Shown here one piece after another: positions 1 through 64,000 of a stretch of DNA of 64,000 nucleotides (the first letter of the stretch is position 1; every line of letters begins with the position of its first letter). The stretch comes from Chiua virens (Eukaryota; Basidiomycota; Agaricomycetes; Boletales; Boletaceae), in contig JAHNUO010000011.1 in assembly GCA_019787685.1 (NCBI GenBank), positions 496,001-560,000 on the forward strand. Direction: 5' to 3'. The position numbers were made by a program, and so were the translations under genes. The notes beneath the pieces were generated by a model that was not told the DNA's origin, searched no databases, and was given only the letters and a program-made list of their open reading frames with translations.

Positions 1-3
1 GAT

Positions 4-175
4 GATATGAAATATAGCATACCATTTAAGCCACCAGTGGGCCAGGTACTACTCACTGTTGGGCTGAAGACCATAGAATCATAACAGCTGATATGAAATA
101 TAGCATACCATTTAAGCCACCAGTGGGCCAGGTACTACTCACTGTTGGGCTGAAGACCACAGAATCATAACAGCC
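4..175. repeat. 86-bp tandem duplication
   Basis: Two head-to-tail copies (about 4-89 and 90-175) of an 86-bp unit differ at only two or three positions, including a C/T change. No coding potential was recognised. The near identity suggests a recent local duplication. Confidence 0.9.
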
Positions 176-1105
176 TTGAGGATAATGCTGTGAGGGAGGA
201 GAAATTATCAGTATTTGTGCAGGCTCCACTACTTCTGTCTCGTGTCAATTGTGTAGTTGGACTCATATTTTCAACCAGATCTGCAAAATTTCTATTGAAA
301 GGGTACAGTGAAAAGGAAGCAATCTCCACCCCATCACCTCATGGGGCTTTCCATTCAAACAATGATCCACACATCCTCTAATAGTATCACAGAGGTTGGG
401 AAGTCCAAAAGATTCCAAAGTATCAGCTACATATGGTCATGCTTGAGGAGGGCTTGAAAGCTAGGTGAATGGCTGGAGAAGGATAAGAATGTTCATAGGG
501 GCTGTGGGATATGGGTAGAAGTATTGCTAGTGAGCTCGTGAGCAATTTTGAAATAGTCCACAATTTTACAAGTCAGGGTACTGTAGAGTGAGTCGTTCTG
601 TGTCTCTTCATCTAGTTCATGCTCCTGGCTGTCAATGTCATTGCTGTTGCTGTTGTTGTTGTTGTTATTATTATTATTACCATGGTCATTGAAGTGGTGG
701 TCAACACTGAGCGTACTCACAATCTGTGTTGTGAGGTCACATTGGAAGTATTTATCAACATGGTCAAGGTGACAGCCTGTTACTGTGTGTATTTCCTATT
801 CTGTGCCCAATACTGCTCCAGGCACACATCTCAGCACAGCACTTATGCTCTCAGAGGGTTGCTACAAACCACTATGTTTTGGTATCACATTTTGGTATTA
901 TAGTTGGACTCATTGACAGAAATTCATATAGCTTCTCTAGTTTCCCTAGCTGCTGCATCAGTCCCTGCATATTTGAAGTGTTGCCATGTGCAGGGCCAAT
1001 TTGCCCACTGGCAGATATGATGTGATGTAGTTCACAAAGTAATGCACAGAGGTGGCATTCTTCCTCTACACTATCCAACTTTCTAACCCCCTGCCTCTAG
1101 ACAGT
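176..1105. other. No gene recognised
   Basis: Short open frames here are not convincing. The stretch holds the trinucleotide microsatellite at 643-680 and otherwise CpG-poor sequence with no protein similarity that I can see. Confidence 0.5.
643..680. repeat. GTT/ATT microsatellite
   Basis: A run of GTT units passes directly into ATT units. On the minus strand it would read as poly-Asn, a typical low-complexity artefact. Confidence 0.9.
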
Positions 1106-2045
1106 GCTACTAAAGACACCAAACACCTTTCCTTTTTCTCCATCCACATGTTCACCCTGATGGTTCATGAATAGCAATCAGAGGACTCAACACAAAATTA
1201 CAAATGTAGAGCACCATGCTTATACTTAACCCTGCTTCAGAGCTATCAACCCATCCACTAACATATCTTTGCATGCTCAGCATGCACACAGGGCCTGTGC
1301 TCACTGTAACATGGGCATATTCCTGGAGATTAGCTAGCAATGGCAATGATGAGATTGTCATGATCTGGGATCTTGATTCATGCATATACTGTCATCCACA
1401 ATGTCCTTCTCACCAGTGGCTACCAAACAGGTTGGGCTGTGGCAAGGTATTTGGTTCCAATGAGATCAACATTGAAAACCAGAAGCTAATGAAATGGCTA
1501 CCAGGCCATAAAAGTGATCAGTTTTCCTCCCATGAAATGTTTGTTCTACACATGGATTGTTTTCAGATGTGCACATTGCATTTAAAAAAAAAACATTATT
1601 TGATGTCTAGTGAGGCAGGCCCCATATCAGATTGGACTCAACAGTCATTGTGTGTAATACTCTGGGTAAGATGGATATTGACAAGCCCTCAATTGCTTCC
1701 AAGTAACTAATACATGTGATGCAACATGACTTTAGAGTAGACATGAAAGCTGGATCAACACAATGAATTTGTTAATGGAGTTTGTTTCAATCATGTGGGT
1801 GAAGTTATGGCTACTCAGTCAGATGACAAACCGTCAAAATCTGGCTTAGATATGCCTGATAGTACATCCTATCACTGTCTCAGGTTTGTGCATTGACCAT
1901 CCATTCTTCCATGAATTAACCCCACCACTATGCTAGTTGTCATTACATACATTACCCATGGCCTTTGGACTTCTGAGACCAGTTTGATTGGTCACAAAAA
2001 TACTCTTAAGGTTATAGTGTGTCATCTCATATATCTCATGTGATG
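1106..2045 (+). pseudogene. HIRA/Hir1 histone chaperone WD40 relic
   Basis: This is a decayed copy of the N-terminal WD40 propeller of HIRA/Hir1, the replication-independent H3.3-H4 chaperone. In order, the frame shows HPDGS (1149 onward), STMLILNPASE, HTGPVLTVTW..IVMIWDLD (about 1282-1380), GKVFGSNEINIEN..LPGHKSD (about 1441-1520), FVNGVCFNHVGEVMATQSDD (about 1768-1830) and TSLIGHKNTLKV (about 1978-2015), all in the order found in HIRA. In-frame stops fit CpG or G-to-A decay: TGA where Arg is expected after HPDGS, and TAG where Trp is expected. Frame shifts and gaps separate the blocks. It is probably a duplicated, dead copy; the functional gene should lie elsewhere. The family call is strong, non-function near certain. 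Confidence 0.8.
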
Positions 2046-2885
2046 ATATAAATAATACCTGATGCTGTGTTTAGCCATTCTGTGCAATTCCAATCAACAA
2101 ACACAATCAGGTTATCAATATTATCCTCCACCAGCAACATGGGTGGGGATAAGCAAACTGAGGAAAGCTTTTCGGGCTATCTTTGTAGTGCTAGTATGTG
2201 CCATTGGCCAGTCTGGTTTTAAACATACTGACCATCACTTTAGTAATCTCTCTTTCTAGCCTCTGCAATCTGACATTGCCTTGACAATCCATAAAGTAAA
2301 GGGTGGTGCTCATCTTTGGACATTTGATCATTGTTTGTGAAGTTGCCGTTTGTACCTCAGAGGTCAAACCTCTCCTTCTGGTGAAGCTGTATTAGTTGAT
2401 CTACTCTCATTTAGAAGGAAACTATTCTCTATTATAGTCAGTAATGTGTATCATGTTAGAACTTGTTATATAATACACTTTGAGACATTGGAATTGGAAT
2501 CATGACTCCCAAGAATTGGCTTGTGCTCAATGGTTCAAGAGGATTAACTCCCTGCTTCCCACAATAAGATTGTACTTGACCCACTCTTCAACTTGATTGC
2601 CACATAACTACACCGAGCTTTAACTCCAGGCAGTGCATTGAAACAGCCACACTACCTGATGTCCACAATGTTCAGGCCGATGACAGCAGGAACTAGTACC
2701 AGGTCAATACACACACAGAATTGAGATCCAGGTAACCTAAGCATAGTGTAGTACTATGTTTCTGAATCCAGAGTAAACCATGCTAGCACTCACTGAGAGA
2801 TTGGATTACCATTTGTGAACATTTTCTCTTCCCCTCTTGTTGACCTCATGCTCATGTTGCTTGCTAGCCCTGGGGCCTGGGCCCT
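2046..2885. other. Unassigned CpG-poor sequence
   Basis: I see no recognisable gene. This is the left part of the sequence into which the old LTR at 2891 inserted. Confidence 0.4.
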
Positions 2886-2890
2886 CAGTG

Positions 2891-3598
2891 TGTTACAATT
2901 CTTTCCTTTTCATTCACTTGTATTACTTTACTATACTCAATACCTAGGTATTCTCGTATGTTCATCCATACTTCATTTCTTTCACATCTTATGTAACTCC
3001 ACACCAGCTCAACCCAAGTGCTTACTTGTCTCTTTTCACATCATCTTTTGATGTCATCACACTTACACATTTACCTTCTCGTTATCATCCAATGGCTTCA
3101 CATTTGTTATTTCACCTTCATAATCATCTGATGCCACTGCATCATATGATTCCTCTTTTGGCCTTTCTCCCTTCCACTCTTCTTGGCCACTCCTTTTGAA
3201 TACTTGGTCCATGCACATTTCCCTATGTATAAATACCATGCAGTGATACTCCTGTACCCTAGTCTTGATCTCTGCAATCTAGCTGAGTATTACTGCTCCA
3301 CTTGGAATCTCCTTGTGACCCCTTGACCCTTGGACTCCTCATAGTCCTCACTTGACCACTCAGACTCAATGCAGTCAACCCTTGATCCTAGGTCCCTCAG
3401 GTATAGATTCCCAACCAGACAACTCTCAGCAATGCCTGAGTTTTCACTTGCCTCACTGGTAGCAATCTGCTGACCAGTACTCCTCATTTAACTCTTCAGT
3501 GTACCACATATCAAGTGGTGGTTGTTTGAGTTATCGCAGCCACTTGGTACTTAGTGCTTTTACAGCTATGCTAGATCCTACCTGGAACTACTGTAACA
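2891..3598 (+). mobile_element. Solo LTR, family B, old copy
   Basis: A 708-bp solo LTR begins TGTTACAATT and ends CTGTAACA. It is flanked by perfect 5-bp target duplications CAGTG (2886-2890 and 3599-3603). A TATA-like tataaatacc lies near 3229. It is the inverted homologue of 4250-4982, but almost every CpG of that copy is TpG or CpA here; I count about three CpGs left. No internal domain is attached, so it arose by LTR-LTR recombination. Confidence 0.9.
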
Positions 3599-3603
3599 CA
3601 GTG

Positions 3604-4244
3604 TCAATATATCCTGTGTCTTTCTGCCAAGTCATTTACTTCCAAGTCTGGCCTGCACCCTCTCCAAGTCCATTGTTATGTCCCAGAGTTTGCCTTGAAT
3701 GATGCTGTAATAATATTGCTGGCTTAACCCTCCAGCCCTATCTATATGAATTCACTGACAGGATTGGCACTGGCTTGCATTACCCTTGCATGGGCTAGAA
3801 AACACACTAGGTTATTATTGTGAGCAGAGACTAGACTACTGTAGAAGGCTAGGTGTGGTGAGGTATGAAGATCTACTCATGCAATATCATGCTATTTTTC
3901 ATGCACAAGTTACTTCATCAATTAATTCCTGCAGGTTGAGTTACAAGCCTTGTACATGATTGGCACCACTGCTCAGGCTTATGAAGCTACCAAGCATACC
4001 CTTTCCCATCTTGAAGGTTCAATGCTTGGTCTCATATTCTTGCAAATGGTCGAACTCAAGGACTCATATGGCATATGCTATTCCCATTCCATGCACATGA
4101 ATGGTGTCTGCCAGTGACTTGATGATTGGAGATGAGAATTTGAACTGGATGATTGGGGTCCTTGTCTTTGGTTCCATACTGACCCTTTGTCATATCCTGT
4201 ATATCTCATCGATCCAACTCCGAGATCTCCGGGTTTACTCCTTC
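3604..4244. other. Spacer between two solo LTRs
   Basis: Unassigned sequence with no gene recognised. CpGs start to appear near 4205, where a younger segment begins. Confidence 0.4.
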
Positions 4245-4249
4245 ATAAC

Positions 4250-4982
4250 TGTTACGGTAGTTCCGGGTAGGACCTAGCGTAGCCGCAAAAGCGCCAAGTA
4301 CCAAGTGGCTGCGATAACTCAAACAACCACCACTTGATACGTGGTGCGCTGAAGAGTTAAACGAGGAGTTCTGGTCAGCGGATTGCTACCAGAGAGACGA
4401 GTGAAGACTCAGGCGTTGCTGAGAATTGTCCTGTTGGGAATCTATACCCGAGGGACGGTCAAGTGTCGAGGGTACTGCTTGGGGTTCCAAGTGGTGGGTC
4501 AAGGGACGATGGGGGGAGTCCCTGGTCAAGTGGTCACAGGCGCTGGGGCGAGTGGAGCAGTGATACTCAGCTGGTATTGCGGAGATCAAGACTGAGGTAC
4601 ATGAGTGTCGCTGTGAGGTATTTATACTACGAGAACCGCGCACGGACCACGTAACTAAAAGGGGTAGGCCAGAAGAGCGGAAGAGCGAAAGGGCCAAAAG
4701 GAGTGCGCAGTAATCAAAAGGGGAAATCGTACGATGCGATGGCAGCGGACGATGACGAAGATGAAATGACAAATGCGAAGCCATCGGATGATGACGAGAA
4801 TGAAATGAGTAAGCGCGATGCCATCGGATGATGACGAGAAAAGAGGAACGTAAGCATCCGGGTAAGGCCGGTGCGGAGTTACAACAAGAAGGGGAGAACG
4901 CGTACGGATGAACGTACGAGGATACCTAGGTATCGAGTGTAGTGAAGATGTACAAGTGAAACGAAAGAAAGAAATTGTAACA
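4250..4982 (-). mobile_element. Solo LTR, family B, young copy
   Basis: A 733-bp solo LTR: on the minus strand it begins TGTTACAATTTC and ends CCGTAACA. Perfect 5-bp target duplications ATAAC occur at 4245-4249 and 4983-4987. It holds roughly fifty CpGs, unlike the CpG-depleted surroundings, so it is a recent insertion. A TATA-like motif (minus-strand tataaatacc, near 4620-4630) marks the promoter. Open frames on either strand are chance products of the LTR. Confidence 0.9.
4735..4852 (-). repeat. About 39-bp tandem repeat in the LTR U3
   Basis: Three imperfect copies begin near 4736, 4775 and 4815, each with a gatgacgaga-type core. They lie upstream of the TATA box in transcription direction, where an enhancer would sit. 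An enhancer role is inference. Confidence 0.65.
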
Positions 4983-5075
4983 ATAACTCTGGTATGATCT
5001 CTCTCCGGACACAACTCCTGATCTCCAGACTTCACTTAGAACCTTCTCGATTTCCTCTTGTCTCTTTCGTACTAG

Positions 5076-5493
5076 TGTTATATTAGTAATAACCTGTGTC
5101 TTGCTTAACAGCACAGCTCCGGCCTCTGTACATACCCGGCTCCACTCCGGTTACATACTTTCCTGATTTCCATCTTACTCAGTTTCTTACCAACCCCGTT
5201 ACTAATCTCCATTCTACTCCGAGTATATAAACTGTAGTACTCCAACTTTGTACCCTCAGTCTGAATATTAGTTTTACCTTCTATTCCCTCCGAACTCCAT
5301 AAGACCTCAACGGTCTTATCTCTGCTCGACTTCACTTCGGTGTTAAGTCTCACCTCCGACCTCTGTTCTCCGTTCTCCAAAATAAAGGACAGACTTGTGA
5401 CAAGAGCGCACCACACACGGTGAAGCCAAGTCCCTCCACAAGAATAACTCCGGAGTTCCAGAGTTCATACCCCAAGTAGACCCAGTCTTAACA
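5076..5493 (+). mobile_element. LTR-like sequence, family C, copy 1
   Basis: About 418 bp starting TGTTATATTAG and ending CTTAACA, with gagtatataaac at 5221-5232 and an aataaa-like motif near 5382. It is homologous to 58914-59377. The flanks show no matching target duplication, so it may belong to a larger element or be truncated. It keeps many CpGs. The exact ends are uncertain. Confidence 0.6.
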
Positions 5494-6924
5494 CCCTTTC
5501 AAGCTTGTCGGGGGTTAATATGTACCTTGAACCTTGGTGAAGGAATTGCTACTATTGGAATGTGCTTGCTCAGCATGTTTTGAACTGAATTCATCATTGG
5601 TTTTGTTCAACTGGGAAATGGGTCATGTGTGCAGTCATCCTTACTTTTAATCATGTTCATCCAGGTTGGACAGGTACCTTAGGGTGCCAAATATCCCAAC
5701 TTGTCAATTAGAGGGTCCTGCTTTCTAACATTCTCAGAGTAGTACAGTATGTATTGCACTTCACTATATTCCCTGGTATAATATCTATCACATGGATAAC
5801 AGCTTACAAGCTGCTCTTAACAACTTTTGTACTTTTAAAGACATTTTTGTGAAGCTGGGTTGTGGTGAGTACCTCCATTTGCCAAGATCCATTTGCTACT
5901 CCACTATCCAGACACAATCCATACTTTCTACAGCCTTGACGGACTTCACCAAAAATTCAGAGTGACTTCACATTGACCTTGTGAAGTAGGCTTGTATATC
6001 CATGAATAGGAATGACTACACAGCCCAGATAACACAGTGGGTGTTATGTCAAGAAACTGTCATCTGGTTTAGTTCTCATCAAGCTATATGTATTGACAAG
6101 GCATTTGCTGAACTATAAATGTGATAACATGGACACAGGTGGCTGTCCAACCATTGGCTGTCCTTTGCCTCTTCTAATCAACTTTGTTTTAACCTAACAC
6201 ATCCAGTGTGCACTTATCTATGGCATTGCAATGGCAAACTGGCAGTGCCTGCCAGGTTCAACACAATTGAACTAATAGACAGGTTATATTGATTGATCTT
6301 CAAGTGATCAAATTTGGGTCATTTTCAAAGTCCTACCACATCTCAGTCAATATTATTCCTATCTGTCAGTGTATTTGTGCTGGTACACAACATTCCAAGT
6401 CAGCTGCTCTACTCACAACTGCCTTCCAAATGCTGCTGTGGTCCCTGTTGTCTATCTTGTTCAGCCTTGATTGCCAGCTGGGCTGGATTCATAGCTACTC
6501 TGCATTATTTTCTAGAAAACATTCATTCTCACAATGTGTTACTTGGTGGTATGTTGTGAGTGGGCCATAAGTACTAAGTACAGCCCTTCATTTTATTTCA
6601 TTTTTTCTCCCCGCTGATTGAATAGCCTTCCTAGTACACCAACTTGCATGTCTTGTCCATATCTTTGACTACCACAATCAATATCTTTCCACTATATCAC
6701 AACCCTTGTATTACATATGTATATGTTAGTTTCCACAATATTGTAGCCCTCTTAGAACATCTAGACCAACATGTAGTCATCTGTTTGCCATACTCTCAAC
6801 ACAATGCCATAAAATAGATTGTCTACAAAATCTGGCTGCTTTTTTTATACTGATGGAGGTAGTGTTTGTGAAGCTGGTGCACCTGAACCTGTCATTATGG
6901 CATATTATATTTACTCACAGCACA
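5494..6924. other. Unassigned decayed sequence
   Basis: CpG-poor sequence with only short, unconvincing open frames. It forms the left flank of the intact chromovirus, and its last five bases before 6930 are one of that element's target duplications. Confidence 0.4.
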
Positions 6925-6929
6925 CATAA
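6925..6929. other. Target site duplication CATAA
   Basis: It matches 13805-13809 exactly and defines the chromovirus insertion site. Confidence 0.9.
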
Positions 6930-7359
6930 TGAAACAACCTAGAACAAATCTAGACTGTAAAGTGTAGTGGATGAAGTGAGAGGGGATTCAGTCCAGATGA
7001 GAGGCGAAAACTCCAAGAGAACTTTGTTAGAGCTCTCTGGCTGTCATTCATGGGGTTTATATACTACATGGAAATCGGAGTTCTAATCTGAGTATGAACT
7101 ACGTAGATGAGCATAATGTATCCTATTGGATGATAAGGTGTGAATAGATATGAGTCATAGATAAGAGCATAGTCTTGCACTGCCGAGTATGAGTCAGTGA
7201 TAAGAGAAATGAAAAGATAAGGACATGTGTTGATGGATGCTGTGTTATTGTGGCAGCCAATCGGATATGATCCTTTGGACAGCCTTGACATGAGGCGTGT
7301 ATCTTTAGAATAGATTGAAAGTTGGAGTTGTGAAGTGAGGAAAAGTTGATATCGTAACA
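6930..7359 (-). repeat. 3' LTR of the chromovirus
   Basis: 430 bp with TG..CA ends on the minus strand (TGTTACG...GTTTCA). It contains the TATA box (7056-7063) and the 11-mer AACAAAGTTCT (plus-strand 7018-7028) that mirrors the primer site. The last codons of pol extend into it; the stop is at 7305-7307. Confidence 0.95.
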
Positions 7360-10300
7360 CTATCCCCCTTCTGATGATTAGACTCCGAATGATCTATTTC
7401 ATAATTGAGACGATGGAGACTATCCTCATCTTCGTATGAAGTTTTATCGTCATAGGTTCGAAACATAGAGTTAAATTCGGTTTGTGTGACTTTTAGTTTT
7501 CTTGGGGCATCTGGATGTGCTTCATGGAAGTCGGATATGAGATCCGGTGCATTCTTTAGATTCTTTAGTGGTTCCCAAGTTCTTTCGTCATCGTCATAAC
7601 CTTTCCAGTGTATGAGATATTCTAGGCGTCGTCCCTTCATTCGGGAGTCAACGATGTAGTCTGCTTCGAATTCTTCTTCTCGGTCATCTCCGATTATGAC
7701 AGGTCGCGGTTTGTAAACCGGTTGTTCTGGTAGATGTTCCTTATATGGTTTGACCTGAGAAATGTTTACGACTGGATGTATTCGCATAGTGCGTGGGAGT
7801 CGAAGCTTTAAAGCGTTCGGACCATGCATAGAGATTATGTCATAGGGGCCAATCCATTTATCCGTGAATTTAGGGTGTTGCTTTATTTTTAGGTTTGTGG
7901 TAGAGAGCCAGACCTTGTCACCAATTGAATAGGAGGGAGGTGCTGATCTCGATTTATCTGCAACGTTTTTCATATGTTCCGCGGCTTTATCTATATTAGA
8001 TTTTGTTTGCTCTAGGACTTCGGAGAAATCCGTAATGAAGTTTTGAGCAGCCGGGTTTTTCATGGATTGTGGCATAATTCCCATTCTAGGGACGTAGGAA
8101 CGTGTGATTTCGAATGGTGAGAATTTAGTGGCAGTGTGTTTCTTGCTGTTATATGAGAATTGTGCGAGAGGGAGCCAGTCGGTCCATGTGTTGTCTTTCT
8201 CTGCACAGAACATGCGAAGATATTGTTGCACTTCTCGGTTCATCCGTTCCGATTGTCCATCTGTTTGTGGGTGGTGTGCGGTGCTTAATTTGGGTGTTAT
8301 TTTTAACCCTGAGCATATATCTTTCATAAGTTGGGAAGCGAATTGTGGTCCTCTATCTGATATGATGGTTTTAGGGAGGCCATGATGTTTCCATATGTGT
8401 GAGAGATATAATTTAGCGGGATCCATAGATGTACACGTTTTGTGGCAGGGAATGAATTCGACTTCTTTCGAGAAGCGATCCACAACCGTGAGGATGGAGT
8501 CATAAGAGTGTGAAAGTGGGAGATCTGTGATGAAATCTGCTGAGATATCTTCCCATGGTAATGACGGTGTTTCTAGGGGTTGTAGGAGTCCTGCTGTTTT
8601 CTGATTAGAACCCTTGAAACGAGCGCATCTTTCACAGTGTGAGACATAATTTTTGACTTCTTCGTTCATGCGAGGCCAAATGTAATTTCGAGAAAGAAGT
8701 TCTAAAGTTTTGTCATAACTGGGATGTCCTGCTTCCGGTGTGTCATGAAACATCGTGATAGATTTAGTGCGTAATGCATCGGGAATGAAGATCTTATCCC
8801 CCTTTCTAAGGAAGGCGTCCTCGACTTTATATCCGATAGATAGTAGGTGTTTCATGGCATTAGGTGATAGTTTCATAGTTTCATGTTGTACGTCAGATAG
8901 AAATTGATCCCCGTTGTATAGGAGAGTGACGGCTGATCTGATCTTAGATGGATCCATGAGAAGGATTCCTTTGTTATCATCTTCGATTCCGATCATGTGA
9001 TCTTCTCTTCTGCTTAGAGCATCTGCTTTTCCCATAGTGACTCCAGCCTTGTGGTGCCAAGTGAAGTTAAAACGTGAGAGATATTGTGCCCATCTCGCTT
9101 GTCTTCGGTTAAGATCTTGGCGTGTCATAAACCATGTAAGGTTCTGGTGGTCATTCCATATTTCAAATTCATGTTTTGCACCCTCAAGGTAGTGGCGCCA
9201 TAGTTCTAGGGAACGGATAACCGAAAGCATTTCTTTGTCGGCTATAGGGTAGTTTCGTTCTTCTGGTGTCATAGAGTGGCTATTGTAAGCGACTGGATGC
9301 CAAAGTCCTTCTTTTTCTAAAGATAGAACTGCTCCTGTAGCGAAATCCGATGAATCGCATTCTAAGCGATATTTGGCGTTCTGATCCGGATAAGCGAGGA
9401 TAGGGGCTGTCGTAAAAGCCTTCTTAAGCATAGTGAATGCTTCGTCACAAGCGAAGGTCCATTCGAATTTCTGATCCTTTTTAGTAAGGTCGTGTAAAGG
9501 TCGTGCTATTTTTCCATAATCTTTAATGAATCTGCGATAGAAGTTGGCAAGTCCGAGGAAACTTCTGATGTGTTTGACTGAGGTAGGAGTAGGCCATTCA
9601 GCGACTGCTTTGGTCTTTTCGTTATCCATTTTTATTCCATCAGTTCCCACAATCATTCCGAGGAAGTCTACTTCTTTTACGCGAAAGAAGCACTTTTCTG
9701 GTTTAATATAAAGATCATTTTCTTCGAGACGTTTGAGTACTTCGAGTACGATTTTGTCATGAGTTTCATAGTCATCGGTGTCTGTAAAGATCATAAGGTC
9801 ATCGATGTAGACGACAACGACACCGTTCATATCAGCAAAGATTTCGTTCATCATAGTTTGAAACGTTGCTGGTGAGTTGCATAATCCAAAGTACATGACG
9901 ATGGGTTCGAAAGAACCTCTGTGGCAGACGAAAGCTGCTTTCCATTCATCGCCTTCTTTGATGCGTACGTTATTGTATCCCCATCGGAGATCCATTTTTG
10001 TGAGAAGTTTGGCGTCTTTTAATTTATCCACAAGCTGCGAAATGAGCGGCAAGGGGTAGTTATTCTTAATCGTATGTTCGTTTATGTAACGGTAATCTTG
10101 GACCATTCGTTTCTTTCCATCTTTCTTTGGAACAAAGAAGACTGGAGATGTTTGTTCGGATTTAGAGGGTCTGATGTAACCTTTCTTTAATTGGTCATCA
10201 ATAAATGCAGAGACCTCCTCTTGTTCTGTGACAGAGAGGGGTATTAAGCGACCCTTCTTGGGAACGAACGATTCTTTTAGGTCAATGTGGTGATCCCATG

Positions 10301-11162
10301 GTTTGCGTAATGGTATCCTTTCAGATTCCGTTTTTCCAAAGACTTTAGCATATTTCATATATTCTCGTGGGACCATCTCTTCAAGAGTGCGTTCCTTAGG
10401 AGGAGAAGGTGAAGTTTCCATGTTTGCGGTAAAAATTCGCGATTCTGCAATAGAATTTGCATATCTAAGTTCTTCTGCGATAACGGAATCCAAGAAGTCG
10501 TCTTCTTCTTGAGAGTGACATGATTCGGGACATCTCCGCATTATAACCGATCCTGTGGACCAATCAATATGAGGGTTGTGGTGCTTTAACCATGTATATC
10601 CGAGGATAAGGTCGTTCTTTCCAAGGTTGGTAATTTCAGCATCCACTATTTCCCTGTGTCCTTTGTAGTCGATAAGGATCTGTGCTGCGTGAGTAATAGA
10701 ACCCGCTTGATTCTTGGTTCCATCGACATTAAAGACTTGTATAGCATGTGGTAGCGCGTGTGTGGGAAGTTTATGCTTTGCGACGTAATCCTCGTGTATG
10801 AAGATCGCATTAGCTCCACTATCAAGAAGCGCTTTTGCTCCAACGTAACCAATTTGGTTTACTGGGGATACCAAAATTGGTAAAACAATTTCTTTTTCTA
10901 CCGATGTAGATCTAATGAAAGACCCATCGGGGATTTGTTTTGGGACAGAATTAAGCACGGAACTATCGTGTCCGCCGCGCTCCGCAGAGACGCTGTCAAC
11001 GCTTTCGTTTTCTGTTGTTTTTGGTGATTTAGGTAGTTTATCCTCTTGCCAGGGAGGTATTTCGGAATAAGCGAAATCGAACTTTAAAGAAATAGAGTTT
11101 TCATATGATTTAGGAAGGGTTGTGCGAACGTGAGATCCCAGTTTACTCAGTTCGCCTTGCCT
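7305..11162 (-). CDS. Pol: protease-RT-RNase H-integrase-chromodomain (via -1 frameshift)
   Basis: This is the enzyme polyprotein of the chromovirus. The frame is open from 11180 to the stop at 7305-7307 and has no AUG before the protease, so it is probably made as Gag-Pol by -1 frameshifting at 11162-11168 (about 1,285 codons after the slip). Numbering from the GTG at 10958: aspartic protease DSGA 46-49; RT with YIDD 384-387; RNase H around 530-650; integrase zinc finger H738, H745, C775, C778; catalytic D808, D868, E904; GPY-type module about 1035-1055; chromodomain about 1097-1134 (YLIHWKGY..TWEP). All key residues are present. The chromodomain suggests targeting to methylated histone H3, which would suit this heterochromatin-like region; that is inference. 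Confidence 0.96.
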   Translation of the reverse strand, partial: RQGELSKLGSHVRTTLPKSYENSISLKFDFAYSEIPPWQEDKLPKSPKTTENESVDSVSAERGGHDSSVLNSVPKQIPDGSFIRSTSVEKEIVLPILVSPVNQIGYVGAKALLDSGANAIFIHEDYVAKHKLPTHALPHAIQVFNVDGTKNQAGSITHAAQILIDYKGHREIVDAEITNLGKNDLILGYTWLKHHNPHIDWSTGSVIMRRCPESCHSQEEDDFLDSVIAEELRYANSIAESRIFTANMETSPSPPKERTLEEMVPREYMKYAKVFGKTESERIPLRKPWDHHIDLKESFVPKKGRLIPLSVTEQEEVSAFIDDQLKKGYIRPSKSEQTSPVFFVPKKDGKKRMVQDYRYINEHTIKNNYPLPLISQLVDKLKDAKLLTKMDLRWGYNNVRIKEGDEWKAAFVCHRGSFEPIVMYFGLCNSPATFQTMMNEIFADMNGVVVVYIDDLMIFTDTDDYETHDKIVLEVLKRLEENDLYIKPEKCFFRVKEVDFLGMIVGTDGIKMDNEKTKAVAEWPTPTSVKHIRSFLGLANFYRRFIKDYGKIARPLHDLTKKDQKFEWTFACDEAFTMLKKAFTTAPILAYPDQNAKYRLECDSSDFATGAVLSLEKEGLWHPVAYNSHSMTPEERNYPIADKEMLSVIRSLELWRHYLEGAKHEFEIWNDHQNLTWFMTRQDLNRRQARWAQYLSRFNFTWHHKAGVTMGKADALSRREDHMIGIEDDNKGILLMDPSKIRSAVTLLYNGDQFLSDVQHETMKLSPNAMKHLLSIGYKVEDAFLRKGDKIFIPDALRTKSITMFHDTPEAGHPSYDKTLELLSRNYIWPRMNEEVKNYVSHCERCARFKGSNQKTAGLLQPLETPSLPWEDISADFITDLPLSHSYDSILTVVDRFSKEVEFIPCHKTCTSMDPAKLYLSHIWKHHGLPKTIISDRGPQFASQLMKDICSGLKITPKLSTAHHPQTDGQSERMNREVQQYLRMFCAEKDNTWTDWLPLAQFSYNSKKHTATKFSPFEITRSYVPRMGIMPQSMKNPAAQNFITDFSEVLEQTKSNIDKAAEHMKNVADKSRSAPPSYSIGDKVWLSTTNLKIKQHPKFTDKWIGPYDIISMHGPNALKLRLPRTMRIHPVVNISQVKPYKEHLPEQPVYKPRPVIIGDDREEEFEADYIVDSRMKGRRLEYLIHWKGYDDDERTWEPLKNLKNAPDLISDFHEAHPDAPRKLKVTQTEFNSMFRTYDDKTSYEDEDSLHRLNYEIDHSESNHQKGDSVTISTFPHFTTPTFNLF
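7360..7372 (-). promoter_or_regulatory. Polypurine tract
   Basis: Minus-strand AGAAGGGGGATAG lies directly against the 3' LTR start TGTTACG. This is the expected plus-strand DNA primer. It is also coding: it specifies part of the pol C terminus. Confidence 0.85.
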
Positions 11163-12319
11163 TTTCCCTTCTTTTCGGTTTCATACTTGTCGTAATAGTA
11201 TGCCTGAACTTCTTCAGGAGTCATTCCGCGGATGGCCGCAAAGGGGTCCTTGTCCGGGACTGAAGAAGTGGAAGCCTTAGGGGTTTCCTTTTGAGATGTG
11301 GATCTCGCTTTTCGAGTTTTGCCACATGAGGCCTTGTGATTTCCGGCGTAGTATTTACACTCCGGGCATTGTACTTTGGGTTTAGGGCAATCCCTAGGGA
11401 AATGTCCCTTTTCTCCGCAGTTGAAGCACTTGTTGTTGGGGTTGGCCTTCTTTTGACCAAATGCCCTTACTTCTTTGCCGGTAAACCAGCCATCTTCGTC
11501 TTGTTCGTAGGTTACAGCCCCTATGTCCATTGCATTGGGGTCCTTTTGTTTCCAATTCCTTTCTCCTCGGACATAGTTGATTGACTCGAAGGAGTTACCT
11601 GCCGTGCGAATTGCAGCGAGGTATTTGGTTACCGCTTGATTGCGGTCGGAAATGTAGGCGGGGTGTGCCGAGTTGGTGTATATCGGATCATTCGGATCTT
11701 GCCGTTGTCCGTCCTTGAAGATCTGGAATATTATACTTCTGGCCGTGTTGGTTTCCAGAAGCCTTATGGCATGTGTGGGATCGATCTGGGCTTGTTGCCA
11801 CAGATTTTCCCATCGGACTATGAAGTCTTCGACCCTCATGTTACCCTGTTTTAGGTTTTCCAATTGGGTACGAGCCCAGTCCACCTTGTTGTTTTGTCGG
11901 AACATTCCTTCTATGTCCACGACTAGTTGTGCCCATGTGAGTTTAGAACCTTGAGCTAGTCTTGTCTCGGCGAATTGCGAGCTTTTTGCTCCTTTGAGAC
12001 GTGAAAGTACAGCGAGTACTGCATGATGTGAATCAGGAGCGATAGCCCTCTGATTGATGTCGAGCCATCCTTTCATCTTTGCCCACCATTCTTCGAATTT
12101 GGTTTGGTCTCCGTCATAGAGACCGGGGTCTGCGAATATTTCGACTTTTGATGAGGTGGCCGCTGGTGCTACTGCTCCAGCGTTGATCTTGTTTTCTAAC
12201 GTGGCAACTACATTCGTCAATTCTTGGACCAGCCAAGCCGATGCCGTGAGACGATCTCCATCGTTCATCGATTGGTTGTTCAGATCTCTGAGGGCGGTGG
12301 CGTAGGTGTATCCTGACAT
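11147..12319 (-). CDS. Gag structural protein
   Basis: 390 codons from the ATG at 12319-12317 to TGA at 11149-11147. A slightly longer TTG-initiated reading (12328) is possible, but the ATG has A at -3 and lies two bases after the ORF2 stop. Residues about 58-200 resemble the Retrotrans_gag capsid domain (WWAKMKGWLD..LSRLKGAKSSQFA). A CCHC zinc knuckle follows at about 298-311 (CFNCGEKGHFPRDC), with a second Cys/His cluster at about 318-332 (CPEC..H..C). The Lys-rich end contains the frameshift site. The product should form the virus-like particle and bind element RNA. It is the third AUG from the predicted 5' end of the RNA. Confidence 0.95.
   Translation of the reverse strand: MSGYTYATALRDLNNQSMNDGDRLTASAWLVQELTNVVATLENKINAGAVAPAATSSKVEIFADPGLYDGDQTKFEEWWAKMKGWLDINQRAIAPDSHHAVLAVLSRLKGAKSSQFAETRLAQGSKLTWAQLVVDIEGMFRQNNKVDWARTQLENLKQGNMRVEDFIVRWENLWQQAQIDPTHAIRLLETNTARSIIFQIFKDGQRQDPNDPIYTNSAHPAYISDRNQAVTKYLAAIRTAGNSFESINYVRGERNWKQKDPNAMDIGAVTYEQDEDGWFTGKEVRAFGQKKANPNNKCFNCGEKGHFPRDCPKPKVQCPECKYYAGNHKASCGKTRKARSTSQKETPKASTSSVPDKDPFAAIRGMTPEEVQAYYYDKYETEKKGKGKAN
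11162..11168 (-). promoter_or_regulatory. Probable -1 ribosomal frameshift site GGGAAAA
   Basis: In the gag frame this reads G GGA AAA, matching the X XXY YYZ slippery pattern. It lies inside the only window where the pol frame is open and gag has not stopped (11180 to 11147). I did not test for a downstream pseudoknot. Confidence 0.7.
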
Positions 12320-12321
12320 GT

Positions 12322-12567
12322 TTACCAAGCGTCAGTTGCAGGTTCTGGTGCTCCCCAAGCGTTAGCGGTGGCTGTTCCGTATTCTTCGTAGGGTGAGAAA
12401 AGACCAAAAGTTAGTGCGAAAGGGTAGTCTCGTCGTTTGATAGAGACGTAAATTGGGCGTTGTGATTCTTGTACCTTGTTCGTAAGGTAGAGTGCGATGT
12501 AGGAGAATAGAAAGGTGACTAAGGTGCAAGCGGCGATAAAGACGATTGCGACGAGTTCCCAAGACAT
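12322..12567 (-). CDS. ORF2: 81-aa single-pass membrane protein upstream of gag
   Basis: I do not recognise a family. The frame has an ATG at 12567-12565 and a TAA at 12324-12322. Residues about 4-28 form a hydrophobic helix (ELVAIVFIAACTLVTFLFSY), followed by a basic segment (YVSIKRRDYPF) and a short polar tail. Charge favours an N-out, C-in anchor. It starts 16 nt after the ORF1 stop and ends two bases before the gag ATG (TAAACATG), a spacing suited to termination-reinitiation. Its AUG is the second in the predicted RNA and has weak context (T at -3). A membrane protein encoded before gag is unusual; envelope-like genes normally follow pol. It could instead be a short ORF tuning gag translation, or lie in an intron. 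Confidence 0.65.
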   Translation of the reverse strand: MSWELVAIVFIAACTLVTFLFSYIALYLTNKVQESQRPIYVSIKRRDYPFALTFGLFSPYEEYGTATANAWGAPEPATDAW

Positions 12568-12583
12568 AAAATTGTTTTGCTAT

Positions 12584-13171
12584 TTAAAGGTAGCGAGAAG
12601 GAATCCTAAGAGTATTTCTAGGACGTAGGGAAGGGAATTCTCGGTTATCGTATTGTGAATAAGGCCGGATGCGAGAAGGTACTCGATTAGCTTTGTAGCG
12701 TCTAAGTATTCTTTTTCTTTCTAGCTCTGTGCGAGCGTTTCTCCTTTCAATCTCACGAGGTGGGAGCCAGTCGTTAGGGTCTCCGAAACTTTCCTCAGAA
12801 GGCTCTCGTAATGGAGCAGGTGGGAATGGGGACGGTTCTCTTTTGGGAATGGGAGCGGGGAAATATTCGCGCTCTGGTTCCTCAGATGGATACCGTAACT
12901 CCGGGCTGTCGGACCGGGTTGACTCTCTTTCTGATGAGTAGTCTGGGAGCGATGAATCGTCTCCTAAAAAGTGGCCTAATAAGGCGTGGAAGATCTCTGT
13001 GTTGGTACGGTCCTCGGGATCTAAATCCTCTAAGGCGACGACTTCTGCAAGGTAGGCGGCGTCGAAGACGTAGGGTTCGTCAACGAGGTCAGGGAAAGCT
13101 TCCTGAGCGGCGGCGATAGCAGAGAGAGGGAGGTTGGACACTATTTTTTGTGGTCTCAGTAAAGAGGACAA
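12584..13171 (-). CDS. ORF1: 195-codon Pro/Glu/Arg-rich frame without its own AUG
   Basis: An open frame of 195 codons, preceded by an in-frame TGA at about 13180 and containing no methionine codon. Its first half is acidic (EAFPDLVDEPYVFDAAYLAEVV), its middle rich in Ser, Pro and Glu (KREPSPFPPAP), and its end rich in Arg. That suggests a disordered, perhaps nucleic-acid-binding protein. No family is recognised. The only nearby AUG (13178-13176) lies one base out of frame; an A6 run at 13149-13144 just downstream would join that AUG to ORF1 if slipped by one base. Possible explanations are non-AUG initiation, a one-base mutation or assembly error, programmed slippage, or splicing. A coding role is supported by the composition and by the lack of internal AUGs in any frame. 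Confidence 0.55.
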   Translation of the reverse strand: MSSLLRPQKIVSNLPLSAIAAAQEAFPDLVDEPYVFDAAYLAEVVALEDLDPEDRTNTEIFHALLGHFLGDDSSLPDYSSERESTRSDSPELRYPSEEPEREYFPAPIPKREPSPFPPAPLREPSEESFGDPNDWLPPREIERRNARTELERKRILRRYKANRVPSRIRPYSQYDNREFPSLRPRNTLRIPSRYL

Positions 13172-13361
13172 TGAGCATCAAAGGGTGCGCTATCGACTTC
13201 TGCGCTATGTGGACCTTTGGTCTCGAGCGGCTTCTGAAGAGGATATAATCTTCCGTTCAAAGGGTTGCGACTTACTCTGTGCGCTTGTTCCTCTTGTTTA
13301 GTGGTAAGACGGCTACGACGAGGTCGAGGGACTTGACAGTAGTTTCGACGGCGAAGAAAGC

Positions 13362-13372
13362 AACAAAGTTCT
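13362..13372 (-). promoter_or_regulatory. Self-priming primer-binding site
   Basis: Two bases after the 5' LTR, minus-strand AGAACTTTGTT is perfectly complementary over 11 nt to AACAAAGTTCT in the LTR (13473-13463), just where the transcript should start. No tRNA-type TGG primer site is present. This matches Tf1/sushi self-priming. Confidence 0.75.
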
Positions 13373-13374
13373 AA

Positions 13375-13804
13375 TGAAACAACCTAGAACAAATCTAGAC
13401 TGTAAAGTGTAGTGGATGAAGTGAGAGGGGATTCAGTCCAGATGAGAGGCGAAAACTCCAAGAGAACTTTGTTAGAGCTCTCTGGCTGTCATTCATGGGG
13501 TTTATATACTACATGGAAATCGGAGTTCTAATCTGAGTATGAACTACGTAGATGAGCATAATGTATCCTATTGGATGATAAGGTGTGAATAGATATGAGT
13601 CATAGATAAGAGCATAGTCTTGCACTGCCGAGTATGAGTCAGTGATAAGAGAAATGAAAAGATAAGGACATGTGTTGATGGATGCTGTGTTATTGTGGCA
13701 GCCAATCGGATATGATCCTTTGGACAGCCTTGACATGAGGCGTGTATCTTTAGAATAGATTGAAAGTTGGAGTTGTGAAGTGAGGAAAAGTTGATATCGT
13801 AACA
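13375..13804 (-). promoter_or_regulatory. 5' LTR with promoter
   Basis: 430 bp, reading identical to the 3' LTR. TATATAAA lies at 13508-13501, and about 35 nt downstream is the self-priming 11-mer (13473-13463), placing the RNA 5' end near there. From that point to 13178 there is no AUG. Confidence 0.9.
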
Positions 13805-13809
13805 CATAA
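13805..13809. other. Target site duplication CATAA
   Basis: The right-hand partner of 6925-6929. Confidence 0.9.
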
Positions 13810-16160
13810 ATGAATGAATAATACAACTTGTACTTATCTTACCATGGAGCCTGACAGACCCATGACACTTGAAAATATCAAGTAAGACATGTTTCCTGAA
13901 GACCTTGATAGCATATGCTACAATGATATCATTGGCTCCTAGGTCCATTTGTATGTTGATGAGGAAATGATGTCAAGGATTTGAGGAAACCAAATGGATA
14001 TCACATATGATACGAAGTCTAAATACAGCAATTCAGCATGCCCTATTTCCAACCATACACCTACTGTAATCTTGATGTGATCCAAACCCCCCTTATCTAT
14101 CAGGACAAGCATTTTGAGCATCACTAGACCTAGAACCTTCACTGTGTATATCCTAGCATCAATTGCTACAGGTACCACATGACCATGACCACCTTATCAC
14201 ATGTGTCACATAACCCAAGCATTGTTCAAGCTAGCCTGTGTCATTCAAATGGTCAGCAATGAAACCCACAACAAGTGTGAGACCATTGTCAGAGATCATC
14301 TATTAGGGAGATACTCAGATGTATAGAACAAATATTGTATTTGATTGGAAACATGTCATACCTCTTGGGTGGGTTTTTTCCACACATAATTGAGCTATGA
14401 AAGCTGTCCCTGCTGTGTTACACCAGACAATCCTTTGGGTAAGGAGACATACCTTTTCCATCATTTCTACAAAGTGATTCTACAGGGATGCTGGGAAAGT
14501 CTTGTGTGATTGTCATCCTGGATGAGCAGAGTGGGCAAGGGAAGGGTGATGCAACACAACATGATGAACAGAAAGGAATAGAGAAGCCTGAAGAGATGAT
14601 GACAACACAACAATTATCCTCTTATGGTTCAGTAATCCCTGGTCACTTGAGCCAGCAAAATGTATATGCATTTCAACATGCAACAGCAACAAATACATTA
14701 GATCAAATGGTTTAAATAGCATTCTTTGAACATTAACTGTGTGCACAGAAAAAAATAGTGACCATCCATGCAGTGAGAACACAGGATTTTTTTTGTTGTG
14801 TTATTGCATATCACCAGTCACTTGAGCCAGTCCAAAAGTAGTATATCAACAGCTTATATGATTATTTGTTGTGGGAAAGTCATCTTATTCATGATCATCA
14901 ATGTTTTTTCTTGCTGATGGAGCATGCACAGCCAACAATTGAGGTGTGCTATGAGTAGTATATTGAACAACATGTGTAGCACCTAAAATAATTTGATGAG
15001 GTTGAGCATTGTCTGATGCTATTGTAGATACTTACTGATAAGATCTTGGAGCTGATAAGACAAGATAAACAAACAAAATCCATACTCATTCAGTATGTTG
15101 CTGGCAAGTTATCCTGTCCACTAATAATGGATTAATCATTCAGAACATGTCATTAATGGCTGACTGTGAAGTCTCTATGGCATGGGGTGCTGCTTATGTC
15201 TAACTTGCACTCATATGACACACAAATGCTCACTTTCACACATATTTTCAGCAATTATTCATGTTCAGACAACAGTGTAGACCTCTATTAATTTCCATGG
15301 CTTCCTATATGTATATGTTCCTGATGAGCTACTATAGTTGTGATGCCACTCTGATATGAATGGTGTGTGTGAAAGTTGATTGGCTCAAGTGACTGTGGTG
15401 GCTCAAGTGCCCAGGAATCACTGTTATCACATCATCAATGTTGTTGTCAGGTGAGATGGGGGAGAGTGAAGCAAGGGCAAGGGAAGATGAAGGTGACACA
15501 ATCAGGATGAACAGAATGGGGAGAACATAGGAATTTTGACAAACAAGAGGAGAGTAGCAAAATGAGAATGAGGGTAAAACAATGATGATGTGGACAAACA
15601 TGCTAAAGGGACCATTGCATTGTCATCACAGTCATATCATTTGGCAAGCCAGGGCAAGGCTGAGGCAAAGAGGTAAGGGTGGCATGTGCACATCCAAGCC
15701 AACACACAAAGGACAGGTCAAGGGGCAGCATTGAATGAGAACAAGCATGAAACATGAATGAAGTGCCCATGCATGTTTGGAGGTGAGCAATGAGTGGTAA
15801 TTGAGGTACAAAGGGGAGTGTATGAATCTTCAGTACCAGTGCCATGCTAACTATTTGGTGTGAAGTAGTTGAGGAGAAATGGTCTGGGAGATGGGTTTTC
15901 ATTCATTGAAGTTATATAGATACTAGTAGTTGGAAAGTGGTCACAGGCTGAGAGTGTGGGAACCTTGAAAGAACTTGAATGGTTACTGATCTTCAATTAC
16001 TTGCTTCAGTTGAACAAGAAATAGTGTCAGCATGGAAATGGCTGAGAGAATATAGACATAGCTCATGGTAAGCTATGTTCTACTGTCTATTATAAGTCTA
16101 AGAAATCAATCAGAGCTTTTCTCCTCCTCCTGTTGAAGGTGAATATAAGGTATAGGTCAT
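13810..16160. other. Unassigned decayed sequence with inverted repeats
   Basis: No gene recognised. A tcacttgagcca motif occurs near 14643 and 14819 and inverted near 15379 and 15402, with partly similar flanks, hinting at the remains of a TIR element. The tract is CpG-poor. Confidence 0.35.
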
Positions 16161-16576
16161 TGTTATGATTTCAACATTTTACTCCTTTATGGACTTCACT
16201 ACTTTCAATCTATTCTAATTATGACATCACATGCCTCATGTCAAGGCTGTCCAAAGGAACACATTTAATTGGCTTGCCACAACTGTGACACAACATGACT
16301 CACACCAATACATGTATTCACATACTATGCTTTTATCTTTAATATCTGTCATTACTGACTCACAAACCTGTGCTTCTCATGTTCCTTATCTATAACTCAT
16401 AACTTATTGTCCAATAGCATTAAGTACTTTCTCCATGTAGTATATAAACCCCATGAATTGAGACCAAGGAACTTTAACAAAGTTCACTTGGAGTTTTCAC
16501 CTCATTAGTTGGACATCCCCACCTTAGCTCTTTCACTACCCTCTAAGCAGTCTAGCTTTTATTCTAGGTTGTTTCA
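16161..16576 (+). mobile_element. Solo LTR, family A, decayed
   Basis: A 416-bp relative of the intact chromovirus LTR in opposite orientation (TGTTATGATT...GTTGTTTCA), with the tatataaacccc TATA region and an aacaaagtt self-priming core still visible. The flanks GTCAT and GCCAT (16156-16160 and 16577-16581) are a 5-bp duplication with one change. CpGs are nearly gone, so the family has inserted here over a long time. Confidence 0.85.
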
Positions 16577-17569
16577 GCCATGGTTCCCTCACTCTTGGTT
16601 GTCACACAAATCCCTCTGCAGTAGCCTTCTCAGGAATAACATGAGGTGGGTTCTATTGGGGTTTTCTGGAAGATGGATTCATTATGATCTAGGGTGCATT
16701 GGAAGTACAGTCCTGTGGAAATATCTGAAATTGGTCACTCTTGTTATATATCCATACTCTGTCTGATACCTTCTGAGGGATCTATAAAAGTTGATTGAAA
16801 AGGAGACACAGCTGGCCTTTTATCTGATCAATTGCAGCAGGATAGATATTTTTCAATTCCAACCAGTTCCTCTAGTACAGGATGTCAGGAAAATTTTGTG
16901 GCTACACAAGAACTTTCCCATCCAAGGGACTGAAGTAGTGGTTTAAAGTATCCACCACTCTTTCAAAGTACAGTATTGAACCCAATTAAATGTTGTTGAC
17001 AGGTCTATGTTGATAAGCACCTCCTGAGTGATGTACTGCCTTTTTCACATGCAGAAACAACAATGAGAGGCCTGAGCCCAATACCATGTAGATTCCCACA
17101 TTTTTGTAGAATATCTGAGAGAAATTGTGTCCAGAGCTGTGTTAGCTTCACCAGTAGATCCTGTGCCACCATGTCCCCTGGATACTGCACCTGATCCTCA
17201 TAGGGCAAATACTTGGTAACAGCATGGGGAATATAGGGGAGTAGTAACTGAAAATTCTCAAATTCAGGTAATATGATATCAATTTCAACACTGAGGGCAA
17301 GACATGCATTTTTAGGCCGGGATACAACCTTGAGACATAAAGGTATAAATAATCTGTGCCAGGATAGAGTTTATGTAGATAAATTTCATATGAAATAACA
17401 CAAATGTTGAAATCTTGAGGTATAAGTCAATTGGCAATCAATTCAGTGTGTTTCTTCTTGCTCCTAGTTAGAACATATGGAGTGTGAACATGGAGGACAA
17501 GAATGAGATAGTTTGAAGTGTTTTGCTCAGACCCTGCTGACGAGGTTGAATAATTATGATTAGTTGGCT
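16577..17569. other. Unassigned sequence
   Basis: Only short frames with no recognised domain. Confidence 0.35.
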
Positions 17570-18105
17570 TAGTGAGACACACTATTTCATTAGCGAAAAC
17601 ATTGTCAACACCATTATAATGCAATGAGACCATCCAGTTCAATCCCTGTACTTGGTATGCTCTCATAGTGCCATTCATGACTATTGAAAGTGAGTGGAGG
17701 CATGGTGGTAAATATGATGGGCTGATAGCTTGGCAACTCTTCAAAGACATAAGGCTGGTCATCATCTTTGGCAGTGAGTTTGCCATCTCTGAGCATTTAT
17801 TCATCTTTCTCTTTCTCAGATTTTCTGTGGCAAGCATAGGATGGGAAGGGTTAACAAATGGTGATACATACACAAGTTTTTTATAACCTCTTTCACACTG
17901 TTTTGGTTCAGCATCCAAGAGAGTGGCATATTGAGAGACATGTGCTTTCTGTATATATACCATGTATGTATATGAGGATCAGCAGAGTTGATATGTACAG
18001 GAACATAACTGACCTGGATATCAACAACATATTTGAAGTGGCCTGTCTGGCCCAACAGATAAATGTGGTACTTGACAGCATCAGCAACTTGCCAGAGTAA
18101 GCAAG
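17570..18105 (-). pseudogene. ISWI-type SNF2 chromatin remodeler relic
   Basis: A fragment of an ISWI (ISW1/ISW2/SNF2H) ATPase. In order on the minus strand: YLLGQTGHFKYVVDIQ (about 18060-18010), SQYATLLDAEPK..ERGYKK (about 17940-17880), KSEKEKDE then DDDQPYVFEELPSYQ (about 17820-17735), and GTMRAYQVQGLNWMVSLHYNG (about 17675-17610). The Walker A region is ruined: the expected ADEMGLGKT appears as ANEIVCLTKP. Intron-like gaps remain, such as CAG/GTCAGT after VVDIQ and GTGTATG..CCACAG before KSEKEKDE, so the copy came from genomic DNA and not a processed mRNA. It is truncated at both ends, and the ATPase core beyond motif I is absent. Confidence 0.8.
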
Positions 18106-19174
18106 AGAACTGTCAAACCAGAATCAATAGCTATTTTGTCTATCTACTGCCTCTTTGTGTGATGCTGATTTTCATCCACTTCTCATTTCTGTTCTGCTGT
18201 CTCTCTGCTAATTTGGCTAGTGAGAAACTGCTTGCAGTAGGCAGCTGAGGAGACAGGAGTCAAGCTTGATTAGATGACATTAGGGAAACAGAAGTGCAAA
18301 CCTGGTTGTCTGGGTCACCATCAAGCTTGTCTTTTTCCATGCTTATGCCACCATCAACATACTTGCTCTCCCTATTATTAGCACCCTCACTTTGCTATAT
18401 GGTACATGATGAATGTACAGCCACATGGAACAGCACTTACCTGCCTCAATACAATATTGCTTAGAATGATATCACTTAATATGTCTTTATCCATTGGAAC
18501 ATGTTAGTGTGACAACATGATGTGACAATGCAAACTAGCATCATACCACTTCTACATTTGGCCTTGTCAATGTCAAAACATTCTGGCAGACAAAAATCCT
18601 GCTTCCACAGGTGCTGTTGCATATCCTTCCAGCCTTTTAGACCCTGCAATGAAACAGCCCAAAGCAGAAGTCATTGAGAGCTGCATATATCAGTGAGTGA
18701 TTCTACACCAGAAGAACATGCCTTGATAATCTTGTTTGTAGCTCCAATTGTATTTAGCTACCCTAGTCTGTACCTTGGTCCTTTGTATTCAAGCAGAATC
18801 TGAGCATACCTTTAAGAAATCAACCATGCATTTCCCACTGTAGCCTACTGTCAGATAGAAGCCATTTTCATCAAAAACAAAGTACTTAGTACTTTTAAAT
18901 CTTTAGTGGTATGATGCATGGGTTTTGTACCTGTGGTGATCCTGTGGGTGATACCCAGTATGCATTCCCCTGTTGTCTATATCACATTCATTCACTCACA
19001 TTGATGCCTCCCTTGGGTTCCTACAGGCTTTGCAAAAGAGGAATGCACCTGAGGCTTTTTGCATGGACAGTTATAGAGTGATTAATACCCTGCAATTAGT
19101 CAAGCAAATTTGCAACCCAGCTTGGTCATTGCTATGACTCATCTTTCCCCAACAAGATAAAAAGAAGAGTTGTC
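18106..19174. other. Unassigned sequence
   Basis: No recognisable gene or repeat structure. Confidence 0.35.
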
Positions 19175-19179
19175 TATAA

Positions 19180-19762
19180 TGACCTAGAACAAATGAAGAA
19201 CTTGCAGTAGTAAAGTGAGGGTTGCTGATGATATTGAAGATCAAAAAGAGCAAGCAATGTTCAACAAGTGAGGTGAGAATTATGGAGGGAGACTCAGTCA
19301 GAAACTATTGGGAGAAACCCAAAGGTGAACTTTGTTAGAGTTCCCTGGGTGCTGCATTCAAGTCTTATATACTAAATGTACATTGGAGTTCTAATCTGAG
19401 TATGAACTACATAGATAAGGATAAGAGTCCTGATTGGAGGATAAGGTGTGAATACATGAGGAACACATGAGGATGGATGGGGTATGAGTATGGTGTGTGA
19501 GTCATAGATAAGACAATGAGGAAACAATGCTGTAACAATGTGGTATACACATATGTATTATATGCATTGTGAGTCATAGATAAGGAATGTCATATGGATT
19601 ATGACAGCATGTGATAACACATGTCTAATGATGAATCATAATGAGTCATAATGTGGCAACCAATGAAGACAGCCTTGGCATGAGGCAAAGTATGCTGTAA
19701 TGGAAAATAAAGATATTGAGTAGGAGTAATTGTTAAAGGAGTGAAATATTGTGATTGTAACA
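19180..19762 (-). mobile_element. Diverged family-A LTR (3' LTR of a chromovirus relic)
   Basis: Starts tgacctagaac and ends gattgtaaca, with shared blocks including gaactttgttag, ttatata, gagttctaatctgagtatgaactac and gacagccttg. It is about 150 bp longer than the intact LTR because of internal duplicated segments. The flanks do not match as a duplication, and the adjoining sequence to the right resembles the pol end of the intact element (SSESD-like, from aatcagactctgag), so it is the 3' LTR of a truncated element. Confidence 0.75.
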
Positions 19763-20330
19763 TTGTCCATCAATCAGTCAGCACCAAATCAGACTCTGAG
19801 CTTCCACCATCAAATTGACTTTGACAATGACTACCACACTTGCAGGTTCCTCCAGTGCATGCTGCTTTACTGGCTTCAAACACACCAGTACCCCTGAAGG
19901 ACATGTTGAATCCATCAAGGAGCTCAACATCTATATTGCTGAACCAAGCATGATATCCAAGTCCAGATCACATAGAACAGTCCTCTTATTCCTCTTAGAC
20001 ATCTTTGGATCCCTCTTTATCAACAACAAATTGTTACAAGACTACTTTTCCTTGACTAGTGCATCTTGTTTGTTGTTGTCATCATTGTCACATAGATGGA
20101 ACCCTATCAAGCTGACAATCATTTTGATTGTTGACTTCATGCCTTCTTGTGTGATAGCTACAGCAAAATTGTCAATTAGTACTGAGTAGTTTTTGCGTCC
20201 AACACACTGGCATGTGCATGCATTGTATAAGACATGCACCCAACCAATCAATGTCAAGTGTGTCCTGGCACTTTTGGAGTTGGGTAATTGGTGACCTGAT
20301 ATTAGGTACTTTGGCAGCATTGGATTACTT
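19763..20330 (-). pseudogene. Possible chromoviral pol 3' end remnant
   Basis: The first about 50 bp align with the pol C-terminal coding end next to the intact LTR. Beyond that, no domain can be named. Treat as a tentative internal remnant. Confidence 0.35.
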
Positions 20331-20639
20331 GTTTGTCAGGACATATATATCTATTGGACAATGAACTATGGAGGGCTAGAGTGTCTGCATCATAATTCGA
20401 TAGAGAAATTTGTATGAATTATCTTCATTGAGCACCAACCTGAGTATTGCCACAAGGAGGGTTTGCTGAGGTTTCCAAATCTGTCAAAAGCAACTAAGAC
20501 TGATTATGGACAACGGTTACATGCAATGATCATATTGCATGTTTTGGTCATGAAGGACACCTTGCAGGCACAACATAGTACATAGTACATAGTGAGAATT
20601 TCACATTTCATTCTTTTAGGAGGTAGAATGTAAAGATGG

Positions 20640-21580
20640 CATCCTTTGAATGTTCATGGGTCCGATGTCAGATTCACTTCAGGTGCACAGATTCTCATTT
20701 CAGTTGTCATGGATGCCACATGTGTGAGGGGTGTGACATTCTGGGTTAGATCATGTAACTGCCCTATGATACATTGCAAGTGGATTGTGGGTGTCCAGGA
20801 TGCATACACCATACATTTGATGCATGGGAACAGGTCATGTGACATGACATTCTTTAAGTGGTCACAGGTCAAATGGCAGATTCACTTTGGGTGCTCAGAT
20901 TCTCATTTCAATCGTCATGGACACCACACATGTGCCATGGTGTGGTAAGGGGTGTGACATTCTCTGCTATATACATTCCACACAGCAAAGTTATGCAACA
21001 GACATTTCATGTGCAGATAGTGGTCTTCCTGGACATCAACACTGTGCATTGCATTCGATACATGAGAACAGGATCATGTGACACAATATTTTGTGCTCAG
21101 ATGTGGTCTTCCTGGATGCCCACACTGTGCATTTGATACATGAGAACAGAATCATGTGACATAACATTTTGTGTTCAGGGATGTGGTCTTCCTGGACACC
21201 TGCACTGTGCATTTGATGCTTGAGAACAGAATCATGTGACACAACATTTTGTGTTCAGATGTGGTCTTCCTGAACACCCATTGCTGTGCACTCAATGCAT
21301 GTGAACATTACATATTGTGTCACATGATTTTGTTTCCACATATTGAATACAAGTATATATAATGTATCTAACATAAAATGTCACACTTCTTATAACACCA
21401 TGGTACCCATGCAGTGGTCAAGACGCCTGAAATGAGAATCTGCATGCCCAAAGTGAATCAGACATTGGAATTATGAGAACTCAAAGCATGTCATGTCACA
21501 TGACTTTTGCCCATGCATTGAAGGCACAGTGTGGGTGTCCGGGACACCCACAATCCACTTGCGATGTTCAGGCAATTGTG
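20640..21580. repeat. Palindromic satellite cluster
   Basis: Direct units of about 78-80 bp recur (catgtga at 21075, 21153 and 21233) with the core atgtggtcttcctgga. The outer parts form inverted arms: gcaagtggattgtgggtgtcc near 20777 matches gggacacccacaatccacttgc near 21541 in reverse, and similarity continues for about 190 bp inward. No coding content. Confidence 0.75.
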
Positions 21581-22860
21581 TGAAGTTGTGAGGAACCATG
21601 GACAAGACATTTTATTTAGAAACAACAAAGGTAAATGGATACAATATTTAGTCCCATTGCTCCATCACCATAGCGTGGAAAGCCTTCCGTGCCCAATGCA
21701 TGCCCTGTTCCATGGCCTTAAGGTGATGTTCAGCATGTTGGGCAAGCACAAGTGCGGCCTGATGGATAGCACACACGGTCCTCATCTCTACTGTCCACCT
21801 GTCGACCTCCAACTTCATGATGGCCATATGAGACATGGCCACATGAGATCAAAGGTGCAGACTGTTGTCCTCATCCTTGCTGTTGGTAACATTGATATCA
21901 TCAGGGGAGAGGCAGGTTGCAGAGGTGGAGGCCCACCTTCTAGAACCTGCAAAAAAACAAAACAAAAAAACAAAAAACAAAAAAGTAAGTCAAATATTTG
22001 GACATGAATAACTTACTTTGGTTGGGTGCTGTCCCACAACCTCTGCCTTTTCCACCTGACACACTGGCTACCTTCCCTACATGGCTCATGAACAAACATC
22101 CTTGCTGGTGACATGAACAGAACCTGCAGGTGATGCAGCCTGCTTCGGTCCTGCACATGCTCATCCCCTTCTCGGTGCACCAACTGCATTGGCTGGAACC
22201 ATGGTGCAGTATGTTGTTGTTGTTGTTCCCCTTGCTTCATCAGCAGTGGTTTTGACTCATTTGCACTGAAATATAGTTATAGTTAGTATGAACAATACAG
22301 ACAAAGAATGCTGACTTACTTTATGTTGTGTAATATCCACCATGGCCATTCCTCAGGGGTTGTGGAGATGGATGATGGGGGGTGGGAACTTGGGTTCACT
22401 CATCTGCATTACCTTGCTCCAATTTTCCTTGTCAAGTTTGTCTTCCTCTGTGTTGTTGTCATTGTTTTAATATTGTTGCCTGCTTGCCCTTCTTGCTTCC
22501 AACTCTCACTCTCCTCTTCCTCCTGATGCTGTATGTCCTCTGTTTCCCAATGCTGCCTCTTCTCTTTCTCTTGGCGGTGCCTCTGCTCCTCCTCCCAATG
22601 CTATCTCTCCTCCTCCTCATGTGTCCATTCTGCCAGCTGCCTGGCTTGGTCTGCCTCATGCTCCCTCTGTATGTGCTCTCTTGTCTCTGCCTGTTTGCAT
22701 ACCCACCTTTGGCATGTCTGGTCTGCATCATGCAGCATTACAACGCTGGCCAGTAGGATCTGGAGCCACAATCTGCAGGCAATGTTGGTATTCATCACAT
22801 TGGTCAGGTGAGCCTGTTACACATGAGTCAGTCAATGTCAAAAAACAATCTGAATGAGTT
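21581..22860 (-). pseudogene. Unrecognised relic with Cys-rich motif and charged segment
   Basis: On the minus strand, frames around 22164-22020 show CRFCSCHQQGCLFMSHVGKV and a further Gly/Cys stretch. Frames around 22798-22601 show a Glu/Gln/Arg-rich, coiled-coil-like tract (HIQREHEADQARQLAEW). The CxxC pattern resembles zinc-binding clusters seen in fungal element proteins and in the duplicated tract at 48595-48960. An A-rich run lies at about 21950-21985. The family is unknown, the frame is broken, and the call is tentative. Confidence 0.35.
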
Positions 22861-23204
22861 GAAAGTACTTACAACACATTGTTGCCACTCAACACACCAA
22901 GTAGCTCGGTCTGTTGGGGATGACTCTGTCAGGCAAATCTTTACCATATATTAACCATTGGGAGTAGTAAAGGGGTCCTCTGGTACATTTGATTGACCAT
23001 ACATGCATAGTTACATAGTGAATACATTTTTGTGAGCAGTTAATCTAGCCATACCAATGTCATGGTGATGGTTGGGTCCATCATGTGGTTGGACTATCTA
23101 CATGTCGACTGAGTGGACTTATCAACAACAAACAGACTACCTTATTTAATAGTCTGGTTATGCATAAGAGACAATAGTTGCCATCTAGGCTTCATCACAG
23201 TGAT

Positions 23205-23670
23205 GTATAGTTGAGCACAATTGTACTAATAGCACACTATGAGCGTCCAAGATAACCACCCAACCATACCAAGTATATTAATTGGCATACAGTTTAACTA
23301 AGCACAGTGCACAAAAGTGTGGTGTGGTCGTCCAAGATGACCACCTGACAACATCCTGTGAGATGACCATGTAGCAAACTATAGTGTAGTCACTACAGAA
23401 ACAACAGTAGCTAATGACCAATATAAGGTCAGCTTATGTAATCTACCAGATCGAGTCCATACGAGATGACTCGAATCTCAGATTTACAACAGACCACATT
23501 GCACTGTTGCACAGTGTGCTCAACTGTGTACCATACACACTGTGGGTATTGTCAGGTGGTTGTCTTGGATGCCCACATTGTCACACAGTGTGCTCAACTG
23601 TGTATCAACACAATAATACACCTGGTGTTGTTGGGTGGTCACACACACTATCACTTTGGACCCGACTATG
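23205..23670. repeat. Inverted-repeat satellite interrupted by a solo LTR
   Basis: Arms with tccaagatgaccacc / ggtggttgtcttgga and gttgagcaca / tgtgctcaac lie on both sides of the solo LTR at 23370-23491. The sequence is related to the 20.6-21.6 kb cluster. Confidence 0.6.
23370..23491. mobile_element. Solo short LTR (family D, 122 bp)
   Basis: Begins TGTAG and ends CAACA, flanked by perfect 5-bp duplications GACCA (23365-23369 and 23492-23496). This copy keeps CpGs (gatcgag, tacgagatg, ctcgaa) that are TpG or CpA in the copies at 35044, 37062 and 46456, so it is the youngest of the four. Confidence 0.9.
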
Positions 23671-23749
23671 ACAGATAAATGCAGGAAAAACAAAACCACA
23701 TATAGTCATCTCTTATGATCTCATTCTTTTTGCTATGTCAAATGTGATC

Positions 23750-24960
23750 TTGTGAACCATTTAGATAGGGGGGTTTCCATATTTAGATGAATTAGGGTTA
23801 CAATGTAACCCTAGGGTGCTAGGGTTGGACAGCAGAAGTGATGCATAACTCAATGCCAATGGCATCTTGGAGGCAATGCTTGCAATAGGACAGCTCTTGG
23901 AGCTTGATGTTGAAGGTGCTGAATTGGGAGGGCATGCATATGGAGTAGGTTTTGTGAAAGTGCTGCGTCCTTCCCACAATGGCATCTTACCCTTATGTGA
24001 GAGCAAGAAAGGTGTGAAGTTATTCAAGTCAGAGGGCCCAGGGGACACATGGGTAGCTGTGAATTCCTAGTAAAAAAGCAGTCACGGTCAACAAGCAAGT
24101 GACGAGAATATTAGGATACCTGACAAACCCTGTGCACATCTGCCGAGTTCATGAATGCATCATTAATCCCAGAATCTTCAGTGGCATTGGGCTTGTCTAA
24201 GCACATGGTGGATGAAGGTGCCTGATTTTCCAAGTCACTGGTGCCAGTGGATTCCTTCTCAACAATCACAATCTTGTTCTCATTCATCTTATTCACCTCT
24301 GCCTCTACATCATTTTCCTCTTCCTCTTCATCTGGAGCTTCACCTGGTTTTCTTTTGATAATTTTCAATAGGTTCTGTGAGTGGCTAGCACTAGATTTGG
24401 GCGAAAGGAGTTCACTGTTAAAAGACAGGATGCTGTTCCAGATTGAGTTGAGCTCTTGTTAGTGGGAAAATACACAGAGTACATTCTCTGAATTAAGTCA
24501 ATACAATCAGATCAATGCAAGTAACTCAACTAGCTTTGTGTGAACATACCTAAGAGATTTTGTGGGTGTGAACCAGCATCACTGTCAGCCAGAGGCACAA
24601 TGCCACTCCCAGTGCTTCTGAATTGTGAGCAGTGCTCATGATACTTTGCCTTGAGCCTAAAAATAATTGATATCCCATTAGAACTGTAGCACTACTAGTG
24701 AATTGCCATGCATTGTACTCACATGCTCAATTGGTTGGTCATGGAAGTAACAAATTTTGCTAGCTCTGCTCCCTATGAAGCAGAATAGTCAGGATTATTT
24801 TCGAACATATATTTGGCAATCATGGCGGATACGTTCTTTTTGTTCTTCCCAGATGGCTTGTCATCAGAGGAGAGCTTGGGCATGGAGGAGGAAGTGCAAT
24901 CATGAAATAGAATATGTTAATCAGCTACATGGGACAAAATTCATTGAACGAGGACGTCTG
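23750..24960 (-). pseudogene. Unrecognised intron-bearing gene relic
   Basis: Minus-strand exon-like pieces read MPKLSSDDKPSGKNKKNV..AKYMFENNPDYSAS (about 24880-24780), then GAELAKFVTSMTNQLSM, an intron-like gap (GTGAGTAC to TTTTTAG, about 24720-24660), and KAKYHEHCSQFRSTGSG (about 24655-24600). An acidic frame follows (PDEEEEENDVEAEV). At least one stop interrupts it. I do not recognise the family. The intron structure suggests a copied host gene or a multi-exon transposon gene. Confidence 0.4.
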
Positions 24961-25321
24961 TACGTCTTGCCTCCCAAGCGACATTTGCAGGCAAGGTTTT
25001 CTTGGAGAAGGATGAGATAGTAGTAGATTTGAGGTGGGGAGAAGCAGGAGCAGGCATTAGTGTTGCTGCAGCTTTGACTCCAAGCTGACTTGAGTCATAG
25101 CTGAGCCATTGGCTATTTGCGCTCAGCTAGTAACTGGCTTCTCATATTGCCAGCTCTGGATTTTGGCCCAAGCTGCACAGCTGACTCAGCACCAACCAGA
25201 GCTGCATGGTAGCACACATAACATTTTTTCATAGCCATAAGTGTACTACACAATATAACATACACACTGTAGCAAATGTACTCAGTCCAAATGAAACAAA
25301 TAAAAAAAGTAGTGTCTAGTA

Positions 25322-28300
25322 TCACTCCTCATTGTTCTCCTTGTCACCTATAACACCAATGACATGATCAATGTCCAATCCTAACCCGTCATGGTTGATG
25401 TTGTTGTTGACAATTATCACGAGAATATTGTCATTGTTGACATCAATGATCATTTGTGCCGTCAACATTGTGAAATTGAGCCACTCTTTCTTGAGGAAAA
25501 ACTTGAGCATCTGAAGCACTTCCATCAGAATGGGACTGATTCAGTTATGGTGTTTCATCATTGTTTCACTACCAGATGAAAAACTCTCTCATAAGGAGCA
25601 GCTGAGGCTTGGATCGGAAGATAATCCATTGTTATTCAATAGAGCATAGGGTATATAGAACAGGAAACCTAGTTGAGATTCATCAAGTCAACAGTTAAGC
25701 ATCAGTTCTCAATGATTTTCTCAGCCAACTTACCACCCAATAGGAAAGTGGATCCATTCCCTCAGGAGAACAGGATGTCATCATGTACAATGCAAACTCC
25801 TGTTCAATGGTTTGAGTACTGGTCAGTAGGCGTCATAGGTGTAATGTTGGAATCCTGTATCGTGAAGCGAGGCATGTTGCACTGGGGGCATTGGGAAGAA
25901 GAGTGCTGGGTATGAGATTGCATTCTATGAGTTGCTCGCCTGTCTCCTGGTTGCTCACTTTGTGATGGTCATTCATCTAGGTTCAAATCTAGTCAGTATT
26001 AAAGATGACGTCATGAACACGTAGGCTTACTAGTTCCAAAATCACCCATCGCACTTTGGTGATGTTGTCCACTGGTCAATTTGCTTCAATTCAACTGAGG
26101 CAGATGGAAGGATCAATCACTGTAGATGCCTCAGTATGAGGTGACCACTAATGATAGATGTACCCACACATTGCAATGGCATATGTGTTTGTCCTTTCCA
26201 TGTGATGGTAATAGTCTCTTGCAGTAGAAAGGCCAATGTCAATGAAAGGTGCACAACGAGAGGCTGACCTGCTGAGATAATCCCACTAAACGATGATCGC
26301 CTCAAATGATAGGACTGCATGCGACAAGAGAGGTAGGCATTTGCTCGACATTATCTATTGAGCAGCATGAAGGATCTGAGTTCAAGGGTAAAGTGTCAGC
26401 AACATGACTCTGCTACAGTACCAAGTGACACCCTGAAGCTCACCTCAAGAACTATTTCTAGGTCTTCCATTGTATGTCATCAAGGGTGTAGTTGGCAATT
26501 TCTCAATGTGCTGGAGCCTTGAAGAAACAGTCAAGGGCCTAGGAGAATGATCAGTATGAGGTCAAAAGTTTAGCACACTATGCTCTCACCAGCTTCAAGG
26601 TGTGGAGATGATTGATCATTAGATAGATGGAATCCCAGCACAACTTCACATCCCTAAGCAACTCAAGCACAGGAAGCTTCATCAGATTGCTGTCCTCATT
26701 GGTAAACCAGTTCATTTGGTTTCCTGTGATGAGTGTGTTGTCAAATACTTCACGACGAAGACTAGAGGCATGTAAAATGTGAACGATGTTGTGGCTGAGA
26801 GTGATTGGGTCTCATTGGAGGGCCTCAAGGTATGTATCCTTGTTGATTGAAATATTTGGATTGAGTGGGTCATGCCAAGCATCATGGGCCACTCCAAAGT
26901 CAATGTCCATGTATTTGTTGGCAATGTGACCAGAACTGAGGATGTGTGGAAAGCACATAATCTATCAATCAATGGGATCCAACTGAAAGCCGTGTGCATC
27001 AAGAAGGTGAGATAGTTCTCACATGGCTGCATTATTATTCTTTGTATTGTTGAGAGTAAAGTGGCTGACCTATTGGAACATGCTAAGTAAATTCCTGAAG
27101 ATGAATGATCTATACACACATTGTGCACCACTCCTGCACATTCTAGCAGATGCATAATTGTTTTTGCAAGATTCATCCTTATATGGTTGCCAGGGAAATG
27201 GTGAAAGGCAATAAGTGCAGCCTTCATCTTGAGAGTCCTAGCCTGTTTGCCCTGGGCAATCCAATATGCTGTCAATGCAAGGAAGGGCCAAGTATTCTCA
27301 TCTGTCCATACATCACATGTGAATGAGATTCGACCCTCAGCTGCCTGCAATGAAGAAGTGAGACATGGACGCATATAAAACTCGTAACTAAGGAAACAAT
27401 GCACAGCTAAGTCATTCTTCAAGACGAGGAAGTACTGTCTCCAAGCTTCGATAATGAGCTCTCACATCTTTGTACATCAAGGAATCTGTGTATTTCTCAG
27501 ATCTTGATAGAGAAGCATGAGCAGGCATCAAAATTCTGGGCATTCAACCACACTAATCAACTGCCACAACAGTTTAGAAAGGTGAAGATGGTTATAGGAA
27601 TTACACTAATGCACCTGATTGTCCGTGACAATAAACTGCATTAGATACTGATGAAATGCAGCACTAGAGAATGGCAGGTGCCCGCTTTCTACAGCAATAG
27701 GTCCCAAGGGTGAAGATGACATGTCCCGTCCTTGATTCAAGGGTGAAAGCAATTGAATGGAGGCATTTGGAGCAGCAAGAGCTTGGTGAAGCATCCAGAA
27801 ATCATAGCCCACAAGAAACACTGCTTTCACGGGCTCCAACCAGATCATCCAACTGTTCTTCTCAGCTTTCTCCAGATAAATGTCGAGGTGGAATCTTTCA
27901 ATATGACCACACTTGGACATATTTGAAGTCTTGGTACCATATGAAAATGACCTGTCAGATATAATGCAGGGTAATCATAGCATGGTAACTCACAGGCATA
28001 CAACACAAAAGACTTGTTTATTGTCTTTGTGCTTCAGAAAGAAGAATGCAACCTCAGCAAATGAAGCTTGTTGCTGAGACAAATGGGTGGACATTGGTGG
28101 GTTGGTAGTCGCACTTGTCTGTAAATTGCCAGCATAATGATCTCCATGGGCTCTGGGAATGGAGAGCTCTTCATTGCTTCCACTGACATCTGCAAGGTTG
28201 AAGCACTTCTCAGGCTCTGCTGCAACGTCTGCAGGGGTAGACTCAGAATCTGCAGGGCCAGAGGCATTACTGTGTTCTTGTGACCCACGAAAGCGGGTGG

Positions 28301-28490
28301 GGAGATGACAACAACAAGTGGGACACAATGAGTTGGTGTGCGGAGGTGCAGATTCTAGCAACTGAAGTGCAGCAGAGTCAAGACATGCTACGATGGCAGG
28401 CTCACTTGATTGGGGTGAGTCGGGTGACTGTTGATCACGGAGGGTTTTGTTAGATTGTGGGGGCATCATGGTAGTGGTTGCTTGGTTCAC
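25322..28490 (-). pseudogene. hAT-family transposase relic with introns
   Basis: A long, decayed hAT transposase. From the N terminus at 28490: a Ser/Pro-rich leader, a BED-finger-like start (FAEVAFFFLKHKDNK..FCVVC, about 28060-27990), FSYGTKTSNMSKCGHIERFH (about 27930-27890), the core ISFTCDVWTDEN (about 27340-27290), LLRDVKLCWDSIYLMINHLH (about 26670-26600), ARDYYHHMERTNTYAIAM (about 26225-26170) and the dimerisation domain, with MDYLPIQASAAPYERVF and ISPILMEVLQMLKFFLKKEW split across frames at 25640-25470. At least one clear intron remains: GTAAGT at 25733 to TAG at 25669, 65 nt. Stops and frame shifts are frequent. I could not define terminal inverted repeats or an 8-bp duplication. Confidence 0.85.
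25669..25733 (-). other. 65-nt intron in the hAT relic
   Basis: GTAAGT..CTCAACTAG separates the exon ending SYWV from the one beginning FPVLYTL; a CTTAAC branch-like motif is present. This length is typical for agaricomycete introns. Confidence 0.6.
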
Positions 28491-29375
28491 AAATTGTTCA
28501 ATGGTTAGTTTTATATAATGGAGTTTTTATCTAGTCGTTCAGATGAAAACGGATGGGATGGTTATTGATTTACATTGTTTGCAGGGTCTAGGGATATCAG
28601 ATGACCTGTACAGACCCACTCAGTGACTGAGACAGACTCTTAGAAATTACCGCATGTGGAGAGCGCTTAGGACCTAGAAGCGAACACATATATTCTCAGG
28701 CTCGAGTGGAACAACGTACATGTCATGTTACAGTCAACAACAGTAAGTATCAAATTCAACAAAGAAAAAAAGGAGCAGATCATGCATTTCAAGCAAAATG
28801 AAAAAGGTCCTACTACACTTGCCTCAGTTTCTTTGTGGCATCACCCTCCTCTCAGGTCCTTCCAGTATTCAGGTGCTTTAGACCATGGAACGACTTCAGA
28901 TACCAAGATTCATAACAACTGTGACTTGTCATCTTGACCCCCTTGAAGATGTCTGCCTCAAATGACTGCAGGGATATGGGAAGAGTGATACAATGTGAGA
29001 TCAAAGGTGACAAGTCATCTGGAGATTGCCTATCATGGATGATGATCTCACAAAATGAGATTATAGATTTCTTGACTTCCTCAAGGCTGCATAGAAGTAC
29101 AGCTTGCACTTGGTCCCAACTGACATCACCGGGTGACATCTTGATGTCAGAGTATATCAGTCACAATTAGTACAAATAGGAACATAGAGGTTACATAGAA
29201 TACTTACACAAGACGCATAATAATCTCCTGCCTCAGTCCCAATATCCAAGTTCTCCGAATCAGGCTTCTTCACCCACACATGATACATCACATTGTTGAT
29301 TGAGCACCATGTGTGCCCACCAACAACCAAAGGCTCCAGCATGAAATCCTTAGTGAACCCAGAGACAGTAGAACC
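28491..29375. other. Unassigned sequence upstream of the hAT relic
   Basis: It may contain the 5' end of the hAT element. Minus-strand frames near 28852-29139 are open but unrecognised. Confidence 0.35.
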
Positions 29376-29475
29376 GAGGCAAAGTATGCCATAATAGATA
29401 ATGAAGTATCTTGTATAATGGAGTAGAGCTTGAGTAGGAAGGTGAAAAGATAATGAGTGAAACATGATTGTAACA
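29376..29475 (-). mobile_element. Family-A LTR fragment
   Basis: About 100 bp (gaggcaaagtatgcc...gattgtaaca) aligns with the terminal part of the LTR at 19180-19762 and, more weakly, with the intact LTR. The rest of the LTR is missing. Confidence 0.7.
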
Positions 29476-30474
29476 CCTAATGACATTGAATTGATCAAGT
29501 GAGACTACAGATAACTTCTACAAAATGGAATGAGAAATGCAGCAGCAGCAGGACTGCTCATAAGGACATATTACTTACCAGAAAATTTTCTCCTTCTTCG
29601 TGTTCCTTGAGTATGTGTGCAAGGTGTTCAGTTGCACCCTTGCAAAGGCCTAGAGAACCAATAAACATAAGCCACTAGACACAACATCATGGGCCATTCA
29701 GAGCCTCAGAGCCAAAATCAAGGACTCACTAGGTTTGTTGAGGGACAGTGTGTCCAATACACTATGTAGCTGAGCTGTATCCCACATTTTGTCAACTTTG
29801 AAAACTCTAAGGGGTATTGAAGTGTGGAGATAGCCCTAGAAAAGCATAAAGGTAGGGACTTGTTAGCTGGTGATGCGGTGAGGAAAGGACTTGTGAATGA
29901 TTTTGATGAAATAAGAGAGGGTGAGCTGCTGCACCTCTTTTCAAATGCAATTGGTACCTTCAGGGCCCTGTGAGAACCCATGGATGTGTAGCTGCTGTAT
30001 TCAGCGAAAGATGATGTCATGGTGCAAGGAATCAGCTGACCCTCTAGTCTCAGTTGAGGGTGGTGGGGGAGTGGCAGCAAATTGCAGAGTTGCAGAGGGT
30101 AACCAGGGGATATGTGGAGCCTGTTTGGGTATATCCATCTCAACGCATATGGGAACACTAACCCTTTGCACCTACTATGTATGAAACAAAAAAGAACCCA
30201 GGAGCTGGGAAAAGAATAATAGGTTGTCTAAGAACAGATCTAATGACCTGAGCAGAGCTGAACTGAATGACAGATACAGCATGTGCTACACGCCACTGTG
30301 TTTGAGAATGATTGATTCATAACTCATATACTCCTCGCAAATGGAAACAGACCTTCTTCTGTTCGTCAATCCATTGCATTGACTTCAAGCTGACATTCAA
30401 CACTTTAGATTCCTGTCAGACAGTTGTCAGCTGTGAGAATGAGTCAGAATCATTAGAAGAGCAGTACTGTAGCT
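29476..30474. other. Unassigned sequence
   Basis: A minus-strand frame at about 29718-30158 is open but shows no domain I recognise. No repeat structure was seen. Confidence 0.35.
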
Positions 30475-31540
30475 GTGGAGCACCTGTCTCTGTTCCAACA
30501 AGACATCCCTCACCAAGTTGATGGGAGATATAGGCTTGAAGAGTGTGTTGGGACTGGGTCATTCAGTACTTTGTTTGAGTTTTTGTTATTTTTAGGGCCC
30601 TTGTTGACAGAACTTTGCAGCAGCAGTTTACAAAGCAGTCAATATAATAAACCATAGAAACTATGTGATTAAAATGGAATCCCTCACCAATGGAAAATCT
30701 TCACGTCTTGAGTGAGAGATGAATATCCTCAAGCAACTCAATGATGGCACACTGGTTGGTGTTCCACACATCCACTAGTTTGGTCATGAATCAAATTTTG
30801 TTGTTCTTGTCCTTGATCTTCTGGGTCTGTTGTTGGGGGATGTCATTAAAACGTGAAAGAAATTGAATGTCATCACCATCCAGCATATTGGCAAACAACT
30901 GGTAGGTATCATGACCTGAATTTCATGACACAAAGTACTACTCTATTGCATTATAGCTATCACGTCTCTAATACATATACTCACATGGTTATATCCATGG
31001 CAATATCCAACCGCGAAACATCCTCCTTGGTGCTGACAATCCTCAAACCATCTTCATTGTTGACTTTGACCTCTCCCAATCCTATTGCCATCCTGTCACT
31101 GGCCAGCACCTACCATTTCACGCAAAGTGTGGCTTAAATGGAACACCCGCCTTTGTCTCCATCAACAATCACCTGGGAGGCAAGCTAGGTCACTGTGATG
31201 ATCTTGAGTCCATGGTCTATGTTTTCACATATATACTGTTTGGATCCCTTCCTTGGATCCGGGATTCTCATCAAAAGAAAACCAAGCTATCAACCACCCT
31301 CATGTCTAAGTGCTCAATAGCTCTCAAGCAGCTATGCTACAAGCACCACTTCCTAGCACTCTCTGATATGCTTCTGTACACTCATATGTTGTCATTTGAT
31401 GAACCTCCCAACTACAGTCTTCTCTGTTCCTTGCTATGCACTTCTACCTCTCTCAATGATGCCAAGTCGATTCATGTCATCAAGGATGATCTTCATCAAA
31501 TACTTCTTTCTCACTGAATTCATCCCAGTTTCCCACACTG
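30475..31540 (+). pseudogene. Casein kinase 1-like protein kinase relic
   Basis: The N-terminal lobe appears as VDGRYRLEECVGTGSFSTLFE (about 30520-30580, glycine loop GTGSFS). After an interruption of about 400 bp, the catalytic part resumes at about 31000: NILLGADNPQTIFIVDFDLSQ (DFG changed to DFD), GLNGTPAFVSINNHLGG (about 31132-31185), and DDLESMVYVFTYILFGSLPW (about 31196-31255), a CK1-family signature. The HRD region and the sequence between the lobes are not intact, and frames shift after SLPW. It is a dead copy; the kinase family assignment is firm. Confidence 0.75.
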
Positions 31541-32375
31541 TTCTCATTCTTGAATACCCCTCAATCAACTTGAAGATTGCAAGCAATGATGAACATGATC
31601 TTGATTTTTTTTTGACAATTTTAGGGTAAGTCATAAGCTGTATTTGTATTACAGCTGCATAACACTGACAGTCCAGTTTATTCATGATGAAATCCGGATC
31701 AGTCAATTTCTAGGTTTTGACTGGTTATTTTCTCATTGTTTTGCCTTTTTATAGACACTATCTGTTGTACTGTAACTTGTAGTACTATCTGTTGTTTTGT
31801 TTGTATCTTTGCAGCAAAAGGGTTGTCAAGCTGTTTTTGTGTCTGAAAACCCAACTCTAGACTGGTCAGCAGTCAATTGAGGTTGGATGGGGCTAGAAGC
31901 TGACTACAGCTGACTGGTCAGCTGTGCCAAGCTGGTGTGTCAAAGTGGCACATCTAAGAGAGCTGAACTGCACTACATGCCACATGAAGCCAGAGCTGGC
32001 TAATGGCTAGCCAAGTTGTGGCAACACTAGAAGGCATAGTAGGCACCTTGCCCTTTTCCTTCTTCTTGGCCATTGAGCAACCACTCTGAGAGGCTGGAAC
32101 TGTCAAAGTGACCTGTTCAAGTTGCTTGTGCATACCTGCTTGAGTATTAGGGATTCTTGCCATCACTATCAGCTTGTTGGTCAGGGCTTGTAGTCTTGCA
32201 GAGCATTGAGAGGGGAAGCGAAGGGCAGGCATACTTTTTAAGCTCTGCCTAGATACCCTTGTAACTTGCCTTCATTCCAGGCCTGAAAAATGGCCCATAA
32301 TTGCTCTACTATAGCTGCAGAATAGCCTAAATGAATACCACTAATGTATATGGTCATCATAAACAAAAAGCAAAT
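31541..32375. other. Unassigned sequence
   Basis: Contains short repeats of the form agctgactggtcagctg near 31905. No gene recognised. Confidence 0.35.
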
Positions 32376-32377
32376 TA

Positions 32378-34034
32378 CAGCAGTGTGCAAAACTAATGGC
32401 AACTTGTGACTTTTTTTTTCTCAATGAGGGCTGAACCAAAATAGGAAATGACCCTGTAGCAGTGCGTCATGTTGTGAGTTACATTCCCCAACAACAGCAG
32501 CATCATCCATTTGACAAGCACAACATAACTGAGAATGGCAAGGACAAGAAGATGTTGTCCAGAGAGGATCAGGAAATCAGTACACACCAATCCACAAAAC
32601 TCAGATCTGTATTCCTGGTAGGAAGAAGGTGTGTTGCCAGTGGAATCTTGTCTTGATTTGGCTGCTTACAAACTATTTTTCAGGAGGTATTTGAACCAAC
32701 TGACACTACCAATAGAGTGAATAGAAAGGTATGTAGCCATTTGGTATGCATATATTCACTCTTTTTCAATACCAAGTAGTCCATTGGCATAGCAGTGGTC
32801 TCAGATGTCTGTGGATGGCATCACCTCTGAGTCATCCTATCACCCTCCAACTTGGACTTACACTCATGTGGAAACATGATGTGTTCGTATTCACATTTCT
32901 ACATGAGCATGAGTGTATGCACCTTCTCCACCTTGCCTTGCTGTCTCACCATCTCGCTGCCCTTGCCACCCCATCACCTACCCCATCACCCTCACTCTTG
33001 TGTGCAAACACAAACACAAATGTATAATGTTCAAGTTCATGTTTGCACTTGAGCATGCGCCATCTCGCTGCCCTTGCCCTTGCTGTCACACCACCTCATC
33101 CCATTAGTGTTCATCTTGACAACGAGATGAGGAGGACAACTGACCTGACCCAACCTAGCATGACATGGCATAACAAGGTCAATCGAGGTCAATCGACACA
33201 AGGCAACAACAATATGACACATGGTCACATTGTTGTCATGTTGTGCTATTGATCTTAGGCACCACCAGGATATGAGAGAACATGCTTACTGAAGTTGCAG
33301 TGGTCATAGGCATCGTGGGCTTTGGGATTGAAGGCTTGAAAACTTGCTACCCAAGCATCAGCTTCCTTCTTGAGCATGGTGTAATTTGGGTTGATCTGAT
33401 GTGGCCAAGGCCATCTGGCAAGCATGTTTGGGACAAAGATTCTAGTTGGTCCAATGCCATGGATGGAGGGTTCTTTGTGCCAGAGGGAAAATACATTGAT
33501 GACCTTGTGTCTCTGCACAATTGGTTCACCAATACCAGTGAACACAAGATAGATGAGTAAACCAGTGAGTGTGCTAAGCAGAATGAGAGTTGATGTTTCC
33601 ATGATAGGCTGGGTAGATTTCGATTGAATGCTGCTGGCCTTATATTTCCTACTATCTCAATTTATTTATTGGATTTCATTTCTAGGTCCGGAAAGCAGGG
33701 AGAACATGCCAGTGAAAGCACAGCAAGTGTCTCTACTCGTATTCCAGCTCAGAGAAGGTTGATAACTTCAAGATGATTCAGGTCTGCAAAGTTTAGGCAT
33801 TGACTCAAGTTAGGCAATGCCATTCACTCGGGATACTGTGGGGTCAATGTTCCTGGGCCACCAGAGTTGCAGCATGGTGACTAGTGATCCAGGCCATTTT
33901 CGAACTTTGCTAGATACACTGATGTAACTCGCAACTCAGATCTGCTGCACTGCTACAGGGTCATTTCCTATTGTGGTTCAGCCCTTGGTGAGAAAAAAAA
34001 AGTTGCAAGTTGCCATTAGTTTCACACACTGCTG
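32378..34034. mobile_element. TIR element with TA target duplication carrying a gene fragment
   Basis: About 107-113-bp terminal inverted repeats (32378-32484 and 33922-34034) begin CAGCAGTGTG and match closely through gagttac. Most differences are of the CpG-decay type. Each end abuts TA (32376-32377 and 34035-34036), as expected for a Tc1/mariner-pogo-like element. I see no transposase inside the 1,657 bp, but there is a terpene synthase first exon at 33284-33602, so it appears to be a non-autonomous element that captured host sequence. Confidence 0.75.
33284..33602 (-). pseudogene. Terpene synthase first-exon fragment
   Basis: An uninterrupted frame from ATG 33602 to a GTAAGC donor at 33289. 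After a hydrophobic N-terminal stretch (residues about 5-23) comes PTRIFVPNMLARWPWP and INPNYTMLKKEADAWVASF..AFNPKAHDAYDHCNF, which matches the N-terminal region of basidiomycete sesquiterpene synthases (TRI5-like family). The next exon (LLASLAYP-like) and the DDxxD and NSE metal-binding motifs are not found to the left. The fragment lies inside the TIR element at 32378-34034. It has no stops despite CpG loss. Catalytic function is excluded by truncation; a regulatory role is possible but unsupported. Confidence 0.75.
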
Positions 34035-34626
34035 TAAGTGTTTTACTGTTTTGCTGATGTTACTGGTTCACAGATTCACACAGCACTCTACTGCTTTCCC
34101 AATTTCTTATCGCAACTTGTAGACATACATTCCTTTAGGAACAAACACATGTACAATTACATGTATGAACACTGTATACTGGCCATTTAAAAGATGAAAG
34201 AAAGCATTTACCTTCTGATGTATGCAGTTCTCCAAGTGAATTCTCTAGTAGCCTTTGAAACAACGGGCAGAGGTCCGCAGCAACCATACAAACTGTACTT
34301 TTCAGTTTGCATTGCTCCTGGTGGTTCTGTACCCTGTACAGGTACAGTATATCCAGCAGCACAGTGGCAATATGCCAGTTATTCTCATGACAATTCCTAA
34401 CTGTCACGTTGAATGTACTTTTGTTCATAAAGGCTAGCTTTTTCTCCCCATATGCAAGTGCATTCACCTTCGCCCATTCATCAAGAGGGCAATTCTGCAT
34501 GCAAAGTTTGCTGTCTTCATAGCAGAGACAGATCCACATGATAACCCACACAAACAACTCCACGTCATGTGCATAGACATGCTTGATTTTGCCTGCCAAC
34601 CCATCTTTTGTAAGCAGGTCTATGGG

Positions 34627-34880
34627 GTTTAGTCATTTTGATTAGTTTATTTGATCATGTTTAGCAAGGTTTAGTGATTTTGATGAGTTTGTCTGAGCAT
34701 GTTTGGTAAGGTAAGGTTTAGTTTAGTTTGTTTGATCATGTTTGGGCATGGTTTAGTGGTTTTGGTTAGTTTGTTTGAGCATGTTTGGCAAGGTTTAGTG
34801 GTTTTGATTAGTTTGATTTCTTTGTGCTTGGCAAGTTTAGTGATTAGTTTGATTAGTTTGTGTTTTGTTTGGATAAGGGT
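34627..34880. repeat. 42-bp minisatellite
   Basis: Six imperfect units start gtttagt at 34627, 34669, 34716, 34751, 34793 and 34835 (core gtttgagcatgtttggcaag). The array and its right flank (to about 35000) separate the GTVP and IDLL parts of the FunK1 relic. Confidence 0.8.
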
Positions 34881-35043
34881 TAGTTATGTTTTGATGTATG
34901 CTATTACTCAATGTCTGTCATAGGTCTGTACTGCTGTATGCTCTGTAGTAGTCTGTGCCCTTCTGTGTCACTCTGTGGGTCTGTGCCAAAACCAATGATT
35001 TACTGATTGGGACAGTGCCAGTGCATTCACAACCAGTTATACC

Positions 35044-35167
35044 TGTAGAAAACTATAGTGTAGTCACTACAGAAACTACAGTAGCTAATGACCAATATAA
35101 GGTCAGCTTATGTAATCTACCAAATTGAGTCCATATATGAATTGACTCAAATCTCAGATTTACAACA
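35044..35167 (-). repeat. 3' LTR of the gag-only element (family D)
   Basis: 124 bp, TG..CA ends. It differs from the partner at 37062-37183 by a few substitutions and a 2-bp insertion, so the element is not new. Confidence 0.85.
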
Positions 35168-36252
35168 CTCCCCTAAGGAGTATGGAGGAAGATCAAAGGA
35201 ATAGGTCAAAAGTGAAATAAAAAACCTTTTTCCAATGAAACTAACCTGCACTTTCAATGAGTGTTGTTGCTGTTGTGTCGTCAGTCTCAATGAGGCTGTG
35301 CTCAGTCAATGTCCATATATGGAAATCACAGCTAGGCTAATTTGCACTTTGTTATCTATGTGCGCATGCATCCACTGTTGACTCTAGAGTCATTCTGCTT
35401 ACTTGTCATCAGTGTGGGATGCTCCCCCATTATCTGGACCTTCCATGTGATGCATTCAAGGCATCTGATGTGATTGATTTGGCTTCGACATGGCCATTTG
35501 ATCTGGTGAGTCTCTTTACTCACTTCTGTTCTATTGACCTTTCTAGATCACATTTTGAGTCATATCGAGTCACAGCATGTGCTGCTCATTGTGCCATCCT
35601 TCCAGCCTTGTCTCCCATTGTATCTGACTTGGTTCAACACATTTTGGCATTGCACTTCACCTTTGACATCTCCCAACTTTGCCTTGACCTCCTCTTGGCC
35701 TCCCAGGCCTTCATCTCGATGTTGTGCCTTTGTTTCGATGAAGCACTCATCGTGGCTGTTGCTGGGGCCTGTCCAGTCATATATGAGTTAATTTGGATCA
35801 TTTTGGCGCTGCGCTTCACATCCAATCTCTTTTGACTTTGATCTGACCCTCTCTAGGCCTCCTGGACCTTCGGATTGACTTGATACCCTCAGATTGGTTG
35901 CGGATTGGTTCATCATGCATCCAGGGTTTTCCAGTACCATCTGGTGACCTACTGGTATGCTCTCCTTACTGCTTTTGTTGTCTTTTGACTCTGGTTGCTG
36001 TCTAGGTAAGTTTTCCTTCTCCCTTCACTTTGACCTTTCTCTGACACATTCTATCACTTCCAGCTGCTCTATTGGCTTGCTCCTAGTGTTCCCAATGTGT
36101 CCTGGTTCTGGTGATGTATCCACGGCAGCTTTCAGGTTGGTCCTCTTGTCTTGAGCTTTCTGTGGTAAGTTTTCCTCATCTACTCACTTTTGACTTCTAC
36201 TGATCCATTCTGTCTTCATCTGCAGCTTCTTTGGTTACTTCCTAGCATCCTC

Positions 36253-37005
36253 ATCATGCCCATATAGCACTGGCATGTGCACTTTCTGTGTGGAGTCAAG
36301 AGCTCCATGGGTCGTCGACATTTGTCTCCTCTCCTCAAGCTCAGAGCTCTTGAATTTAACTGGATTGGTTTGTGGTTGTCCTGGCAGGTCTGCGGACAGT
36401 GGATGATGGTCCTGGGGACCTGTGGGTGAGTCCTCATTGATCGTTCTGTCATACTAATTGTTTTCTTCGACTAGTGTTGTCGATGGTTTGTATGTCATTA
36501 CACTCGCACTCTCTCCCTTGATTGACGTCGTTTGCAATTTTTCAGTGGTCTCCACCTTGTCCTCTGCACCTGCACACATCTAATTAACCTCCCCATTGAT
36601 GTTCAAGTCTGCGTCTAGGCTTGCGACGCTCTCAGCTCTTTTGGTTTTGCCATTCTCCCTTTGGGAAGTTTCCAACTCCATTTTCAACTTGTTGCGCTCG
36701 TTTGTGGCTTCTGTGGCTGCGCATGCTTCATCATAGAGTATTGTTGGACTTCTGAATCAATTTAGTAGGTAGTTGTAGATGTTGTGTGCTGTCTGGAGGT
36801 GTAGGATACCTCTGAGAATAGAATCTGGGATTCCTGAAACTAAAATGTATTTTGCCATTGTAGCAAGCTGTCTATTTGACGTCGAGATGGATCTGTCGAG
36901 GTATTCTTACAGTCCATGTTCCTCTACAGCTTGAATTATGGCTTTGTGCCATTCCAACCAATTACTTACATCCAGGGAGAGCTCAATGGTGTTGAAAAAG
37001 TCCAT
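36253..37005 (-). pseudogene. Copia-type gag relic
   Basis: Begins with ATG at 37005. The frame reads MDFFNTIELSLDVSNWLEWH and then TSNRQLATMAKYILVSGIPD, the pattern of the UBN2/Retrotran_gag domain of copia elements (W..W near the start, then a helical segment). A Lys/Glu-rich, coiled-coil-like stretch follows (ATEATNERNKLKMELE). Several in-frame stops are present, at least one consistent with CGA-to-TGA decay. No zinc knuckle, protease or RT was found. This is the only coding content of the 2.1-kb element. Confidence 0.65.
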
Positions 37006-37061
37006 TTTGGTATTTTTTGGTCAGGTGAGTGAGCTAACAGGTGCTAGCAGAGCTCATAACC

Positions 37062-37183
37062 TGTAGAAAACTATAGTGTAGTCACCACAGAAACTACAGT
37101 AGCTAATGACCGATATCAGGTCAGCTTATGTAATCTACCAAATTGAGTCCATACAAATTGACTCAAATCTCAGATTTACAACA
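37062..37183 (-). repeat. 5' LTR of the gag-only element (family D)
   Basis: 122 bp. On the minus strand it ends CTACA, immediately followed by the primer site GGTTATGAGC (plus-strand 37061 downward). Confidence 0.85.
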
Positions 37184-38744
37184 ACACCATCCTTGGTCAT
37201 CGCCAAGTCAAAGTTGTTAAGGACGCCTACAACATTGTCCCCCTCATTCTGGTACATAAAATTAGAGGTGCTGACATCACGATGGTAAACACTGTGCCTC
37301 CACAGCATGAAATGATCTTTATCAGAGTCAGAACATTTCAACATATCCCACCAGCACTTCAAGAACTGGTCACCAACTAGTTCGATGATCTGCATCAACT
37401 CTTCAAGTGCAAGTACAATGAGGATGCGAGCTCCTCATGTGGGCAGCCCAAATCATCAGCAAATGAAGGCTGTAGAAGAGTTGGAGAAGGTGCAGGAGGC
37501 CAGCATCACTGGAATGTGACCTAGCACATCCAGCTCCATCCCTGCAATCCTGTGAACCTTCTTTAAGATCTTTATCTCACTTGTGCAAGTTGTTTCACCC
37601 CAATAGAATTTGACAACTAAACTCTTTGTTGATGTGAGCTTCCAACTGGTAGCAAAATACAGACTGGTGGCTTGCCCATTGAGACGATAGTGAAAGACTT
37701 GCTACTTGGTCAATGTGAGGTTGACTAGGCCTTTTTCATTGTCATCAATCTGTGTAACTCTGTGAACAGAGGAGCTTGAGGAGAGTTTGTCAAAACTGGG
37801 ATCGACTTTGTCATTTAGGCCCCAGTGTGTGTTTTGGAAGTACTGCATCACCAGAAGGAGCACAAGAAAGCGACGCAGATCCTGAATAAAGTTCAGCGTG
37901 GAACACACAATTGCACATTGATGATCATAGCACCAAATGCATAGTTGATTCCCTGTTAGAGGTCAGCAAGATACCCACAAGATACAAATCAGAGAACCAC
38001 AAACCATCAACGAGGAGGCAGATGGCATGCTGCTGAGCAGCATGAGATGTGAACAGTTCAGCTCCATACATTCTGACTTGGACGGGAGGCAAAACCTTCT
38101 TGGAGTAGACTTCACTTTGTTCAGTTCTCAGCTGTTTAGAGTGAGATTGAGAGCCTTTGTGCAAGTACACTCTAGGCGAATAGGATGCAACCTCAGGTGT
38201 GTTTGCTTTTCTTTTTTGACTGCAGCCTATTGCTGTTGTGGGCTCTACAACTTGATGGCTTCCACTTTGGGCTACAACAGACCATCACTATCAATTCACC
38301 GGATTGAAACAATTCACTTACATTCAGTTGACTATGGTTTAGTTGCTGAAGGCATCATCTCTGCCAGGACACCAATAGAATTTAGTGAATACCCCTTTGG
38401 GTCAACACATGTCTATATGCATACTTGGCAGGGGAAGGATTACAAACACAGTTATGCTTAAACTCAATGACAGTATGGACATTTTGCCACCTGGAATTTG
38501 TGCCTGGTTGTGCAGCAGTAATTTGGATGCAATGATAATCAGTTACAGATAGGTTTGCAATGTCAGCAGTAGAGATGGGGACAATGTCAGGTTTGTAAAC
38601 AGAACATTCTCCCTGGTGGAGCTGCACTATTTCCTTGCCATAGACATGAAACCAAAGTTGATAGGGGCAGTCTTCAGAGGGATCATGCAAGCCATCAATT
38701 TTGAGCTCTTGAAGGCAAAGGAGTGTCTTGTTCACAGCCTGCAC

Positions 38745-40305
38745 AATGGCTGGATATGAATCAACCTCTACCTTAGCCTTGGAGCTATGAAGGTTGAGGA
38801 TGCGACAGGTTACATAATATATATTGATCTTACTAGTCCTCCAAATGCCCCTTTATCTTCCTACAATCAACACCATTCCAAGGGATTTGATCATTGCAAA
38901 TGGGGAGAGTGTGACTACAACACGTCTTGAGAAGTTCAGCTGCATGCTCCATTGTCTGACCCTTACTGACCATGCAGTCCAAGAGGAAGGATTGTAGCAA
39001 CAGGTTTACTTCACAAGGCTTGGCACCTCTAATGTCTCTGTGCATTCATGGATGCACATTGACCACAATGTGAGCAACAATAATTTAGGGGGGAAAGTAA
39101 TGAGACTCAAAAGTTTACTCATTGCACACCAGTAACTAGGAGGCCCTTGCTTCTCACAGTGCTTCCTTCTGGTTGTGGAGTGGACTGTGGGTTGGTCACT
39201 ACAGATTCCAAGGCTGGGATATGTGAAGCCTTATAGTTCAAGGTTGTGGGGTCCATTGCAATGTGAGTGTCAAGTATTCGAAATTTGAGTCCCAGGAGCA
39301 AGCTGCAGCATGGTTTGGCAGTTAAAGCTTAAAGTCCAGCAGTACCATGATACAAAGGGATCAAGTCATAACCCCTTTGAATGACCAATCTGCCATGGTA
39401 CAGTAGTCTGGTTACATGAGCATTGATGGTAAGACATTTTGTTGACTTGGATGGCAGCTCTTTGAAGTCTATAGTAATGGTTTGCACAAAGCAGACTATG
39501 AAGAAGTTGACAGGCAGGAAGGCACCTCGAATTTCTCTCATTCTCTGCATCCCATGTGAATCCCCCCACTGGCTACCAAAGATTTGACACATGGACCTGC
39601 TTCAAGTTCCCATGCCTTTCCCAGGCCCACAAATAGCCCCCATGGGCCTGACCTGGTTCAGACTGCTGTAAAGCCTGTCCCATATAGAAGCTCTAAAATT
39701 ATCAAATATATCCTCCCTCAGGTGGCTCCAGAGCCCCAAGCTCCACTTGAACAACCTACTGTTGGTGGATCCTCTGTTTGACCTTGCTTGGAGGTGGTAT
39801 TGCATTCTCTGGGGGCATTGGAAGACTTGTATGATGGCAGCAACAATGTGGGTACACACTTGGCCATGCATCTGTTTGTGCCTATGATTTTTATCACCTC
39901 AGTTTTGTCACATGTGTGTGGACGGTGGAGATCTATGAAGATGCAATGTCTGTGTATGGTCTGAGTACCAGAGATGTGTCAAGGTTCCTCTAGAGGTCCT
40001 CCCAGTCATTCACCACAAGGATGTCAAGTACCTCTGTCTTTCATGCTATCTAATGGATAATGCCAAGACTAACACAGTGATACCCTATATGATGAGCCTG
40101 CCTTGCTAGCCTACCATGATCTGCCAATATAGTCTTGACCTCATACCAGGGTTTTTATTGAGATGGGAAGCCTGTGCTCTCTCGGCCACCATGCATAATT
40201 GGATGTTTTGAGCTATCTCCAAGTCCATCATTCAAGCCCCAGTTACCACTGTCATCCATCTCCACCTCAAGGGTATACCTGCCAAAGGACTGATCAGCAT
40301 GCTAC
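38745..40305. other. Unassigned; possible FunK1 5' remnants
   Basis: Minus-strand frames near 38833-39301 may be the decayed FunK1 N terminus (MDPTTLNYKASHIPALESVV), but there is no firm motif. The rest to 40305 is unassigned. Confidence 0.3.
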
Positions 40306-41720
40306 ATGATTTCCTTCAACCATATTTTGTCCATACTGGTGGGTTGGCCACAACAGATGTGCCATTTGACTTGGGAACTGAAAGGAAGAGGGACACATAT
40401 GCAAAGAAAGCTGCCAGGATTGAAGATTCTTGTCATGGATCCATCAATGATCATTATTGCCCTATCGACACACACTGATGATGAGCAAGGGGATTTTTTT
40501 GCAGGCCTAGAGCACAACAAACTCATGGCTGCTGATATTGAACAGGTATGTCTGAGTCAATCATGATTCTGTTCTTGTGTCACTAACAATTCTTCACAGT
40601 TTTTCAATGTTTTGCTTGATCCATTTAAGAATATCACCCAGGGCACCATCTTGTACATGCTCAGTTGCAGACAATATATCCATCACTCTGGTACTCACAG
40701 CAAATTTACAAAGGTGGTCGCAAAGTAAGTTGTTATTCCATTACTGCTGGTGTGATTACAACAATGACATGCAACCTATGCATCATTGTAGATTTGGCTT
40801 TTTAGCAACTGTTGCATTTGATGCTCGCCAGTTCCACCCTTCTGTGGCATGGGCATTTCTCTCCACTCTCACTAAGTTGGTCGTTCTTCAGGATCAATTG
40901 TTCGCAGATGCCATGCCAGTTGCATTAAGCAATTCAAACAATCTCAATTAACATTCAGCAGTCTATGTTCTCCTGCTCTTCCCTGACTGCAGATTCATTC
41001 ACATAACAAGGTACCTTTGGACCCATTGGGATTACCGACCATGGGGAAAAGATATCCTGGTCCAGCAGTGTCCTAGCTGTGGTGCCACTCAAAAAAGATG
41101 GAATTGAATTACATTGCCGAAAGATTACCAATTCAAATGCTGCAATCCTAGTCACCTGGGTGATGAACAGCGAAAGGGCCCCTATGTCTTTGAAGTAAAC
41201 AAGCCAAAATGGACAACACTGCTTCCTAACAGTAAATCACAAATGTCAGCATGGATGAAAAAACACTTGTGTGCTGTGCCAGTCATAAATAGTAGTTATA
41301 CTTATTTACCGTGGTTGTTATTATTACACTGAAATGCCACTGCCAGGCAGCAAAAACCTGCATGCTTGGCACATCAAGTGACCATGAGTGCTTGGTTGCC
41401 TTGGGAAGAAAATGGTTCTATTTACAGGGGAATGACTTTTCTGCTTGCCTTCGTTGTGAGTGCATGAGCAACCAGACACCTGGTGGCAGCAAATACAACA
41501 TTCAATGTCATGATCGAGAATGCGTGAAGTTTCCTCCGACACCTGGTATAAGTACTCTGACAGATTTTATTGTCATCAAGCTCCATATGATGTTGCAGAG
41601 GCTATTGGCATATTCACACAGATCTTCGACTTAATCGGCATGCTACCACTGGCAGGCCACAATGAAGGCATGGGCAAATATGTGGTGAACCCAGAAGACA
41701 ATGGGAGCATACATTAAAGT
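40306..41720 (+). pseudogene. Unrecognised multi-exon gene relic with a Cys-rich module
   Basis: Exon-like blocks are joined by two canonical short introns: 40546-40599 (GTATGT..CACAG, 54 nt) and 40735-40791 (GTAAGT..TTGTAG, 57 nt). The blocks read DDEQGDFFAGLEHNKLMAAD, FFNVLLDPFKNITQGTILYM, and FGFLATVAFDARQFHPSVAW, then ITRYLWTHWDYRPWGKDILV and CPSCGA..KDYQFKCCNPSH (a possible zinc ribbon, about 41060-41160). The region before DDEQGD seems to need a one-base shift. I do not know the family. Open frames across spliced exons suggest that decay is recent or that it lost function late. Confidence 0.5.
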
Positions 41721-43429
41721 CCATCTCGTTGACCAAGCCTGTTGTTCCACATGCTGATCCATGATGTTCTTTGTAGCTATGCTACACATATGAGGTACAG
41801 GTCAACTGGGCAAGGGCTGTATGATCAAGGTAAATTTGGTTGTGTTCTATTAGACACTGTAAGATTCCACTTGTGAACAAATTTTCCCATTTGTGTGGTG
41901 AGCACTCAAGGACTTTGGCTAAAGCTCAAAGCTAGGATGATGCTGGACAGGTGAAAGCTCCTATGGCTCTCTTCCCTTCGTCTGCCTAAACAACTACCTT
42001 CATATGTACATATTACTAAGAGCACGTACAGTACATGTTGTCATGGTACAATAATTCAATCTATCTAACATGGCTGAGACTGAGTCCATCAGCACTTGGT
42101 GTTTCACATTCAGCTTCAAGTTACACCCACCAAAATCAGTTGAGAAGGTGTTAGTATCAAAATGTTTAACCGATAACCAGAATTGACTTTTGAGGTGTAT
42201 TAACAAATCATCGAAGTCATAAAGATATACTTGGTCACTAAGTAAACCATTAACATGATTAGGATGATAGGCATTCTATTTTGCCTGTGTACCCCATGGC
42301 AAAATCTCCCATCTCAGATTAAGATGATGCACAGTTAATCCACTTGAACTGGTCCATCTCACGCTTCTCCTCAACACCATGCAAATTGCAGTCAGTTAAC
42401 AAGCAAAGCCACATACCCACATAGTTCCTGTGCTTGTCCATGCCACTCAACCCATTGTTGTCTAGCAGACTGTGCAACATGTCAATGTACACCTGGTGCT
42501 TGTTCAATCCACCCACTGTGCAACAAACTGCGTGGCCTATTCATGTAGAGCCTGTGCTTGCTTGGACAAGCGCCTAAATCTATGTGAGAAACCATTGAAG
42601 GTATCTTATGGGGCACATACTGTGGCCTGGAGGAAAGGATTTGCCTCATCCTGAGTGATGAGGTCATCGTGGACAGTGCCACTGATGGCGCTGGTGAGTT
42701 CAGATGCAAAGTATTGATGTTTGCACATGCTGGTCTCAGAGCAAGATCCAGGAGTGATAATGGGTCTAACCCCATAGCTGGATCATGACAACCTCTCATC
42801 CATGGATGTGCTCTTTGGTGAGAAAAGCTCAGCTGTGTCACTGTCCAGCATTAACATCTCATGGTCTGGCTGATCATTTGATGATGGCTTGCTAAACAGT
42901 GGGGGTTGTCATAGCCAGGACAACGGCAGGGGCAATGAGAGCTGTGGAGAGTGCTACAAAACAAATTGTGAAGGGTAGTTGCAGAAGAAAATTGATCAAT
43001 GAGAGAGTGGTGGGCGGAGAATACAAGAAAGGGCTAATGGTGAATGGATTAAAAGAGGCCAAACACTATAAAGATGCAATGACTCACTAGGACTCTTGTC
43101 CCTGAGAGCTTGAAGGAATGGAAGAAAGCTAGCAAAACTGGGAAAGAGGGATGGCATTTATACGGTGCAAAGGGTGTGTCAGCTTGACAAGACCTAGATA
43201 GTATAAAGCTTCAAGTTGTGATCTTCATAGAACATACAGAACAAGGTAAAGAAGGGAGCAGATACAAGAACATCATCAACCACAGGTTAAGTACGATCTA
43301 CACCCATGTCAGCCCCACTTGTGCACCAGCCAAAAAGCTACTCACTGGGAACAAGAATCTGGACATAGCGTCAGTTTCTTTGAGGGTATGGCACATGGGA
43401 CATACAAGAACAGAATCTATGTCGTCATC
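41721..43429. other. Unassigned decayed sequence
   Basis: No recognisable gene. Short frames near 42319-42841 are not convincing. Confidence 0.35.
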
Positions 43430-45600
43430 TCAGTCAACGAATTGATCAGGCTGTGGTAGCCAAGTTGCTACTTGAGCATGATGTAGCCCAGGCTGCCAGA
43501 TCCTGGAAACATGGTGAGAATGGCCAAAATACTTCAAAACTGTGGAGGTAGTACCTATCTGTCTGGATACCAAACCCAAGAATAAAGTAATTTAGAATAG
43601 ATAATGCTGCTTTCATCACAACAAGAAACCCACTGCCACTATTGTCTTCCACAACTCTCCTTCTCCTTCCCATAAACAGGAATGAGATCCCAATGCTATG
43701 AACATGGACTCCATCTGTGTCAACAAGATGACTAATGCAGAGTGCAAGCAATGCATCAACAAGAACCTCTGCTTCTGATGCTGCCAACCTGGCCATCACA
43801 CCTCCTCTTGCCTGGTCTTTACAACTCACTCTTCCTGCTCTGCTCCTGCATCTATCAAGACGGTCTGGAAGGCCAAGCCCAAACCTGAACCTATCCCTGC
43901 TTTGCAGGAGGTAGAAAACAATGATGACGACTCTATAAGTGTCAACAAAGTCAACTCAAACCCCCCTGAACCCATCACAGGTTTTTAAGGAGAAAGACTA
44001 ATTCAACACTGGTATCTTCCCACTCTCATACCCATGTACATGTAGCTGAGTTGGCATGTCAATCTATGCAGATTTCAATTAGATTGAGTGCAGCCACTAC
44101 CTTGAAAGACATTGACACCTGTGCTCTCATTGACTCTGTATTGACTGGCACTTTGTCCAGAAGAACAAGTTCCTAAGGATCACCTTCTGAAACCCATTCC
44201 AGTTTGGAATGTGAATTCTACCTCGAACAAGAATGGTGACATCAAGTTCACCACCACTCTTCAGATTGCTCTTGGTGGAGTCCAAATGTAAAGTTCTATA
44301 TCATCCACTGTGGTTCTGAAAATGTTATCCTAGGCCTTCCCTGGCTCAAAGCAACCAATCTGACTATCAATTGGATTGCCAAAACCATCACCATCACCTC
44401 CCCTGAACCCAATACTCCTCCTATCACCACTGATGAACCTTGCCACTCTGCCAAACTCACTGACCCACTGCCAATCCTCCTGATCCACTATGTCAATGTT
44501 GATCTTATCTAGGGATCTGTGTGGGTATACCCATATGTACCCTTACCTAAGTAGCATTTTGAAGTCTACACTTTTTGAAAGTTTCCAAATTGGTTTTTGA
44601 CATGAGAATCAGGTTTAGTAATATAGACATGGAATGTAGCATTGACACATAGTTACATATGAGCACTTAGGCCAAAGGAATCCACCCTGAAATGAATGAG
44701 ATATAACCATTTTAAATGACATGTCATACTAATATGTATCTCTAAGTCTTTTATCCAGGTCATTGATTTCCTACATCCTTAGGGCCACTGAATGGTCCTT
44801 AAATCATAATGATTGACCTACAACTAGAAACAGGCACAATATGAGTATTTCTTGATGATATGTCAGTTCAAAAGGTCAGTCACAAACTATCAAAAGATAT
44901 TGAAGGGCTAGAATTAGGAGTATTAGTATATCACAAAGACTTTATTACACTTAATTTTATACTAACTTTGCTACCTTTTGGATACTTGTATATATTTACT
45001 ATATAACTTTTGTTTTTTGGCTGCCTTCTGATACCCATGAAATACCCACTATACCCATGTGGTGGGTATGGGTATGGGTATGGGTATCCAAAGTCCAACT
45101 CACACCCATACCCACATTGTACCCAACCCATGACCCACATGGGTTAGCTATACTCATGCAGTTGCCTAATCCCATCTGGGATAAAAGATCTATGACTACC
45201 TTGGCACTGAAACTGGGCATTGTTTTACGACCCAATTCATGCACCACTCTGTGAACCATGTCATGCACATGGGTCAACGCTTCATTCAAACCACTCTGAA
45301 GAAGCTTACCAATGCTACCACCCTTGTGGCCATGGCTACCAAAGCCAAGGTCACTCTCCCTTTGGAATACTTGGAATTCAAGTCTGTATTCATGAAGGAA
45401 CCCTTCAACCAGATGCCCCCCTCCAGGTCCTGCAATCATGAGATCCATCTGAAGGACACCTTCTAACCCAAGGTTGGAAAGGTCTACCCCTTGTCTCCTG
45501 ATGAGCGCAAGGCCACTGATGACTTTATCAATGAGCACCTTGCCAATGGTAAGATCTGCCGTGTTTTGATGAGCATTAGCTGGGGGAAGTGCAAGGTAAG
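43430..45600 (+). pseudogene. Ty3/gypsy gag-protease-RT relic
   Basis: A decayed gypsy element on the plus strand. Gag end: SICVNKMTNAECKQCINKNLC and a broken zinc knuckle (CCQPGHHTSSC, about 43790). Protease: TCALIDSVLTGTF (about 44125), where DSG is changed to DSV. Then NVILGLPWLKATNLTINW (about 44320). After an inserted stretch (about 44505-45155), the RT start reads LPLEYLEFKSVFMKEPF..HEIHLKDTF, then PKVGKVYPLSPDERKATDDF (about 45357-45550). It ends near 45600 before the RT palm, so no YxDD is present. The protease and RT sequence differ from the intact chromovirus, so this is another gypsy lineage. Confidence 0.8.
44505..45155. mobile_element. Insertion in the gypsy relic with GGGTAT repeats
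   Basis: About 650 bp lie between the protease and RT parts of the relic. Both ends contain gtgggtat-type sequence, and the right end has four GGGTAT units (about 45064-45087). It may be an inverted-repeat element; terminal repeats and a target duplication could not be fixed by eye. Confidence 0.4.
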
Positions 45601-46264
45601 ATCAACTTGAAATACCCTCCCTGACTGTTTCTGGTGCCGGCTATTATCTCAGTTTGTTGATAGTAGATACTGTAGATACTATATTGCTTGTTGTCACTGT
45701 CATGCACTGTCTATCTGTAGCACTGTTTGCTTGTTGGCACTGACCTGATCACTGTGATAAGTGTAATGCTGTAATCTGCTGTAATTATGCTGTAAGCTAC
45801 ATGACCAAAATAGGTGGTTTGCTGATGAAGGTCACTAGGAGACTTACATGGACTAATGATGGTTGGCTAGAACATTGTGGTTGCTAGTCTTGAGTTGTTC
45901 TGGGAAGGTGCTTGTGGTGTCGGGAATTTCCACGCTACAGAATGTCTAGAGACTTTTACCTGAGGGCTAGGATCAGGTCACACATGTCATGCTTTAAATC
46001 CAAATTTGGCCAAATTTGGCCTGTTTTAGTTAGCATTGTGTCACTGCTCTCTTATTTTGGATTAAATCCTAAAAAGTAAACCCACCTAAGTTCTGCTAAG
46101 TGTCTACATCGCTCTCAACAAGGTACTGGATGCTATTCTAGCATATGATATCTAATATCTGATGAATCATGTTCCATTCATCAATACCTCATACACCATA
46201 TCATGAAAATTCTTCTGCATACCTTTCATCCCAATAAACCAATACACCAGAATACTGCTCCAGA
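45601..46264. other. Unassigned sequence
   Basis: Contains ctgta-rich low-complexity sequence (45650-45790) similar to that near 34930. No gene recognised. Confidence 0.35.
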
Positions 46265-46608
46265 ACCACACAACATGCACTTTCTGTGATTTTTGAGGAA
46301 TGGACCAGTCATAAACCACATCTGTGGCAATTAGACTATGCCGAGGCCTTTGTTCTTGGGTTAGATTGCATTGTTCTTGCAGGAACAGGCTTTGGAAAGA
46401 CTCTCCCATTCACAATCCCCTTACTTCTATACCCAGACAAGATTACAATAGTTATTGTAGAAAACTATAGTGTAGTCACTACAGAAACTACAGTAGCTAA
46501 TGACCGATATAAGGTCAGCTTATGTAATCTACCAAATTGAGTCCATACAAATTGACTTGAATCTCAGATTTACAACAGTTATATCACCATTAAATGCACT
46601 TGAGGGTA
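46265..46608 (+). pseudogene. RecQ/DEAD-type helicase relic split by a solo LTR
   Basis: The frame at 46286 onward reads PHLWQLDYAEAFVLGLDCIV and AGTGFGKTLPFTIPLLLYPD, a Q-motif-like WQ and a Walker A GTGFGKT as in fungal RecQ/DEAD helicases. At TIVI it is interrupted by a 122-bp solo LTR. With the LTR and one copy of the 5-bp duplication removed, the frame continues directly into SPLNALE (46586-46606). Sequence then changes to the DUF6589-type relic. Only helicase motif I and its surroundings remain; DEAH and motifs III-VI are missing. Confidence 0.75.
46456..46577. mobile_element. Solo short LTR (family D) in helicase relic
   Basis: 122 bp, TGTAG..CAACA, with perfect flanking duplications GTTAT (46451-46455 and 46578-46582). 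Confidence 0.9.
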
Positions 46609-47540
46609 AATGCACATGTCAATCATTTATGTGACATCATCAACCCAAACACATGGAGGAGATCAAGTGATTTCACAGATATCCCTTGTGCACAGAGGAA
46701 TGTGGTTAAGAGTTTGGGCCAACAATTGCACTGTTGCAATTGTGCATACATCAATTGGAAGATCATTGATAGGATGATCTGAGAAGATCTAGCTGTCAAT
46801 GCTACATAGAACAGTTGCCAAAAGAAAGACTCACAAGATCAGAGGGTTTCTTTGTGGATTTCCTGGCTTGCTCCTTTGTTCAAGAGACATTCTACAACAA
46901 AGCCCATAGTTTGGGTGTGCTCCTGGGTGCCAGATTACTCAGTTTGAGAACCATGTTCTCAACAAAGAAATTAGTGAGTCCACTATCAGAGACTTCATCT
47001 GGTGGACACTTGGTCAGGTCTTGAATTCCTTGTAACTCCTTCTCAACAATATCTGCCATGCATGAGAGAGCAAATGCCTCCATTACCTGCTGTGATCCTT
47101 TGACCATATATATGTATATTTGTACTACCGATCACCTGTGGAGAATATTGCCAGCACTCCAAGATACCTGGGAGTTCATTGCTTGCCATCAATGCAGTGT
47201 GCTCATATCTGATCTTTGCATTAACAATATATCCCTGATCTCCCCAACTCAGGAAATCCAGAAACAATGGAACATTGAGTCCTACACTATCCATGCATGT
47301 GAGGACTGCTCAGACTTTTTCTGCTACATTTCCTGTCAGTGCTTCCCTCAATCGTTGAGTATGTCTGATTGGAATACTAGAGTACAATGAGGTTTGATTT
47401 TCATCCTCATCCATGTCAGATTCACTATCAGTGTTGAAGATGAAGTGGGGATATATTTGAGGTGCAGAAAATGGGTCAGCTTTGTCATCAAAGTCAAACA
47501 AGTTGTTATGGTTGATATCATAGTGGTTGGCCATATTCAA
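46609..47540 (-). pseudogene. DUF6589-type basidiomycete protein relic
   Basis: Minus-strand blocks: VGLNVPLFLDFLSWGDQGYI and KIRYEHTALMASNELPGILE (about 47290-47150), GSQQVMEAFALSCMADIVEK (about 47100-47030), then FLCAQGISVKSLDLLHVFGL with MSHK (about 46720-46620). This order and the LPLFLDALSWGD-like signature match what I know of DUF6589 proteins, a large basidiomycete family of unknown function, often near transposons. An acidic leader precedes it (about 47540-47400). Stops separate the blocks. The family call rests on memory of the signature, so confidence is moderate. Confidence 0.55.
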
Positions 47541-48091
47541 TCAGACAATCAATTAGTCAATTATACAAATACAAAAATTAAAATTAAATAAAAATTACGA
47601 CCATTACAGCAAGTTTGTCAGCTTAGTAATGCAAGCATAACATGATCCAATAGTTGCCGGGTAAATGTAGGGAACATTTGTTTTCTATGTTCACCCAAAT
47701 TTCCTATAACAGCTCGAGACTATGTGGTTGTAGTTATAAGATAATTCAAACTCCTGTATTAACTCAGTCAAGTATGACAAGTTTAATTTACATATGGTAT
47801 ATTACATAATGTGTGTCAAGTATGTGGTAAGTATATAATATTAGTTTGTACTTTAACAAAAAGTTCAGCCTGTCAGGAATTGCCATAGTACTAGTCTATG
47901 CCAAGCATTGACAAATGGCAAAGTCCAAAGCTCCTCAAGTACAGTCACAGCTACATAGTATACAAGTGCAATATTTGGGATAGTATTTATTGCTGGTGTT
48001 GACAGAATAGCATGAACAAGCCTAATAAAGAATGACAGCACTGTATGCAACCATTCTTAATTAAGCTTTCCCACTGGAAGTATTAGATGCA
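47541..48091. other. Unassigned AT-rich sequence
   Basis: No gene or clear repeat. Confidence 0.35.
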
Positions 48092-48620
48092 ATGTGGCTC
48101 ACTCAAGCTGCATGGAACAATGTGGACACCACAACCATCCAAAATTGTTGGCAGAAGGCCCACATCTTACCAGGCACTATATCATCATCACCCATTCAAC
48201 CTACCCTTTTGATTTCATCTCTCATCCATCCAACTGGTGCTATGAACAACTCAGACCACATTGCACATGCCAAGATGCTTGTTAAAAAAGCCTTGGATGA
48301 TCTTGAGGTAACTGGGGCTCTTTAGCCTTCAAACCATATGAATATCACAGAATTTGTAAATCCAGCAGTCGAGTCCCACAATATTTTTGAGGCCATGATG
48401 GACACAAAGAAGATGAAGAATGCTGGCAGCAGTGACAACAATGGCAAATTGGACTCTCAGCCAACACAAGGTCCAACACATTGTGAATTGCTCCAGGTGA
48501 CAATGATGCTGTTGCAACATGTCACAACCCTCAATGATCCATTTTTCCATAACTTGGAAGTGATGTTGGGGTCATTTGGACAGCAGACTTGTGAATGGCT
48601 ACACTTCTGAGCTGGTTTTC
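48092..48620 (+). pseudogene. Pogo-like (DDE-1) transposase C-terminal relic
   Basis: The frame reads AAWNNVDTTTIQNCWQKAHI (about 48107-48170), the typical segment after the DDE core of pogo/Tigger transposases. It continues KKALDDLEVTGAL, a stop, then NITEFVNPAVESHNIFEAM and LNDPFFHNLEVMLGSFGQQT. The catalytic DDE core upstream is missing. It probably derives from a Tc1/mariner-superfamily element that could have mobilised TIR elements like 32378-34034; that link is speculative. Confidence 0.65.
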
Positions 48621-48960
48621 CATGGCAGAGTGCCTGAGCCCATGCACACTCCCAGCATGGGTCTTGTTGGATCGGATCATTGTGATTGAGACATACCACA
48701 TTATTATCTTTATCAGAGCTCACCACCTGCTGTACCTCCCCCCAATTTTCTCTATCCTTGTTCAGCTTATCATAATCAATATTCAAGTGGAAGCACCAGC
48801 TGCACTTCTGGCCATTTTTTCTGTGGCAGGCTGCCTAGGCCAGCACACACTCCTGGCATTTGTCTTGTTGGATTGGATTGTTGTGGTCAAGACATACCAC
48901 ATTATTGTCTAAGTTGTCTTTGCTAATTTCCTTCTCGTCAGAGCTCACTGTCATGGTCAC
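48595..48960 (-). repeat. Diverged tandem duplication with Cys motif
   Basis: Two copies of about 190 bp (about 48600-48785 and 48795-48960). On the minus strand both read NNVVCL.HN.PIQQD.C.EC, suggesting a duplicated CxxC-containing exon of an unknown protein. Confidence 0.55.
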
Positions 48961-51900
48961 CACTACAGGAGGCTGCAAGTAGTTAGTATGGATTTCATTG
49001 TGGAATATCTTACACACCACTGTCACTCTCATCATCCCATATAATGGCTTCTTCTGTCTCCTTGATGCATCTCTCAACTCCTATGTGACTAGTTAGTCTA
49101 TCAAACTGTGGTGGTTAAATATGATGCTTACATTGTGCTTCCAAGACACACTCTTTATCCTGGCCATTATTTCTGTGATAAGGGTGCTATGGGCAAAGTA
49201 AGAAGAAAAGAAGGACAGAAAGAATGTAGGAGCTGATTTTATAGTGTCTGCCAGTTGTGGACAAGTGGTGGAGCAAACTTTCTGGTTCCAAGTCAATTAT
49301 AAGTGGCCCAAGTGCTCTGGGTTCATCAGATCTATCTTGACTTCCAAAGCGCATTCATGGTCCATCAGTGGCAGCTACAGCACAGGCAGAGAATGTAGAG
49401 ACAATGAAGCAGCTCACCAGCACTATTGAAAGATATCCAATGCCCTAGTAACTTCAGGAATTACCACCAACAATAATTTCTGGCAGCATGCAATTGTGAT
49501 GTTAAATATCCATTGGGCAAGTGTAAATGACTTCCTCCTTCTTACTGGCCTTATGAACCCAATGGACCACAGACAGCTATTGGAAAGCTGCCTTGTGGAT
49601 ATAAAGGCAGGTGGCGCACAGGCACTGTGATGGTTTGAACTACCTATGATTTGTACTTTAAGTTGACAATTGTATCCCACGTCATCTGCATTCTGCCATG
49701 TAACCATCCCATATCATCTGTGCAATTCCATTGTGTCACAAACCTGCAGACTTTGTCTTGTTCCTCCCTCCCAAAATATGTTCATCTTGATTAACACCAT
49801 CAATTGAAAGTTCCTGCTCAAATAATATAAAAATGCTGCATCAACTCATACCAATCAAAATCCATATGATAGAACACATTGGGATTGAAATGATTAATGA
49901 AATTATGGATTGTGCACAGTCCTACAGGCATATAAATATGCTTGAATATCTATAGAATACTCCAGGGGCAAGTTAAGAATATGCCATTGGCACTTTAATA
50001 CCCAAAAAATACATTCGATGATACTGTGGAATGTAGCATGTCACAGATTGAAGAGCTCATGTGCATTCCTTGGGCTATAGTTGAATTAGATCAATCCACT
50101 GACACACAACTATGATTATAGATACCCAATCCCCCCTTGGCACCATTCCTTTAAATGGTAGCACACACCACAGTGTGGAATAAGAAGGGTATCACATGAT
50201 GAAAACCCAGAGTCTCTCCTAGAAGATATTTACCATTGAATACTTCAATATTATTTCTGACTACATCCCTCCAAAGTGCACTATCAGCAACTGATCCATC
50301 CCATCCACACAGTCACTGAATAGATGAAGTCAAAATTGAAATTGCAAGCAAACAGGCAATTTTGAGAGAGTAACCATAAGTGAAGACTGGAAGCGAGGGT
50401 CATGAAAAATCTTTGGTGCTATCAGTGTGTGAGAGGTGGAAAAGCATATGTGTGCATTATAAAACTTGAAAGATGAGAAGAATTCTGCAAGGAGTTTGAA
50501 GTATCTGCTGGTAGAGATAAAAATATGACAGATAACATTCAAAACAGACTATCACTTCAAGTTATCTACATACTTGGTCACATTATCTGTTGAACATTGA
50601 AATTGTTCAACAATGAGACATGAAGACAAACCTGTGACACAGATATAGAAATAGATTGCAATCTGTTCTTCTACTAAAACACCAGTTGTGTGGAGTTGTG
50701 AATCAATGATGCCATTTCACTTAACAACAATGATGAGGGCCCAAAAAACATTGAGAGATACCAAGATTTGTCTTGATGTGATTAGGGTGTCTGTTCATGA
50801 GCTCAAGCAACCCACACATGCCCAGTAAGGAGAGAGGTGTGGTATTGAATGTGTAGGGTTGTAGAGAGGACTTGGATTGAAATATGAGCACTCTGTGCAA
50901 GAACAATTGTTAAGAAAAGAAGAAGACATTGATGGTGAGTGTGGAGATGCACAATGGCATGGATTTCATCAGAAGCATCAATGTCAATGTCCATTTTGTG
51001 ATATCTGAGTAATGTCCCAATTCAGTCATATTATTGCTTTTTGTCACATGCTAATATCACATGTGTGTTAAATTCTGGATTCTGAATTGTGAATCACATT
51101 TGATTTTGAGTCCAAGATGGATGTGTTGGGCTGATTATCCAGATATGGTGACTTATGAGACTGAAACCAAGTTCTAATCCAAGCCACATGATATCAAAAT
51201 ACAACAGATATCATGCCTTATACATACTTCAGCAGATTCAGGGTAGGAGATATGACCATCACTTTGGTCCTCTCATCAATAGACACTATGATATACCTGT
51301 ATAAATTTAACAAGGATATGCATTCAGTCAAGGGTAAGACACATTCCATACTCTCATATACTAATAGTCTGAGATTGATGAACTTACAGCCAGCAACAAA
51401 ATGCCAAAAACTGTCTCTTTCTGGAAAATATACAATCCAGGCCACAGTGGGAATTATGTTTCAATTATTGTTCTGACAAAGTTCCAAGTAAGGTCCCAAA
51501 ATACATACTGGAAAAGTAGTTGCCTCTAAACTCAAATGCACAGACATTGGAAGTGAGTGATAACTTACGCTGTACAATATCTATTGTTAACTTTTATGGC
51601 AGAGTCTATGGGCTATTTGAGCCCAAGTAAAGCAACAGCTACTTCTAGCTGACTCAATGCAGCCACAATGACATCATCATCTGTGAACACACAGAGTATG
51701 TTTAACTTTGGTATACTATAGAGACTTCAAGTCTTGTGTATCTCAAAATTTTGCAACAAATTTACCCATCGAGTTAGGAATTTGCAACTGTGTCACTGCT
51801 CCAATTTGTAAGCAAGGTTATTGTCAATGAATTTCAGCTATACTCTAGTCAGAATATACATGGGCATTCAAACATGTGGGGATCTTGGGCAAGGAGGCTA

Positions 51901-52289
51901 GGTGTATATTACTAAACAGTGTTAAACTCAGGTAGCATTAGATACTGAATATATTTATGACATCTGTTTTCCCACCAGTGCAAACAGAGGTGGTGTAAAA
52001 AGTCTTTGGAATTTTGCCTTGTCCACATCCTTGTTCTTGCTCTATAATAAACGCTGGCTTCTTGAACTTGAGATAATTATCTCCTCATATAGGCATCTTT
52101 CACCTTGAGCAATCAGTGGAAGGTCATTGCCAAGTTAAGCCCCTCACATAGTATAGCTGTCTGTCAGTGCAGTATCATTCCAACTTCTTTTCCATAGATC
52201 TGATTATGTCCATGTTGAGCCACTGGTCTAAGAGTTGATTAGACTCTGAGCAATGTTTACCTTTCTCATAATGTAGACTAATCCACCAA
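48961..52289. other. Unassigned decayed sequence
   Basis: About 3.3 kb of CpG-poor, AT-rich sequence with only short frames. I see no domain, LTR or RNA gene. Confidence 0.35.
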
Positions 52290-53070
52290 AGAACTCACAT
52301 GAAGGACTGTGTCATGAGCATGGAGGTATTTAACTTTGCCTTCCAAGTGACCCTTTGTGAGAAGTTTAATTATCATTACCAGATCAAAGTCATTCAAGAT
52401 ACCAATAGCCTTATCATCCCAATATTGCCATCACAATGTTGAACAATATTCTTCCACAGTGCAAGATATGACCTTCAAACAAGAGTCAGATTAGATTGAA
52501 GTATCCAAAAATGAATAATCACATTTCACAGCATGCCACCAGCATGTCAAGAGCAACCTGAGTCACCAACCAGTTCTGTTATCTGAAACAGCTGTTGAAA
52601 GACAATCATATAAAGTCATCTCAAGTTGCACCATCAATTGGCAAAGCAAGGTAGATGTGAATCCTTTTTATGCAAGACTCCAGGAAATCAACAAATAATA
52701 TTGAGTCTGGAATGTAGTCTTTGATGTCAAGGTGCAACTTGGTGATCCATAGGCTCACTGTAAGATCTTGGGCTCACTTGTGTGAGTGACCAATCTGACA
52801 ACTAGCTCTTTGTTTCATCTAACTTAAGCCCTGATATAAGTGGTAATCACCCTTCTTGTCTGGCTATAATGAGATTCCATGCAGCCTACAGTGACAGAAC
52901 CCTTGTGATGGAAAACAAGATACCTTGGGGTCTTGATTTTGGCCAACTTGAACTCAATAACAGTTTAGATGACTATGAATGCTCTTCTACAAAGTCACTG
53001 GCAAATACCATCACCATTCCTTGGCTGTCAGAATGGTCTTCATTGAGGTCAAGATGGTTCATCATGCCCT
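52290..53070 (-). pseudogene. Second FunK1 kinase relic
   Basis: Minus-strand blocks matching the first FunK1 relic: FQITELVGD (about 52580), LALWKNIVQHCD (about 52465, HRD changed to HCD), WDDKAIGILNDFDLVM (about 52425-52380) and LLTKGHLEGKVKYLHAHD (about 52370-52315). The activation segment with GTVPF is deleted between DFDL and LLTK. Upstream frames to about 53070 show decayed middle-region sequence. The copy differs from the one at 34-39 kb, so it is a separate family member. Confidence 0.7.
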
Positions 53071-54099
53071 GATATTTCTAATCTAACCCATCTTGATTGA
53101 ATCCTTCTTCATCCCTTTGGACCTCTTGTGAATTCCCCTCATGTGCATGTAGCCACCAAGATACTTGGGAGGCTTTGAGTCTATGGTAGGCCCTACCTGG
53201 GATGGTGTGCAAGTAATGGTGGCAATATCATTGGTTTTATCAAATTTACAAGGAATACTCATGCTGGACACATAGGTTTCTAAATGGAAAGTTCTCCCAG
53301 GTAGACCCACTGCATCTCCAAGCCATTGTCAATACATGAAAGACAAGCTGATTACAGAATGTATCAGAAGAATCAGAGAGGCCATCAATTTCATATTTCT
53401 AAGACTAACAAGTATAGTATTGGCAGCACCCATGAAGACTGGGTAGAAGTCCTGCTTTCCCTTGCATTTTAACTACATAAGGATGGTCAGAGTGCAAATG
53501 CTTACAGGGAGTATAACAATCCATGAGATCATAATTGATCTTGGACCAATCAATGCTGTTCAGCATTTGTCTGTTGCAAATGAGAAGAATGTGATAGTAA
53601 CAACTTGAAAGGAATTGACCTAATAAGACTTGGCAACAGCTTGTTTGATGGCATACCTTGAAAGAGAAAACTTGAGCATGGTGCTAATGTACAGAAACTA
53701 TTCTTACCAGTGACATATGATTTATTTGATATGAGCAGTAATAATCTTCTGTGACATCCACAGATACAACATGATCCAAGATTTTAACAGGCAAATCTAG
53801 ATAGAACTTCTTGTTAGCAGTTGGAATTGCACAGCTGGATTCCTCTGTCAGAAACAGAAGAAAGTGCTGACAGGGAACTCCACCTATATAGACTACATGT
53901 GAAACAAACACCAACAATGAGGCACAATTGTGGTGCAATATCTACATACAGGTAAACTAGCTAAAATGTGCAAAGTGCACTTTCAAAAAGCAAACACATC
54001 TAACTGAACTTCAGTGTTGAACAGGCAGTAGCCATGTGCATGCCTATCTTCGTGGACAACATGACTTCGCATCAAAATGTCTCAAAGCCACTGAGCAAG
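53071..54099. other. Unassigned sequence
   Basis: Possibly the 5' part of the FunK1 relic; no certain motif. Confidence 0.3.
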
Positions 54100-54881
54100 T
54101 TGTCACTGACCTGAGATCCTTGGCATTAAGATTGATTACAATCATCCCAGCACTTCTGGACACTCTCTTAGTACCAGTAGTGTGTCAATATGCTGTCCTG
54201 GTTCAACATGGCTGACTGCAGCCTGTCACACAACCAGAGGACCAGAATCCATTTCATGTGTTTCATTAATATCTAAGATTATGAAGGTGCCATTGTATTA
54301 CTCCAGTAACTATCATGTGCAAGATGCCCAGACATTTGCTGTCATCAGCTCACATGCTTCATATCTAGATGATCCAGGTATGGCCCATTGAAATGCCATT
54401 AAGGACCTCTTTTGCTACATTCAGGGCACTGCCAACGGCAGTGTCGCCTATTTCCCCCTGACCTGCCATCCTCAGAGCTCTTTAGCATGTTCTCTGATGC
54501 AAACCATGGTGATTGCAAGTGCATATGTTGTCAAGATTGGTACTGGCATTGTCTCCTGAATGTCCAAGCGCCAGCTGATCATTCCCCTCTCTACTACTGA
54601 ACTGCCAAGTATGTTGCTGCATGTGAGAAATGCAAGGAAAGATTGCCTGGATGCACAAACTCCTCCAGGAACTTGACTCAGGTGGCAAAGCATCCCTAGC
54701 ATCATGGCAGGATTCATGAAGCATCTGGACCTTCACTGGTAATGGCATGTCATCAACAAAGGCCTCATTGCGCCTCGTTTCCTCCCTACATTGGACATGA
54801 CAGCTGATCTACTCAACAAGGCATTACCTCATGTCAAAGTGCAACATTTCTGGGCTTCACTTCAACTTGGTTCATGTCAGT
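54100..54881 (+). pseudogene. Copia RT-RNase H relic
   Basis: The tail of a Ty1/copia pol. Blocks: WFNMADC (about 54200), YLDDPGMAHWNAIKDLFCYI (about 54366-54420), GTANGSVAYFP, SSELFSMFSDANHGDCK (first RNase H Asp), then GTGIVSWMSKRQLIIPLSTT in shifted frames, and DMTADLLNKALPHVKVQHFW ending with TAG at 54879-54881. It is the CpG-poor relative of the copia element at 61.2-64 kb. Several indels are present. A possible polypurine stretch (aatcagggaggg) precedes TGTACC near 54920, where the LTR may start. Confidence 0.75.
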
Positions 54882-55043
54882 AGATTTCACTTTCTTGGAG
54901 AGATGCACAATCAGGGAGGGTGTACCATATATAGTAGATGCAGTGATTGCATATCTACCCCTGGCTATTTAATTTGTTATTCATACTTAGATTTGTGGCA
55001 CTTGGGTAATTTGGCATTATATCTACATAGAGTATATACACTT

Positions 55044-55093
55044 TGGAGTTCAATGTAGTAGTCACTTTTTCAGTTTTTTTACATTGAACTCCA
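55044..55093. repeat. Hairpin in the copia 3' flank
   Basis: TGGAGTTCAATGTA and its inverted partner TACATTGAACTCCA enclose a T-rich loop. It is the counterpart of 61153-61198. Confidence 0.75.
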
Positions 55094-57779
55094 GATATCC
55101 CATCCAGCTGTTTTATCACAAGAATACATATGTATGTTCTCCACAATCATTGCCTTTATACAGGAATGCAGGCAGTATAGAATAGGTGGTGGTATGGCTT
55201 TGGAATAATAGGTCATAGCAAAGTTGGCAGACAATGCAAGCCATTTTCACATGTTTGCTTGAGATTCATCTCATTGTCTTAGAAGATCAAGACATTTCTG
55301 GATTCTAATCCTATCTTATGGATCTGGTGTGAATTCTTGGCTAAATGCAATAGATGAAACTAGGCACTATGATAGCATTGAGCTCATTTTTGCCACCCAA
55401 CATGGGATATTGACATATTCATTGGTCTCCTTATCAATGTTGGTGTACCAACATACTCAGTTCCTCTGGACCACTGGAGACACAGTGTGTACAGGAGAAC
55501 AACATGGAGTTATGTACCACTGTATGAATATGGCTTTTATTTGAAGTGTGTAGCATTACATTCATTTATGAAAGCATGCAACATAATGATGACCCAACTC
55601 TGGCCAAGGAGTGAGACAGCAAGAACTCTACTTTGTGACACCATTCACTTATGGACAAATGGTGCTAGCTAGCATCCTGTTAACCTATTGAAGCCCTTTG
55701 CCTATCATTCAGATGGTCATTTTGACCCACCTTCCAAAGCATATCTCATCATTTGCCAAGAGTGTCCCTCATTTAGTGTGATTATTTTGATCCAATGTGT
55801 CAACTCTGAAGCACCTACATACAGTCCAATACCTGCTTTAAGTGTCAGTGGGTATATCATAGATGGTCCTGCTTTTGGACAGAAGTCATGTGGTCATGGG
55901 AAGTCACACCCCCATGGTGCCATTCCCCATTAAGATGTCAGACCGTAATGGGTGAGGTGGGAGGAGATGCCCTGAATATGAAGCATCATTCATACTATTC
56001 AAAGAAAAATATTATGGAGTATACTTACATTGATCCAGAAATCAAACCTTGAAAAAGAGAAAATAAACTGGGATGCACCTGAATAACTCACTGTGCTCTG
56101 TACCAGATGTTACCAAAGGTAACCCAGGCACAAGGAGTGACAGAGCACAAAGGCAACAAGCCTGAGATGAAAAGAATGGCAACTGCAAGCAGAATTGTCA
56201 AAGTCAAACTTCTTGGCTGTGACAGCCCTGCCAAACAATCTCAGCTCTGTAGTGATATCAGAGGTCCCAGCCAAAAAAGGCCTCAGTAACCAGCAAACAC
56301 ACAGAGTTGAATCTATGAAGCCAGAAATACACCCAGAATATGTCAAATCAATATAAATATACATTAAATATTTGTTAAACCTACCAAGTAGAGAGAAAGA
56401 TTGGGTTGAATCTTGAAATACACAAAGAATGTGTAAAATATCTATTGTTGTCAGTTGATGAACAGAAAAGAGTGACATAACATACCAGAATATAAATTCT
56501 TTTCAAGATCAGTAGCAATATATATGAAGAATTGGTCAAATTCACCAAGTAGAGACAAAGATTGGGTTATACACAAAAAATATTTGTTACTATGAGTCAA
56601 TGAACAGAGAAAGAGTAATGATACACACCAAAATAGAGGACCTTTTCAAGATCAATACCAATATATGCAAGAGAGGTGCCAAAGAGAAAGAACCTTTTAT
56701 CACCATGGTGCCATCTTTCATAATTGTGGTGCTCAACAAGCATTTCCCCATCCATGACCTGATAGGAGCCAACTCTGAAGACGCGAAATCCTTCTGGGAC
56801 AAAGCACTGTGAGTTCATCAACCAGTCCAGGATTCCTCACCTAGTTCTGTTGTTAACCTAAGTATCTTTCCTCCATACCACATCCAGCTGCCAAGGGTAT
56901 TAGTCTCACTAATGCCATCATACAATTCAGACTTGCGAAGCCTATAGATAAAAGGTCAGGCAAAGGTCCAAGATGGAATCAAGACACCAAGCCCATCTCA
57001 TTGGAGGTCATCAAGCCTACTTGGGAACATGTGAAAAACCATCTAATGTCAAACAAGGAATATGGGGCATATGATGCTGTCGTAGAATTAGCAAGTGAAC
57101 ACACTGTGAGAATCCTCTTAGAGAATAAGTAGGTCCGTACTCGTGGTCATGTTGCTACCGAGTCTCCAGGAGGAAGGATAGGCACAAGCAAACATTGTCT
57201 CAAAGATGACACCAGAGTCAATGAATGGAGTGACAATGATCTGATCATCCTACCCCCAGATCACCATGGCAGTCTGTCCATGAATTGCAGACATATATCT
57301 TAGCTAGCACACTGTCGTCACTAACTTACACACACACATGATCAATTCATCGAATGTTCTATCATACATATTACTTGTGCTAGTTGTTCCATTTCATATT
57401 GTATTGCATGGTTAGTCCCAATCTTTTACTGCAAAGCGACAGACACATCAAATTGCAGTAGTGTAATCATATGTTATTCAGAATCATGTGATAACAAATA
57501 TGAACCTGTTCAAGTATAATAACGAAACCACCTACCTCTCAAAATACCATAACCCATTTAGCCAGATTTGCTGAAGTGGTTTACCACAAATAGACAGACA
57601 TGTTGAAATGCATGTAATTTATATACAAAACTTGCCGCATTTCAATAACAGCATTAATTTGCAGTAAATAGATCTTACATAATTGATAGATTGGATATAT
57701 GTGACTGACATCTTGGATTCGTGGTTCATATAATCTCAACAGAACTGTGACATTCTTGCATTCTATTAACCTTTCATTC
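55094..57779. other. Unassigned sequence with some open stretches
   Basis: An open plus frame at about 56890-57150 (GISLTNAIIQFRLAKPIDKR..) and frames at 55487-55933 look exon-like, but I recognise no family. The rest is decayed. Confidence 0.35.
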
Positions 57780-58870
57780 GATGTTTAACTCTATTCCAGC
57801 ATGCCTTGTATCCGATCACACACACCTCTAATCGTCACTACTTGCCTCTCCTATGATATCATCATGAATAAACTGAAATCTTGCATTCCAATTGGAATAC
57901 AGAACTGCTCTTCTTATTGCTGCATTAAAGGTAAGTTCACATCACATTATTGTTGTTATATTAGTATATAACATGTGATTTCAAACAATGAAGTTCGTTT
58001 CAATGGATATAGCACTGAAGAACACAACACCAGAGAAGAGTTCAAAGCTTCAGTGTGTTACGAGATTGGAGACAAGTGCATGTCTATGATTTCTCTTTTG
58101 CAATCATCTCTCCTTATCCATCTTTGCGATCAAGGCTCATGATCAACCACACTGACATCAACACCGTCTCCCCTACTCTGGAGAACATATTCATCAACAA
58201 ATGTAAACCTTGTTCGTTTCTCCTACTTAGTTCTTCTCATCGCATGTTCACTCCCACTTCAATCAACACATTGTCACACAGAAACACATCTGGTGGCTCT
58301 ATCATGCAATTGATCTAAAAGACTTCTTGCCTGTGTAAATGTTTCTGTATGATGTGGCAGAATGCTGGGTGTCATATGATTACTACCTTCAGTGAAGGCA
58401 ATGCCTTGCTCCCTTACGAGGTTGTAGAATCTAACCACACAAGCATCATCGATTTTAGAACCATTCAAGGTATGCATCACACTTCAGACTCTGTGTCTCT
58501 TCATTCACACTATATGTTGTTTGCATCAACATCAATGTTGGATCGATTCCCCAAATGGAGAGACCATCCTACAAAGGTGGTTCATTACGTTTGACATTGT
58601 CCTCAATGAAAATCAACTCCAAAATCCCATTGGAATGTGCATGAATGTTGGATCTCATCCTGTTTCTATCCTTTATATCAAATTAGATATCATGAGTGCT
58701 TTACAGCACTTTAGTTGCTGTGTAGTCGAATATTGCCAACATCCTCATTACAACTTCTGAGCACAACAATGCTTCTGTGATCAATGCAACCACTGGTCAC
58801 ACATAGACTGCCTCCTCAACACTGGAAAAGAGTCCTCTGACAAAGATGCCCTCTCCATGCTCCCAAAGCT
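57780..58870 (+). pseudogene. Unrecognised gene relic with PHD-like Cys cluster
   Basis: The first exon-like piece (about 57800-57930) ends at a GTAAGT donor near 57932. The next reads LRDWRQVHVYDFSFAIISPYP (from about 58055), then LPYEVVESNHTSIIDFRTIQG (about 58410-58470) and FPKWRDHPTKVVHYV. A shifted frame follows with SILYIKLDIMSALQHFSCCVV and CFCDQCNHWSHIDCL (about 58770-58815), a C-x2-C..H-x2-C pattern resembling PHD or related zinc fingers. It matches my memory of a basidiomycete hypothetical protein family without known function. Two or more frame breaks make it non-functional. Confidence 0.45.
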
Positions 58871-58913
58871 TCCAGATTCTCCACAATTTGCACTTTGTTT
58901 GCTAACATATATA

Positions 58914-59377
58914 TGTTTCCCTTTCCATTTTAGTACATAACCTGTGTCTCGCTTACAAGCACAGCTCTGGCTTCCTCAGTACCTGACTTACCTCTGGCTA
59001 TCTAGTTTCCTGTCTTACTCAGAATTAGTCATTCTCCATTTCTCCATATTCCTCATCTCCTTACTCCATGACTAATCATAATGTTTCTCCTCCAAGTATA
59101 TAAACCATATTTACTTTGATTGTAACTTCAGTCTGAATATTAGTTTATTTGTATGACTCACTCTGAACACTCTGAGAAGTCCTTGACAGTCTTCACCCCA
59201 CTTGACTCGTTGAGTCTTACATCTACCTCCATTCTCCACATGTCTGAAATACAGGGACAGACTGTGACAAGGGCACACCACATACGGTGAAGCCATTGGA
59301 GTCCCATCCGACACTACAACTCCGGAAATCCAGAGTTGGCTTAGCCACCTCTGAGTCGGAACGGTCTCTTAGTAACA
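58914..59377 (+). mobile_element. LTR-like sequence, family C, copy 2
   Basis: Homologous to 5076-5493 (cctgtgtctcgctta, aagtatataaacc, cagtctgaatattag, cacaccacatacggtgaagcc) and ending agtaaca. Homology continues slightly beyond the end (agcttgtgaagggg). Its left half is CpG-poor and its right end keeps CpGs. No target duplication was found. Confidence 0.6.
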
Positions 59378-61100
59378 TGCTCTAGTTTTAAGGTCTAGCT
59401 TGTGAAGGGGAAATCCAGAGGGGCTAAAGGTATTGAGGAGTTCTGGTTGGATGTATTCATACTGTGGTTCTGTCACAGAGTCTGCACTGAGGTATGTGAG
59501 CTTTTCCTGAGGTGCAACAGAGCCTAGAATGGTGGCATTGACTTCATGAACTTGTTCATTTCTGGGACTGAGAATGGTATGATCCAGAAAATATAATATT
59601 GATCAGGAAGGTGCTCATCCTGGGGGAGAAGGTAGGAGTAAAGGACATTGATAACAGATGCCATAGTGTCACCACACAACACATGTGCTCAGGCAGCATC
59701 AAATCTCCATCTTTTACACCTATCTGCAATAATTGTTCATTGGGCCCATTTATTTATAGGGTCATCCTGGAATTAACAATCAAAATGAAAATGTCAGAAT
59801 GGTTAGAAAAGTATATGATAAATAAGAGCCCATTTATGCGATCATGTTGAGCCCCTTATCAAGGAAAACGGCAGTTGGGTTGTGGAGATAAAAATGAAAC
59901 AAGGGTGTTTAAATAAAGCATGAATCGACATGAAGGGTATTTTTCTGGGACTTGTGTGTTATGGTATAGAAGCAAGATGAGTATCAAGACAATTTCTCTG
60001 GTTCTTGTCTATGTGACTCCTGGTCTGCTGTGGGTCCTATAATCTTGAGCATCAGTTATAGCCATTTCTGGGTTGGATGTCATATTTAGCAGGTACAAAC
60101 TTTGATTGTAGAAATTCCAAATAAATACCTAAAACACTGTGAAAATTTATGGAAAGTATGCCTGAGTGGGGGGACCCCCAGTGGGGCAATACTGGCCTTC
60201 TACAAAGACTGGTTGTAACTGGTCCAGGACTGGGCTTTTCATGTTCCCTGATGTTTGAAAGACCAGGACCACCCTGGACCGGTCCTTTAAGTTAGTGAAC
60301 ATGATAGATAATCCAGGTTCATCAATATGCATTCTGCTTCATCTGGTTTAACTTGTCCTATCTGATTTGGCCTTGTTAAGATTGATCCTATCATAATATC
60401 CTTCCTTTCTTTCGTTGTCTACAAGGTTTGACATTTCTTTTCTTAAAAGACTCATCCTACATTAATCCTGTATGACTACCTAGGGTCAGATTGCCTTAAA
60501 CAGTCTTGGGTTGTGCCCAGGACTATAAAACCATGTTGTCATTAAATACTATCTTTCTGCACTCAGAAAATCACCTGTGTACTCTCCTGTGTGTGAGTGG
60601 GCTGGATATTGTTCCATTCATCTTGTTTTACCTTGTTCTATCATCCCCTCATGTCTTGTCTCCTTAAATCAATCCTCTCATTGTCTCAACTCGATCTGGA
60701 TACTTTACATTAGCCATGTTTTATTCTGGATCATTCAGCAATCTCTAGGACACATCAACAAACCCTAACCCATCAATCCCTTCAAATATACACCCCCTTG
60801 GGATCAACCTATCACCCCACCTTTCTCACATCACCCATTATTACTCATCTTCAATGTGCCAATGTGGATCAGATCAGTTGCTTGTCTTAGCTAACCACAA
60901 TAGGCTATTCATGGAAATTGCATTGATAATGTAGTTCTTTGAAAGACTAAAAATGGACATAGCATTGACAGGTAGGACATGGCACCCTAGTTGCTACTAC
61001 TCCCAATTACATGGAAAGTGGCAGAGGTTGAGCTAACAACAGAATTGTGGATGTAATGTCAGTACTGGTAGTACATGATAAAACAACTGCACTGGACAGC
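59378..61100. other. Unassigned sequence
   Basis: Contains a gggggacccccagtgggg near-palindrome (60172-60187) and an actataaaacc promoter-like tract (about 60522-60533) followed by CT-rich sequence, perhaps a decayed LTR. No gene recognised. Confidence 0.35.
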
Positions 61101-61198
61101 TGGAGGTCAATGTAAGAGACTGTCAATTGAGTGTCTGATGTGACCACATACCTGGAGTTCGATGTAAGAGACTAAGGAAGCCATTACATCGAACTCCA
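61101..61198 (-). repeat. Copia 3' flank hairpin and duplicated arm
   Basis: A perfect 15-nt inverted repeat TGGAGTTCGATGTAA / TTACATCGAACTCCA (61153-61167 and 61184-61198) encloses 16 nt. A direct third copy of the arm (tggaggtcaatgtaagagac) begins at 61101. These are likely part of the element's LTR or 3' UTR. Confidence 0.7.
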
Positions 61199-61268
61199 AG
61201 GCTAAATACAGTAGCTAGATACACTAACAAATATTGTAGTGGCTGAGTGCGCAATCAGAAAGCGAAAC

Positions 61269-62160
61269 CTACTTACACGAAAGAAGTCCTAGCATAGAAC
61301 AGAAATGCTGCACTTTGACTCGAAGCAATGCCTTTGTCAACAGATCAGGAGGCATATCAGTACCAGCGAAGGTCCGAGTGCTTCATCCTGCCATGATGCT
61401 CGGGGTGTTTGGCTACCTGGATCGCTGATTGGTTGTCCATATGGAGGGTCGAAGCTCCAGAGCCAAGTTCCGGGAGGAGTTTGCGCATCCAGACGATCTC
61501 CTTGCCTGCCTCGCATGCTGCGACATACTCTGCTTCAGTGGTAGAGAGGGCGACAATGGGCTGGCACTTGGACATCCATGAGACGACACCAGTGCCAATC
61601 TTGACGACATATGCACTGGTGGAGCGTCCAGAATTTTTGCAACCACCATGGTTCGCATCAGATAATGTGCTGAAGAGCTCTGAGGACGTCGGGTCAGGGG
61701 AATAGGTGATGCTGAAGTTCGCAGTACCCTCAGGGGGATATAGCGAAATAGGTGCTTAATGGCGTTCCAATGCACCACACCTGGATCAGACGTGAAAGAG
61801 GCGAGCTGACCGACTGCAAAAGCAATATTAGGTCGAGTCGCACAGGACAGGTACTGGAGAGAGCCAATGGCGCCTCCATAATCGACAGATCGCATGAAAT
61901 TGCGCTCGTCTGTCGTTCTGGGGGTCTGCTCGCGCGATAGGCACAACCCAGGCTCCATGGGCGTCGTCACAGACTTACAGTCAGTCATGTTGAAGCGAGA
62001 CAGCATGTCGACGTAATATTGGGGCTGGGAGAGCGTCAGGGAATGCTTGGAACGATTGCGATCGACCTTGATGCCTAGGATCTCTGTGGTAGGTCCCAGA
62101 TCACGCAATTTGAGGAGGAGGAACCAAAGGCACCCCCCCCCCCCCAGGATGTAGAATCCC
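61269..62160 (-). pseudogene. Copia RT C-terminal end and RNase H
   Basis: Starts just after the C13 run. RT end: KLRDLGPTTEILGIKVDRN, YYVDMLSRFNMTDCKSVTTP, ATRPNIAFAVGQLASFTSDP. RNase H (after a frame change): SDANHGGCKNSGRST (Asp), VALSTTEAEYVA (Glu), MDNQSAIQVAK (Asp). Near 61360 a deletion joins HSDLR directly to AGTDMPPDLLTKAL, removing about 15-20 residues that are still present in the relic at 54.1-54.9 kb. Pol ends SCK followed by TAG (61271-61269). The RT palm with YVDD is absent. Confidence 0.85.
62133..62145. repeat. 13-nt poly-C run at the RT deletion junction
   Basis: Thirteen consecutive C on the plus strand, exactly where the integrase-RT linker jumps to the RT C-terminal third. 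Confidence 0.85.
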
Positions 62161-62204
62161 AGGAGCAGCTGCATCATCTGATATAAAGTCGTCGCTATGG
62201 GGTG

Positions 62205-63461
62205 CTACGTAAGGCACCATGGGCGCAATGATGGGTACTGGGTCAGTGAGGGTGAGGGTAGGGCGCTCATCGAAATCAGCTCGTTCTGAGATGATGGTGC
62301 GCTTGGTGGTGGGGTTGTAGAACTTCCAGGGCGTTTGTCCTTTTGAATATGGACATATGCAGTCGATCCCCAGACTCGCAAGTAAGAGACGTCTGGTTTG
62401 CGTCCATGCAATGGCATCGCTCGAAGGGGGTAGAGTCGTCGAAAGCTGCTATGGGGCATCGATTCCACACATGCACGAGGGCAACGAGGGTTCGCCCCAG
62501 AAGGCCATTGCAAGGCCTGACTCCTTCAACATAGCAGTAATGCGCTCGCTCAGGACGCGCTCGGACGGTGTGCTGGCGCGCTATGCCGCACTCTGTGGTG
62601 AACTGAAGCATCGCATTGCTCATGTCCTCCCCTCCCTTGTCGTCTCGCAGGGTTTTGATCTGTCGCTCGCTCTGGTTCTCTGCAAACGCTTTAAACTGCT
62701 TAAAAGCATGGAAAACATCCGATTTGGCGCGAATTGGGAGCACAAAGCGATACCTGGAGTAGTCGTCGATGAAAGTGACCCAGTAGCGATACCCAGTGAA
62801 GGTAGGATAGGGCACTTGGTGGACATCTGAGTGGACGAGCTCCAGAGGGTGAGATGAGCGAGAGGTAGAGCTGGGGAAGGGATTTACGGTCATCGATAGG
62901 ATCAGGCGATGACGTGCTGTGCAGTTTCATCCCAGTGACTAGCTGGTGATCAGAGAGAGCTTTCACATCAGTGAGGTTGTGGTGCGCAAGCATGTTCCGA
63001 ACGGTCACAGGCTCAGTTGTGCCGTCCAGAAACGCTGCATTGTGACTGTCAATGGTCGCAACGAAGAGAGGTGGTCCAGAAGCGCGCGAAAAGGTCATAT
63101 GCGTCGCATTGATATACACAACGAAGGAGGAGTGACGAGTAAGGTATAACACAGCGAGGAGGTTGTTGCGAAGCTCAGGGACATGCAGGACATTGCTAAA
63201 CTCGACTGCTTGACCGCTTTTCCCTTTAATAACTGCGTGGAACACCACAGACCCGATTCCAGCAAAGTAGACGATGGTATTGTCTGCGAGCTTGATGGGG
63301 ACGCGTTTTGGGGTATAATTGCGCAACCAGTGACGATGAGGCGTCATATGCGAAGTGGCCCCCGAGTCTGCATTCCAGTCATGGTCAGCATCGAGTAGGA
63401 GCGGTGAAGAGGGATCACAGGGATCGCTGGAACGAAGACTTGCATGTCCAGCGCCTTCCAC
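62205..63461 (-). pseudogene. Copia protease, GAG-pre-integrase and integrase
   Basis: Protease: DADHDWNADSGATSHMTPHR with the catalytic DSG. Then LSDHQLVTGMKLHSTSSPDPI, where the pre-integrase zinc motif should continue; a deletion joins SPDPI to TVNPFPSSTS and removes the CxxC half. Integrase core: VHSDVHQVPYP (first Asp), TLRDDKGGE (second Asp), TTECGIARQHTVRARP. Another deletion after RARP removes the QQNGVAERANR segment that carries the catalytic Glu. FWGEP, then KPDVSYLRVWGSTAYVHIQK and the start of the linker follow in shifted frames to about 62205. Non-functional on this evidence. Confidence 0.85.
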
Positions 63462-64000
63462 GACGTCCTGAGCCGCTGGGGGCGATACAGTGGCTGCCTT
63501 GGCCTGTTCAGAGCGTTTGGGGTTCGTTTGCTGCGTCTTGTAGTACTTTTTCGCTCTCTGGAGCGAATAGCACTTGCACTGGCAGTGTCCTCAGGAGGCT
63601 TGTCGCAGAACGAACAGAGCGCATTGGGAGCGCATGAGCAGCCAGAAGACGATGAACAGAGCGCAGAGTCGGCAGGAGTGGTGGAGTGGGCATCAGGGAG
63701 AGGTCGACGATTGATTTCCTCTGTCTGGAACGCCGCTTTGACGAAGGTGGAGGTATGAAGGTCCTTGATTCGAAGCATGCAGTCTTCCACTTGAGCAGCA
63801 AGGGCAGGGAGTGACTCATCAGGACGCTTCCTGATGCTAAAAAACTCGTCATAGGCCACAAAGCGACTGCCAGCCTTCTGCTGCACCAAGACGGCCTTCA
63901 GCGCTTTCCAGGCCTTGGTGAGATCGTCCTGGTCAACTCGGATGTGGACTCATTGATCTGGGGCAATGTTGAGCATCAACTTGCCAGCAGCCTTGTCCTG
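63462..64000 (-). pseudogene. Copia gag (partial, continues beyond window)
   Basis: Frames read KLMLNIAPDQ, then WKALKAVLVQQKAGSRFVAY and DEFFSIRKRPDESLPALAAQ, the UBN2 gag pattern. CSCAPNALCSFCDKP follows, the beginning of a zinc knuckle that lacks its His and last Cys because of a deletion before the protease. One stop (TGA) interrupts the frame near 63950. The N terminus lies beyond the window edge. Confidence 0.75.

Follow-up and report, generated by a model that had tools for sequence, protein, structure and literature searches.

The leader of a chromodomain LTR retrotransposon in Chiua virens is probably a splice-gated polycistronic leader, in which a short predicted intron divides the start codon of the first open reading frame (ORF1) into A and TG. 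The element lies within the 64,000-nt stretch of DNA analyzed here (the window), is flanked by a 5-bp target duplication, and is young, its two LTRs being identical; its LTRs, CCHC gag, protease–RT–RNase H–integrase order and chromodomain after integrase identify it as a chromovirus (Table 1). It probably belongs with the Tf1/sushi-type self-priming chromoviruses of fungi, with which it shares the chromodomain following integrase and, at the predicted start of its RNA, a self-primer that matches the primer-binding site by complementarity at 11 of 11 nt, all of them paired in the predicted fold. Rfam returned no matches across positions 12300-13810.

Table 1. Features of the retrotransposon, in window coordinates and in the order of transcription
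Feature	Position	Strand	Remarks
5' LTR	13375..13804	-	430 bp, TG...CA, flanked by TTATG duplication
TATA-box-like TATATAAA	13501..13508	-	27 nt upstream of predicted RNA start; putative function
Predicted first 11 nt of RNA, AACAAAGTTCT	13463..13473	-	Tf1-like self-primer; reverse complement of primer-binding site
Predicted exon 1	13276..13473	-	198 nt, ATG-free; final A is first letter of ORF1 start codon
Primer-binding site AGAACTTTGTT	13362..13372	-	begins 2 nt past 5' LTR
Predicted intron	13141..13275	-	135 nt, GTAAGT ... TTTACTGAG ... TAG; holds private ATG 13178
Predicted start of exon 2 (TG) and ORF1 body	12584..13140	-	185 codons once joined to A13276; TAA stop
ORF2	12322..12567	-	81 codons, T at -3 of its AUG; hydrophobic segment at residues 6-24, then basic stretch
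gag	11147..12319	-	390 codons, A at -3 of its AUG, CCHC knuckle; directly 3' of ORF2
Candidate -1 frameshift site GGGAAAA	11162..11168	-	in gag frame, shortly upstream of gag stop
pol open frame	7305..11180	-	in the -1 frame relative to gag; protease, RT, RNase H, integrase, Tf2-1-like SH3, chromodomain
3' LTR	6930..7359	-	same sequence as 5' LTR throughout

The genomic ORF1 frame is open for 197 codons and contains no ATG. Splicing of A/GTAAGT...TAG/TG (slashes marking the predicted junctions) would create the only AUG of ORF1 in the window copy. We compared this arrangement among copies and diverged families within the same genome, using leaders extracted from 34 of 40 copies (L029, L035, L038, L040, L045 and L047 were dropped, as the leader was not spanned at both ends) together with 10 diverged loci, 44 leaders in all. 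A donor and acceptor pair yielding an ATG and an ORF1-type protein is present in all 34 extracted leaders and in nine of the ten diverged families, the tenth locus, L070, having been set aside for its unrelated 5' end; after the predicted joining these proteins begin MSNLPLS, MTSLPLS and similar. The arrangement A/GTAAGT...YAG/TG recurs in 43 of the 44 leaders, once with the donor variant A/GTTAAGT. Our search pattern (GT(T/A)AAGT and YAG/TG) left the base before the donor unspecified, and that base is A in 43 of 43 leaders. Among 14 family representatives, which were also selected on donor and acceptor, position -1 of the donor is always A while -2 to -12 vary, and YAG/TG is retained while the bases preceding it change. 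The exon-1 stretch is free of ATG in all 34 extracted leaders, and the predicted intron, 130-152 nt long, carries no reading frame. Its branch site in the window family is ACTGAG, not a strict CTRAY, with CTGAC in several diverged families. In five leaders a nearer second YAG/TG would give an ATG whose ORF runs for just 3-41 codons.

Searches for an intronless copy were negative within their scope. A 150-nt exon-junction probe gave 57 matches (40 of 88 candidates scored), none of which spans both exons; a 28-nt junction pattern found no sites, and a 15-nt junction pattern found 193 sites against 83 in a reversed control; of 100 listed sites for the latter, 20 were cut out and compared for similarity to the element only, and none was an intronless leader.

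The sequence-only reading had assigned one AUG to each ORF, that at 13178 to the head of ORF1. This does not hold, as 13178 is out of the ORF1 frame and ORF1 has no genomic ATG. We rejected 13178 as the ORF1 start: it begins an ORF of 29 codons in a frame other than that of ORF1, lies within the predicted intron and is absent at this site from all the other 33 leaders. As a private intronic AUG, it would partly spoil the split-codon scheme in the window copy.

The polycistronic order ORF1, ORF2 and gag is supported both by its conservation and by coding constraint. ORF1 lies upstream and gag downstream, at no more than 400 nt, in 85 of 96 ORF2 matches, and among the gag matches listed ORF1 is found 150-700 nt upstream of gag in 127 of 150. 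Values of dN/dS of 0.10-0.17 for ORF1 and 0.05-0.29 for ORF2 (seven pairs each) indicate that both are under purifying selection. Copies with an unaligned gag were considered as non-autonomous elements, a status we rejected because their gag belongs to diverged families.

Start contexts and spacings in the window proved to be as first described: the first two AUGs have a weak T at -3 (TTG ATG and TTT ATG) and gag a strong A (AAC ATG), with 16 nt from the ORF1 stop to ORF2 and TAAACATG from ORF2 to gag. The T at -3 of ORF2 is found in all 31 leaders with intact ORF2, and gag has A at -3 in 33 of 34 leaders and G in one. These contexts, the short gaps and a deficit of AUGs are consistent with the earlier proposal of leaky scanning or reinitiation; the placing of the ORF1 start at 13178 is not supported. 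Termination-reinitiation, with stop-start coupling from ORF1 to ORF2 to gag, could be the main route to gag in place of leaky scanning. We think this possible though unlikely: ORF2 adjoins the ORF1 stop (TAGATG or TAAATG) in all 10 type B copies whose ORF1 is intact, and every one of the 31 leaders that have ORF2 joins it to gag through TAAAYATG or a form differing at one base, whereas type A copies have 11-16 nt between ORF1 and ORF2, and reinitiation alone requires no AUG-free ORF1 body and would not favor T at -3 of ORF2.

The AUG scarcity itself was confirmed. From the predicted RNA start at 13473 to gag there are only three ATGs on the minus strand, at 13178, at 12567 and at gag's own 12319. 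The sequence-only reading put the chance expectation at 15-18; base composition gives 14.0 (Poisson P about 1e-4 for two or fewer before gag), but dinucleotide-preserving shuffles give only 5.5 (P = 0.064, 2000 shuffles), because TG is rare in the leader. The scarcity in the single window copy is therefore suggestive only. Across young lineages it is significant. In 13 lineages chosen by rule (LTR divergence <1%, intact ORF1, pairwise ORF1 dS of at least 0.3), ORF1 and ORF2 together hold 13 out-of-frame ATGs against 53.1 expected from synonymous-codon shuffling, and none of the 3000 shuffles gave so few, while gag is not depleted (154 against 119.5). In-frame methionine codons number 0 of 3370 in ORF1 and ORF2 and 50 of 3458 in gag of the same lineages. 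This test was used in preference to a six-lineage comparison (2 against 18.5), which we set aside as its members had been chosen after the counts were known. Out-of-frame ATGs are also few in all 27 intact ORF1 sequences (23 against 58.1 expected; those of the 34 copies with >500 nt open) and in all 31 ORF2 sequences (17 against 52.3).

The AUG scarcity could instead be a by-product of composition and methionine-poor proteins with no selection on initiation, a view to which the rare TG and the dinucleotide shuffles lend weight. AUG-rich relatives, which the sequence-only reading had regarded as evidence against it, do exist among older and diverged copies, and the depletion it anticipated holds for young lineages and not for all relatives. 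AUGs before gag range from 1 to 8 across the 34 leaders, the highest counts being in older copies; among the 21 of 40 copies dated by their LTRs, the mean is 2.1 in 17 with <1% divergence and 6.25 in four older ones (Mann-Whitney P = 0.003, the 1% boundary having been set after the data were seen). Nine diverged copies, which are undated, have 1-5 ATGs each in ORF1, and the predicted intron of seven of these holds a further 1-3; in two copies ATGs fall within the exon-1 stretch, and ORF2, present in four, contains 2-3. Selection was likewise not seen in a CpG test (ratio of ACG-to-ATG changes to ACG-to-ACA changes 46:39, other NCG sites 99:81, P = 0.90), although this null result may only reflect that most variants arose after insertion. 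In one codon frame the ratio was 38:31 against 42:8 in gag (P = 0.0014; other CpGs P = 0.61), a difference that counts sequences, not events, and is gone by column counts (12:10 versus 8:6). We nevertheless consider the by-product explanation improbable, as shuffling that preserves both protein and codon use still leaves the shortfall in ORF1 and ORF2 of the 13 lineages, with none in gag.

An in-frame GTG heads ORF1 in 43 of the 44 leaders, so that ORF1 might start at a near-cognate codon on unspliced RNA (GTG, or ATA GTG after an A-run), GTAAGT being kept for some other reason. Most of the window family has A at -3 of this GTG, and there is precedent in rice tungro bacilliform virus (RTBV), whose ORF I begins at AUU (PMC5902531). 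The most diverged families, however, have T or C at this position and yet keep YAG, and a near-cognate start leaves unexplained the A/GTAAGT some 135 nt upstream, with its invariant exon-side A among free neighbors. The conserved GTG appears better explained by the acceptor YAG/TG, and we judge a near-cognate start very unlikely. Equally hard to credit is a second, longer splice that removes ORF1 and ORF2 to give a short-leader gag mRNA, making AUG scarcity irrelevant to gag, since, although other acceptors could partner the conserved donor, the window has no AG between the ORF2 stop and the gag AUG and the AUG deficit of ORF1 and ORF2 would stay unexplained. The sequence-only reading had named a spliced RNA lacking both ORFs as evidence against itself; the predicted intron spares both, and would turn ORF1 on.

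The predicted ORF1 protein has an acidic N-terminus, a proline-rich middle and a basic C-terminus. It has no Pfam match in the window copy, and 7 of 32 relatives match DUF5491, at best weakly; its AlphaFold model has a mean pLDDT of 61 and a pTM of 0.27. Given the basic C-terminus, our guess is that it may be a nuclear regulator like the Cer1 export factor CERV. The ORF2 proteins compared, seven of the 31, are 81-89 residues long, with a single hydrophobic segment beginning at residue 2-6 and a net charge of -1 or 0 before the segment and +1 to +3 after it, a distribution that suggests an N-outside topology. These features (a short protein, one predicted membrane segment and a basic patch after it) resemble those of sORF2 and FAST-like small membrane proteins. 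ORF2 has no N-terminal myristoylation motif MGxxxS/T or amphipathic ectodomain, its proteins starting MSWE, MLAY, MFAC or MIAY with 1-5 residues before the segment, and a PDB sequence search gave no match for it.

Under the splice-gated scheme, spliced RNA carrying the joined A/TG would give the ORF1 protein, and the split codon would silence ORF1 on the genomic RNA, so that scanning ribosomes would not be captured upstream of ORF2 and gag. On the unspliced RNA, presumably the replication template, ribosomes would meet no start codon ahead of ORF2 and would go on scanning to ORF2 and gag. They would come to gag by leaky scanning beyond the weak AUG of ORF2, perhaps aided by reinitiation across TAAAYATG, and pol would be made by -1 frameshifting at GGGAAAA. 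A bolder version is a two-state, retrovirus-like programme within the 1.15-kb leader, in which spliced RNA yields ORF1 as a nuclear regulator of the element's own unspliced RNA and unspliced RNA yields the ORF2 membrane protein and, by leaky scanning, Gag-Pol, as an envelope-free transmission module that arose in parallel with sORF1/sORF2 of the Drosophila MDG1 group; we hold this to be doubtful.

Parts of this arrangement have counterparts elsewhere. RTBV has two ORFs ahead of its capsid-pol ORF, about 900 nt almost free of AUGs, and a suboptimal ORF II AUG past which scanning reaches a downstream AUG (PMC5902531). The element resembles RTBV and badnavirus pregenomic RNA in upstream ORFs that are AUG-poor in all frames (13 young lineages) and in weak-then-strong AUG contexts. 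RTBV relies on a shunt leader and on AUU for ORF I, whereas here the ORF1 start is predicted to be assembled by splicing and no uORF-rich leader lies ahead; we infer that the likeness is convergent. Cer1, an LTR element of C. elegans, makes CERV from spliced RNA and uses unspliced RNA for gag-pol and packaging (PMC10309623). The present element likewise has LTRs and codes for an additional protein on a (here predicted) spliced RNA, although CERV is large and multi-domain and ORF1 has 185 residues. MDG1-group elements such as 412 and Stalker2 encode an sORF1 nuclear protein and then an sORF2 membrane protein of ~70 residues upstream of gag (PMC11952523, preprint), two accessory ORFs in matching order. 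That group's RNA showed no splicing, with a short RNA ending after sORF1 (PMC11952523, preprint); the window element further differs in being a chromovirus and in an ORF2 with almost no ectodomain and no myristoylation motif, which is also missing from two of six MDG1 sORF2 proteins (PMC11952523, preprint). Fungal Gypsy elements covered by a survey usually carry one or two ORFs (PMC2864245), unlike this one with two additional ORFs ahead of gag. A literature search in which subscription journals were thinly covered found no chromovirus described with such an arrangement.

If confirmed, a single intron would switch translation by dividing a start codon, so that a regulator stays silent on the very RNA scanned for Gag and copied to DNA. 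The element would be a further instance of two accessory ORFs upstream of gag, the second encoding a small membrane protein, and would bring retrovirus-like and pararetrovirus-like gene expression together in a chromodomain retrotransposon, whose many young copies could be used for testing.

The minus strand of the window carries a chromodomain LTR retrotransposon. The window is part of contig C11 in a genome of 48.3 Mb and 136 contigs, whose size, together with the type of element, suggests a fungal host. The insertion is young, since its LTRs are mutually identical and TTATG flanks both sides. The RNA start at 13473 that the sequence-only reading had predicted is supported by 11 nt from that position (AACAAAGTTCT), which are the exact reverse complement of 13372-13362, starting 2 nt past the 5' LTR; TATATAAA sits 27 nt upstream. 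We take this to be a self-priming arrangement of the Tf1 type. In the predicted fold of the leader the 11-nt pair forms the base, and the complete fold beats shuffles by a small margin (z = -1.7). Self-priming is mentioned in PMC2864245.

Features of the element and of the neighbouring sequence (window positions)
Feature	Position	Strand	Remarks
LTRs	13804-13375 and 7359-6930	minus	ends TG...CA
Predicted exon 1	13473-13276	minus	
Predicted intron	13275-13141	minus	exon 2 starts at 13140
gag		minus	encodes CCHC knuckle
Candidate frameshift site, GGGAAAA	11168-11162	minus	gag's frame, just ahead of gag stop, pol in -1 frame; in 12 of 12 copies with gag open to the end
pol		minus	protease, RT, RNase H, integrase, Tf2-1-like SH3 domain, chromodomain
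Ty1/copia-type pol fragments	61416-63590	minus	RVT_2 below curated cut-off, Pol_BBD above
Inverted repeat	3392-3598 / 4250-4456		207-nt arms, 89% complementary, 651 nt apart
Inverted repeat	20771-20977 / 21361-21567		207-nt arms, 77% complementary, 383 nt apart

ORF1, the first of two extra genes ahead of gag, evolves under strong purifying selection, with dN/dS of 0.10-0.17 in seven pairs (ORF2, 0.05-0.29 in seven; gag, 0.03-0.05 in five), and the DNA supplies no start codon for it. ATG 13178, previously proposed as its start, must be abandoned: the frame it opens, 29 codons long, is not in register with ORF1, and just one of 34 aligned leaders has this ATG. In that alignment A/GTAAGT stands at 13276/13275, and toward 13141/13140 there follow a conserved pyrimidine stretch, ACTGAG and an A-run ending in TAG/TG (CAG/TG in one copy); because the length of the run varies among leaders, the segment holding it is noncoding. 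Excising these 135 nt would join A to TG and open a 185-codon protein, MSNLPLSAIAAAQ..., and the same join yields ATG plus an ORF1-type protein in all 34 leaders and in nine of 10 diverged families (43-73% ORF1 identity in the eight aligned); in some copies stops interrupt ORF1 further along, and the tenth family, L070, has an unrelated 5' end. The search pattern demanded a donor and an acceptor and left the base before the donor free, and that base is A in 43 of 43 leaders, while neighbouring bases vary in 14 family representatives. The donor itself is GTAAGT in 42 and GTTAAGT in L069, and several diverged families show CTGAC then CAG, a textbook branch site and acceptor. Predicted intron lengths of 130-152 nt respect no frame. 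In five leaders (L015, L018, L036, L041, L077) a nearer YAG/TG would also make ATG, with ORFs of 3-41 codons. It is very probable that the predicted intron is real and starts ORF1.

The window copy has two ATGs ahead of gag (13178 and 12567), where 14.0 are expected from base composition and 5.5 from dinucleotide-preserving shuffles; because 6.4% of those shuffles reach two or fewer, the AUG scarcity claimed by the sequence-only reading is only suggestive from this copy on its own. The claim does stand across 13 lineages, chosen by ranking the young copies on LTR divergence and retaining each whose ORF1 dS to all those kept was at least 0.3, under a stronger test whose shuffling preserves each protein and its codon use and is not tree-aware: out-of-frame ATGs number 8 against 28.7 expected in ORF1, 5 against 24.6 in ORF2 (12 of the 13 lineages) and 13 against 53.1 in both, with none of 3000 shuffles as low. 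Gag has 154 against 119.5 expected in the lineages where it was available, and in-frame Met codons number 0/3370 in ORF1 and ORF2 versus 50/3458 in gag. Across all intact copies, 27 ORF1s hold 23 such out-of-frame ATGs (58.1 expected) and 31 ORF2s hold 17 (52.3 expected). None of the 34 leaders has an ATG in exon 1, and 32 of them have none in the intron.

AUG-rich relatives, which the sequence-only reading had named as a refuting case, do exist, but the datable ones are mostly older, which answers that case in part: ATGs average 2.1 in 17 copies with LTR divergence below 1% and 6.25 in four older ones (P = 0.003), with no comparable change in gag (24.8 versus 25.8), the exceptions being young L018 and L020 with 4 and 5. 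Leaving aside the two columns where ORF2 starts, ATGs are found in 28 columns of the alignment, 27 of which show ACG in other copies, ACG being the commonest triplet at 20; C-to-T change at CpG is their likely source. Selection against AUG within the sampled copies predicts that ACG to ACA should be commoner than ACG to ATG, and no such excess was found (46 ATG and 39 ACA; other CpGs, 99 and 81; P = 0.90). The test thus lends such selection no support, although most ACG changes may postdate insertion. A one-codon-frame comparison with gag gave P = 0.0014 but counted sequences rather than events, and counted by columns it showed no difference. Among undated diverged copies, ATGs number 1-5 in ORF1 (nine copies), 1-3 in the intron (seven copies) and 2-3 inside ORF2 (the four copies with an ORF2); some also fall in the exon-1 stretch of two copies, though in L077 the start of that stretch could not be located. 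In the leaders, NCG has often changed to NTG or to NCA, which points to deamination at CpG in inserted copies.

Scoring of 40 among 88 candidates for a 150-nt probe across the exon junction yielded 57 matches, and no match extends over both exons; five reach 3-10 nt beyond the junction, and since ORF1 matches lie about 140-150 nt further on there, the intron is present in those copies. A 28-nt junction pattern allowing two mismatches also found none. Neither search found an intronless copy, though rare processed copies may exist. Unspliced RNA is most simply taken to be the template for replication.

The weak-then-strong start contexts described from the single copy recur throughout, with T at -3 of ORF2's AUG in all 31 leaders with intact ORF2 and A at -3 of gag's in 33 of 34 (G in one). 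ORF2 comes in two related types, about 30% identical: type A (81 codons) begins 11-16 nt past ORF1, and type B (87-89 codons) abuts the ORF1 stop as TAGATG or TAAATG. Both types keep this weak-then-strong order, with TAAAYATG, or a version differing by one base, ahead of gag. Leaky scanning to gag fits this layout, and reinitiation is possible. It is reasonably likely that unspliced RNA would be scanned through the AUG-poor leader to ORF2 and gag. Genome-wide, 85 of 96 ORF2 matches lie between an upstream ORF1 and a downstream gag. For gag, 127 of the 150 listed matches (152 in all) have ORF1 upstream, among them members of gag families with 41-58% identity. Both ORF2 types, and gag families down to that identity, pair with closely similar ORF1 among copies L001-L079. 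Such module shuffling suggests recombination between element lineages. Second partial copies lie near the first in L028, L026 and L038, consistent with nested or tandem insertions.

The ORF1 protein is acidic in its N-terminal third, proline-rich in the middle and basic in its C-terminal third; the window copy has no Pfam match, and a low-confidence structure model is helical. In ORF2 a single hydrophobic segment lies close to the N-terminus and is followed by a basic region. Two published systems are relevant parallels. In PMC10309623, spliced RNA of Cer1 makes CERV, which is required for export of unspliced RNA, and PMC11952523 (a preprint) describes a nuclear sORF1 and then a fusogen-like membrane sORF2 upstream of gag in the MDG1 group, the same order as ORF1-ORF2 here. 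ORF2 was not assigned to the sORF2/FAST proteins because it lacks their myristoylation and ectodomain features.

Our literature search found no description of this predicted split-start, AUG-poor polycistronic leader in any chromovirus. The AUG scarcity originally noticed holds up in part, and following it leads to a more specific feature: within an AUG-poor polycistronic leader, a start codon is predicted to arise by splicing.
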